DNA from: Nitrospirota bacterium
GTDB lineage: Bacteria > Nitrospirota > Thermodesulfovibrionia > Thermodesulfovibrionales > Dissulfurispiraceae
Direction: 5' to 3'
Assembly: GCA_021847795.1 (NCBI GenBank)
Contig: JAJZPZ010000019.1
Location: 1 to 33,365, forward strand
DNA: 33,365 bases
The notes under the pieces were generated by a model. It had not been told where the DNA came from. It did no database searches and saw nothing but the letters and a program-made list of their open reading frames with translations. Positions 1 to 33,365 of this stretch are shown one piece after another. The first letter of the stretch is position 1. Every line of letters starts with the position of its first letter. Made by a program: the position numbers and the translations under genes.

Positions 1-324
1 GTTGCGGTCTGAGCCGTAAATGAGATCGTTCCCCGTATCTCCTGATGCCAGGTCTCCTTTTTCGTTGATCCCCTGTGCGACTTCTCCATTGGCTATTAAG
101 GTTTCCCTGTCTCCATAGTTCTCTCCGAACAACTGATCATCTCCCGGTACTGCAAGTATCACATCTCCGCCTGCACCCCCTTCGATATGGTCATTGGCAG
201 CGGTGTCGCCAATAAGATCAGCAGTACGATTCGGATTCTGGTCGCCCACGATGGTGTTGGTTGTTACGGGATCAGCAGGCGCATCGAGTGGCAAACGCAT
301 AGGGTCAGACTCACTTTTAGACAT
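1..324 (-). CDS. RTX / hemolysin-type calcium-binding protein, N-terminal part (runs off window)
   Basis: An open frame of 108 codons starts at ATG 324 and continues past the left edge. The translation has glycine- and aspartate-rich RTX-like segments (GGAGGDVILAVPGDDQLFGE near residues 45-65, and GDTGNDLIYGS near the end). These resemble the GGxGxD calcium-binding nonapeptides of type I-secreted proteins. No signal peptide is visible, as expected for type I substrates with a C-terminal secretion signal. An AAAGGAG sequence lies 9 nt before the ATG, inside the last codons of the upstream transposase gene. The start overlaps the transposase stop by 8 nt, and the first eight or so codons lie in the inverted repeat of that mobile element, so the 5' end may be recent. 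A second ATG at codon 9 (300) is an alternative start. Family call from repeats only. Confidence 0.6.
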   Translation of the reverse strand, partial: MSKSESDPMRLPLDAPADPVTTNTIVGDQNPNRTADLIGDTAANDHIEGGAGGDVILAVPGDDQLFGENYGDRETLIANGEVAQGINEKGDLASGDTGNDLIYGSDRN

Positions 325-327
325 TTG
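301..327 (+). repeat. inverted repeat, gene-3' end of element 1
   Basis: It pairs with the reverse complement of 1288-1314 (22/27). It contains the transposase stop codon (319-317) and the proposed ATG of the RTX gene (324-322). Confidence 0.65.
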
Positions 328-1261
328 CTTTCACTCCTTTCAGATAATCAACTACGCGTTCTATCTCTCCTGTGGAACTCGCCCTCTCTTTTAAATGTCT
401 CGTCACTACCATCGGGTCCTTTCTCATATACTCCGCCACTTCCCTGTTTTTGTAGCCGTATTCGCCCGCCACAAGACTGATCATCTTTTTTGCCGCAGTC
501 AGCCGCCGAGCTTTGCCTTTTTGCCGTAGTTCTTTCAGACTTACCCCATAGATTTCCTCAACCACTCGTGCTATCTCTGGAAGGCTATATGCCCTTGTCC
601 TCTTCCGTCCCTTAATGGTGCCGCCACTCTTTTCCCTCACTCTTTCAACAAACTCCTCATCTCCTAGTATCCTCTGATCCACGGTGGCATAAATATCCTC
701 TTTCTTGATAGCGACGGTCATGTCACCCATAAACTTACGGTACAGCTTGCGTGCAGCAGCATTGTCTTCCGCAAACATCCGCAGTGCACTATCGGTATCC
801 ACCAGTGGGCCCCTGTCAGACCTGCCGGCATAGCTGCCATGGCTGCTCCACTCATAGTCTGCAGCTGTTACTGCTATTTTCGCCCTTACCGGGTTGAGGT
901 GAATATATTTAAGGAGGGTCAGGAGATACTCATCCCGGTTACAGAGAATAGCTTTGTATCTGCCCTGAAAGAGATGCCCGACTGTCCGGTACTTTCTGTT
1001 GTAATAAATCGTGTAACTTTGGCTGATGCCCTGCAATATTTTCGATAAAGGGGCTTTGCCCGTCTCTATAAGCATATGTACATGATTGCTCATCAGAACA
1101 TACGCATAGAGAGAAAAGCCGTGTTTTTCCTTATATTTGGCCACAGTCTCCAAATACCTTATAAAATCATCCTCCTGCCTGAATATTTTTTGCCGCTGGT
1201 TACCACGAGTGATTACGTGATAAAGAGCACCTTCAAATTCTATTCTCGTTTTCCGCGCCAT
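317..1261 (-). CDS. REP-associated tyrosine transposase-like protein (Y1_Tnp) with DnaA_C-like C-terminus
   Basis: 314 aa. The N-terminal Y1/HUH nuclease domain (about residues 1-135) begins MARKTRIEFEGALYHVITRG. It shows the HUH pair H60-V-H62 (MSNHVHMLIET) and the catalytic tyrosine Y119 in KYIHLNPVRA, the RAYT-type arrangement for single-strand cleavage through a 5'-phosphotyrosine. The last 90 or so residues (ARVVEEIYGVSLKEL, then a helical region ending MVVTRHLKE) resemble the DnaA C-terminal / TrpR-like DNA-binding fold. The protein is intact, and all catalytic residues match the second copy at 8576. AGGAG lies 16 nt upstream of the ATG, so the ribosome site is weak. It is encoded inside the inverted-repeat element and overlaps the downstream RTX gene by 8 nt. 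The C-terminal domain call is from pattern only. Confidence 0.85.
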   Translation of the reverse strand: MARKTRIEFEGALYHVITRGNQRQKIFRQEDDFIRYLETVAKYKEKHGFSLYAYVLMSNHVHMLIETGKAPLSKILQGISQSYTIYYNRKYRTVGHLFQGRYKAILCNRDEYLLTLLKYIHLNPVRAKIAVTAADYEWSSHGSYAGRSDRGPLVDTDSALRMFAEDNAAARKLYRKFMGDMTVAIKKEDIYATVDQRILGDEEFVERVREKSGGTIKGRKRTRAYSLPEIARVVEEIYGVSLKELRQKGKARRLTAAKKMISLVAGEYGYKNREVAEYMRKDPMVVTRHLKERASSTGEIERVVDYLKGVKANV

Positions 1262-1287
1262 AATATGTTTCGTTATACTCCTAACTC

Positions 1288-1314
1288 CAAATGTCTATAA
1301 TCGTGTCTGACCCC
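1288..1314 (-). repeat. inverted repeat, gene-5' end of element 1
   Basis: Read on the minus strand it begins GGGGTCAGAC and ends TAGACATTTG. The TAGACA may act as a weak -35 for the transposase gene. Confidence 0.65.
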
Positions 1315-1509
1315 ATGGACTCCATGGACTCTGAAAGGTTGGGTTGGGACATGTAAATGTAAATATATCTTATATCATTTTTCATGTCAATATAATTTAA
1401 TATTATTAGTTTTTATGTTATTTTTTTGTCTTTCAGGTCTTATTGTTATGCTTCAGACGGAAAGGGACTTTCATGCTGTTTAAGTTAAGGGAATAGTAAT
1501 TCCGGCGCC
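1315..1509. other. AT-rich intergenic stretch
   Basis: No gene is visible. It begins with a 9-bp direct repeat (CATGGACTC twice, about 1314-1331) just outside element 1. It continues as a strongly AT-rich tract (about 1360-1430) containing several TATAAT-like words. No -35/-10 pair is convincing enough to call as the promoter of the next gene. Confidence 0.5.
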
Positions 1510-2276
1510 GTGCTTGCATTCATGCGTTTATACTGCGCTGAAACAAAACAGATGGGAAGTAAATTCATAAACGCAAGCCCGGCGGCGCTCAGGTACCGCA
1601 CGCTTTTCGAGCAATCCCCCGACGGCATACTGATCATAGACACCCTGGGCAATATCCTGGAATTCAATGCAAACGCGCACCTCCAGCTCGGCTACACAAA
1701 AGAAGAGTTTTCAAAGCTCCGCATTGCCGACCTCGACCCTGTACAAAGCCCTGAGCAGATCCAGGCAAGTCTCGGGAAAGCATTGGCAGAGGGCAGGGCT
1801 GAACATGAAGTCAAGCACAGGACCAAACAGGGAGAGATAAGGGACGTCCACGTCATTACACAGAAAATTGTCTTATCGGGCCAGACCGTCTTTCATACCA
1901 TCTGGCGGGACATCACCGAGCGCAAGAGCTCCGAGAGTGAACTGGAACTCTTCAGGGACCTGATTAAGAAGTCATCGGGCATACTGCCGGCGACTACCTG
2001 TTGAGAAATATCGCCGGCAGGATGAAGACCTGCATACGGGAATCCGACACTATCGCGCGTTTTGGAGGAGATGAATTCGCCATACTGCTGCCGGTGATCA
2101 CCCATGCAGACGATGCAGCGAAAATTGCCGAGAAGATCCTCTCAATTTTCAAGACGGCCTATGTCGTGGACGGGCAGGAACTCCACATAACCCCGAGCTC
2201 GGCATATGACCAGTGCGGTCACTCCTCCCCGCCCGGTTTTGCGGGCGCCTCATTTTACATCTCTCGAATAAAATAA
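1510..2276 (+). pseudogene. broken PAS-GGDEF (diguanylate cyclase-type) protein gene
   Basis: The first frame (1510-2004; GTG at 1510, or ATG at 1522) encodes a PAS domain (about residues 29-138, YRTLFEQSPDGILIIDTLGN) with its PAC end (TIWRDITERK), then ELELFRDLIKKSS, which looks like the opening of a second PAS domain. At about 1976 the homology jumps frame into the middle of a GGDEF domain (HTAGDYLLRNIAGRMK, then ARFGGDEFAILLP). The second PAS and the first half of GGDEF are therefore missing, with a frame change at the junction. Near 2195 a further 1-nt loss destroys the expected ITxSIGIS strand, and the rest of the domain is gone. The GGDEF motif survives, but no folded cyclase could be made. 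The PAS fragment alone might still be expressed. Confidence 0.8.
2230..2247 (+). terminator. GC hairpin, possible weak terminator
   Basis: A 6-bp stem CGCCCG / CGGGCG with a 6-nt loop is followed by CCTCATTTT. The T tract is interrupted. It lies at the end of the broken PAS-GGDEF remnant. Confidence 0.3.
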
Positions 2277-2369
2277 TAGAATTTGAATAGGTGTGCAACA
2301 CGTCTGCCGACCTCCGCAGCGCGCGGGTATACAGAAAACCATCTTCCGGGTAACTACAGGGAGGCGCCC

Positions 2370-2824
2370 ATGATTTCATTAAAGGTGAATGGTAAAAAGT
2401 ATGAAGTGGATGTCCCGGCTGACACGCCGCTTTTGTGGGTGATAAGGGAAGGCCTCGGCCTGACGGGTACAAAGTTCGGCTGCGGGGTAGCTCGGTGCGG
2501 GGCCTGTAGGTACAGGTGAACGGGCAGGCAGTACGCTCCTGCGTTACCCCTGTTGCATCAGTCCTGGACAAAGAGATCGTCACTATTGAAGGGCTTCCAG
2601 GAGACCATCCCGTAAAGAGGGCCTGGATCGAGGAGCAGGTCCCCCAGTGCGGCTACTGCCAGCCCGGCCAGATCATGCAGGCCACAGCCCTGCTCACGGC
2701 AAACCCGACCCCGACAGAAGGACAGATACTGGATGCAATGGATGGAAACCTTTGCCGCTGCGGCGCCTATCCCTTTATAAAAAGGGCGATCATGAGGGCC
2801 GCAAAGGAGGGGAACTCACGATGA
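2370..2824 (+). pseudogene. iorA: isoquinoline 1-oxidoreductase-type [2Fe-2S] subunit, frameshifted
   Basis: Small iron-sulfur subunit of a molybdenum hydroxylase (IorA / xanthine dehydrogenase small-subunit family), passing electrons from the Mo site to a cytochrome. ATG 2370 follows a GGGAGG. The plant-type ferredoxin cysteines are visible (C38, C43 and C46 in [11 protein letters not shown]), as are the C-terminal [2Fe-2S] motifs CGYCQPG and NLCRCGAY. The frame breaks at about 2508: the expected [12 protein letters not shown] reads through only if one base is restored, and as it stands TGA at 2517-2519 stops translation at residue 49. The downstream part (about 2512-2824) is otherwise intact and would give a normal length of about 151 aa. 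A sequencing or assembly error is possible, but neighbouring genes are also damaged. It overlaps iorB by ATGA. Confidence 0.85.
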
Positions 2825-4026
2825 AGACACACCTGACGACCCGTCGTGAATTTTTAAAGCAAGCCCTTGCAGGCACAGGGCTGACCCTCGCTCTCACCCT
2901 GGTCCCCTCCGGGTACCGGCTTTTCAAGGCCGAAGAAATACAAGAGGGCGCGGCCTTCAGCCCGAACGCGTGGATACAGATCACACCTGACAACAAAGTG
3001 AGAATTATCATCAACAAATCCGAAATGGGGCAAGGCGTCTCCACTGCCCTTCCGATGATCGCAGCCGATGAACTCGAGGCAGACTGGAAACAGGTACGCT
3101 TTATAGAATCTCCGGCAGGCCCCAAATACATCGACCCCGAAAGCGGCCTGCAATTGACCGGCGGCAGCACGAGCGTCAGGCATATGTACAAGCCCCTGCG
3201 CATCGCAGGCGCTGCAGTGCGGGAAATGCTCATAGGGGCTGCGGCCCGGGCATGGTCCGTTCCTGTAAGCGAGTGCGTGGCTGTTCAGGGAAGCGTAAGG
3301 CATGCAAAAAGCGGGCAGAGCATGACCTATGGGCAGCTTTTCGAAAAGGCAGCCGGGCTTCCGGTCCCCCCGAACCCGCCTCTCAAGAGCGAAAAACAGT
3401 CCAGGTATATCGGCCATTCCCTGCCGCGCCTGGACATCCCTGACAAGGTCAACGGCACTGCAATCTTCGGCATCGATGTATCACTGCCGGGGATGCTGTA
3501 TGCCGCGCTTGCGCGTCCGCCGGCATTCGGGGCAAAGGCGCTCGCGTATGATAAAGAGGCTGCCGGGAAAGTGCCGGGCGTTGTCCAGGTGGCCCCGGTG
3601 AGCCATGGGGTAGCAGAGGTCGCCGAAGTTTCAGTGAATGAAAAGGAGGGGAAAGTTACTGTGCACAGAGTCGTTTGCGCCATTGACTGCGGCCCCGTTG
3701 TAGTCAACCCGGCCATCATTGCCGCCCAGGCAAAGGGTGCGATCATCCAGGGCTTGAGCGCCGCCCTCAGGGAGAGGATCGATTTCGAAAAGGGCGGAGT
3801 GGTGTCCGCCAATTTCTACAATTACCACGAACTCCGGATCAGCGAGGCCCCAATGGACATCGAGGTCCACATTCTCAAAAACCAGGAGATCATGGGGGGA
3901 GTGGGCGAGCCCCCTCTTTCTCCCATAGCCCCTGCTGTGGCAAATGCCGTATTCGCGGCCACGGGCAAGAGGATCAGGCGTCTGCCCCTTGAGGGCGAAC
4001 TGAAGAAGGTCCGGCCTGCGGGATAG
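2821..4026 (+). pseudogene. iorB: isoquinoline 1-oxidoreductase-type molybdopterin subunit with large in-frame internal deletion
   Basis: Large Mo-pterin cytosine dinucleotide subunit (IorB / aldehyde oxidase family). A Tat signal is clear at the N-terminus (TTRREFLKQALAGTGLTLAL). Family features follow: NKSEMGQGVSTALPMIAADE, GGSTSVRHMYKPLR and LPRLDIPDKVNGTAIFGIDV. At about residue 263 (near 3610) the sequence jumps from VVQVAPVSHGVA directly to EVAEVSVNEKEGKVTVHRVVCAIDCG, a segment normally about 300-340 residues further on. The rest runs to the end, including GGVGEPPLSPIAPAVANA with the catalytic-type glutamate. It is 401 aa where homologues are about 720-780. The frame is kept, so a shortened protein could be made, but much of the cofactor-binding core is missing. 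ATGA overlap with iorA. Confidence 0.85.
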
Positions 4027-4055
4027 CTATAGCAGATCCGTTAAGGAGGATAGCC

Positions 4056-4661
4056 ATGAGATTAATAAGAAACAGGAGCCCGGAACAAATCCTTGAACAC
4101 ATCCGGGAAGCGCCTGTTACCCTCTGGGCGTGGGACCCGGGAGAAGGCCGGACGCCGGCGCCCATGTCTCACAGGGAATTCGTCAGGCATATGGCGGAGT
4201 GGGTGGAAAAGGGGGCGGACTGCCATATTGCCCCTTTCGTGGGAAGCGAAGGAGGTAAATACTTCCCCATGGACCAGCCGAACAAATACTCGCTCTACCG
4301 GTATTCAAAAGCGCACGGGCTGCTTGCCTGCCAGACATGCCACCAGTCGATGCACGGGCTCTATCCCGTGAGATATGACGGGCCGAAGACTACGGTTGAT
4401 GAGACAACCCACCGGCAGGCGCTGCAATTCAGCCCTGGCGGGAAATACACCGGACCCATAACATGCGGAGCCTGCCATACGGTCAACAGGAAGGGCGTCC
4501 CGACCCAACTGCAGGGCACCGCCTATTACAATGATTATCGGGCATCGGTAGTTCTCATCCATTTCATGCGCGCAGGAGACCGGAAAAGGCCCGTTCCGGA
4601 ACTGATAAAGAAATATCCGTACGCAAAGGCGCAGGAGATAGTCCTGAAAGGGTGGGAATAA
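4056..4661 (+). CDS. diheme c-type cytochrome-like protein, no visible signal peptide
   Basis: 201 aa with two CxxCH heme-attachment motifs, CQTCH (about residues 94-98) and CGACH (about 141-145). Further histidines (HGLL, HQSMHG, THRQ) could serve as axial ligands. A good Shine-Dalgarno, AAGGAGG, stands 6-7 nt before the ATG. The gene follows iorB directly and is probably the electron acceptor of that enzyme. It begins MRLIRNRSPEQILEH with no hydrophobic leader, yet c-type hemes are attached in the periplasm. The 5' end may therefore have been lost, in keeping with the damaged genes before it. No closer family was recognised. Confidence 0.65.
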   Translation: MRLIRNRSPEQILEHIREAPVTLWAWDPGEGRTPAPMSHREFVRHMAEWVEKGADCHIAPFVGSEGGKYFPMDQPNKYSLYRYSKAHGLLACQTCHQSMHGLYPVRYDGPKTTVDETTHRQALQFSPGGKYTGPITCGACHTVNRKGVPTQLQGTAYYNDYRASVVLIHFMRAGDRKRPVPELIKKYPYAKAQEIVLKGWE

Positions 4662-4746
4662 CTATTCACACGGGGCAATTGCATGACCGAAGCAATCTCT
4701 CTTTTGCCGCTTTGATGCCTTTACCCTGCGCAGCCGTTCCTAATCC

Positions 4747-4775
4747 TTGTGACTTTTACCGTATCCTGCTATAAT
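4747..4775 (+). promoter_or_regulatory. sigma70-type promoter of the histidine kinase gene
   Basis: TTGTGA (4747-4752), 17-nt spacer, TATAAT (4770-4775) with an extended -10 TGC just before it. The predicted transcript start near 4782 leaves a leader of about 14 nt. The whole core closely matches the vorB promoter at 6543-6571. Confidence 0.7.
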
Positions 4776-4795
4776 TCCGCCAAGGTGTCTACTTT

Positions 4796-6406
4796 ATGAG
4801 CGATGAACACAAAACAAAAAGGGAGTTGATACAGGAACTCTGCGAGTTGCGGCGGCGCAATGAGGAACTTGAAATCCTGAAAGCTGAAATCACTCGCGCC
4901 AATCTTCTTCTGCGCAGCAACGAGAAACGCTACAAATATTTCACCAGCCTTACTTCGGACTATGTCTATTCGTGCATACGCGCCAAGGACACTTCCTACA
5001 GGATAGATTGGATGACCGGCGCTTTTGAAAAGGTCACCAGCTATACCACTGAGGAACTGATAAGGACAGGGTGCTGGGTTAATTTTGTCCACCCCGAAGA
5101 CAGAGTCCGGGTACAGAAATATCTGCTGGACCTTAAGCCCCAGCAGACAGGTTCCTGCGAGTTCAGGATCATCCGCAAGGACTCCGGTATCAGCTGGCTG
5201 CGGGATTGCAGCCTGTGCATATCCGACGAGGAGCGCCCCGGTTATTACAGACTCTTCGGCGCCTCCGAAGACATCACTGAACAGAAATGGACCCAAATGC
5301 AGCTGGAATTCAAGAACACCATACTTTCCACCCAGCAGGAGGCCTCACTCGACGGCATCCTGGTGGTAAACCGCTATGGCAGGATTTTGTCCTGCAACAA
5401 GCGGTTTATAGAAATGTGGGGCATTCCTCCTGATGTCCTTGAATCGAAGGCCGATGGGCATGCCCTGGACCATGTTCTTCATAAGCTCGCAGACCCCGCC
5501 GGATTCCTTGAGCGTGTAACATACCTGTACCGGCAGACTTCTGAAACCAGCCGGGAAGAGATTGAACTGGCTGACGGCAGAATTTTTGACCGTTACTCTG
5601 CGCCGATAATCGACGAAGACAAGAAGTATCATGGCCGGGTCTGGTATTTCAGGGACATCTCGGACCGCAAACAGATGGAGGAAGAGCACCTGAGGGTCAG
5701 GAAATTAGAATCAATCACCACCCTTTCCAAGGGTATAGCCCATGACTTCAACAATTTTCTCACTTCAATACTCGGATACATCTCTCTTTCAAAGGCGTCC
5801 CTGCCCCCTGAAGACACGCTCTGCAGCTATCTGACCATTGCAGAGAATTCATGCATCAAAGCGAAAGAGCTGGTGCAGCAACTGGGCATGCTGGCCAAAA
5901 GCGGGGATTCCGCAAAAAGAGTTATTCCTACTGCCCGGCTTCTAAAAGCTTCCGTAGCCCACCTGTTCCTTGAACCAAAATGGAAGCTCACACTGTCGGC
6001 CCCGGATGACCTGTGGTCCGTTGAGGCGGATGAAAATGAGCTGCACAGAGTAGTCGGGGAACTCGTCAAAAATGCCTGCGAGGCAATGCCTGAAGGCGGA
6101 GCAATAGACCTGCGTGCAGAGAATATAATTGTCGGTCCGCAGCACATGCTTCCCTTGAAAGAAGGCCCCTTTATAAGAATGTCCGTAACAGACCACGGCG
6201 AGGGCATTGAAAAAAAGAATTTAGCGAAGATATTCGAGCCCTATTTTACGACAAAGAGAATGGATTCCAAGAGCGGGGTCGGACTCGGGCTTTCCGTCTG
6301 CTACTCTGCGGTCAAGGAACACAAGGGGATCATACTTGCAGAATCCGAACCCGGCAAAGGCGCCGCCATCCACATCTACCTCCCCGCTGTGAAAAGCAAA
6401 TCCTAA
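4796..6406 (+). CDS. PAS-PAS sensor histidine kinase
   Basis: 536 aa, soluble, with no transmembrane segment. A short coiled-coil start (residues 5-40) is followed by a PAS domain of the PAS_3 type (about 45-165: DWMTGAFEKVTSYTTEEL, FVHPEDR, PAC end LFGASEDITEQK). A second PAS domain spans about 175-292 (DGILVVNRYGRILSCNKRF, PAC end YFRDISDRKQ). The transmitter has the phospho-acceptor H316 in GIAHDFNNFLTSILG, N box ELVKNACEAMPEGG (N426), G1 DHGEGI (D466), IFEPYFTTK, and G2 GVGLGLS. The HDFNN form is typical of NtrB/hybrid-like kinases. No receiver domain is attached and no response regulator lies nearby, so its partner must be elsewhere. The ATG lies 14 nt after the likely transcript start, with only a weak AAGGTG. 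Confidence 0.9.
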   Translation: MSDEHKTKRELIQELCELRRRNEELEILKAEITRANLLLRSNEKRYKYFTSLTSDYVYSCIRAKDTSYRIDWMTGAFEKVTSYTTEELIRTGCWVNFVHPEDRVRVQKYLLDLKPQQTGSCEFRIIRKDSGISWLRDCSLCISDEERPGYYRLFGASEDITEQKWTQMQLEFKNTILSTQQEASLDGILVVNRYGRILSCNKRFIEMWGIPPDVLESKADGHALDHVLHKLADPAGFLERVTYLYRQTSETSREEIELADGRIFDRYSAPIIDEDKKYHGRVWYFRDISDRKQMEEEHLRVRKLESITTLSKGIAHDFNNFLTSILGYISLSKASLPPEDTLCSYLTIAENSCIKAKELVQQLGMLAKSGDSAKRVIPTARLLKASVAHLFLEPKWKLTLSAPDDLWSVEADENELHRVVGELVKNACEAMPEGGAIDLRAENIIVGPQHMLPLKEGPFIRMSVTDHGEGIEKKNLAKIFEPYFTTKRMDSKSGVGLGLSVCYSAVKEHKGIILAESEPGKGAAIHIYLPAVKSKS

Positions 6407-6407
6407 G

Positions 6408-6540
6408 CTCTAATATCTAAACTCTAAACAATATCTGCATTCAAAATTCAAAGGCTCCGAACACGTTTCGAATTTGTTTGGAATTTGGCGCTTGGAACTT
6501 GGGATTTGTTTCGGATTTAGAATTTCGAATTTGTATTTCA
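6408..6540. repeat. heptad-phased intergenic element (longest example)
   Basis: 133 nt can be read as 19 consecutive 7-nt words in one register. Examples are CTCTAAT and CTCTAAA on the left, a run of four TTGGNNN words in 6478-6505, and GAATTTC then GAATTTG at 6520-6533. The left part is rich in TAAA/TTCAAA and the right part in their complements (TTTAG, GAATTTG), giving an imperfect hairpin. It starts just after the kinase stop codon and ends close to the vorB -35 box. It shares a 13-nt word (ATTTCGAATTTGT) with the element at 21550-21619. Confidence 0.75.
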
Positions 6541-6542
6541 TC

Positions 6543-6571
6543 TTGTTCCTTTTCCCGTATCCTGTTATAAT
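6543..6571 (+). promoter_or_regulatory. sigma70-type promoter of vorB, probably leaderless
   Basis: TTGTTC (6543-6548), 17-nt spacer, TATAAT (6566-6571) with an extended -10 TGT. The -10 ends 7 nt before the ATG at 6579, so transcription should begin at or one base before the start codon. No Shine-Dalgarno is present. Confidence 0.65.
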
Positions 6572-6578
6572 TTCGTTC

Positions 6579-7628
6579 ATGAAGAAAATCCTGCTGAAGG
6601 GAAATGAGGCCATTGCTGAAGCTGCCATCCGGGCTGAATGCAGGTTCTACGCAGGCTACCCCATAACCCCCCAGAACGAGATCCCCGAATACATGTCGTG
6701 GCGGATGCCCGAAGTCGGCGGCACCTTCCTCCAGGCAGAGAGCGAGACAGCGGCAGTAAACATGGTATACGGGGCATCAGCCTGCGGGGCGCGCGCAATG
6801 ACCTCTTCAAGCAGTCCCGGGATAAGCCTGAAGCAGGAAGGCATCTCCTTTCTCGCAGGGGCGGAGCTTCCTGCAGTCATTGTGAATATGCAACGGGGCG
6901 GGCCGGGCCTTGGGAACATCTCTGCAAGCCAGGCGGATTACTTCCAGGCCGTAAAAGGCGGGGGGCATGGTGATTACAGGCTCCTGGTGTATGCTCCCTT
7001 CACTGTCCAGGAACTCTGGGACCTGACCATGCTCGCCTTTGACAAGGCCGACGAATACAGGACCCCCGTCATGCTGCTCGGCGATGCGATACTCGGACAG
7101 ATGATGGAACCCTGCATCCCGACCCCTTATGTAAAACCGGCCCTGCCTGAAAAAACATGGGCACTGACAGGCTGCAAGGGAAGACAGCCCAATGTCATAA
7201 AGACCCTGTTCATGGGCGAGGGAGAACTGGAGCAGAGGAACTTCCTCCTCCAGGAAAAATACAGGACCCTGAGGGACAGGGAGGTGCGGTTTCAAACCTA
7301 TGACACGGACGATGCGGAGTTCATCGTGATCGCCTTCGGCATCGCAGCGCGGGTTGCCATAACCGTTGTCAGGAAAATGCGGAGCGAAGGGCGCAGGATC
7401 GGCTTGTTCAGGCCCATAACGCTCTACCCCTTCCCTGAGCAGGCCATCAGTGGGCTTTCGGGGGACAGAAGAAAACTCATCACCGTGGAATTAAATGCAG
7501 GCCAGATGGTTGAGGATGTAAAACTGGCAGTCAACGGCAGGTCGGAAGTTCTTTTCTACGGCAGGCCCGGCGGCGCGATAATCACACCGGAAGAACTCTA
7601 CGAGAAGCTCTCGGAATTAACGCGATAA
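6579..7628 (+). CDS. vorB: 2-oxoacid:ferredoxin oxidoreductase alpha subunit, VorB type
   Basis: 349 aa from ATG 6579 (MKKILLKGNEAIAEAAIRAE). It matches 3-methyl-2-oxobutanoate / 2-oxoglutarate:ferredoxin oxidoreductase alpha subunits, which oxidatively decarboxylate 2-oxoacids with CoA and ferredoxin. Visible marks are GYPITPQNEIPEYM at residues 28-41, the AESETAAVNMVYGAS region, QRGGPGLGN, and the C-terminal transketolase-like domain (RPITLYPFPEQAI). The length is normal for the family and the gene looks intact. The frame stays open upstream to 6474, but those codons lie in a repeat element and the promoter overlaps them, so 6579 is preferred. The TPP-binding beta subunit, gamma subunit and ferredoxin-like subunit are not next to it. 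Confidence 0.85.
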   Translation: MKKILLKGNEAIAEAAIRAECRFYAGYPITPQNEIPEYMSWRMPEVGGTFLQAESETAAVNMVYGASACGARAMTSSSSPGISLKQEGISFLAGAELPAVIVNMQRGGPGLGNISASQADYFQAVKGGGHGDYRLLVYAPFTVQELWDLTMLAFDKADEYRTPVMLLGDAILGQMMEPCIPTPYVKPALPEKTWALTGCKGRQPNVIKTLFMGEGELEQRNFLLQEKYRTLRDREVRFQTYDTDDAEFIVIAFGIAARVAITVVRKMRSEGRRIGLFRPITLYPFPEQAISGLSGDRRKLITVELNAGQMVEDVKLAVNGRSEVLFYGRPGGAIITPEELYEKLSELTR

Positions 7629-7672
7629 AGAGAAAGTTCACACCCCGAATTCTGCAAACCCGGCCTCTCGGT

Positions 7673-7702
7673 CATTGCCAGGCAAGTACTGCCTGGACAA
7701 TG
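7673..7702. other. perfect hairpin downstream of vorB
   Basis: CCAGGCA / TGCCTGG form a 7-bp stem with a 5-nt loop (7678-7696), extended by CATTG / CAATG across a single bulge. No T tract follows, so it is not a standard intrinsic terminator. It may be an RNA-stabilising structure or a protein site. Confidence 0.4.
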
Positions 7703-7772
7703 CAACTCCCGAAGCAGCAAAAACGTTACACATTTCACTTTGAATAATTGAACAACTCTTCTTTAGGCCTCC

Positions 7773-7802
7773 TTGTCAAATACGTCATATCTGATGTAAG
7801 AT
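7773..7802 (+). promoter_or_regulatory. higBA promoter with palindromic operator in the spacer
   Basis: TTGTCA (7773-7778), 18-nt spacer, TAAGAT (7797-7802). Between the boxes lies the palindrome TACGTCA-TATC-TGATGTA (7781-7798, 6 of 7 arm positions complementary), well placed for repression by the XRE antitoxin. The -10 ends 5 nt before the toxin ATG, so the message is probably leaderless. Confidence 0.6.
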
Positions 7803-7807
7803 AACAT

Positions 7808-8197
7808 ATGAAACACAAGTGGCGAGTTCTCTACTATGAGACAGCCGATGGGGCCTGCCCGGTGCAGCAGTTTATCGATACACGCAAGAGCCGGGATCAG
7901 GCAAAGATATTCAGTTGGTTGACTCTTTTGGAAGAGAAAGGGCCTAACCTGCCAAGGCCCTATGCAGATATCCTCGGAGATGGGATTCATGAGCTGAGAG
8001 TGAAGCTTGCCGGTGATCAGGTTCGTATACTTTACTTCTTCTGTTATAGGGAATTCATTGTTCTTAGCCATGCATTCGTAAAGCGCGCAAGCGCAGTGCC
8101 ATCATCTGAGATCAAAAGAGCGCAGCAGTTCCGGGATGACTTTCTCGCCCGGGTTGATGAGAGGAAAATCAGGGAGGGATTTCATGAGAAGCTTTAG
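7808..8197 (+). CDS. higB: type II toxin, RelE/HigB superfamily (phage Gp49-like)
   Basis: 129 aa. It matches the Gp49-like (DUF891) branch of the RelE/ParE/HigB toxins, usually ribosome-dependent mRNA interferases. Features are VLYYETADGACPVQQFID at the start, then the core DILGDGIHELRVKLAGDQVRILYFF, where R and K residues of the beta-sheet line the active site in the family, then FVLSHAFVKR-like IVLSHAFVKRAS. It precedes and overlaps its antitoxin by 14 nt (toxin-first order, as in HigBA). The ATG sits immediately after its own promoter with no Shine-Dalgarno. It appears intact. RNA cleavage activity is inferred from the family. Confidence 0.85.
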   Translation: MKHKWRVLYYETADGACPVQQFIDTRKSRDQAKIFSWLTLLEEKGPNLPRPYADILGDGIHELRVKLAGDQVRILYFFCYREFIVLSHAFVKRASAVPSSEIKRAQQFRDDFLARVDERKIREGFHEKL

Positions 8198-8489
8198 ACA
8201 GCATTTGAAAGAAAAATTGAAGGACGAGAGGTTCAGGCAACTCTACGAGGAAGAACGCCAGCTTGCTGAGCTCTCACTCAAAATACTTGATACCAGGGAA
8301 CATTTGGGGCTTTCTCAGGCAGAAGTTGCAAAGAGAGCAAAAGTCACTCAACAACAGATGTCAAAAGTAGAAAACGGAATCAACTGTAATATTTCCACCT
8401 TCCTCAAGGTATGCAATGCATTGGGCATAAAGATTGATCTTGAGGCTCCAAGAATTCGCCCCTTTGGTCGAAGGACAGCAAGAGCATAA
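8184..8489 (+). CDS. higA: XRE-family antitoxin of the HigBA pair
   Basis: 101 aa, starting at ATG 8184 inside the end of the toxin gene with AGGGAGG 6-7 nt upstream. The N-terminal 30 residues are charged and helical (HLKEKLKDERFRQLYEEE) and probably contact the toxin. A Cro/C1 helix-turn-helix follows (about residues 33-84: LGLSQAEVAKRAKVTQQQMS, then KVENG). It neutralises HigB and very likely represses the promoter at 7773-7802 through the palindrome there. The preferred start gives the 14-nt overlap typical of translationally coupled toxin-antitoxin pairs. Confidence 0.9.
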   Translation: MRSFRQHLKEKLKDERFRQLYEEERQLAELSLKILDTREHLGLSQAEVAKRAKVTQQQMSKVENGINCNISTFLKVCNALGIKIDLEAPRIRPFGRRTARA

Positions 8490-8522
8490 GAAGCATTTTG
8501 GATGAATGATACGGATGGCGAT

Positions 8523-8550
8523 GGGGTCAATTCTTTATTATTGACATATC
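8523..8550 (+). repeat. inverted repeat, 5' end of element 2
   Basis: It begins GGGGTCAATTCTTT. Its inner part holds TTGACA (8541-8546), which also serves as the -35 box of the transposase promoter. Confidence 0.7.
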
Positions 8551-8570
8551 ATATGACAATATACAATAAT
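8541..8570 (+). promoter_or_regulatory. promoter of the element 2 transposase
   Basis: TTGACA (8541-8546) and AATAAT (8565-8570) are 18 nt apart. An alternative is TACAAT at 8562-8567 with 15 nt. The predicted start falls at or close to the ATG at 8576, so the message looks leaderless. No Shine-Dalgarno is present. Confidence 0.5.
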
Positions 8571-8575
8571 TCCAC

Positions 8576-9553
8576 ATGGCAAGACCTTTGAGAATCCAAT
8601 ATCCTGGGGCGGTTTATCACGTTACAAGCCGGGGAAACGAGCGCAGGGAAATATTCAGGGAGGATAAAGATAGGCAGCAATTCGTCCATATGCTGTCAAA
8701 GTCGCTGAAAATTTATGCTGTAAAGCTCCGAAGTTATGTTTTGATGAATAACCATTATCATTTCTTGGTTGAGACGCCCCTCGGCAATCTTGGAGAATTC
8801 ATGAGGCATTTCAATGTTTCCTATACCGGCTTTTATAACAGGAAATACACAAGATCGGGCCATCTTTATCAGGGAAGATACACGAGCATTCTTGTGGACA
8901 AAGACGAGTATCTGTCCATTGTGTCCCGATACATTCATTTAAACCCCGTGCGTGTAGAGTCGATGAGATCAAAGACGAGCGAGGAGAAATTCAAATATTT
9001 AGAAGAATATCAATGGAGCAGTCTCGTCGGGTATATTAGCAAGCGGAAGGAAAAGATGGTTGACTATGGGCTGGTTCTTTCAGAATATGGTGGAGATACT
9101 GCCGGAGGAAGGGGCGAATACAAGAAACGTATTATTCAAGACATCAGTGAAGGACTGGAAATCAAGAAAGATATTCTTGGGCAAAGCATTCTTGGCAACG
9201 ATAAGTTCATAAGCTGGGTAAAGAATATTTTTGTTAAAGGGACTGAGGACCGGGAGAGTCCCGGCCATCGGGAACTAAAGCGGTACAGGGCTGAAGAGGA
9301 TATTGTTCGTGTGATAGAGAAGGTATCCGGCGAATCATTTGATGCGATAAGAACCTCCAGACATAGACTTAGGACTGCTGCAATGGATATTCTCTATCGG
9401 GTGGGGGGGCTGAAAGGAATCGAGATTGGCAGGATATTTAATGTTGATTACAGCACCGTAAGTCAGGGGCGAAAACGGTTAGTGGAAAAAATGGAGAGGG
9501 ACGGAAATTTAAGGAGTCTTGTAGAGCGCATCGAAGAGGAATTGTCAAAATGA
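8576..9553 (+). CDS. REP-associated tyrosine transposase-like protein (Y1_Tnp) with DnaA_C-like C-terminus
   Basis: 325 aa. The Y1/HUH nuclease domain starts MARPLRIQYPGAVYHVTSRG, with HUH pair H60-Y-H62 (MNNHYHFLVET) and catalytic Y119 in RYIHLNPVR, at exactly the residue numbers seen in the first copy. About residues 240-322 resemble the DnaA C-terminal domain (GLKGIEIGRIFNVDYSTVSQ echoes the DnaA pattern of IGxxFxxRDHSTV). The middle (residues 135-235) is charged and poorly conserved. The gene is intact, and its stop codon is inside the right inverted repeat. Expected role: single-strand DNA cleavage and transfer of its own element or of related hairpin repeats. Mobility is inferred. Confidence 0.85.
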   Translation: MARPLRIQYPGAVYHVTSRGNERREIFREDKDRQQFVHMLSKSLKIYAVKLRSYVLMNNHYHFLVETPLGNLGEFMRHFNVSYTGFYNRKYTRSGHLYQGRYTSILVDKDEYLSIVSRYIHLNPVRVESMRSKTSEEKFKYLEEYQWSSLVGYISKRKEKMVDYGLVLSEYGGDTAGGRGEYKKRIIQDISEGLEIKKDILGQSILGNDKFISWVKNIFVKGTEDRESPGHRELKRYRAEEDIVRVIEKVSGESFDAIRTSRHRLRTAAMDILYRVGGLKGIEIGRIFNVDYSTVSQGRKRLVEKMERDGNLRSLVERIEEELSK

Positions 9554-9566
9554 AAGAATTGACCCC
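9539..9566 (-). repeat. inverted repeat, 3' end of element 2
   Basis: The reverse complement begins GGGGTCAATTCTTT, identical over 14 bp to the 5' end. It contains the transposase TGA (9551-9553). Confidence 0.7.
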
Positions 9567-9587
9567 TTTTCTTTTATAGGTTGGAAC

Positions 9588-10604
9588 TTAAACTTCCGTG
9601 TCGCAGTGATTCGATGCCATCTGTTCTTTCACTTTTCTGAGGACCTCGGCCTTGGCCGTCTCGATGTCCGCTTTTATGGTGCAGCCTGCAGCGTTCTTAT
9701 GCCCGCCCCCTCCGAAGGACTCCGCGATGCGGGCCATATTGATGCCGCCCCGCGCCCTGAGACTGACCTTGGTTTCCGTGGGGCCGTCCTCGCGCAGGAG
9801 GGCTGTGACCTCAATTTTTTTCATGATCTTCGGGAAGGAGACAAAGGTCTCGGTGTCATCGGTTGTTGTGCCTGTCTCCTCGAACATTTTCCTGGTTACT
9901 GCAGTAATCGCGATGCAGTCTTCGATATAGAGAGTATTCAGCAAACTTACAAATAGCTTGAAGCGGCCCTCGGACCATGATTCATTCAGTTCCCTGTGGA
10001 TGATATGGGGGGGCGCCCCTGCTTCGGCCAGGGCAGCGGCGACCGCAAGCACCTCTGAGGTCGTGTTTTCAAAACGGAAGTTTCCCGTATCAAGGACCAG
10101 GGCGGTGTAAAGATTTATCGCTATATCCTTCGTTATCTCCACAGCGAGTTCCCTGAGGATGTAATAGATCAGCATGCCCGTCGCGGCGATCTCCGGCGCC
10201 ACCCACCTGATGTCGCCGAAGGCCTTTTCCGTCTCGTGGTGGTCGATTACTGCCGTAGTCCGGAAAGTAAGATTTGCAAGCGGGGATTTTTCCATGCCGG
10301 TGCGCCTGATCTCGTTGCAATCCACAAGGACCAGTGTGCTGAATTCCCGGATATCGACCCCTGATGCGGGTACGTTGTCAAAGGTGTAGAATCTCTGATA
10401 CTCGGGCAGGAACTTATACTGCTCCGGGACGGCGTCCCTGCATACAAGGAGGGTCCTTTTGCCCATCTTCTCCAGGGCCATCGCAAGCGCTATGGCCGAA
10501 CCCAGCGCATCGCCGTCGGGATTGAGGTGCGCCGCGATCAGGAAGCCGTCTTCGCTTTGCAGAAGGTTGAAAAGTTCCGGGGGCAGGATTCTCGTGACGT
10601 TCAC
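9588..10604 (-). CDS. nrnA: DHH-family phosphoesterase, NrnA-type oligoribonuclease / pAp phosphatase
   Basis: 338 aa. The DHH domain carries the metal motifs HLNPDGDALGSA (H26, D30, D32), VLVDCNE (D95) and DHHE (121-123). The DHHA1 nucleotide-binding end has FGGGGHKNAAGC. NrnA enzymes degrade nanoRNAs of 2-5 nt and dephosphorylate pAp. The start is GTG 10604, overlapping the rbfA stop as GTGA, so translation is probably coupled. It lies last in an infB-rbfA-nrnA cluster. truB, which often follows, is not present, and the second transposase element lies right after the stop. Length and motifs are normal. Confidence 0.92.
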   Translation of the reverse strand: MNVTRILPPELFNLLQSEDGFLIAAHLNPDGDALGSAIALAMALEKMGKRTLLVCRDAVPEQYKFLPEYQRFYTFDNVPASGVDIREFSTLVLVDCNEIRRTGMEKSPLANLTFRTTAVIDHHETEKAFGDIRWVAPEIAATGMLIYYILRELAVEITKDIAINLYTALVLDTGNFRFENTTSEVLAVAAALAEAGAPPHIIHRELNESWSEGRFKLFVSLLNTLYIEDCIAITAVTRKMFEETGTTTDDTETFVSFPKIMKKIEVTALLREDGPTETKVSLRARGGINMARIAESFGGGGHKNAAGCTIKADIETAKAEVLRKVKEQMASNHCDTEV

Positions 10605-10960
10605 TCCCCTGAGACCCCTTCTTTCTTTATCTCTTTCAGCAGCCTGTCGATCTTGTCCCCGCGCTCAACGGAGGCATCGGCCCTGAACTCGATAGTCGGG
10701 ATGAACTTCACTCTCACTCTCTTCGACACCTCGCTGCGGATAAGGCCCTTTGCAGAGTTCAATATCTCGAGGGTAATGTCCCTGTCCTCCGCTTTCAGCA
10801 CGCTTACAAACACCCGGGCTATTTTCAGGTCCTGCGACAGCTCGACATCGGTGACCGTGACAAACCCGAGGCGGGGGTCTTTCACCCTCCTCATGATGAT
10901 GCCGGCTATTTCTTCTCTCAGCAGAATACTCAGTCTTTGAGATCTTTTATACGGATGCAT
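10601..10960 (-). CDS. rbfA: 30S ribosome-binding factor A
   Basis: 119 aa KH-like protein needed for late 30S maturation (16S 5' end). Typical features are KRSQRLSILLREEIAGII at residues 5-22, VKDPRLGFVTVTDVELSQDL (about 26-45), and the core ARVFVSVL. The length is normal. It lies between infB and nrnA, separated from infB by 96 nt occupied by a heptad-phased repeat, and overlaps nrnA by 4 nt. Confidence 0.95.
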   Translation of the reverse strand: MHPYKRSQRLSILLREEIAGIIMRRVKDPRLGFVTVTDVELSQDLKIARVFVSVLKAEDRDITLEILNSAKGLIRSEVSKRVRVKFIPTIEFRADASVERGDKIDRLLKEIKKEGVSGE

Positions 10961-10971
10961 GATCAGCTCCT

Positions 10972-11052
10972 CGGAATACGGAAATCGGAATAGAGAAGTC
11001 GGAAATGAGGAGACAGATAGGTTAAGCCCTGCCCTCTGTCTCCTGTGCTCTG
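10972..11052. repeat. heptad-phased hairpin element, infB-rbfA spacer
   Basis: The left arm has seven words in register, CGGAATA and CGGAAAT alternating with others (10972-11020). The right arm has CCCTCTG, then TCTCCTG (11032-11052). AGGAGACAGA (11008-11017) and TCTGTCTCCT (11035-11044) pair perfectly over 10 bp. Confidence 0.75.
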
Positions 11053-11056
11053 TTTT

Positions 11057-13531
11057 TTACAATTTTGCCGCGATCTTCTCGATAATGTAGTTTTCCAGAA
11101 CATCTCCGATCTTGATATCATTGAAGTTCTCTATCGTAATACCGCACTCATATCCGGCCTGGGCTTCCTTGATATCGTCTTTAAATCTCTTCAACGAGCC
11201 CAGCTTTCCCTCATATACGACGATGTTTTCCCTGATGACCCTGATCCCCTCACTGTTGCGGCTGATCATGCCGTCAAGCACATAGCAGCCTGCAATCGTG
11301 CCGAGCCTTGAAACCTGGAACGTCTGCCTGACTTCGGCCCTGCCCAGGATCTTTTCCTTAAGCGTGGGTTCCAGGAGCCCTTCCAGCGCCTTCTTTACAT
11401 CCTCTATGGCTTCGTAGATGATGTTGTAAAGCCTGATGTCAACGCCCTCTTTCTCGGCAATCTGCGAGGCCTTCAGTTCAGGGCGGACATTAAAGCCGAT
11501 GATAATGGCATTGGAAGCTGTAGCCAGCATTACGTCCGACTCGTTTATACCGCCTACAGAGGCATGGATGACCCTTACCTTCACCTCGGTGTGGGTGATC
11601 CCCTCAAAGGCCTGCCTGATGGCCTCCACAGAGCCCTGGACATCACCTTTGAGCACAATGTTCAGTTCTTTTATCTGGCCTTCCTTGATTTTTGCATATA
11701 ATTCATCGAGCGTCAGTTTCCTGTGTTTCGCTATCTCGGCAAGCCGCTGTTTCTGCAGGCGCGCCAGGGCGATCTGCCGGGCCTTACGTTCATCTTCAAC
11801 GCTGATGAACACATCGCCTGCTGCCGGCACTTCGGAAAATCCGATTACCTCCACCGGGGTCGACGGGCCTGCTTCGGGGATCTTCTTCCCCGTATCATCG
11901 ATCAGCGCCCTCACTCTTCCGGATGTGGTCCCTGCCACATAGGCGTCTCCTATTTTCAGCGTTCCAGACTGGATCAGCACGGTTGCTACAGGCCCCCGGC
12001 CCCTGTCCAGCTTTGCTTCGATAATCGTCCCCTTTGCAAGTTTGTGGGGGTTTGCCTTGAGCTCCATCACTTCCGCCTGGAGCAGTATCATCTCGAGCAG
12101 ATGCTCTATACCTGTCCTCTTTTTTGCGGAGACCTCAACAAAAATGTTCTGGCCGCCCCATTCTTCCGACACGACACCGCGCTCTGCCAGTTCGTTCTTG
12201 ACCCGTGTAAGGTTCGCTTCGGGTTTATCCACCTTGTTTATCGCCACGACAATAGGCACGTTGGCGGCCTTTGAGTGGTCGATTGCTTCTACTGTCTGGG
12301 GCATAACCCCGTCATCCGCGGCAACGACAAGCACGACAATGTCCGTGACCTTCGCTCCCCTTGCCCTCAGCGCGGTAAAGGCCTCATGGCCCGGCGTATC
12401 GAGAAACGCGATGTCCTTGCCCTGAAGAGAGACCTTGTAAGCGCCGATGTGCTGGGTGATGCCTCCGGCCTCGGTCTCAGTGACCTTTGTTTCCCTGATG
12501 GCGTCCAGCAAAGAGGTTTTCCCGTGGTCGACATGGCCCATGATGGTAACAACAGGGGGCCTGTGGATAAGGCTTCCGGCCTCCTCTGCAGCCTCCTCAA
12601 CAACATCCAGCTGTTCAGCGCTTACCGATTCCACCTTCACGCCGAAACTGTCGGCAACCAGGATGGCGGCATCCATATCAACAGGCTGATTGACTGTCGC
12701 CATGTACCCCAGTTCCATAAGTTTCTTGATGACATCCGATATCTTCAGGCCTATCATCTCGGCAAAAACCTTTACCGTTGTCCCCTCTTCCAGCTTTATG
12801 GATTTCTTCCTCGGCGCAGTTATCTGGGGCTGCTGCGGCTCCATCTTTCTGAATCTGTCCTTCGGCCTCTTCGTCGACTTCTGGTCCGCCCATTTTTTGG
12901 GCTCTATTTTCTTGATTGCCTGGAATGCCTTCTGCATTCCCGGCTTGACCTTGATCTTCTCGACTTTCTCGACCTCTATTTCCTTCTTGAATCTGTCAGG
13001 CAACTTGAGTTCGTCGTCTTCTTCATGGACAGGCAGTATGGCTTCCAGCGGCTCGATCTCTGCAACGGGTGCGCTTGCACCGGCTGCGGGCATCTCCTCC
13101 GGCTTTGCCGTTTCAACAGGTTTTGTTTCCGCAGGCCTTGCCTCGACAGGTCGCGCTGCAGCAGGCTTTGCCTCGCCTGCCTTCGGCGGCTGCTCTTTTC
13201 GTGCCGGTTCGGCAGGCTTTGCGATTTCCTCCTCTTTCTTTGCCGGTTTTGCCTCCGGCCTCGTTTCCATGCGGGCCCCGGGTTTCGCTTCCGCCTTTTC
13301 CGGTACTTTCCTGGGGGCTGCCTGTTCAGGGGCCTTCCTGACAGGCTTCGGCGCCGTCTGCCGGCTGAACGCAGATTTGACCTTATCCGCCTCTTCAGCG
13401 CTGAGCTTCACGTTTGTCGTCCCCTTCTTGTATTCGATACCCCTGATCTTTCCAAGTTCTTTGACGACCTCGGTAGCTTTAACTCCCAATTCTTTTGCCA
13501 GCTCAGTGCTCTTTATTTCATTATTGGACAT
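11057..13531 (-). CDS. infB: translation initiation factor IF-2
   Basis: 824 aa GTPase that delivers initiator fMet-tRNA to the 30S subunit. It has an N-terminal IF2_N domain (residues 1-55), a low-complexity Ala/Pro/Glu/Lys linker (about 58-165), a second IF2_N-like part (about 245-305), then the G domain: G1 GHVDHGKT (332-339), G3 DTPGH (378-382), G4 NKVD (432-435). Domains II, III and IV (C2) follow to the end. The start at ATG 13531 has GGAGGGTGAG upstream. Unlike the common nusA-infB arrangement, the upstream neighbour is the divergent rpmB. The repetitive linker yields long antisense open frames that are not genes. Confidence 0.97.
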
Positions 13532-13560
13532 CTATATCTCACCCTCCGATTTTTCCTTAA

Positions 13561-13634
13561 GTGGGAAGTGAGCGGTAAGAAGTGAGAAGTAAAATCTTTT
13601 ACTGCTCACTTTTTACTCCCCACCTCTTACTTCT
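13561..13634. repeat. heptad-phased hairpin element, infB-rpmB divergent spacer
   Basis: The left arm has GAAGTGA, GCGGTAA, then repeats (13565-13592). The right arm has TTTTACT, GCTCACT and related words (13597-13631), all in steps of 7. The inner stem 13581-13594 / 13597-13610 pairs 13 of 14 bp over a 2-nt turn. An outer stem pairs GTGGGAAGT with ACTCCCCAC. It falls in the 5' untranslated region of infB. Confidence 0.8.
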
Positions 13635-13656
13635 CTTTTATTATAACTTATTTTAC

Positions 13657-13685
13657 TTGTAACATTACTCCTGAAATGTTATCAT
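13657..13685 (+). promoter_or_regulatory. promoter of rpmB
   Basis: TTGTAA (13657-13662), 17-nt spacer, TATCAT (13680-13685). The predicted start is near 13692, about 30 nt before the ATG, leaving room for the AAAGGAGGT Shine-Dalgarno. Confidence 0.5.
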
Positions 13686-13721
13686 AAAAGACTTTTTAAT
13701 GCAATCAAAGGAGGTGTTATT

Positions 13722-13910
13722 ATGGCCAATTGTTCCATCTGCGGAAAGAAAAGGGCTGTCGGAAATAACGTAAGCCATGCAAATAATAGAACAAAGCGCG
13801 TCCTGATGCCGAACATCCAGAGGATCAAAATCGTGACCGACAGCGGGGTAAAAAGAACCTATGTATGCACCAGGTGCATCCGCTCCAAAAAGATAGTCAA
13901 GGCAGTCTAA
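13722..13910 (+). CDS. rpmB: 50S ribosomal protein bL28, zinc-binding form
   Basis: 62 aa. It begins [23 protein letters not shown]-like, and the two CxxC pairs (CSIC at residues 4-7, CTRC at 52-55) mark the zinc-binding form. A strong Shine-Dalgarno, AAAGGAGGT, lies 7-8 nt upstream of ATG 13722. It is followed by a DUF721 gene after a 91-nt gap holding a heptad repeat. Basic, normal length. Confidence 0.95.
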
Positions 13911-13999
13911 AGACAGTAACGAGTCATCAGCAACAAGTAACGAGTTAAAGACCACAGGCTTGTCACTCGTTACCGTCTTCAGACTCGTTACTCTCCGTT
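13911..13999. repeat. heptad-phased hairpin element, rpmB-dciA spacer
   Basis: The left arm 13915-13949 is five in-phase words (AGTAACG, AGTCATC and others). GTAACGAGT occurs twice on the left (13916, 13937) and its complement ACTCGTTAC twice on the right (13965, 13983), allowing alternative stems. AGACAGTAACGAGT at 13911-13924 pairs 13/14 with 13965-13978. The right copies are 18 nt apart, so the phase slips there. Confidence 0.8.
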
Positions 14000-14001
14000 A
14001 T

Positions 14002-14448
14002 ATGGAAACCTCCGGTTCAATCCTAGCTTCCCTTTTAAAAGACCTCGGCATAGAGGACAGGGTCAGGCTGGATTCCCTGCAAAGAGAATGGACCACCCTT
14101 TTCCCGGCGCCGCTTTCGCTCCATACCTGTCCCGTTGACATCAAGAACGGGGAACTGGCAGTGAATGTGGACTCTCCTGCATGGCTTCAGCAGTTGAAGT
14201 TCTTCAAGCAGGACATGATAAAGAAGCTCCGGGGACACCAGGTAACCGAGATCAGGTTCAAACACGGCAGGATCTTTAAACCCCGGCAGAATGCTCCAGG
14301 GGACAAGGACGCCGCCGTACAAACAACAAAGAAGATCCAGGACTCCGACATCGCATGGATCGACCGCACCATCTCTGATATACAGGACCCGGAACTGAAA
14401 GAAGCTCTGCGGAAGGCCATAACGAAAACAGTAATGCGTAATGGGTGA
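14002..14448 (+). CDS. dciA: DUF721 protein, probable DciA-type helicase loader
   Basis: 148 aa from ATG 14002. The N-terminal half matches the DUF721/DciA domain: a start helix (LASLLKDLGI), W29-centred segment REWTTLFPAPLSLHTCPVDI, then GELAVNVDSPAWLQQLKFFK and VTEIRFKHG. DciA is thought to assist loading of the DnaB replicative helicase in bacteria lacking DnaC. A longer start at 13960 would translate the repeat element and is rejected. No Shine-Dalgarno is evident. The last five codons (VMRNG and stop) are made of the heptad repeat at 14431, so the natural C-terminus may have been altered. Convergent with clpX. Confidence 0.75.
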   Translation: METSGSILASLLKDLGIEDRVRLDSLQREWTTLFPAPLSLHTCPVDIKNGELAVNVDSPAWLQQLKFFKQDMIKKLRGHQVTEIRFKHGRIFKPRQNAPGDKDAAVQTTKKIQDSDIAWIDRTISDIQDPELKEALRKAITKTVMRNG

Positions 14449-14516
14449 TGAGTAAAAGCTTTTTATCAGTGCGAGGATTTAACTCATCACTGATTACTCA
14501 TCACTCGTCACTGATT
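14431..14516. repeat. heptad-phased hairpin element, dciA-clpX convergent spacer
   Basis: The left arm has GTAATGC, GTAATGG and two further words (14431-14458). The right arm has ACTCATC, ACTGATT and three further words (14482-14516). All are in steps of 7. GTGATGAGT (14445-14453) pairs perfectly with ACTCATCAC (14482-14490). It overlaps the dciA 3' end and reaches the clpX stop. It may act as a terminator for both convergent genes. Confidence 0.8.
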
Positions 14517-14517
14517 T

Positions 14518-15759
14518 TTACGCTGATTCGGCTTTTTCCTCGTACACAAGGAGCGGCCGCTCTTTCTTGACTATAGCTTCCTCGTTGATCACGCACTCCG
14601 TCACCCCGCTCTGTGAAGGGATCTCGTACATGATGTCGAGCATAACATCTTCCAGGATGGCCCGCAGCCCCCTTGCGCCGGTTTTTCTCTCTATGGCCTT
14701 CTTGGCTATTGCAACCAGTGCCCCTTCCGTGAATTTCAACCGGACATTGTCCAGGCCGAGCAGTTTCTGATACTGCTTTACCAATGCATTTTTCGGCTGG
14801 GTCAGTATCGTTACAAGCGCCGCTTCGTCCAGTTCCTCGAGGGTGGCCACAACGGGAAGCCTGCCGACGAACTCGGGGATCAGCCCGTACCGGAGGAGGT
14901 CTTCGGGCTCTACAAGGCCTAATACATTGCCCGCCTTCTTGTCCCTGACAGCCGCTCCTTCGGTGTTGAAGCCGATGCTCTTTTTTCCTATCCTGCGCTC
15001 AATGATCGCATCAAGCCCGACAAACGCGCCACCGCACATAAAAAGAATGTTGGTGGTGTCAAGCTGAATGTATTCCTGCTGGGGATGCTTGCGTCCCCCC
15101 TGGGGAGGAATATTCGCCGTGGTGCCCTCTATGATCTTCAGCAGGGCCTGCTGAACGCCCTCACCCGATACATCTCTCGTTATGGAAGGGCTGTCGGATT
15201 TCCTGCTGATTTTATCGATCTCGTCGATGTATATAATCCCCCGCTGCGCCCTTTCCACATCATAATCAGCCGCCTGGAGCAATTTCAGCAGAACGTTTTC
15301 AACATCCTCGCCTACATAACCCGCTTCCGTAAGGGTCGTTGCGTCGGCTATCGTGAAAGGCACGTCAAGGTACTTCGCCAGGATCTGGGCAAGGAGTGTC
15401 TTGCCCGTGCCCGTGGGCCCGACCATGAGGATGTTGCTCTTCTGCAGTTCCACATCCGATTTCGATCCCCTGAATATCCTTTTATAATGGTTATGGACAG
15501 CCACGGCGAGAATTTTCTTGGCCCGCTCCTGGCCTATTACATAATCATCAAGAAACTTGTGTATTTCCGAAGGGGTCGGCAGCTTCCTGGAAAAGTCCTT
15601 GTCCGAGACATGCAGTTCCTCATCTATAATTTCATTGCAGAGGCCGACACATTCATCGCAGATATAGACCATAGGTCCTGCTATCAGCTTTCTGACTTCA
15701 TCCTGCCCCTTGCCGCAGAAGGAACACTTCAGAGTACTATCATTTATTCTTCTTGCCAT
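14518..15759 (-). CDS. clpX: ATP-dependent Clp protease ATP-binding subunit ClpX
   Basis: 413 aa from ATG 15759 ([20 protein letters not shown]), chosen because GGAGG stands 5 nt upstream. The open frame extends 11 codons further but without support. The N-terminal C4 zinc domain has C12, C15, C34 and C37. AAA+ features are Walker A GPTGTGKT (114-121), pore loop GYVGED (147-152), Walker B IIYIDE (175-180) and the ClpP-docking IGF loop (262-264). It unfolds substrates for ClpP. Third gene of tig-clpP-clpX, 101 nt after clpP. The gap contains a weak GGGCG/CGCCC hairpin. Confidence 0.97.
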
Positions 15760-15860
15760 AGGAACCTCCACTGGGTAAAGCGTCGTGCGCAAAACCCCTA
15801 AATTCCGTATCTCTTAACGATAAACACCGGGCGCTCAACCCTATAATAACGCCCGCCGTA

Positions 15861-16460
15861 TTACTTCTTCTTCGCCTCTTTTACCGTTGATATCACGTCA
15901 TCCACAATGCCGTATGCCTTAGCATCCTCACCTGACATGAAATAATCCCTTTCCGTGTCCGTATGGATCTTCTCGTAGGGCTGCCCTGTGTGACGTGAGA
16001 GGATATTGTTCAGGGACTCTTTCATCTTCAGGATCTCCCGCGCATGGATCTCCACATCCGTTGCCTGCCCGTAAAAACCGGCTGTGGGCTGATGGATCAT
16101 GATACGCGAATTGGGCAATGCAAACCGCTTGCCTTTTGTCCCGGCGCACAAAAGCAGGGCCCCCATGCTAGCCGCCTGGCCGATACAGTAAGTCGCGATA
16201 TCGGGCTTTACATACTGCATCGTATCGTACATGGCAAGCCCGGCAGATACAACCCCGCCAGGCGAATTTATGTAGATATGTATGTCCTTTTCAGGGTCTT
16301 CGGTCTGAAGAAAAAGCAGCTGTGCAATGACCACATTCGCCACATTGTCGTCAATAGCCGTCCCGACAAAAATGATCCTGTCCTTCAGGAGCCTGGAATA
16401 TATATCGTACGCCCTTTCGGTCCTTCCTGTCTGCTCTATTACAATCGGAACATAACTCAT
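15861..16460 (-). CDS. clpP: ATP-dependent Clp protease proteolytic subunit ClpP
   Basis: 199 aa serine protease. The catalytic triad is visible as S98 (GQAASMGA), H123 (IMIHQP) and D172 (TERDYFMS). It starts at ATG 16460 with AAGGAG 7-8 nt upstream, the site lying in the last codons of tig, only 3 nt apart. It forms the tetradecameric chamber fed by ClpX encoded next. Normal length, no irregularity. Confidence 0.97.
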
Positions 16461-16463
16461 GGA

Positions 16464-17750
16464 TTATTCTCCTTGTTTGCTTTCCTTTTCTATTTTCGCT
16501 TTGCCGAGCAAAAAGTTCAATACTTTTCTTTCAAACACCGTGCTTCTCAAACCTTCGAGAGACCCGTCTTTGGCCACGTAATATTTTATAACGTTCTCCG
16601 GAGTTATATAAAACCTCTGCGCAATGCCGACAATCTCTTCCTTCACATCCACTTCCTGTACGGTGATTCCCTCTTTTTCCCCGATAAGCTGCAGCAGGAT
16701 GGAGGCCTTAACGCTTTTCTCGGCATGCGGCCTCAGCTCGCTGATGATCTCCTCGTCGGTCCGGGTATCCTTGCCCGACCCCCTGATCTCACTGAGCACC
16801 CCTTTTATTTCGGCATCAAGCATGCTTTCAGGGGCATCAACCGCATGGGACTCAAGGAGCCTGTCAAGGATCTCCTTCTGTTTGGCCCTGTCCGCTTCCC
16901 TGCCCTTTACTTTAATAATATTCTCTTTGACCTTATCTCTCAACCGGGCCAATGTCTCATGTCCCAGGTCCTTTGCGAACTCGTCATCAAGGGCAACGAC
17001 ATTCCGCCTCTTGATATCCTTCAGCTTGATCCTGAACTTCGGTTTCTTTCCCGCAAAAGGCGACTGCAGGTCTTCAGGAAATGCAGCTTCCACCTCAAAC
17101 TCATCCTCTTTCTTTCTGCCGATAAGGCTGTCGAAAAATTCTTTGGGATAGGGGCCGCTGCCCACCTTGAGAACAACGTCCTTTGCCGCTGAGTCCCAGT
17201 GTGCGCCTTCGCCGGACCGGGCAGTCCCGTCACCTTCAATCGTATAGTCGATCGTAACAAGGTCCCCTGTCTGCGCAGCATCATCAGCAGCCTCATAGGT
17301 GGCCTTTTCTTCAGCAAGGTTGCTCAGGACGGAATCCACTTCCTCATCCGCCACCTCTACGGGAATTTCCTTAACAGCTATTCCCTCATACTGAAGGTTC
17401 TCGACCTTGGGCATCACATCTACGGTGACCGTCATGGAAAGATTGGTGTTCCTCTCGAAATCGAAAGACTCTTCCACAACAGGCCCGGAGACGGGCTTTA
17501 TATCGGCCTCTTTCACCGCTTTCATATAGAACTCGGGAATTATCTTCTCCAAGACATCCGCTTCCACATTCTTGCCGAACTTCTTTTCAATCATGGGCAT
17601 GGGCGCTTTGCCGGGTCTGAATCCAGGGAGTTTCGACTTCTTCTGCACATCGACCAGGCCTTTTTTGATCTCCGCCTCTATGGTTTCGGCAGGTATTTCT
17701 ATTTTCAGCCGTTTTTTTGTCGCTGATACGTCCTCAAGTGTCTTTAACAA
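16464..17750 (-). CDS. tig: trigger factor
   Basis: Ribosome-associated chaperone and peptidyl-prolyl isomerase. The ribosome-docking signature GFRPGKAP is near residue 45, followed by the FKBP-like domain (GDLVTIDYTIEG, about 150-240) and the helical C-terminal domain. I favour the TTG at 17750 (428 aa, LLKTLEDVSATKKRLKIEIP) because GGAGGG stands 7 nt before it. The in-frame ATG at 17762 overlaps that very Shine-Dalgarno and has none of its own. First gene of tig-clpP-clpX, with a promoter at 17799-17828. Confidence 0.95.
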   Translation of the reverse strand: MLKTLEDVSATKKRLKIEIPAETIEAEIKKGLVDVQKKSKLPGFRPGKAPMPMIEKKFGKNVEADVLEKIIPEFYMKAVKEADIKPVSGPVVEESFDFERNTNLSMTVTVDVMPKVENLQYEGIAVKEIPVEVADEEVDSVLSNLAEEKATYEAADDAAQTGDLVTIDYTIEGDGTARSGEGAHWDSAAKDVVLKVGSGPYPKEFFDSLIGRKKEDEFEVEAAFPEDLQSPFAGKKPKFRIKLKDIKRRNVVALDDEFAKDLGHETLARLRDKVKENIIKVKGREADRAKQKEILDRLLESHAVDAPESMLDAEIKGVLSEIRGSGKDTRTDEEIISELRPHAEKSVKASILLQLIGEKEGITVQEVDVKEEIVGIAQRFYITPENVIKYYVAKDGSLEGLRSTVFERKVLNFLLGKAKIEKESKQGE

Positions 17751-17798
17751 GTTACCCTCCATATATCTATGCGCTTACTGCTTGATTTACAATCATTT

Positions 17799-17828
17799 AG
17801 TTTAAACCTTACAGCTATGATTTGTCAA
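17799..17828 (-). promoter_or_regulatory. promoter of tig-clpP-clpX
   Basis: Minus strand: a perfect TTGACA (17828-17823), an 18-nt spacer, and TAAACT (17804-17799). The leader would be about 40 nt. Confidence 0.5.
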
Positions 17829-18033
17829 TTTTTTCCGCCCTTCCCAGTCGCGGCAGGCATCTGCCGCAACGCAGACCAGGGAGCTAAGGCATTGCCGGGT
17901 TTTATTCTATAAGTATAGTGCCTTAGCCGGGTAGTTGCAAAATTATTCCGCGCACCCCGGCAGCGGACAATGTGACATCCATCATACGAAAAATCGCTTT
18001 CACTGGGAGTTCCTTTAACTTTGCATTTTCCTT
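17829..18033. other. gene-free stretch with two strong hairpins
   Basis: No open frame is supported. GCGGCAG / CTGCCGC (17850-17867, loop GCAT) sits inside a longer imperfect stem. GCTAAGGCA / TGCCTTAGC (17883-17927) encloses a small palindrome, CTATAAGTATAG. CCCGG-rich words recur around both. It lies between the SemiSWEET stop and the tig promoter. No T tract follows either stem, and no riboswitch family was recognised. Confidence 0.5.
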
Positions 18034-18303
18034 TTAATTTCCCCTGTCATACCGTATTTTAAAGAAGAGGATGAATATGACAAGGACAAAAGATATACTG
18101 TTCGCCAGGATAATCGGCAGGTCGTGGATCAGAAGCCCGTAAACCATCCAGAGGAATATCCCTGCGCCTAGTATAAGGAGCATCCACAGGGAAATATCTT
18201 TTGTCTCCCTCTTCCTCCATGACTTGATAAGCTGGGGAACAAATGAGGTTGTGGTCAATGTCGCTGCCAGGAGCCCGATTAAAGTAACAACATTGTTTCC
18301 CAT
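18034..18303 (-). CDS. SemiSWEET-type small transporter (PQ-loop protein)
   Basis: 89 aa with three predicted membrane helices (about residues 4-22, 37-57 and 62-82), the unit of a SemiSWEET dimer that carries sugars by alternating access. The PQ motif is in TSFVPQLIKSWRKRETKDIS (P23-Q24). ATG 18303 (MGNNVVTLIG) is preferred. An upstream extension to 18345 adds hydrophilic residues with no ribosome site. It stands alone, between the ribosomal terminator and the tig promoter. Substrate unknown. Confidence 0.85.
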   Translation of the reverse strand: MGNNVVTLIGLLAATLTTTSFVPQLIKSWRKRETKDISLWMLLILGAGIFLWMVYGLLIHDLPIILANSISFVLVIFILFFKIRYDRGN

Positions 18304-18415
18304 CGTATTTATATTTCCCTGTCCCTTGGTCTGCTGATGCGGCAATTTATCGTATTGTATACATTCACGGGAGAAATGTGAGCCGGATATGACTCTGTGA
18401 CCTCCACCGCCGGGC

Positions 18416-18437
18416 GTGCGCCCCCTGCCGGGCGCAC
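18416..18437. repeat. GC-rich inverted repeat
   Basis: GTGCGCCC / GGGCGCAC with a 6-nt loop, overlapping a direct repeat of GCCGGGCG (18409, 18427). It lies just past the ribosomal terminator. No T tract. Confidence 0.45.
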
Positions 18438-18440
18438 ATT

Positions 18441-18468
18441 AAAAAAGGGGTCCGCTGTTGCAGACCCC
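18441..18468 (-). terminator. intrinsic terminator of the ribosomal protein operon
   Basis: On the minus strand a 9-bp stem GGGGTCTGC / GCGGACCCC with an AACA loop is followed by TTTTTT. It is a textbook Rho-independent terminator, about 70 nt after the mini-ORF stop. Confidence 0.9.
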
Positions 18469-18537
18469 CTTCCGAATATATTTCCATTCTTCTTATTTAC
18501 ACTTTTTAGAGTTCCCCGAACCCTTCTGCGGTAATGC

Positions 18538-18627
18538 TCAGCCGCCTCCGCCGAATTTCGGGAAAACAACAAACTGTAAGATCACCCACACCAATATGAT
18601 ACCTGCTCCGAAAAGAATATCGTTCAC
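18538..18627 (-). CDS. 29-residue hydrophobic mini-protein after rplQ
   Basis: GTG 18627 overlaps the rplQ stop as GTGA, and AGAGGG is present upstream. The product (M/V)NDILFGAGIILVWVILQF followed by VVFPKFGGGG is a single membrane-spanning helix with a glycine-rich tail. The stop is at 18540-18538, ahead of the operon terminator, so it is transcribed with the ribosomal genes. The coupled start, a hydrophobic block without rare breaks, and its position argue for a real gene. It is too short to assign a family and I give no function. Confidence 0.5.
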   Translation of the reverse strand: MNDILFGAGIILVWVILQFVVFPKFGGGG

Positions 18628-19022
18628 TCTTTCTTTCCCTCTTTTGCACTGCCTGTCCTGACGCTTTCATAATCGACAAACTCTATGATTGCCATAGGAG
18701 CGCGGTCGTTCACTCTCTGGCGGGTCTGGACTATCCTGAGGTATCCGCCGTTTTTGCTCGCAAACCTCGGCGCTATCTCCGCAAAGAGTTTGGCTACGAC
18801 AGTCCTGTTGGGAATATAGGACATTACCATTCTCTTGGCATGGACATCGCCCTGCTTTCCGAAGGTGACCAGCTTTTCGGCTATTCCCCTGATGGCCTTT
18901 GCCCGTGCCAGTGTGGTCTCTATTCTCTGATGCTCAAAAAGGGACGACACCAGACCGCGCAGCAATGCCTTCCTCTGATTTGCAGTCCTGCCGAAATGTC
19001 TTCCCGCCACTTTATGGTTCAT
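18624..19022 (-). CDS. rplQ: 50S ribosomal protein bL17
   Basis: 132 aa. The family start MNHKVAGRHFGRTANQRKAL is clear, as are LLRGLVSSLFEHQRIETTLA and the C-terminal RVNDRAPMAIIEFVD. GGGAGGTTG lies upstream of ATG 19022. Last ribosomal protein gene of the alpha operon, 24 nt after rpoA. Its stop codon overlaps the GTG of the mini-ORF. Confidence 0.97.
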   Translation of the reverse strand: MNHKVAGRHFGRTANQRKALLRGLVSSLFEHQRIETTLARAKAIRGIAEKLVTFGKQGDVHAKRMVMSYIPNRTVVAKLFAEIAPRFASKNGGYLRIVQTRQRVNDRAPMAIIEFVDYESVRTGSAKEGKKE

Positions 19023-19046
19023 TTCTAATCAACCTCCCGATGTATT

Positions 19047-20045
19047 CTAAAGCACTGTCTTTAATTCGCTCATGTCTACCTTCATGCCGAAGCCCAATCC
19101 CATCGAAACCAGTATGTCTTTTATCTCGTTCAGGGACTTGCGGCCGAAGTTTTTTGTCTTAAGCATCTCATGCTCAGACCTCTGCACCAGGTCTGCGATA
19201 GTCTTTATATTAGCGTTTTTAAGGCAATTATATGCCCTGACCGACAATTCCAGCTCATCTATGCTCTTCAGCAGGTTCTCATTCATCGTAGGACTTGCTG
19301 CAATCGCGCTTGCCGAATGCGGAGCCTCTGCGGTCATCTCCTGCTCCTCGACAAAAATGAACAGATCGAGATGGTCCATGATGATCGAGGCCGCGTCACT
19401 GACCGCCTTTTCAGGAGTTATGCCCCCGTCAGTCCATATCTCCATGATAAGCCTGTCATAATCGGTTGATCTTCCGACCCTCGCCTTTTCCACCCAGAAA
19501 TTCACCTTTTTCACGGGGCCGAAAACAGAGTCTACCGCTATGACGTCAACAGGGAGGCCTTCTTCCTTGTTCATCTCCGATGAGACATAGCCCTTGCCTT
19601 TCTGCACATACATTTCCATCTCGAACGTCGCCCCGCTGTCGACAGTGGCAATATAGTGGTCCTTGTTCAGCACCTCGATATTGGCGTCAGCTTCGACGTC
19701 TGCGCCCGTCACAACCTTGGGACCCTTTACTTTGATGGTTGCCGTCCTTTTACTTTCGCTGTGCAGCTTGAACCTCAGCTTCTTTACATTCAGGACAATA
19801 TCGACAACATCTTCCTTTACTGCTTTTATATCGGAAAACTCATGCAAGACCCCCGGTATTTTGATCCCGGTAACTGCAGCGCCCTCGATGGAGGAGAGTA
19901 AAACCCTACGCAACGAATTTCCGATGGTAACTCCAAATCCGCGCTCAAGCGGCTCCACAACCAGCTTGCCATAGAAATCCGTAAGGGTTTCCTCATCAAA
20001 ACTCATTTTCTTGGGCAGCTGAAAGCCCCTTTTCACAAGATCCAT
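19047..20045 (-). CDS. rpoA: RNA polymerase alpha subunit
   Basis: 332 aa. The N-terminal assembly domain (about 1-230; GFGVTIGNSLRRVLLSSIEG at 36-55) joins through a flexible linker to the C-terminal domain (about 255-325; DELELSVRAYNCLKNANIKT, then GRKSLNEIKDIL) that binds UP elements and activators. GGAGG is 7 nt before the ATG. Normal position between rpsD and rplQ. Confidence 0.98.
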   Translation of the reverse strand: MDLVKRGFQLPKKMSFDEETLTDFYGKLVVEPLERGFGVTIGNSLRRVLLSSIEGAAVTGIKIPGVLHEFSDIKAVKEDVVDIVLNVKKLRFKLHSESKRTATIKVKGPKVVTGADVEADANIEVLNKDHYIATVDSGATFEMEMYVQKGKGYVSSEMNKEEGLPVDVIAVDSVFGPVKKVNFWVEKARVGRSTDYDRLIMEIWTDGGITPEKAVSDAASIIMDHLDLFIFVEEQEMTAEAPHSASAIAASPTMNENLLKSIDELELSVRAYNCLKNANIKTIADLVQRSEHEMLKTKNFGRKSLNEIKDILVSMGLGFGMKVDMSELKTVL

Positions 20046-20133
20046 AATAAGGCCTCCTATGCCTTTATATTTTTATTACTATCAGGAGGGTTCCCATAAA
20101 CCTCTTCCCGAGAATTTCAAAAGTCATCACTGC

Positions 20134-20760
20134 TTATTTCGAGTAAAGCTCCACAATAAGCTGTTCCTGGACCGGCAACTGTATCTCTTCCCTGGAGGGG
20201 ATCCGTACAAATTTTCCTTTCAGGCTTTTAGTATCGACTTCCACCCATTCCGGGAACCCCCTGTGCTCCGCCATTCCCAGGCTCTCGACTATTGCCGGGA
20301 CCTCGCGGCTTGATTCCCTTACTTCAACGGTATCACCGGACCTGAGCAGATACGACGGGATATCGACCTTCTTGCCGTTCACCAGGAAATGGCCGTGTCT
20401 TACCAATTGCCGGGACTCTCTCCTGTTGACCGCAAAGCCCATTCTGTATGCCACGTTATCCAAACGCCTTTCCATAAGCTGGAGAAGGATTTCACCGGTT
20501 ACGCCCTTCATGCCGGATGCCTTGTGGAAGTACTGCCTGAACTGGTCTTCCATGATCCAGTACATCCTTCTCACCTTCTGCTTCTCTCTCAACTGCACCC
20601 CGTAATCAGAGAGCTTCGTCCTGCTCTGCCCATGCTGTCCAGGGGGATATTTCCTCCGCTCCACTCCGCATTTTTCCGTGTGGCACCTGGCGCCCTTGAG
20701 AAAGAGCTTCTCCCCCTCTCTCCTGCAAAGCCTGCATGATGGACCCGTATATCTTGCCAT
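20134..20760 (-). CDS. rpsD: 30S ribosomal protein uS4, zinc-binding form
   Basis: 208 aa primary 16S-binding protein. Four cysteines near the start (C9, C12, C26, C31 in [10 protein letters not shown]...CHTEKC) mark the zinc form. The S4 RNA-binding domain is [20 protein letters not shown] onward. ATG 20760 directly follows the rpsK stop with no gap, and its AGGAGG is formed by the arginine codons at the end of rpsK. 88 nt separate it from rpoA. Confidence 0.97.
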
Positions 20761-21147
20761 TTACACTCTCCTCCTTTTTGGCGGCCTGCAGCCATTGTGC
20801 GGTACCGGAGTCACATCCTTTATGAGCGTAATCTCCAATCCCGCCGCCTGGAGTGCGCGAATCGCTGTCTCTCTGCCGGCGCCCGGGCCTTTAACGTATA
20901 CGTCAATCTGCTTCAGTCCCATTTCCATGGCCTTCTTGGCCGCCGCTTCCGAGGCTATCTGGGCGGCAAAAGGAGTACCCTTTCTCGATCCTTTGAACCC
21001 GAGACTTCCGGCGCTTGACCATGCTATGACCCCGCCGGCGGGGTCGGTTATGGTAACAATTGTATTGTTAAACGTGGTCTGTATATGAGCCGTGCCACTG
21101 GTTATGTTCTTCTTTACTTTTTTGCCGCTTCTTTTTTTCTGAGCCAT
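20761..21147 (-). CDS. rpsK: 30S ribosomal protein uS11
   Basis: 128 aa. Family core: [34 protein letters not shown] and the end [23 protein letters not shown] upstream of ATG 21147. Abuts rpsD. Confidence 0.98.
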
Positions 21148-21166
21148 TTACGTGTACTCCTCCTTA

Positions 21167-21532
21167 TTACTTTTTCTTGAGGACAAGCTTACGCGGACCT
21201 TTGCGGGTCCTCGCATTTGTCTTTGTCCTCTGTCCCCGTACAGGCAAGTGGGCAAGATGTCTATACCCTCTATAGCTTCCGATTTCGGTAAGCCTTTTTA
21301 CGTTCATCGATATTTCCCGCCTGAGGTCGCCCTCGACCTTGTAGTCCTTCTCAAGGCGGGTCCTGATCTTGACGATATCCTCATCGGTAAGGTTCTTTAC
21401 GCGGATGTCCGGGTTCACGTTGATCTCTTTCAATATCTTGACTGACAGTGACCTCCCGATACCAAAGATCCGCGTAAGCCCTATTTCTACACGTTCGTTT
21501 TTCGGCAGGTCAACACCGGCTATTCTTGCCAT
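21167..21532 (-). CDS. rpsM: 30S ribosomal protein uS13
   Basis: 121 aa. It starts [20 protein letters not shown], with the helix-two-turn-helix [11 protein letters not shown] region and the basic tail [19 protein letters not shown] that contacts P-site tRNA. GAGGAG precedes the ATG. A 90-nt gap to rpmJ holds a heptad repeat. Confidence 0.98.
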
Positions 21533-21549
21533 ACTTGCTCCTCCTCAAA

Positions 21550-21619
21550 TAAATCCTAAATCCCAATGCCTAAATCCTAAACAATTTAGAATTTAGAGTT
21601 TGGGATTTCGAATTTGTCG
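21550..21619. repeat. heptad-phased hairpin element, rpmJ-rpsM spacer
   Basis: Ten words in a single register: TAAATCC occurs at 21550, 21557 and 21571, and the right side is a series beginning TTT (TTTAGAA, TTTAGAG and others, 21585-21619). AAATCCCAA (21558-21566) pairs perfectly with TTGGGATTT (21600-21608). The inner stem 21570-21581 / 21585-21596 matches 11/12. Confidence 0.85.
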
Positions 21620-21622
21620 TTT

Positions 21623-21736
21623 TTATCCCTGCCTCTGCTTATGCCTCGGATTTTCGCAGAGGACCTTTATAACGCCCTTTCTCTTTACGATCTTGCACTT
21701 TGAACATATCTGCTTGACAGAAGGCCTTACTTTCAT
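21623..21736 (-). CDS. rpmJ: 50S ribosomal protein bL36, zinc-binding form
   Basis: 37 aa starting [20 protein letters not shown]. The zinc ligands C11, C14, C27 and a following histidine (NPRH) are all present, so this is the C+ form. GGAGG lies just before ATG 21736. Standard location between infA and rpsM. Confidence 0.97.
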
Positions 21737-21769
21737 GATCAAATCCTCCATTCCTTACTTCTTACCCGC

Positions 21770-21988
21770 TTACTTATATCTGTACGTAATACGGCCCTTC
21801 GAAAGATCATAGGGTGAAAGCTCCACAGTGACCTTATCGCCGGGCAATATTTTTATAAAATGCATCCTCATCTTGCCGGACACATAGGCAAGTATAATCT
21901 GTCCGTTCTCGAGCTCAACGCGAAACATAGCGTTCGGCAATGTCTCGACGATTGTCCCCTGTACCTCTATATTTTCTTCTTTAGCCAT
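21770..21988 (-). CDS. infA: translation initiation factor IF-1
   Basis: 72 aa S1-type OB-fold: [27 protein letters not shown]-like [20 protein letters not shown] and the end GRITYRYK. It binds the 30S A site during initiation. There is no Shine-Dalgarno before ATG 21988. Instead a strong promoter core lies 14 nt upstream (22002-22030), so it may be read from a near-leaderless transcript. Confidence 0.97.
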
Positions 21989-22001
21989 ACTTAAGCTTAA
22001 A

Positions 22002-22030
22002 ATTATACCTTTTTTTCAGATTTTAGTCAA
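22002..22030 (-). promoter_or_regulatory. internal promoter before infA / alpha operon
   Basis: Minus strand: TTGACT (22030-22025), 17-nt spacer, TATAAT (22007-22002). The -35 is inside the last codons of map. The predicted start near 21995 leaves a leader of about 7 nt ahead of the infA ATG. Confidence 0.6.
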
Positions 22031-22765
22031 GATTACCGGCCCGTTTTTTGTAACTGCTATCGTATGCTCAAAATGGGCCGATAATTTTCCGTCCGCTGTA
22101 ACAGCGGTCCAGCCATCTTCCAATATCTCCACATCGGGGGTGCCTGCATTGACCATAGGCTCGATTGCGAGGGTCATCCCGTGTTTAAGTCTCTGCCCCT
22201 GCCCGGGCTTTCCGAAGTTGGGCACCTGAGGGTCCTCGTGCAGCGAATGGCCTATGCCATGCCCGACAAACGCCCTTACCACCGAAAATCCCTGTGCCTC
22301 CACATGCCTCTGAACAGCGTTGGATATGTCGGAAACCCTGTTGCCGACAACCGCACTCTTTATGCCTGCATAGAGGGACTCTTCCGTTACCTGCATCAGC
22401 CTTTGCGCCCCGGCATCGACATCGCCGACAGGGATGGTTATTGCGCCGTCCCCGTAAAACCCGTCCAGGATCACTCCCAGGTCCACACTGATAACATCAC
22501 CGCTCTTAAGCTTGACCAGGCGCGAAGGGATTCCATGCACCACCTGGTCGTTTACCGACGTGCAGGCGCTTGCAGGGTACCCTCTGTACCCTTTGAAGGC
22601 CGGTATCGCCTTGCGCTGCCTGATCCTCTTCTCAGCGTAGGCCTCTACATCTGCGGTGGTCATCCCGACCTTTACATACGACTTAAGACTCTCCAGAATT
22701 TCCGCTACAATGCGGCACGCCGCCGCAATCTTATCTATTTCCGGTTGAGATTTTATAATTATCAC
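22016..22765 (-). CDS. map: methionine aminopeptidase, type I
   Basis: 249 aa. The dinuclear metal ligands are all present: D95, D106, H169 (GHGIGHSLHE), E202 (AIEP) and E233 (FEHT). It removes N-terminal methionine. GTG 22765 starts the family-like MIIIKSQPEIDKIAAACRIV; no clear Shine-Dalgarno. adk, normally just upstream in this operon, is missing, and an 86-nt gap with a heptad array separates it from secY. Confidence 0.97.
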   Translation of the reverse strand: MIIIKSQPEIDKIAAACRIVAEILESLKSYVKVGMTTADVEAYAEKRIRQRKAIPAFKGYRGYPASACTSVNDQVVHGIPSRLVKLKSGDVISVDLGVILDGFYGDGAITIPVGDVDAGAQRLMQVTEESLYAGIKSAVVGNRVSDISNAVQRHVEAQGFSVVRAFVGHGIGHSLHEDPQVPNFGKPGQGQRLKHGMTLAIEPMVNAGTPDVEILEDGWTAVTADGKLSAHFEHTIAVTKNGPVILTKI

Positions 22766-22786
22766 TGTATTCTTTTGCTATAACGC

Positions 22787-22853
22787 AGAGCGTTTATCGT
22801 GCAGATCGGACTCTCTTAACCCCGCTACGCTCTACGCTGTACGCTGTACGCTT
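22787..22853. repeat. heptad-phased array, secY-map spacer
   Basis: Four perfect-phase words TACGCTC, TACGCTG (twice) and TACGCTT occupy 22826-22853. AGAGCGT at 22787-22793 is complementary to ACGCTCT at 22827-22833. The array runs into the secY stop codon (22854-22852). Confidence 0.75.
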
Positions 22854-24159
22854 AGTCTCTCCGACCCCTCATTTTCCCTCTCTTCAGGAAGCCCTCGTAG
22901 GATCTCGTAATCAGATGAGATTCGATCTGAGAAACAGTATCAAGGGCAACGCCGACAGCTATGAGAAGAGATGTGCCTCCGAAATAAAAAGGCACGTTGA
23001 ACCTCTTGATGAGGAGTTCCGGCAAAATACAGACGACCGCCAGGTAGAGCGCCCCTACAAAGGTCAGCCTTGTGAGAACCCTGTAAATATACTCGGACGT
23101 CTTTGCCCCCGGCCTGATGCCCGGGATGAAGCCGCCATGTTTCTGAAGGTTTTCTGAGATATCGACAGGGTTGAATATGACGGCAGTATAGAAATAGCTG
23201 AAGAAGAAGATAAGGCTTACATACAATATGGTATACATAATAGTGCCCGGCGACAGCTGCTTCGCAATGGCCTGGACCCATGGGACTGCGATGAAACCTG
23301 CAATCGTTGCAGGGAACATAATGATTGATGAAGCGAATATCGGCGGAATAACGCCTGCAGTATTCACTTTCAAAGGCAAATGCGTGCTCTGGCCTCCGAA
23401 TACCTTTCTGCCGACGACCCTTTTGGCATACTGTACAGGTATTTTCCTTTGGCCCCTTTCTATGTAAATGATCCCGCCGATAACTCCCACCATCATCACC
23501 ATAAGGAAGATAACGAAGAATATCGACAATTCACCTGCCTTGACAAGGCTGAAGGTGCTGAATACCGCGTTGGGGAACCGGGCGACGATACCGGCGAAAA
23601 TAATGAGCGAGATGCCGTTCCCGATGCCCCTTTCCGTTACCTGTTCGCCGAGCCACATAAGGAATGCCGTTCCCGAGGTAAGGGTGATCATGGTAAGTAT
23701 CCTGAAAGACCAGCCCGGGTTCTGGATAAACTGGCCGCCCTGCATCCCTTCCAGCCCGACGGCAATACCAAAAGACTGTATGGCGCCGATAACTACTGTT
23801 GCATACCGGGTGTATTTAACGATTTTCTTTCTTCCGGCCTCGCCTTCCTTTGCAATCTTGCCCAGCGCAGGAATGACTACGGTAAGGAGCTGGAATATGA
23901 TGGATGCGCTGATGTAGGGCATGATACCCAGCGCGAATATGGTTACCCTTGACAGGGCGCCGCCGGAAAACATGTCGAAGAAACCCATCATTGCGCCGCC
24001 CTTTTCCGTAAGGAACTTGCTCAATGCCTCGCTGTTGATGCCGGGGGTCGGTATATGCGCGCCTATCCTGTAGACGGCCAGCATGATCAACGTAAAAAGG
24101 ATCCTGTTCTTGAGTTCAGGGATTTTGAATATATTCTGGATGCTTGTAAGTACGCTCAA
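22852..24159 (-). CDS. secY: preprotein translocase subunit SecY
   Basis: 435 aa with ten membrane helices, the protein-conducting channel. Landmarks: RILFTLIMLAVYRIGAHIPT near residues 19-38, the plug region after FFDMFSGGALSR, and GGTSLLIAVGVALDTVSQIE near the end. The reading starts at TTG 24159 (MSVLTSIQNIFKIPELKNRI) with AGAGGTG about 8 nt before it. It lies 2 nt after rplO. Confidence 0.97.
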   Translation of the reverse strand: MSVLTSIQNIFKIPELKNRILFTLIMLAVYRIGAHIPTPGINSEALSKFLTEKGGAMMGFFDMFSGGALSRVTIFALGIMPYISASIIFQLLTVVIPALGKIAKEGEAGRKKIVKYTRYATVVIGAIQSFGIAVGLEGMQGGQFIQNPGWSFRILTMITLTSGTAFLMWLGEQVTERGIGNGISLIIFAGIVARFPNAVFSTFSLVKAGELSIFFVIFLMVMMVGVIGGIIYIERGQRKIPVQYAKRVVGRKVFGGQSTHLPLKVNTAGVIPPIFASSIIMFPATIAGFIAVPWVQAIAKQLSPGTIMYTILYVSLIFFFSYFYTAVIFNPVDISENLQKHGGFIPGIRPGAKTSEYIYRVLTRLTFVGALYLAVVCILPELLIKRFNVPFYFGGTSLLIAVGVALDTVSQIESHLITRSYEGFLKRGKMRGRRD

Positions 24160-24161
24160 GA

Positions 24162-24605
24162 TTAAAGCACCTCTGACTTACCGCCCGCAGCATTTATCTT
24201 TAATAACGCCGAGGCACTAAAGGCATGTGCTTTTATGGTCATAGACCTGGTTATTTCCCCTATCCCGAGCACCTTCAAGCCGTCCTTCATATCCTTGATG
24301 ACCCGGTTTTCGAGCAGGACTTCAGGGGTTATCACATCTATATTAGTCAACTTCGCGATATTGGAGAGATTGATTATCGCGTATTCCTTCTTGAAAGGAC
24401 TGTTTTTGAATCCCCTTTTGGGAAGTCTTCTCTGAAGCGGTGTTTGGCCGCCCTCGAAAGCCGGTCCCTTTGTGCCGCCGGAACGCGCTTTCTGCCCTTT
24501 GTGTCCTTTTGTAGATGTCTTCCCGTGGCCTGATCCCATACCACGGCCGACCCTCTTGGGCTTGTGCTTGCTTCCTATTGCCGGAGCCAGATCCTGTATC
24601 TTCAT
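24162..24605 (-). CDS. rplO: 50S ribosomal protein uL15
   Basis: 147 aa: MKIQDLAPAIGSKHKPKRVG, GRGMGSGHGKTSTKGHKGQK and EGGQTPLQRRLPKRGF. It follows rpsE by 4 nt, so there is no room for rpmD (uL30), which usually lies between them. Confidence 0.97.
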   Translation of the reverse strand: MKIQDLAPAIGSKHKPKRVGRGMGSGHGKTSTKGHKGQKARSGGTKGPAFEGGQTPLQRRLPKRGFKNSPFKKEYAIINLSNIAKLTNIDVITPEVLLENRVIKDMKDGLKVLGIGEITRSMTIKAHAFSASALLKINAAGGKSEVL

Positions 24606-24609
24606 AGCC

Positions 24610-25149
24610 TTAGCTTCTAACCTCCTGTTCGCTCTCTTCTTCCACCGCAGCGCCCTCTTCCGCCCTGCCCCTCAACTTAAAGACGACATCGGGGTCTTTC
24701 AGATTTCCGAGCCCGTTCAGTGTCGCCTTAACAGTATTGAATGGATTATGGCTGCCGAGCGATTTTGCAACGATGTCATGAATGCCCGCCACCTCCAGAA
24801 CTGCGCGTACCGCTCCTCCTGCAATCAAACCCGTGCCTTTCGGGGCCGGGTTCATGACTACCGAGTTCGAGCCGTACCGGCCGGTTATCCGGTGGGTAAT
24901 CGTCCCTTCTTTCATGGCAAATCTCATGAGCCGCTTCTTTGCCTGCTCCACCGCTTTCCTTATCGCTTCAGGGACCTCCGACGCCTTCCCTTTGCCGACG
25001 CCGACAATCCCGTCGCCGCTGCCGACTACGACAAGGGCGCTGAAAGAAAATCTCCTGCCGCCCTTTACAACCTTTGCGACCCTGTTTATATACACGACTT
25101 TATCTTTCAGATTCAGCCCTTCAAAGTCGATTCTTTCAGTCTTCACCAT
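24610..25149 (-). CDS. rpsE: 30S ribosomal protein uS5
   Basis: 179 aa. The dsRBD-like N-terminal part ([20 protein letters not shown]) and the C-terminal [19 protein letters not shown] segment are clear. An acidic tail ([14 protein letters not shown]) extends past the usual end. ATG 25149 has AGGAGG just upstream. 77 nt with a heptad repeat separate it from rplR. Confidence 0.97.
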
Positions 25150-25164
25150 GCCTCCTAATTACGT

Positions 25165-25236
25165 AATTTATGATTGCTGATTACAGATTGCAGATTTAAG
25201 GAAATCATAAAGCAAAAATCTGAAATCTAAAATTCG
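25165..25236. repeat. heptad-phased hairpin element, rpsE-rplR spacer
   Basis: The left arm has four words of GATTNNN (25172-25199). The right arm has five words beginning AAA (AAATCAT, AAATCTG and others, 25202-25236). TTTATGATT (25167-25175) pairs perfectly with AATCATAAA (25203-25211). The last words include the rplR stop codon and its final codons. Confidence 0.85.
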
Positions 25237-25586
25237 AGCCCGCCCTCTCTCGCGCCTTCCGCAAGAGCTTTGATACGGCCGTGATACCGGTAACCGCCCC
25301 TGTCAAAAACAATCTTTTTCACTCCGGCCTTAATGGCCCGTGTGGCCAGTAATTGCCCGATCTTCTTGGCCATAGCGACATTCCCTTTATGGCCCCCCTC
25401 ACTCTTTATCTCCTTGTCGAGAGTCGAGGCCGCAGCAACCGTGTGGCCCTTTGTGTCATCAACAATCTGAGCGTATATGTGATTAAGGCTCTTGTAAACG
25501 CAGAGCCTTGGCTTTTCAACATTGCCGGAAACCTTCTTTCTCAGCCTTACATGTCTTCTCTTTCTTGCCTCTTCTTTTAAAATCAC
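25227..25586 (-). CDS. rplR: 50S ribosomal protein uL18
   Basis: 119 aa 5S rRNA-binding protein: [33 protein letters not shown] and the end [19 protein letters not shown] (here IVFDRGG). Starts at GTG 25586 with GGAGG 7 nt upstream. The last residues (LEF) fall in the heptad element. Confidence 0.97.
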
Positions 25587-25629
25587 CGGCTATCCTCCAT
25601 GTAAAATTTACAATTGCAGATTTCAGAAA

Positions 25630-26172
25630 TTACTTCTTGCCCGTCTTCCCGGCTTTCAGCTTTATTCTCTGCCCGGAATAACGTATGCCTTTGCCTTTGT
25701 AAGCGTCAGGCGACCTTAATTCCCTTATATTTGCCGCAGCCTGCCCCAGGAGCTGCTTATCAATGCCGCTCAGGGTAATCGTAGTCTGCTTTTCATCGAC
25801 CTTTGCCGAAATTCCTGCAGGAAGCTCGTATTCGACGGGGCTGGAATACCCGAGGGTAAAGGAAATTTTGTTTCCCTTGACCTGGGCCCTGTAGCCGACG
25901 CCTGTTATTTCCAGGACCCGGCTGTAGCCCTGAGATACCCCGCTCACCATATTTGATATCAGACTCCGCGCAAGCCCATGAAGCGCCCTGTCCACTTTCT
26001 CATCAGAGTTCCGCTCCACTGCAACCTTGCCGTCGGCAACGGAGATTTTCATGCCCTCCGGGAAGGTGTAGCTGAGTTCGCCCTTCGGCCCCTTCACCTT
26101 TATGACATCCTGCTTTACTTCAACATTCGTTCCCTGGGGAATTTCTATGGGTTTTTTGCCTACTCTTGACAT
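25630..26172 (-). CDS. rplF: 50S ribosomal protein uL6
   Basis: 180 aa: MSRVGKKPIEIPQGTNVEVK, the repeat L6 folds, and the signature SPDAYKGKGIRYSGQRIKLK near the end. ATG 26172. Short 3-word heptad run (TTTACAA, TTGCAGA, TTTCAGA) just past the stop side, 25599-25625. Confidence 0.97.
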   Translation of the reverse strand: MSRVGKKPIEIPQGTNVEVKQDVIKVKGPKGELSYTFPEGMKISVADGKVAVERNSDEKVDRALHGLARSLISNMVSGVSQGYSRVLEITGVGYRAQVKGNKISFTLGYSSPVEYELPAGISAKVDEKQTTITLSGIDKQLLGQAAANIRELRSPDAYKGKGIRYSGQRIKLKAGKTGKK

Positions 26173-26244
26173 CTATGTCTCCTAGATAAAATTTTAAAAA
26201 TCAAAATGTATAATTGTAAGTCCCTTTATTTCAATTTTCGCTAT

Positions 26245-26640
26245 CTACCAGATATGGCACAAAACCTCGCCGCCGATGCCTTCGCGGCGGCAACCTTTAT
26301 CGCTGTACACGCCCTTCGACGTGGTAATTATCGAGATTCCCACACCTGCCATAACCTTCGGGATCTCTTCCTTGCCGACATAAACGCGCCTGCCGGGCTT
26401 GCTGATTCTCTTGAGCCCGGTGATGATGGGTTTGTTGTCCGGTGCATATTTAAGGGTAACCCTCAGGACACCCTGCTTTTTGTCCTTTATTATTTTATAG
26501 GATTTTATAAACCCTTCTTCCTTGAGGATCTTTGCGATCTCGACCTTCATCCTGGAAGCGGGGATATCCACCTTCTCGTTCTTTGTAAGAAGTACGTTTC
26601 TCATTCTGGTCAGCATATCTGCAATCGGATCAGTTAACAT
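26245..26640 (-). CDS. rpsH: 30S ribosomal protein uS8
   Basis: 131 aa: [20 protein letters not shown], central [11 protein letters not shown], and C-terminal [20 protein letters not shown] with GGEVLCHIW. 72 nt of AT-rich sequence (weak heptad phasing) separate it from rplF. Confidence 0.97.
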
Positions 26641-26649
26641 TCCACACCC

Positions 26650-26835
26650 CTACCAGCTTGATTTTGTAACTCCGGGGATCTGCCCCCGAAGAGCAAGTGC
26701 CCTGAAGCAAATTCTGCAAAGGCCGAACTTCCTCATATAGGCCCTGGGCCTTCCGCACACCTTGCATCTATTATAGGTCCTCACCTTAAACTTGGGCTCC
26801 CTATTGGACTTTTCAATTAAACATGTTTTTGCCAC
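26650..26835 (-). CDS. rpsN: 30S ribosomal protein uS14, zinc-binding short form
   Basis: 61 aa from GTG 26835 ([20 protein letters not shown]), with AGGAGG 7 nt upstream. The frame is open further but would overlap rplE. Cysteines C24, C27, C40 and C43 (CKVC, CRIC) form the zinc site of the type Z protein. Ends [11 protein letters not shown]. Confidence 0.96.
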
Positions 26836-26846
26836 TACAGCCTCCT

Positions 26847-27389
26847 TTATTTTCTGAACGGCATGCCCATATATCTCAGCAATGCCTTGCATTCCGCGTC
26901 TGTCTTTGCAGAAGTGCACATGGTAATATCCAGGCCGTGCACAACTTCCACCTTATCGTAATCTATTTCCGGGAATATGTATTGCTCCTTCAGACCAAAG
27001 GAATAGTTGCCCCTTCCGTCAAAGGATTTGGCCGAAAGTCCCCTGAAATCCCTTATCCTGGGCAGGGCCAGGCTGATCAGCCTATCCAGGAATTCATACA
27101 TCCTCGACCCCCTCAGGGTAACTTTGCATCCGAGGGGGACCCCCTCCTTGAGCTTGAAACCCGCGATGGCCTTCTTTGATTTCGTAATGAGCGGCTTTTG
27201 TCCCGTAATCGCGGCCAGTTCCTTTTCAGCGGCCTCAAGCAGCTTGATATTCTGGGTCGCTTCACCAAGCGTAACGTGGACAATGATTTTATCCATCTTC
27301 GGGACCTGCATGACATTTTTATAGGAAAATTCCTTCTTCAGTTCCGGTACGACTTCGTTGGTATATTTCTCCTTCATCCTCGGCGCCAT
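26847..27389 (-). CDS. rplE: 50S ribosomal protein uL5
   Basis: 180 aa 5S rRNA-binding protein: [60 protein letters not shown] and end [12 protein letters not shown]. One base after rplX. Confidence 0.97.
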
Positions 27390-27390
27390 A

Positions 27391-27708
27391 TCAGTCTATG
27401 ACCTCCTTGCACTTCACGCAAGCCCTGATCTTCTTACCGTCATCGAGGACCGTATTGCCTATTCTCGTGGGTTTATTGCATTTCGGGCACAGCAGCATGA
27501 CATTGGACATGTGTATAGGAGCCTCTTTCTCTATTATTCCGCCCTGGGTATACTTTTTATTGGGCTTTGTATGCCTCTTCACGATATTGATGCCTTCAAT
27601 GGTTACCCTCTCTTTCGAGGAGGAAACAGACAGTATTCTTCCCTTCTTGCCCTTATTCTTGCCGGTAGTTACTACGGCCGTATCGCCTTTCCTTATCCTT
27701 AAACCCAC
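27391..27708 (-). CDS. rplX: 50S ribosomal protein uL24 with C-terminal zinc ribbon
   Basis: 105 aa from GTG 27708 ([20 protein letters not shown]), preceded by GAGGAGG. The longer ATG frame from 27750 would overlap rplN by 20 nt and adds no family residues. The KOW motif opens the protein. The C-terminal CPKC...CVKC pairs form a zinc ribbon not found in all uL24 proteins. Confidence 0.95.
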
Positions 27709-27730
27709 CTTATCCTCCTCGCCTGATCTA

Positions 27731-28099
27731 TTAAAGGACCTCAGGTGCAAGAGAGATAATCTTCATGAATTCTCTCCATCTCAATTCCCTTGCAACCGGT
27801 CCGAATATTCTTGTTCCTACGGGTTCCATCTGAGTATTCAAAAGCACAACTGCATTCTGGTCAAACCTTATATATGAGCCGTCCGGCCTCTTTGTTTCCT
27901 TTTTTGTCCTGACGACAACTGCCTTGGAAACAGCGCCCTTCTTTACATTGCCTTCAGGGATAGCTTCCTTAACGCTCACGATAATAATGTCGCCAAGTCT
28001 TGCATATCTCCTGTTCGAGCCTCCGATTACCCTGATACACTGCACTTTTTTGGCCCCTGAGTTGTCTGCGACTTCAAGAATGCTCCTTGGCTGTATCAT
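27731..28099 (-). CDS. rplN: 50S ribosomal protein uL14
   Basis: 122 aa: [41 protein letters not shown] and the end [12 protein letters not shown]. Normal length and location. Confidence 0.98.
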
Positions 28100-28101
28100 A
28101 G

Positions 28102-28350
28102 CTATCTACTTTCGCCTCCCACGATCTTAATTACCTGCCATCTCTTGTCCCTGCTCATCGGCCTGCTCTCGATTATCTGGACCATATCTCCGGCTTTACA
28201 TTTGTTTTCTTCGTCATGGGCCTTGAATTTCGTGATCTTCTTGACCGTCTTCAAATAAAGCGGATGCTGAAATGTCCTTGTCACAGCCACAACAACAGTC
28301 TTATCCATCTTGTCACTGACGACCTTACCTGTATATACCTTCTTAGGCAT
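28102..28350 (-). CDS. rpsQ: 30S ribosomal protein uS17
   Basis: 82 aa: [40 protein letters not shown] and [15 protein letters not shown]. Its ATG lies 8 nt inside the end of rpmC, indicating coupled translation. Confidence 0.97.
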
Positions 28351-28567
28351 TTTTGCTACCCCTCTTACCGGCTCCGGCAGGAGCTCCTTTTTCTGTAATT
28401 ACCGTCAATATGCGTGCTATATCTTTACGGACAGCGAGCACCCTCTGGTTGTTCTGCAGCTCTCCCTTTGAAAGCTGGAACCTGAGGTTGAACAGTTCTT
28501 TCCGCAAATCCGCTTCCTTCTGCTTCAACTCGTCTATCGATAACGCCCTTATCTCTGAAGGCTTCAT
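28343..28567 (-). CDS. rpmC: 50S ribosomal protein uL29
   Basis: 74 aa helical hairpin protein: [20 protein letters not shown] and [16 protein letters not shown]. Overlaps rplP by ATGA and rpsQ by 8 nt. A short Gly/Ala/Lys tail ([16 protein letters not shown]) extends it beyond the usual 65 or so residues. Confidence 0.97.
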
Positions 28568-28983
28568 TGCGCAGCCTCCTCTCTCTTCACGAACTTTGTA
28601 GCGATGGGCAGTTTCCGTGCAGCCAGCTTGAAGGCTTCCTTTGCCACATCTTCAGTTACCCCTGAAACCTCGTAGAGTATCCTTCCGGGGGCCACGACAG
28701 CCACCCAGTATTCGGGGTTGCCTTTGCCTTTGCCCATTCTTGTTTCAGCGGGCTTCTTGGTGATCGGCTTGTCGGGGAAAATCCGTATCCAGACCTTGCA
28801 GCCCTTCTTCGCGGCCCTTGTAATCGAGACCCTCGCTGCCTCTATCTGACGGCTCGTGATCCAGCCCGGCTCCATGGCCTTGATGCCGAACTCACCGAAG
28901 CTGACATCAGAGCCCCTGTATGCCTTGCCGTTCATGTTGCCTTTCATTGTTTTTCTGAATTTCACTTTCTTTGGTGCCAGCAT
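28564..28983 (-). CDS. rplP: 50S ribosomal protein uL16
   Basis: 139 aa: [60 protein letters not shown] and the end [15 protein letters not shown]. One base after rpsC. Helps organise the peptidyl transferase centre. Confidence 0.98.
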
Positions 28984-28984
28984 G

Positions 28985-29641
28985 TCATTCTCCTATCAAA
29001 GAAGTTCCCGTCTGTTCCGAGAGTATATCGCCGTGGTACAGCCATACTTTTATACCGATGATGCCGTAGGTTGTCCTTGCTTCGGAAAATCCGTAATCCA
29101 CGTCCGCCCTGAATGTGCTGAGGGGGACCCTGCCTTCCCTGTACCACTCCGACCTCGCTATTTCAGCGCCTGCAAGCCTGCCCGAGCACTGTACCTTTAT
29201 CCCGAGGGCGCCGAATCTCATGGCGGATGAAACCGCACGTTTGAGGGCCCTTCTGAATGCCACCCTCTTCTCTATCTGCAGTGCGATGTTCTCGGACACG
29301 AGTTGCGCGTTTACTTCCGGTTTCCTGATTTCCTTTATATCAATTGCAACCTGTTTACCAGTGATTTCTTCGATCTCTTTTTTCAGCTTTTCTACTTCCG
29401 AACCCTTCTTACCGATGATGATCCCCGGTCTGGCGGTGAAGATGATGACCTTCAGCTTCTGCCCCGGCCTTTCTATTTCTATCTTGGACACACCTGCATG
29501 GGACAGCTTCTTCTTGATCATCTTGCGGACATTTATATCTTCAAGCAGCTGTTCGGCATAGCCCTTCTTAAGGTACCACCTCGACTCCCATGTCCTGATT
29601 ATTCCAAGTCTATTGCCGATTGGATTCGTCTTCTGACCCAA
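28985..29641 (-). CDS. rpsC: 30S ribosomal protein uS3, TTG start
   Basis: 218 aa. It begins at TTG 29641 ([20 protein letters not shown]), with GGAGGT 6 nt upstream. No ATG or GTG fits the family start. KH domain GXXG is [21 protein letters not shown]-terminal [16 protein letters not shown]. Member of the mRNA entry channel. Confidence 0.97.
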
Positions 29642-29689
29642 ATTAACACCTCCACCCTAAACACATGACTCTGAACACACAATTCATAA

Positions 29690-30025
29690 TTACTCCTCCG
29701 CCAGGATAATTGTTATATGACAGCTTCTCTTCTTTATCACATTGGCCCTGCCCATTGAGCGAGGTTCCATACGTTTCATTACAGGCCCGTTGTCGACCTG
29801 AACGGTCTTTACTTTCAATTTGTCGATGTCTACCTGGTTGTTCCTGTTTTCGGCATTAGCCATCGCTGATTTCAGAAGCTTCTCAATAGGCCGAGCCCCT
29901 CTGTACGGCATATACCTGAGCGATATGAGCGCGTCAGAGGCCCTCTTGCCCCTGATCAGGTCTACTACCCTTCTTGCTTTTCTCGGAGTAATCCGTGCAT
30001 ATTTTAATATTGCTTTCGATTCCAT
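29690..30025 (-). CDS. rplV: 50S ribosomal protein uL22
   Basis: 111 aa from ATG 30025 (MESKAILKYARITPRKARRV), with AAAGG upstream and 4 nt after rpsS. The frame remains open to 30100 inside rpsS, which is rejected. The tunnel-lining loop is MKRMEPRSMGRANVIKKRSC. Confidence 0.96.
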   Translation of the reverse strand: MESKAILKYARITPRKARRVVDLIRGKRASDALISLRYMPYRGARPIEKLLKSAMANAENRNNQVDIDKLKVKTVQVDNGPVMKRMEPRSMGRANVIKKRSCHITIILAEE

Positions 30026-30029
30026 AGCA

Positions 30030-30314
30030 TTAACCTTTCGCCGGTGCTGCTTTTTCGGAGCGTGAATGCCCCTTAAAGGTCCTCGTCGGTGAAAACTCAC
30101 CGAGTTTATGTCCTACCATGTTCTCAGTAACGTATACGGGTATGAACTTTTTGCCGTTATGAACTGCAAAGGTAAAACCTATAAATTCAGGCACAATCGT
30201 GGACCGTCTTGACCAGGTCTTGATCATTTTTTTATCTCCGGTTTCAATCATGATCGAAACCTTTTTCAACAGCTTAGCCTCCACAAAAGGCCCCTTTTTC
30301 AAGGATCTTGGCAC
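30030..30314 (-). CDS. rpsS: 30S ribosomal protein uS19
   Basis: 94 aa from GTG 30314: [40 protein letters not shown] and [27 protein letters not shown] sits upstream. The 104-nt gap before it carries the large heptad element. Confidence 0.97.
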
Positions 30315-30334
30315 TTGCTCCTCCTTCTTAAATG

Positions 30335-30415
30335 CCGTAATGCGTCATTCGTAATGCGTGATCTGTAAAGACGTTTTCCTCAAACACATTACGCATCACG
30401 GATTACTCATTACGG
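30335..30415. repeat. heptad-phased hairpin element, rplB-rpsS spacer
   Basis: The left arm has CGTAATG, CGTCATT and three further words (30336-30370). The right arm has CATTACG, CATCACG and two further words (30387-30414), all in register. CCGTAATG (30335-30342) and CATTACGG (30408-30415) close the hairpin. It lies within the transcribed operon. Confidence 0.85.
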
Positions 30416-30418
30416 TCG

Positions 30419-31237
30419 TTATTTTCGTCTTTTTACAATTAATTTATCAGTTCTCTTGTTGTTCCTTGTTTTAACGCCTTCCGGCTTGCCCCATGGAGAG
30501 CACGGTGGCCTGCCTCCCGATGATTTGCCCTCTCCGCCTCCCAGCGGATGGTCGATCGGGTTCATGGCAACGCCCCTCACATGAGGCCTCTTCCCCAGGT
30601 ACCGTCTTCTGCCGGCCTTGCCGTAGGCTATGTTCTCGCTCTCGGCGTTACCGACCTGCCCGACAGTCGCCATGCAGGTGACCATGACCATCCTGGCCTC
30701 TCCCGAGGGCATTTTTATCTGGGCATACTTTCCTTCTTTTGCAACGATTTGTGCAGATGCCCCTGCTCCCCTGACAAGTCTCGCCCCCTGTCCGGGCTGT
30801 ATCTCGATATTATGTATCAATGTCCCGAGCGGGATCTCTTTTATGCTTAACGCGTTGCCGGGCTTTATCTCGGCCTGCGGCCCCGACATTATCGTGTCCC
30901 CGACATTCAGACCAGCCGGCGCTATGATGTACCGGTGCTCACCGTCCCTGTACTTCAGCAGTGCGATTCTGGAAGTCCTGTTCGGATCGTATTCAATTGT
31001 CTTGACCGTTGCAGGCACCCCGGCCTTGTCGCGCTTGAAATCTATGATCCTGTACTGCCTCTTGTTGCCCCCGCCCTTCTGCCATGCGGTCACCTCGCCC
31101 GTATTGTTCCTTCCGCCTGTCTTCTTTAACGGCACGGTAAGGGACTTATGAGGAGTATCGGACGTGACTTCCCGGTAATCCGAAGCGCTCTGAAATCTCC
31201 TGCCCGGTGATGTTGGATTGAATTTTCTTATTCCCAT
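30419..31237 (-). CDS. rplB: 50S ribosomal protein uL2
   Basis: 272 aa: [40 protein letters not shown], and the C-terminal [20 protein letters not shown] containing the histidine near the peptidyl transferase centre. ATG 31237. Confidence 0.98.
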
Positions 31238-31299
31238 TTTCTTTCTTCCTTTATTTATTCCTTAACTTATGACTCGCTGGTGATCACTTGCTGCTGCCT

Positions 31300-31590
31300 T
31301 TATACGCCCTCGATAAAATCGAGCTTCTCACCTTTTTTCAACGTTATTATTGCTTTTTTCTTGTCCGATCTTCTGCCTATGGATTTGCCGAACTTCTTCA
31401 GCTTACCCTTGGTATTAATTACGGCAACCTTCTCCACCTTGACCTTAAATATCTCTTCCATTGCCTTTTTTATCTCATGCTTGTTGGCAGCAGCATCGGC
31501 CTCTATCAGGATCTTTCCTTCCCGCTCTTTCAGGTCCATGCCCTTTTCCGTAAAGAGAGGCTTTTTGATTATGTCGTAAATTAATTTCAT
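31300..31590 (-). CDS. rplW: 50S ribosomal protein uL23
   Basis: 96 aa: YDIIKKPLFTEKGMDLKERE and FKVKVEKVAVINTKGKLKKF with GRRSDKKKAIITLK. Forms the exit-site docking point for trigger factor. 1 nt after rplD, 62 nt before rplB. Confidence 0.97.
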   Translation of the reverse strand: MKLIYDIIKKPLFTEKGMDLKEREGKILIEADAAANKHEIKKAMEEIFKVKVEKVAVINTKGKLKKFGKSIGRRSDKKKAIITLKKGEKLDFIEGV

Positions 31591-31591
31591 C

Positions 31592-32236
31592 CTATGCAGC
31601 CTCCCCGCTTTCCTGAAGCTTCTTCAGAGCATCCGCAGTGAACACAAGGTACTCATACGCCGTCACGTAATACGCGTTCAGGTCATTTACCCCGATAACG
31701 TCAGTGCCCGGTATGTTCCTCACGGAAAGGAGCACGTTCCTGTTATCCTCCGGCAGAACGATGAGCGCCGTCTTACCGGTCAACCCGATATCCTTCAACA
31801 CCTGAAGCATCTCCTTTGTCCTAGGCTTTTCCAGGGGAAGGGTATCAAGCAGCACAACTTCCTTGTCCATGACCTTCATGGTCAGCGCCTTGTACAGGGC
31901 GGCCTTCTTCACATTCCTCGGAAGGTTTATGGAATAATCCCGGGGTTGAGGTCCGAATATTATTGCCCCTCCCCTCCACTGCGGGGCCCTTATGCTGCCC
32001 TGCCTGGCCCTGCCGGTATGCTTCTGCTTGTAAGGTTTTTTTCCACCGCCGCTCACCATTCCCCTTGTCTTTGTCGAATGCGTCCCCTGTCTCTGGTTTG
32101 CAAGGAACGAAACCACATAGGTATGCACCACAGCTTCTGATGCCTCGCTGGCGAACACGGTCCCCGACAGGCTCATCCGGCCCTTCGGTGTGTTCTTTAT
32201 ATCCTTCATCTCTAATGTCATATCGTCTGGCTGCAT
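31592..32236 (-). CDS. rplD: 50S ribosomal protein uL4
   Basis: 214 aa. The loop region TKTRGMVSGGGKKPYKQKHT, followed by GRARQGSIRAPQWRGG, is characteristic. The start at ATG 32236 (MQPDDMTLEMKDI) is chosen for GGAAGGGG about 8 nt before it. An inner ATG at 32221 would also give a family-like start. 1 nt after rplC. Confidence 0.96.
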   Translation of the reverse strand: MQPDDMTLEMKDIKNTPKGRMSLSGTVFASEASEAVVHTYVVSFLANQRQGTHSTKTRGMVSGGGKKPYKQKHTGRARQGSIRAPQWRGGAIIFGPQPRDYSINLPRNVKKAALYKALTMKVMDKEVVLLDTLPLEKPRTKEMLQVLKDIGLTGKTALIVLPEDNRNVLLSVRNIPGTDVIGVNDLNAYYVTAYEYLVFTADALKKLQESGEAA

Positions 32237-32237
32237 A

Positions 32238-32852
32238 CTATTTCCCCTTCCGAATCTCTATGATTGTATCCTTGGGGCCGGGGATTGCGCCTTCTATCAG
32301 GATGAGATTCTGATCAGGACGGACATCTACGACTGTCAGGTTTTTAACAGTGACCCTGTCACAACCCATATGTCCCGCCATTCTCATCCCCCTCCAGACC
32401 CTCGACGGATATGAGCTTCCACCTATGGAGCCCGGCGCCCTGTTGAACATCGAACCGTGAGAGGCCGGACCGCCTTTGAAATTATGCCTTTTCATTACTC
32501 CCTGGAACCCCTTGCCCTTTGAAACGCCGGAAACCGACACGATATCGCCTTTAGTGAAGCTTTCCGCCTTTATCGCATCTCCCACCTTGAATCCGTTCAT
32601 GGGAAATTCTTTTAATATCCTGAACGCGGGGGTCCCTGCCTTTTTGAATACTCCGGCCATAGGCTTGGTTACATTCTTGGCCTTCCGCATCTCGATAAAC
32701 CCGACCTTGACGGCTCCATACCCGTCCGTTTCCGGGGTCTTGACCTGAATGACATAGCATGGCCCGGCCTCGACAACGGTGACAGGCACCAGCCTTCCGT
32801 CTTCCGTAAACACCTGAGTCATTCCGAGTTTCTTCCCAATAATACCTGTCAT
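32238..32852 (-). CDS. rplC: 50S ribosomal protein uL3
   Basis: 204 aa: [20 protein letters not shown], the loop [20 protein letters not shown], and the end [18 protein letters not shown] overlaps the rpsJ stop (ATGA). Confidence 0.98.
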
Positions 32853-33154
32853 AGCTTTATCTCCACATCTACCCCCGAGGCAAGCTCCAGCTTCATCAGC
32901 GCGTCAACTGTATCAGGGGTCGGATCATAGATATCTATCAGCCTCTTGTGGGTCCTGATCTCGAACTGCTCCCTCGACTTCTTATCCACGTGCGGGGATC
33001 TCAGGATCGTGTATTTGCTGATCTTTGTAGGTAAAGGAACAGGCCCTGCGATCCTGGCCCCTGTCCTCTGGGCAGTATCCACTATTTCCCTTACAGACTG
33101 GTCCAGCAATCTATGGTCGTACGCTTTGAGTTTTATTCTTATTTTTTGGCTCAC
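32849..33154 (-). CDS. rpsJ: 30S ribosomal protein uS10, GTG start
   Basis: 101 aa: [40 protein letters not shown] and [23 protein letters not shown] 33154 is 5 nt after the tuf stop. The GGAG site is within the final Glu codon and stop of tuf. First gene of the S10 operon. Confidence 0.97.
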
Positions 33155-33159
33155 CTTTA

Positions 33160-33365
33160 TTACTCCAGGATCTCTGTAACAACACCGGCGCCCACTGTAC
33201 GGCCGCCCTCTCGAATGGCGAACCTCAGTTCCTTTTCCATCGCTATAGGTGCTATCAGTTCTACGGTTATGGTTATATTGTCTCCGGGCATGATCATCTC
33301 GACCCCCTCAGGCAGATGCGCCACTCCGGTCACATCCGTTGTCCTGAAGTAGAACTGCGGACGGT
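33160..33365 (-). CDS. tuf: elongation factor Tu, C-terminal 68 residues (runs off window)
   Basis: Domain 3 of EF-Tu: [40 protein letters not shown] and the end [20 protein letters not shown]. The 5' part lies beyond the right edge. It precedes rpsJ by 5 nt, as in many str/S10 clusters, so the two are probably cotranscribed. Confidence 0.97.

Follow-up and report, generated by a model that had tools for sequence, protein, structure and literature searches.

A probable copy of a dispersed, heptad-built palindromic repeat in the kinase-vorB spacer of a Nitrospirota genome

What is the A/T-rich spacer that separates a histidine-kinase gene from vorB in this Nitrospirota genome, and what is the unit behind its seven-base texture? 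The window, that is the whole stretch of 33,365 nucleotides that was analysed, comprises the entire contig C99 of a 3.54-Mb genome in 273 contigs. Inspection of the sequence confirmed a spacer at 6408-6540, which an earlier note had read as 19 uninterrupted heptads in a single register, running from the kinase stop codon almost to the -35 box of vorB. A different unit emerged from the analysis. With a probability of about 80%, the spacer belongs, as a diverged copy, to a family of dispersed repeats of ~135-155 nt, here called R1, which are non-coding and imperfectly palindromic and have spread by copying. The features of the window are collected in Table 1.

To characterize the periodicity of the spacer, identity at different lags was compared with that of dinucleotide shuffles. 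Identity at lag 7 was 0.508 versus 0.274 ± 0.040 (z 5.9), a value that none of 2000 shuffles attained. Lag 14 was weakly raised (z 1.9), lags 21, 28 and 35 were not raised, and an increase was again seen at lags 25 and 32, which correspond to 7n+4 (z 3.4 and 3.8). This combination of raised and flat lags demonstrates a phase slip of four (or minus three) within the spacer. In addition, the column agreement of 19 heptads in one register was 0.414 compared with 0.410 after shuffling, and 942 of 2000 shuffles were as good; phase slip and column agreement together reject the single register. The four consecutive TTGGNNN words that had been pointed out are present at 6478-6505, and 6478-6512 was the only stretch found to hold a register of seven (column agreement 0.771 versus 0.532, 0 of 2000 shuffles).

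The earlier note had staked its reading on two tests, the frequency of the 13-mer ATTTCGAATTTGT, described as common to 6522-6534 and 21605-21617, and a period-7 peak in Fourier analysis. The second failed, as no such peak was detected and 144 of 500 shuffles reached the same power. The 13-mer was indeed found at both sites and far above chance, with eight occurrences in the 3.54-Mb genome, where an order-2 Markov model predicts 0.12 and the reversed pattern has none. Reuse of words between sites was much stronger than claimed: seven of the eight copies lie within matches to R1, and the remaining one, at 21605, belongs to an element of the rpmJ-rpsM gap that is built of the same words. What had been missed is the imperfect palindromy of the spacer: its left arm begins inside the kinase gene, so that the last kinase codons, including the stop codon TAA at 6404-6406, fall within this arm. 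The relevant unit is a ~140-nt palindromic element with a word order conserved in the family, not a string of 19 heptads.

Membership in this family was established by similarity searches. BLAST of the spacer against its own genome gave 70 matches at E ≤ 10 and, in a separate scoring, 22 at E ≤ 1e-5, the spacer itself included; the best non-self match showed 75% identity over ~140 nt. Of 27 extracted copies from this genome, 25, the window copy among them, were aligned (L170 and L191 were left out, the latter being without right arm), and a sequence-only model of R1 was built on this alignment. With the model, 155 matches at E ≤ 0.01 were detected in the genome. The 150 of these that were listed correspond to at least 76 places on at least 60 contigs; 67 of the 76 are at least 90 nt long, and 70 of the 76 listed places were matched more than once, as expected for a palindrome matched on both strands. 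The best match scored 119.4 bits, compared with 84.6 bits for the window copy; among the short matches close to the model's limit, some may be due to chance. Among the 30 best copies, 28 are located between called genes, one inside an open frame and one is unresolved. According to crude gene calls, the gaps occupied by these 28 are tandem in 20 cases, divergent in 5 and convergent in 3; since background gaps of 100-600 nt are also mostly tandem (108, versus 53 divergent and 33 convergent), no strong orientation preference is claimed. Four R1 copies (L174, L175, L179 and L246) were seen nested in further mirrored sequence of the type ACCACAGAG ... CTCTGTGG.

Table 1. Coordinates of the genes, repeat elements and heptad arrays of the window.
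Feature	Position	Strand	Basis or remark
RAYT-like gene, candidate mover	317..1261	-	PF01797 61.6 bits; NF047646 77.9 bits (cut-off 80)
PAS / histidine-kinase gene, upstream of the spacer	4796..6406	+	Pfam PAS, HATPase_c; HisKA just under cut-off
R1 copy (heptad-palindrome family)	6396..6545	+	Model match 84.6 bits, E 7.8e-24
Left arm of predicted hairpin, CTAAA-type heptads	6396..6431	+	RNA fold, sequence
Right arm of predicted hairpin, TTTGG/TTTAG-type heptads, includes the TTGGNNN run 6478-6505	6474..6509	+	RNA fold; column agreement
Additional heptads beyond predicted stem, with ATTTCGAATTTGT at 6522-6534	6510..6540	+	Sequence
vorB, downstream of the spacer	6579..7628	+	NCBIfam NF005507 VorB, 532.8 bits
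Second RAYT-like gene, candidate mover	8576..9553	+	PF01797 49.6 bits; NF047646 66.4 bits (cut-off 80)
Heptad palindrome AAGTGAG / CTCACTT, upstream of infB	13559..13635		Tandem repeats; fold 13525-13660 -35.3 kcal/mol
Heptad palindrome of GTAATGC / ACTCATC words, adjoining clpX	14430..14512		Tandem repeats; fold -33.7 kcal/mol
Second element with the same words as R1, rpmJ-rpsM gap	21550..21617		Inherited in sister species L009
Weaker heptad array of TACGCTG words, map-secY	22770..22852		Tandem repeats, fold; reverse-complement score low
Heptad palindrome of GATTRCA words, rplR-rpsE	25159..25233		L009: different words in the same gap
Heptad palindrome of CGTAATGCGTCAT words, rplB-rpsS	30335..30415		Tandem repeats; fold -36.1 kcal/mol

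The alignment of 25 copies revealed a common anatomy. R1 elements are imperfect palindromes with the ends AAATCC...GGATTTG. On the left side the consensus reads AAATCC-TAAATCC-(heptads)-TAAACAA, followed by the inner stretch CAAATGCTCC; then come the apex AAACCGTTTCGAATTTCGGTCATT and, on the right side, TTGTTTAGGATTT-(heptads)-GGATTTG. The outer arms consist of heptads of the form AA-NNN-C-T/G and their reverse complement, to which the inner arms and the partly conserved apex are joined. In the left-arm heptads AA and C are nearly invariant, and the NNN centre is limited to a small number of triplets (ATC, ATT, TAT, GCA, ACT and others), 23 of the 64 possible ones occurring in 271 heptads of a scan that itself demanded the AA...C frame. 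The three letters vary as words: at left column 20 their total correlation was 1.79 bits versus 0.55 bits, a level that was not reached in 500 shuffles. The same discreteness was detected at columns 13 and 154 (0 of 500 shuffles each), 27 (2 of 500) and 147 (12 of 500), and was absent at right-arm column 140, where 500 of 500 shuffles were as high.

Two sets of loci document the history of single copies, one of which was duplicated recently and another inherited vertically. The copies L163 (contig C50) and L164 (contig C191) are identical over ~100 nt, including an insertion that is absent from most copies. Their flanks are unrelated, and two clusters of changes in the left half swap words; these features directly attest to recent copying combined with block change. 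In the rpmJ-rpsM gap, an orthologous element was found in the window and in the sister species L009; identical Y1_Tnp hits suggest that L009 and G001 are one genome. No element was found in this gap in the relatives L015, L016 and L018, and others have heptads of other words there. For the window copy no clean empty site was found; G001 has vorB without the element but with another upstream gene.

The distribution of R1 is patchy. At E ≤ 1e-4, matches were detected in 11 of 40 genomes, the own genome counted, and their bulk fell to the own genome (79), G001 (77) and G002 (29). At E ≤ 1e-8, 46 of 295 Nitrospirota genomes and 37 of 136 genera were positive; among these 295 genomes, members of other classes carry matches of up to 100 bits, whereas most of those sampled from the own taxonomic family gave no match. 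In distant copies the outer words are retained, usually together with the AAACAA/TTGTTT step, and the apex differs. Plasmid and phage collections gave no R1 match, and viral contigs had no exact match to the strict apex pattern.

Taken together, the copies of R1 in this Nitrospirota and some of its relatives probably go back to the spread of a non-coding element by copying. Copies would insert as units into intergenic gaps, where the harm would be small, and the heptad lattice would permit word exchange or slippage between copies; in this way words would come to differ as whole blocks with the AA...C skeleton kept.

How such copies would be moved leads to the RAYT-like genes of the window. According to this proposal, which describes a mechanism inside the copying explanation and not an alternative to it, R1 is a REP-like element whose palindrome serves as single-stranded hairpin substrate of host RAYTs. 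Two window genes match the RAYT model, though under its cut-off, and the genome holds 13 Y1_Tnp genes, the highest number of the 30 genomes compared. Y1_Tnp was present in 39 of 46 family-positive versus 156 of 249 family-negative genomes (p 0.004, uncorrected for kinship and with a PF01797 count that includes ordinary IS200 transposases). Across 37 genomes Y1_Tnp genes per Mb correlated with heptad density (rho 0.47, p 0.003), compared with 0.09 for a DDE-transposase control. However, the association dropped to r 0.36 (p 0.065) after correction for kinship, and GC content tracks heptad density more strongly (rho -0.52). Seven of the 46 family-positive genomes gave no RAYT hit, including G259, in which R1 has at least 10 matches, and the family alignment has no GTAG or CGTC tag column. 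Direct linkage was not supported either, as arrays do not flank RAYT genes: against an expectation of 1.5, none of the 13 genes had a heptad array at a distance of 200 bp or less, the nearest lying at 457 bp. The sample of own DNA used here was partly picked for RAYT genes and 13-mer sites, which makes the array background high and the flanking test conservative. RAYT-type single-strand transposases are thus the best candidate for the mover, plausible and unproven, and we hold this identification tentatively, at clearly less than even odds. In the product of the RAYT-like gene at 320-1261 (minus strand), the C-terminal residues 229-282 were observed to match a DnaA helix-turn-helix weakly, at 19.6 bits and below the cut-off.

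Heptad arrays of other words were found in the same genome and in its relatives. In 277 kb of the own genome, for which apart from the window repeats were no selection criterion, 11 regions were periodic at lag 7 compared with 0-2 for every other lag between 4 and 15. Gap segments of the own genome that scored at least 12, from a sample partly picked for repeats, numbered 29 at lag 7, 15 at lag 14 and 0-4 at each of the other lags from 4 to 15. In the rpoA loci of 37 Nitrospirota, 89 segments were found at lag 7, 61 at lag 14, 31 at lag 6, 21 at lag 9 and 2-13 at the others. Fifteen relatives each had 0-4 gap arrays at a score of at least 12 in ~26-80 kb, lengths too short to rank the genomes, and the mean lag-7 excess over all gaps, a measure that is too diluted, was 0.020 in the own genome and -0.013 to 0.014 in the fifteen. 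Arrays were mirrored more often than in controls: of 64 arrays of the own genome compared with their surroundings, 50 scored at least 14 against the reverse complement, 23 against the reversed sequence and 11 against the complement. In the relatives the contrast was weaker (59, 54 and 18 of 91, respectively), probably because low-complexity A/T words match in reverse too.

In the ribosomal operons of relatives, the gaps are either empty or hold palindromes of other words. The rplN-rplX gap measures 7 nt in the window versus 87 nt in L009, and the secY-map gap 93 nt in L011 versus 21 nt in L012. As side observations, the hairpin apices of other-word palindromes in the S10-spc-alpha operon gaps of L009 and relatives are, by eye, often AAGGAAYT or ATGGAAT. 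A second family, of GTAACRA/GTGACGA heptads, was noticed in the own genome (L060, L066, L074 and L077), and three of its loci (L060, L074 and L077) have the stretch CTTTGTCGTTAGTCTTTAACT in common.

Such arrays could also arise separately at each site through 7-nt polymerase slippage, with template switching to mirror the arms, and words in common would then reflect bias and not copying. This proposal draws on the prevalence of heptamers and the polymerase-footprint idea as given in excerpts of the literature (PMC4679880, PMC4692102), on the differing words that relatives carry in one and the same gap and on the phase slips within the window copy. It is hard to reconcile with the ordered words and the apex, partly conserved and non-periodic, that R1 copies at unlinked sites have in common, and with the pair of copies that is identical over ~100 nt. 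We therefore consider slippage as the origin of R1 unlikely, though it may account for the length of the arms and for the other vocabularies.

A more far-reaching form of the copying explanation can be envisaged, to which we give a similarly small chance. Here the elements would be mobile palindromes in a heptad "alphabet", in which the AA...C skeleton holds the lattice and three-letter words are swapped as blocks. Several independent vocabularies would coexist and replace each other in the operon gaps of related species, and a single-strand enzyme, RAYT or another, would read the lattice and not the words.

To judge whether the hairpin is selected as RNA, for intercistronic processing, attenuation or termination, folding of the window copy and covariation among copies were analysed. 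The RNA fold of the window copy (-36.5 kcal/mol), in which the two arms of Table 1 pair, had a z of -3.3, and 1 of 200 shuffles was as good; read-through from the kinase gene would place a long RNA hairpin at the transcript's 3' end. Many operons likewise have the element between a stop codon and the next start. The DNA fold was unexceptional (z -1.06, 29 of 200 shuffles). Against a conserved RNA device, outer arms paired at 78.8% of positions within their own copies versus 81.2% when arms were swapped between copies, and 993 of 1000 swaps were as good or better. As swapped arms pair equally well, the pairing stems from the shared skeleton and is not maintained copy by copy. RNAalifold supported 8 pairs only, one of them with a double change; compensatory change is thus unsupported on the outer stem, the inner stem having been judged by eye. 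Furthermore, no terminator-like site (stem plus T run) was detected in 6300-6650, the window gave no Rfam match at gathering scores, and the element is missing from orthologous gaps in relatives. An RNA function is accordingly improbable.

The R1 copy stops a few bases 5' of promoter-like boxes of vorB. Among these, a TATAAT at 6566-6571 ends 7 nt 5' of the vorB ATG and lies outside the element, which is why the copy is not taken as a vorB regulator. That the heptads are protein sites at 7-bp spacing upstream of the promoter, as their end just ahead of these boxes could suggest, is highly improbable given at least 75 further R1 places across the genome and the absence of the element upstream in all seven of the relatives' vorB loci viewed (one partly N), of 13. 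In G001 the TATAAT-ATG arrangement is the same without the R1 element, and similar spacing was observed upstream of vorB in several relatives; judged from this spacing, the vorB transcript may have no leader or a very short one. Downstream of vorB, at 7808-8489, a Gp49-like gene (PF05973) is followed by an open reading frame assigned by eye as helix-turn-helix-like. The two, which adjoin a RAYT gene, look like a toxin-antitoxin pair.

The preference of bacteria for intergenic seven-base repeats is a long-standing question, for which slippage is the prevailing guess. According to the portions of two papers that cite Mrazek 2007, long simple repeats of most bacterial genomes are built from heptamers more often than from any other unit, and polymerase slippage over a 7-nt footprint is the origin proposed for them (PMC4679880, PMC4692102). 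Seen here are the copying of whole elements, the mirrored arms, the block changes of words and the replacement of words in the operon gaps of related genomes, through which slippage and mobile-element views become separable. A search of open-licence papers returned no report of such heptad palindromes in Nitrospirota, which is weak support for novelty. The results also call for caution, as spacers of this kind should not be taken for promoter or regulator sites of a neighbouring gene.

With REP, BIME and REPIN elements, R1 shares numerous scattered intergenic palindromes and the presence of RAYT-like genes; REP elements are tied to RAYT genes in the sections available of PMC2817692 and PMC8266576. 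REPs, however, measure 20-40 bp (PMC3733652, in part), carry a GTAG/CGTC tag and flank a RAYT gene, and R1, at ~135-155 nt, shows none of these. In size, tag and RAYT flanking R1 fails the defining REP features that were tested.

Among heptamer repeats, cyanobacterial STRR heptamers are intergenic like the TAACTGA type. The TAACTGA repeats of Beggiatoaceae are described, in the part of PMC4679880 at hand, as intergenic heptamers that also occur in ribosomal-protein operons and near start codons. They repeat a single word in direct orientation, with only one indirect repeat reported there (PMC4679880), whereas R1 is degenerate and mirrored. TAACTGA-type heptads were also seen upstream of rpsM in three Poribacteria loci (L054-L056), as in Beggiatoaceae and cyanobacteria. 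Multicopy intergenic sequences of Geobacter metallireducens include families that carry four or five tandem heptanucleotides, with some pairs on opposite strands, but have other words and are presented, in the passages available, as putative regulator sites and RNA elements (PMC2700814).

The closest known system is that of the heterogeneous, often inverted heptamer repeats of Xanthomonas. The GGGAATC repeats are, in the excerpts of PMC4692102, heterogeneous heptamers with fixed and free positions, mainly intergenic, and are paired in convergent orientation in 70 cases in Xcc and 75 in Xac. The pairs mostly adjoin the same genes in the two species and differ in length and sequence; their function is given in these excerpts as unresolved, and Calothrix heptanucleotides are mentioned as well (PMC4692102). 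The GGGAATC repeats form one word family, rich in G and with the potential for quadruplexes (PMC4692102, same excerpts), whereas R1 is A/T-rich, a palindrome with a common apex and a lexicon of words, in a genome with several vocabularies. A GGGANTN unit with quadruplex potential was not found in R1, whose consensus is without G-tracts and whose unit is AA-NNN-C-T/G. Nevertheless, R1 and GGGAATC are both heterogeneous, intergenic and often inverted heptamers, and the gap-located period-7 enrichment of the Xanthomonas type is likewise present in the own genome. R1 thus behaves as a dispersed palindromic repeat and as a heptamer repeat together.

Follow-up and report, generated by a model that had tools for sequence, protein, structure and literature searches.

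TIRYT elements of a Nitrospirota genome: symmetric terminal repeats, insertions that usually pass the repeat tips, and junction arrays as possible scars of HUH transposase activity

The analysed window, a stretch of 33,365 nucleotides from a Nitrospirota bacterium (contig JAJZPZ010000019.1), contains two elements in which a single-tyrosine (Y1) HUH transposase gene lies between long terminal inverted repeats (TIRs), and the locus raises the question of how such an enzyme could handle ends that resemble those of DDE elements. The features of both elements are listed below by window coordinates and strand.

301..327, plus strand: element 1, 3' TIR relative to the transposase gene, with tip AGGGTCAG; 22/27 identity to the opposite end
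317..1261, minus strand: element 1, TIRYT transposase (314 aa) with HUH, a catalytic Y and a weak match to Bac_DnaA_C at the C-terminus
1288..1314, minus strand: element 1, 5' TIR relative to the transposase gene, with tip GGGGTCAG
1315..1332, minus strand: element 1, junction tandem repeat outside the 5' tip, AGAGTCCAT GGAGTCCAT / GGGG, in which X is present twice, each unit being about 8-9 nt long
8523..8550, plus strand: element 2, 5' TIR relative to the transposase gene, with tip GGGGTCAA; 23/28 identity to the opposite end
8576..9553, plus strand: element 2, TIRYT transposase of 325 aa; HUH fold and DnaA-domain-IV-like C-terminus
9539..9566, minus strand: element 2, 3' TIR relative to the transposase gene; contains the stop codon 9551-9553

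Family identity and distribution

Long matching inverted ends, as proposed in the original prediction, are present on both elements: the end pair of element 1 (301-1314; AGGGTCAGACTCACTTTTAGACATTTG / GGGGTCAGACACGATTATAGACATTTG) agrees at 22 of 27 positions and that of element 2 (8523-9566; GGGGTCAATTCTTTATTATTGACATATC / GGGGTCAATTCTTTCATTTTGACAATTC) at 23 of 28, whereas shuffled sequence of the same end zones gave best inverted matches of only 15-19. The transposase stop codon lies inside the 3' repeat in both cases (complement of 317-319; 9551-9553), again as predicted. The further claim that GGGGTCA stands at all tips was correct for three of the four, but the tip at position 301 reads AGGGTCA. 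In the 3.54-Mb genome to which the window belongs, GGGGTCA-N10..16-TNGACA has 14 matches versus 0 for the reversed control, and GGGGTCAGRY occurs 56 times versus 12.

The suggested "distinct transposon group" is indeed distinct but not new. RAYT-like genes flanked by TIRs were named "TIRYT", and the corresponding units "TIRtrons", by Di Nocera et al. in 2013, who also described a GGGGWSAS motif and TIRs that are solo, dimeric or grouped (PMC3733652); according to Quentin et al. (2018), most TIRYTs belong to TnpA(Y1) subclass 2.1, with a C-terminal HTH/Bac_DnaA_C domain (PMC6006769). The window elements are TIRYTs/TIRtrons, small mobile units of the autonomous kind, as they combine a RAYT-like Y1 protein (HUH plus tyrosine), TIRs in place of REPs, GGGGWSAS and a Bac_DnaA_C-like C-terminus. 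Within the motif, the 5' tip of element 1 (GGGGTCAG) fits GGGGWSAS, and the element 2 tip GGGGTCAA and the position-301 tip AGGGTCAG are each one base off. The features shared with the published TIRYTs comprise the RAYT-like HUH/Y1 protein with its extra C-terminal HTH/Bac_DnaA_C domain, the GGGGWSAS tip, TIRs that may overlap the gene end, and repeated solo or paired TIRs.

Both window proteins are matched by the Y1_Tnp profile (1e-16 and 5e-13), and H60-x-H62 and Y119, the HUH motif and catalytic tyrosine, are invariant; scores against NCBIfam REP_Tyr_transpos (77.9 and 66.4 bits) fall just below the cutoff of 80. The Pfam Bac_DnaA_C match on the C-terminus of protein 1 is sub-threshold, and a profile of 43 homologues matches DnaA structures (2e-7) as well as TnpA-REP 4er8 (7e-4). 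The predicted structure (pLDDT 90) matches TnpA-REP 4er8, IS608/ISDra2 TnpA and DnaA domain IV 3pvp, and the window transposases accordingly have the C-terminal HTH/Bac_DnaA_C-like domain of subclass 2.1.

RAYT/REPtron systems (TnpA-REP, 4er8) have the same catalytic core, HUH and Y motifs and inverted flanking repeats, and the non-autonomous doublets reported below are comparable to REPINs. However, no GTAG-headed palindromic REPs were found around the gene, the TIR tips being [GA]GGGTCA without hairpin signal, and the present elements differ further in their extra DnaA-like domain and in having 1-6 strong copies per genome, some of which were shown to have moved. IS200/IS605 elements (IS608, ISDra2) share the Y1/HUH fold and the lack of a target-site duplication, but their ends are asymmetric, with hairpins and without TIRs, whereas neither subterminal hairpins nor an absence of TIRs characterizes the symmetric ends studied here; moreover, the two window elements have no room for tnpB.

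The genome itself contains 18 transposase matches, ranging from full genes to fragments. TIRYTs are widespread in the order, with strong matches in 72 of 176 genomes (about 4 in 10; 1-9 each), and 80 further loci were collected from many phyla, including Nitrospirota, desulfobacterial groups, Omnitrophota, Planctomycetes and Gammaproteobacteria. TIRs of the [GA]GGGTCA type formed a matching pair at 61 of 87 loci, and these 61 pairs gave the tip consensus; another 66 elements with such pairs followed. Most of the compared genomes are metagenome-assembled (MAGs). No relatives were found in viral contigs, and plasmid and phage matches to the transposase are distant. One P. aeruginosa plasmid (NZ_CP116719.1, locus L123, 14239-22862) carries three RAYT-type transposase genes (230 aa) amid polymorphic-toxin/immunity cassettes. 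Separately, the genome of the window encodes shorter RAYT-like proteins of a second class (MPRIARAVAVGFPHHITQRGN...; L011 and L012; G000:C41 and C91), for which no TIR pair with GGGGTCA was seen.

Reading of the terminal repeats

The TIRs share a conserved tip, [GA]GGGTCA[AG]; further in, each has a word specific to the element, present as two direct copies at a spacing of 7 nt. Among about 92 non-redundant ends, positions 11-18 recur as a direct repeat at positions 18-25, a signal confined to lag 7 (z 7.8), and no antidiagonal gave convincing pairing covariation. The expectation that these ends are unlike hairpins was thus borne out, as the TIRs fold hardly better than shuffled sequence (mean z -0.5). 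The elements might nevertheless be IS200/IS605-like or REPtron-like and read subterminal hairpins, with the TIR representing an inverted pair of REP-like palindromes (GTCA...TGAC), given that the Y1/HUH core resembles TnpA-REP and IS608 and that GTCA can pair with an inner TGAC at 86 of 254 ends. Such a hairpin looked plausible in element 2 but was rejected on the folding z and the lack of pairing covariation; the symmetry of the TIRs, the missing GTAG REPs and the direct repeat at lag 7 also speak against this possibility, which is considered distinctly improbable.

It is inferred instead that the DnaA-like domain, or two such domains, may bind the inner word pair, with the catalytic domain acting at the conserved tip. 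Assignment of the inner-word reading to one protein domain was abandoned because TIR divergence tracks both (partial r 0.20 and 0.27) and the two are not separable.

Mobility and target sites

Non-autonomous end pairs, whose existence elsewhere had been anticipated, were found. The genome contains four gene-less derivatives of 175-176 bp, which are 89-94% identical and lie in unrelated DNA, and other gene-less end pairs measure 93, 94, 125 and 275 bp. The 94-bp derivative is located between the lysS stop codon and the next start codon (lysS-lolC), and related genomes keep this junction without the insert. Near-identical full elements (97.5%, 94% and 99.6%) have different flanks, and the TIRYT element L009 of the window's genome is missing at the corresponding site in a same-genus genome. 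As shown by genome comparison, elements and gene-less derivatives thus occupy different sites. Both the mobility and the mechanism of TIRYTs are left open in PMC3733652 and PMC6006769; the present comparisons back mobility, narrow the boundaries and provide a reproducible end scar.

No target-site duplication of any length was detected, the counts being equal to the shuffled expectation, and an AT repeat flanking element 1 was discarded as a candidate duplication because it is at chance level. This result also bears on the idea that these are DDE-like cut-and-paste elements with the Y1 gene as a passenger, which would account for the long TIRs at both ends but is scarcely credible: apart from the missing duplication, the Y1 gene fills nearly the whole element and is conserved together with the TIRs across phyla, and the divergences of TIR and protein are correlated (r about 0.5).

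Two sites showed additional features. The same-genus genome that lacks the L009 element has another small inverted-repeat element at that site (GGGGACAGTCCCTATT...AATAGGGACAGTCCCC; L376, G001:C27, about 31310-31450), and GGGGACA repeats similar to those of L376 flank L202; these repeats, which fit GGGGWSAS, are possibly a second TIRYT end family. At L247 (G005:C1, about 2045000-2046200), an insertion within a gene is accompanied by the loss of approximately 5.6 kb on its right side relative to G017, which suggests an adjacent deletion.

Junction arrays and a possible mechanism

Often, a tandem repeat borders the tip: a flank segment X of 5-16 nt and the opening n nt of the tip come first, then a second X, then the element itself; this structure is designated X-tip(n). 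Tandem repeats of at least 8 nt next to the tip were found at 67 of 241 ends versus 3.4 expected, that is, 32 of 121 (1.8 expected) in a first set and 35 of 120 (1.6 expected) in a separate later set. The expectation was derived from shifted positions, located 90-500 nt from the tips within the same flanks, since many background GGGGTCA sites lie within arrays and do not form a clean negative control. The arrays are borne by only some ends (about three in ten; element 1 of the window has one at 1315-1332 and element 2 has none), and 3' and 5' ends are alike in this respect (32 and 35). X is without a consensus, n has its peaks at 2 and 7, and some arrays consist of three or four units with identical X and varying n (e.g., L182_R, L178_L and L153_R). 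Arrays are also found in isolate genomes (L182, Rheinheimera; L201, Pseudoalteromonas), implying that they are not merely MAG assembly errors.

The origin of X was examined in related uninserted flanks. In five comparisons (L241, L235 right, L239, L249 right and L234), the X units are absent, and the alignable sequence ends at the array's outer boundary or close to it rather than at the tip; identity to the related flank is 96.5% for L239, 96.5% for L249 right, 97% for L235 right and 84% for L234. For L241, a 99.5% identical 440-bp paralog in the same genome reads CTGGAG^AGCATATTTTGA where the inserted copy reads CTGGAG TCTTTATGG AATCTTTATGGGG AATCTTTAT/GGGG. X as target DNA is rejected in these five comparisons, which imply that X arrived with the element and that the mobile unit reaches about 5-16 nt past the tip; X is thus generally part of the inserted unit. 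L247 lacks an array, and there the match to the uninterrupted gene extends to the tip. Near-identical copies tend to have a common X (ACAAAR and ATGRTAY in the 175-bp derivatives; the L272 pair), whereas more divergent copies do not. The original prediction that the mobile unit ends at the GGGGTCA tips, to be refuted by empty sites placing its limits elsewhere, stands in modified form: copies and empty sites place the ends at or near the tips, and it is contradicted in a mild sense only, as the insert usually passes them by several nt. No site was found in which both flanks are intact and only an array-bearing element is missing. The 440-bp paralog (L353/L383; G001:C18, about 1422-1861) copies the end of a dinG-like helicase gene and is located downstream of an Rhs-like gene; it keeps the state that preceded the TIRYT insertion at the main dinG-like copy.

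Short-period tandem duplications can come from slippage in any genome, and the arrays might accordingly reflect ordinary replication slippage near an inverted repeat, with no tie to transposase chemistry. This is regarded as improbable, because arrays are about twenty-fold enriched at the tip over positions 90-500 nt away, n varies between successive units of one array, and X is missing from the related uninserted flanks.

The interpretation given somewhat better than an even chance is that a TIRYT transposase, with its HUH and DnaA-IV-like domains, acts on symmetric TIRs and that a nick 5' of X, copying and religation produce the arrays. The inner words would be the docking site of the C-terminal domain, and the tip that of HUH-domain action. 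Nicking on the 5' side of X, at one end or the other, would leave X with a 5'-phosphotyrosine and the flank with a 3'-OH, the latter priming copying by short strand-displacement synthesis; HUH enzymes are known to leave a 5'-phosphotyrosine and a 3'-OH able to prime synthesis or attack the link (PMC8266576). The 5' ends would later be joined to a target 3'-OH, so that no duplication would form, and a round aborted after X plus n nt and then religated would add a single X-tip(n) unit. Either end could gain such units, in which X would stay the same and n would differ; the scheme would amount to HUH chemistry at DDE-looking ends. In IS608 and REPs, cleavage is guided by sequence (PMC8266576), unlike at X, whose lack of a consensus implies a cleavage site that would be set by distance or structure. 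The proposed position and strand of the nick are deduced from the duplications only, and the nick-religation step does not by itself account for the peaks of n at 2 and 7.

Those peaks would be expected from a preferred insertion position within the tip, as in the main rival explanation, nested insertion, in which an X-bearing copy enters an older tip after GG or GGGGTCA and recombination between tandem copies leaves X-tip(n) scars. The constancy of X with variable n within one array (L182_R, L178_L and L153_R) and the movement of X with near-identical copies are compatible with such a history as well. It would, however, need repeated homing to the same end in the same orientation, followed by deletion each time and equally at both ends (32 and 35), and no intact tandem pair was caught midway; nested insertion is considered rather unlikely.

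Beyond the nick-copy-religation scheme, a wider proposal is advanced more tentatively, with a likelihood falling somewhat short of even: an HUH transposase may have shifted from hairpins to symmetric TIRs read as sequence (tip plus 7-nt-spaced words, with a DnaA-like domain), cutting the 5' strand a few nt outside the repeat, with arrays as scars of aborted copying. If this is true, cleavage sites and activity would be readable from genome sequence alone, and the scar makes the handling of DDE-style ends by a single-tyrosine HUH enzyme directly testable with short oligonucleotides. The accessible text of PMC3733652 and PMC6006769 does not include empty sites, the lack of target-site duplication, X beyond the tip, X-tip(n) arrays or the 7-nt-spaced word pair; relative to the open-access papers searched, four features seem not to have been described before, namely the junction arrays, the X extension, the lack of duplication and the word pair.

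With regard to the neighborhood of the window elements, element 1 is immediately upstream of the ATG of a minus-strand gene (window 1-300) that continues beyond the contig end and resembles genes for repeat-rich calcium-binding (RTX-like) proteins, and a HigBA-like toxin-antitoxin pair (window 7808-8489) is located directly upstream of element 2.
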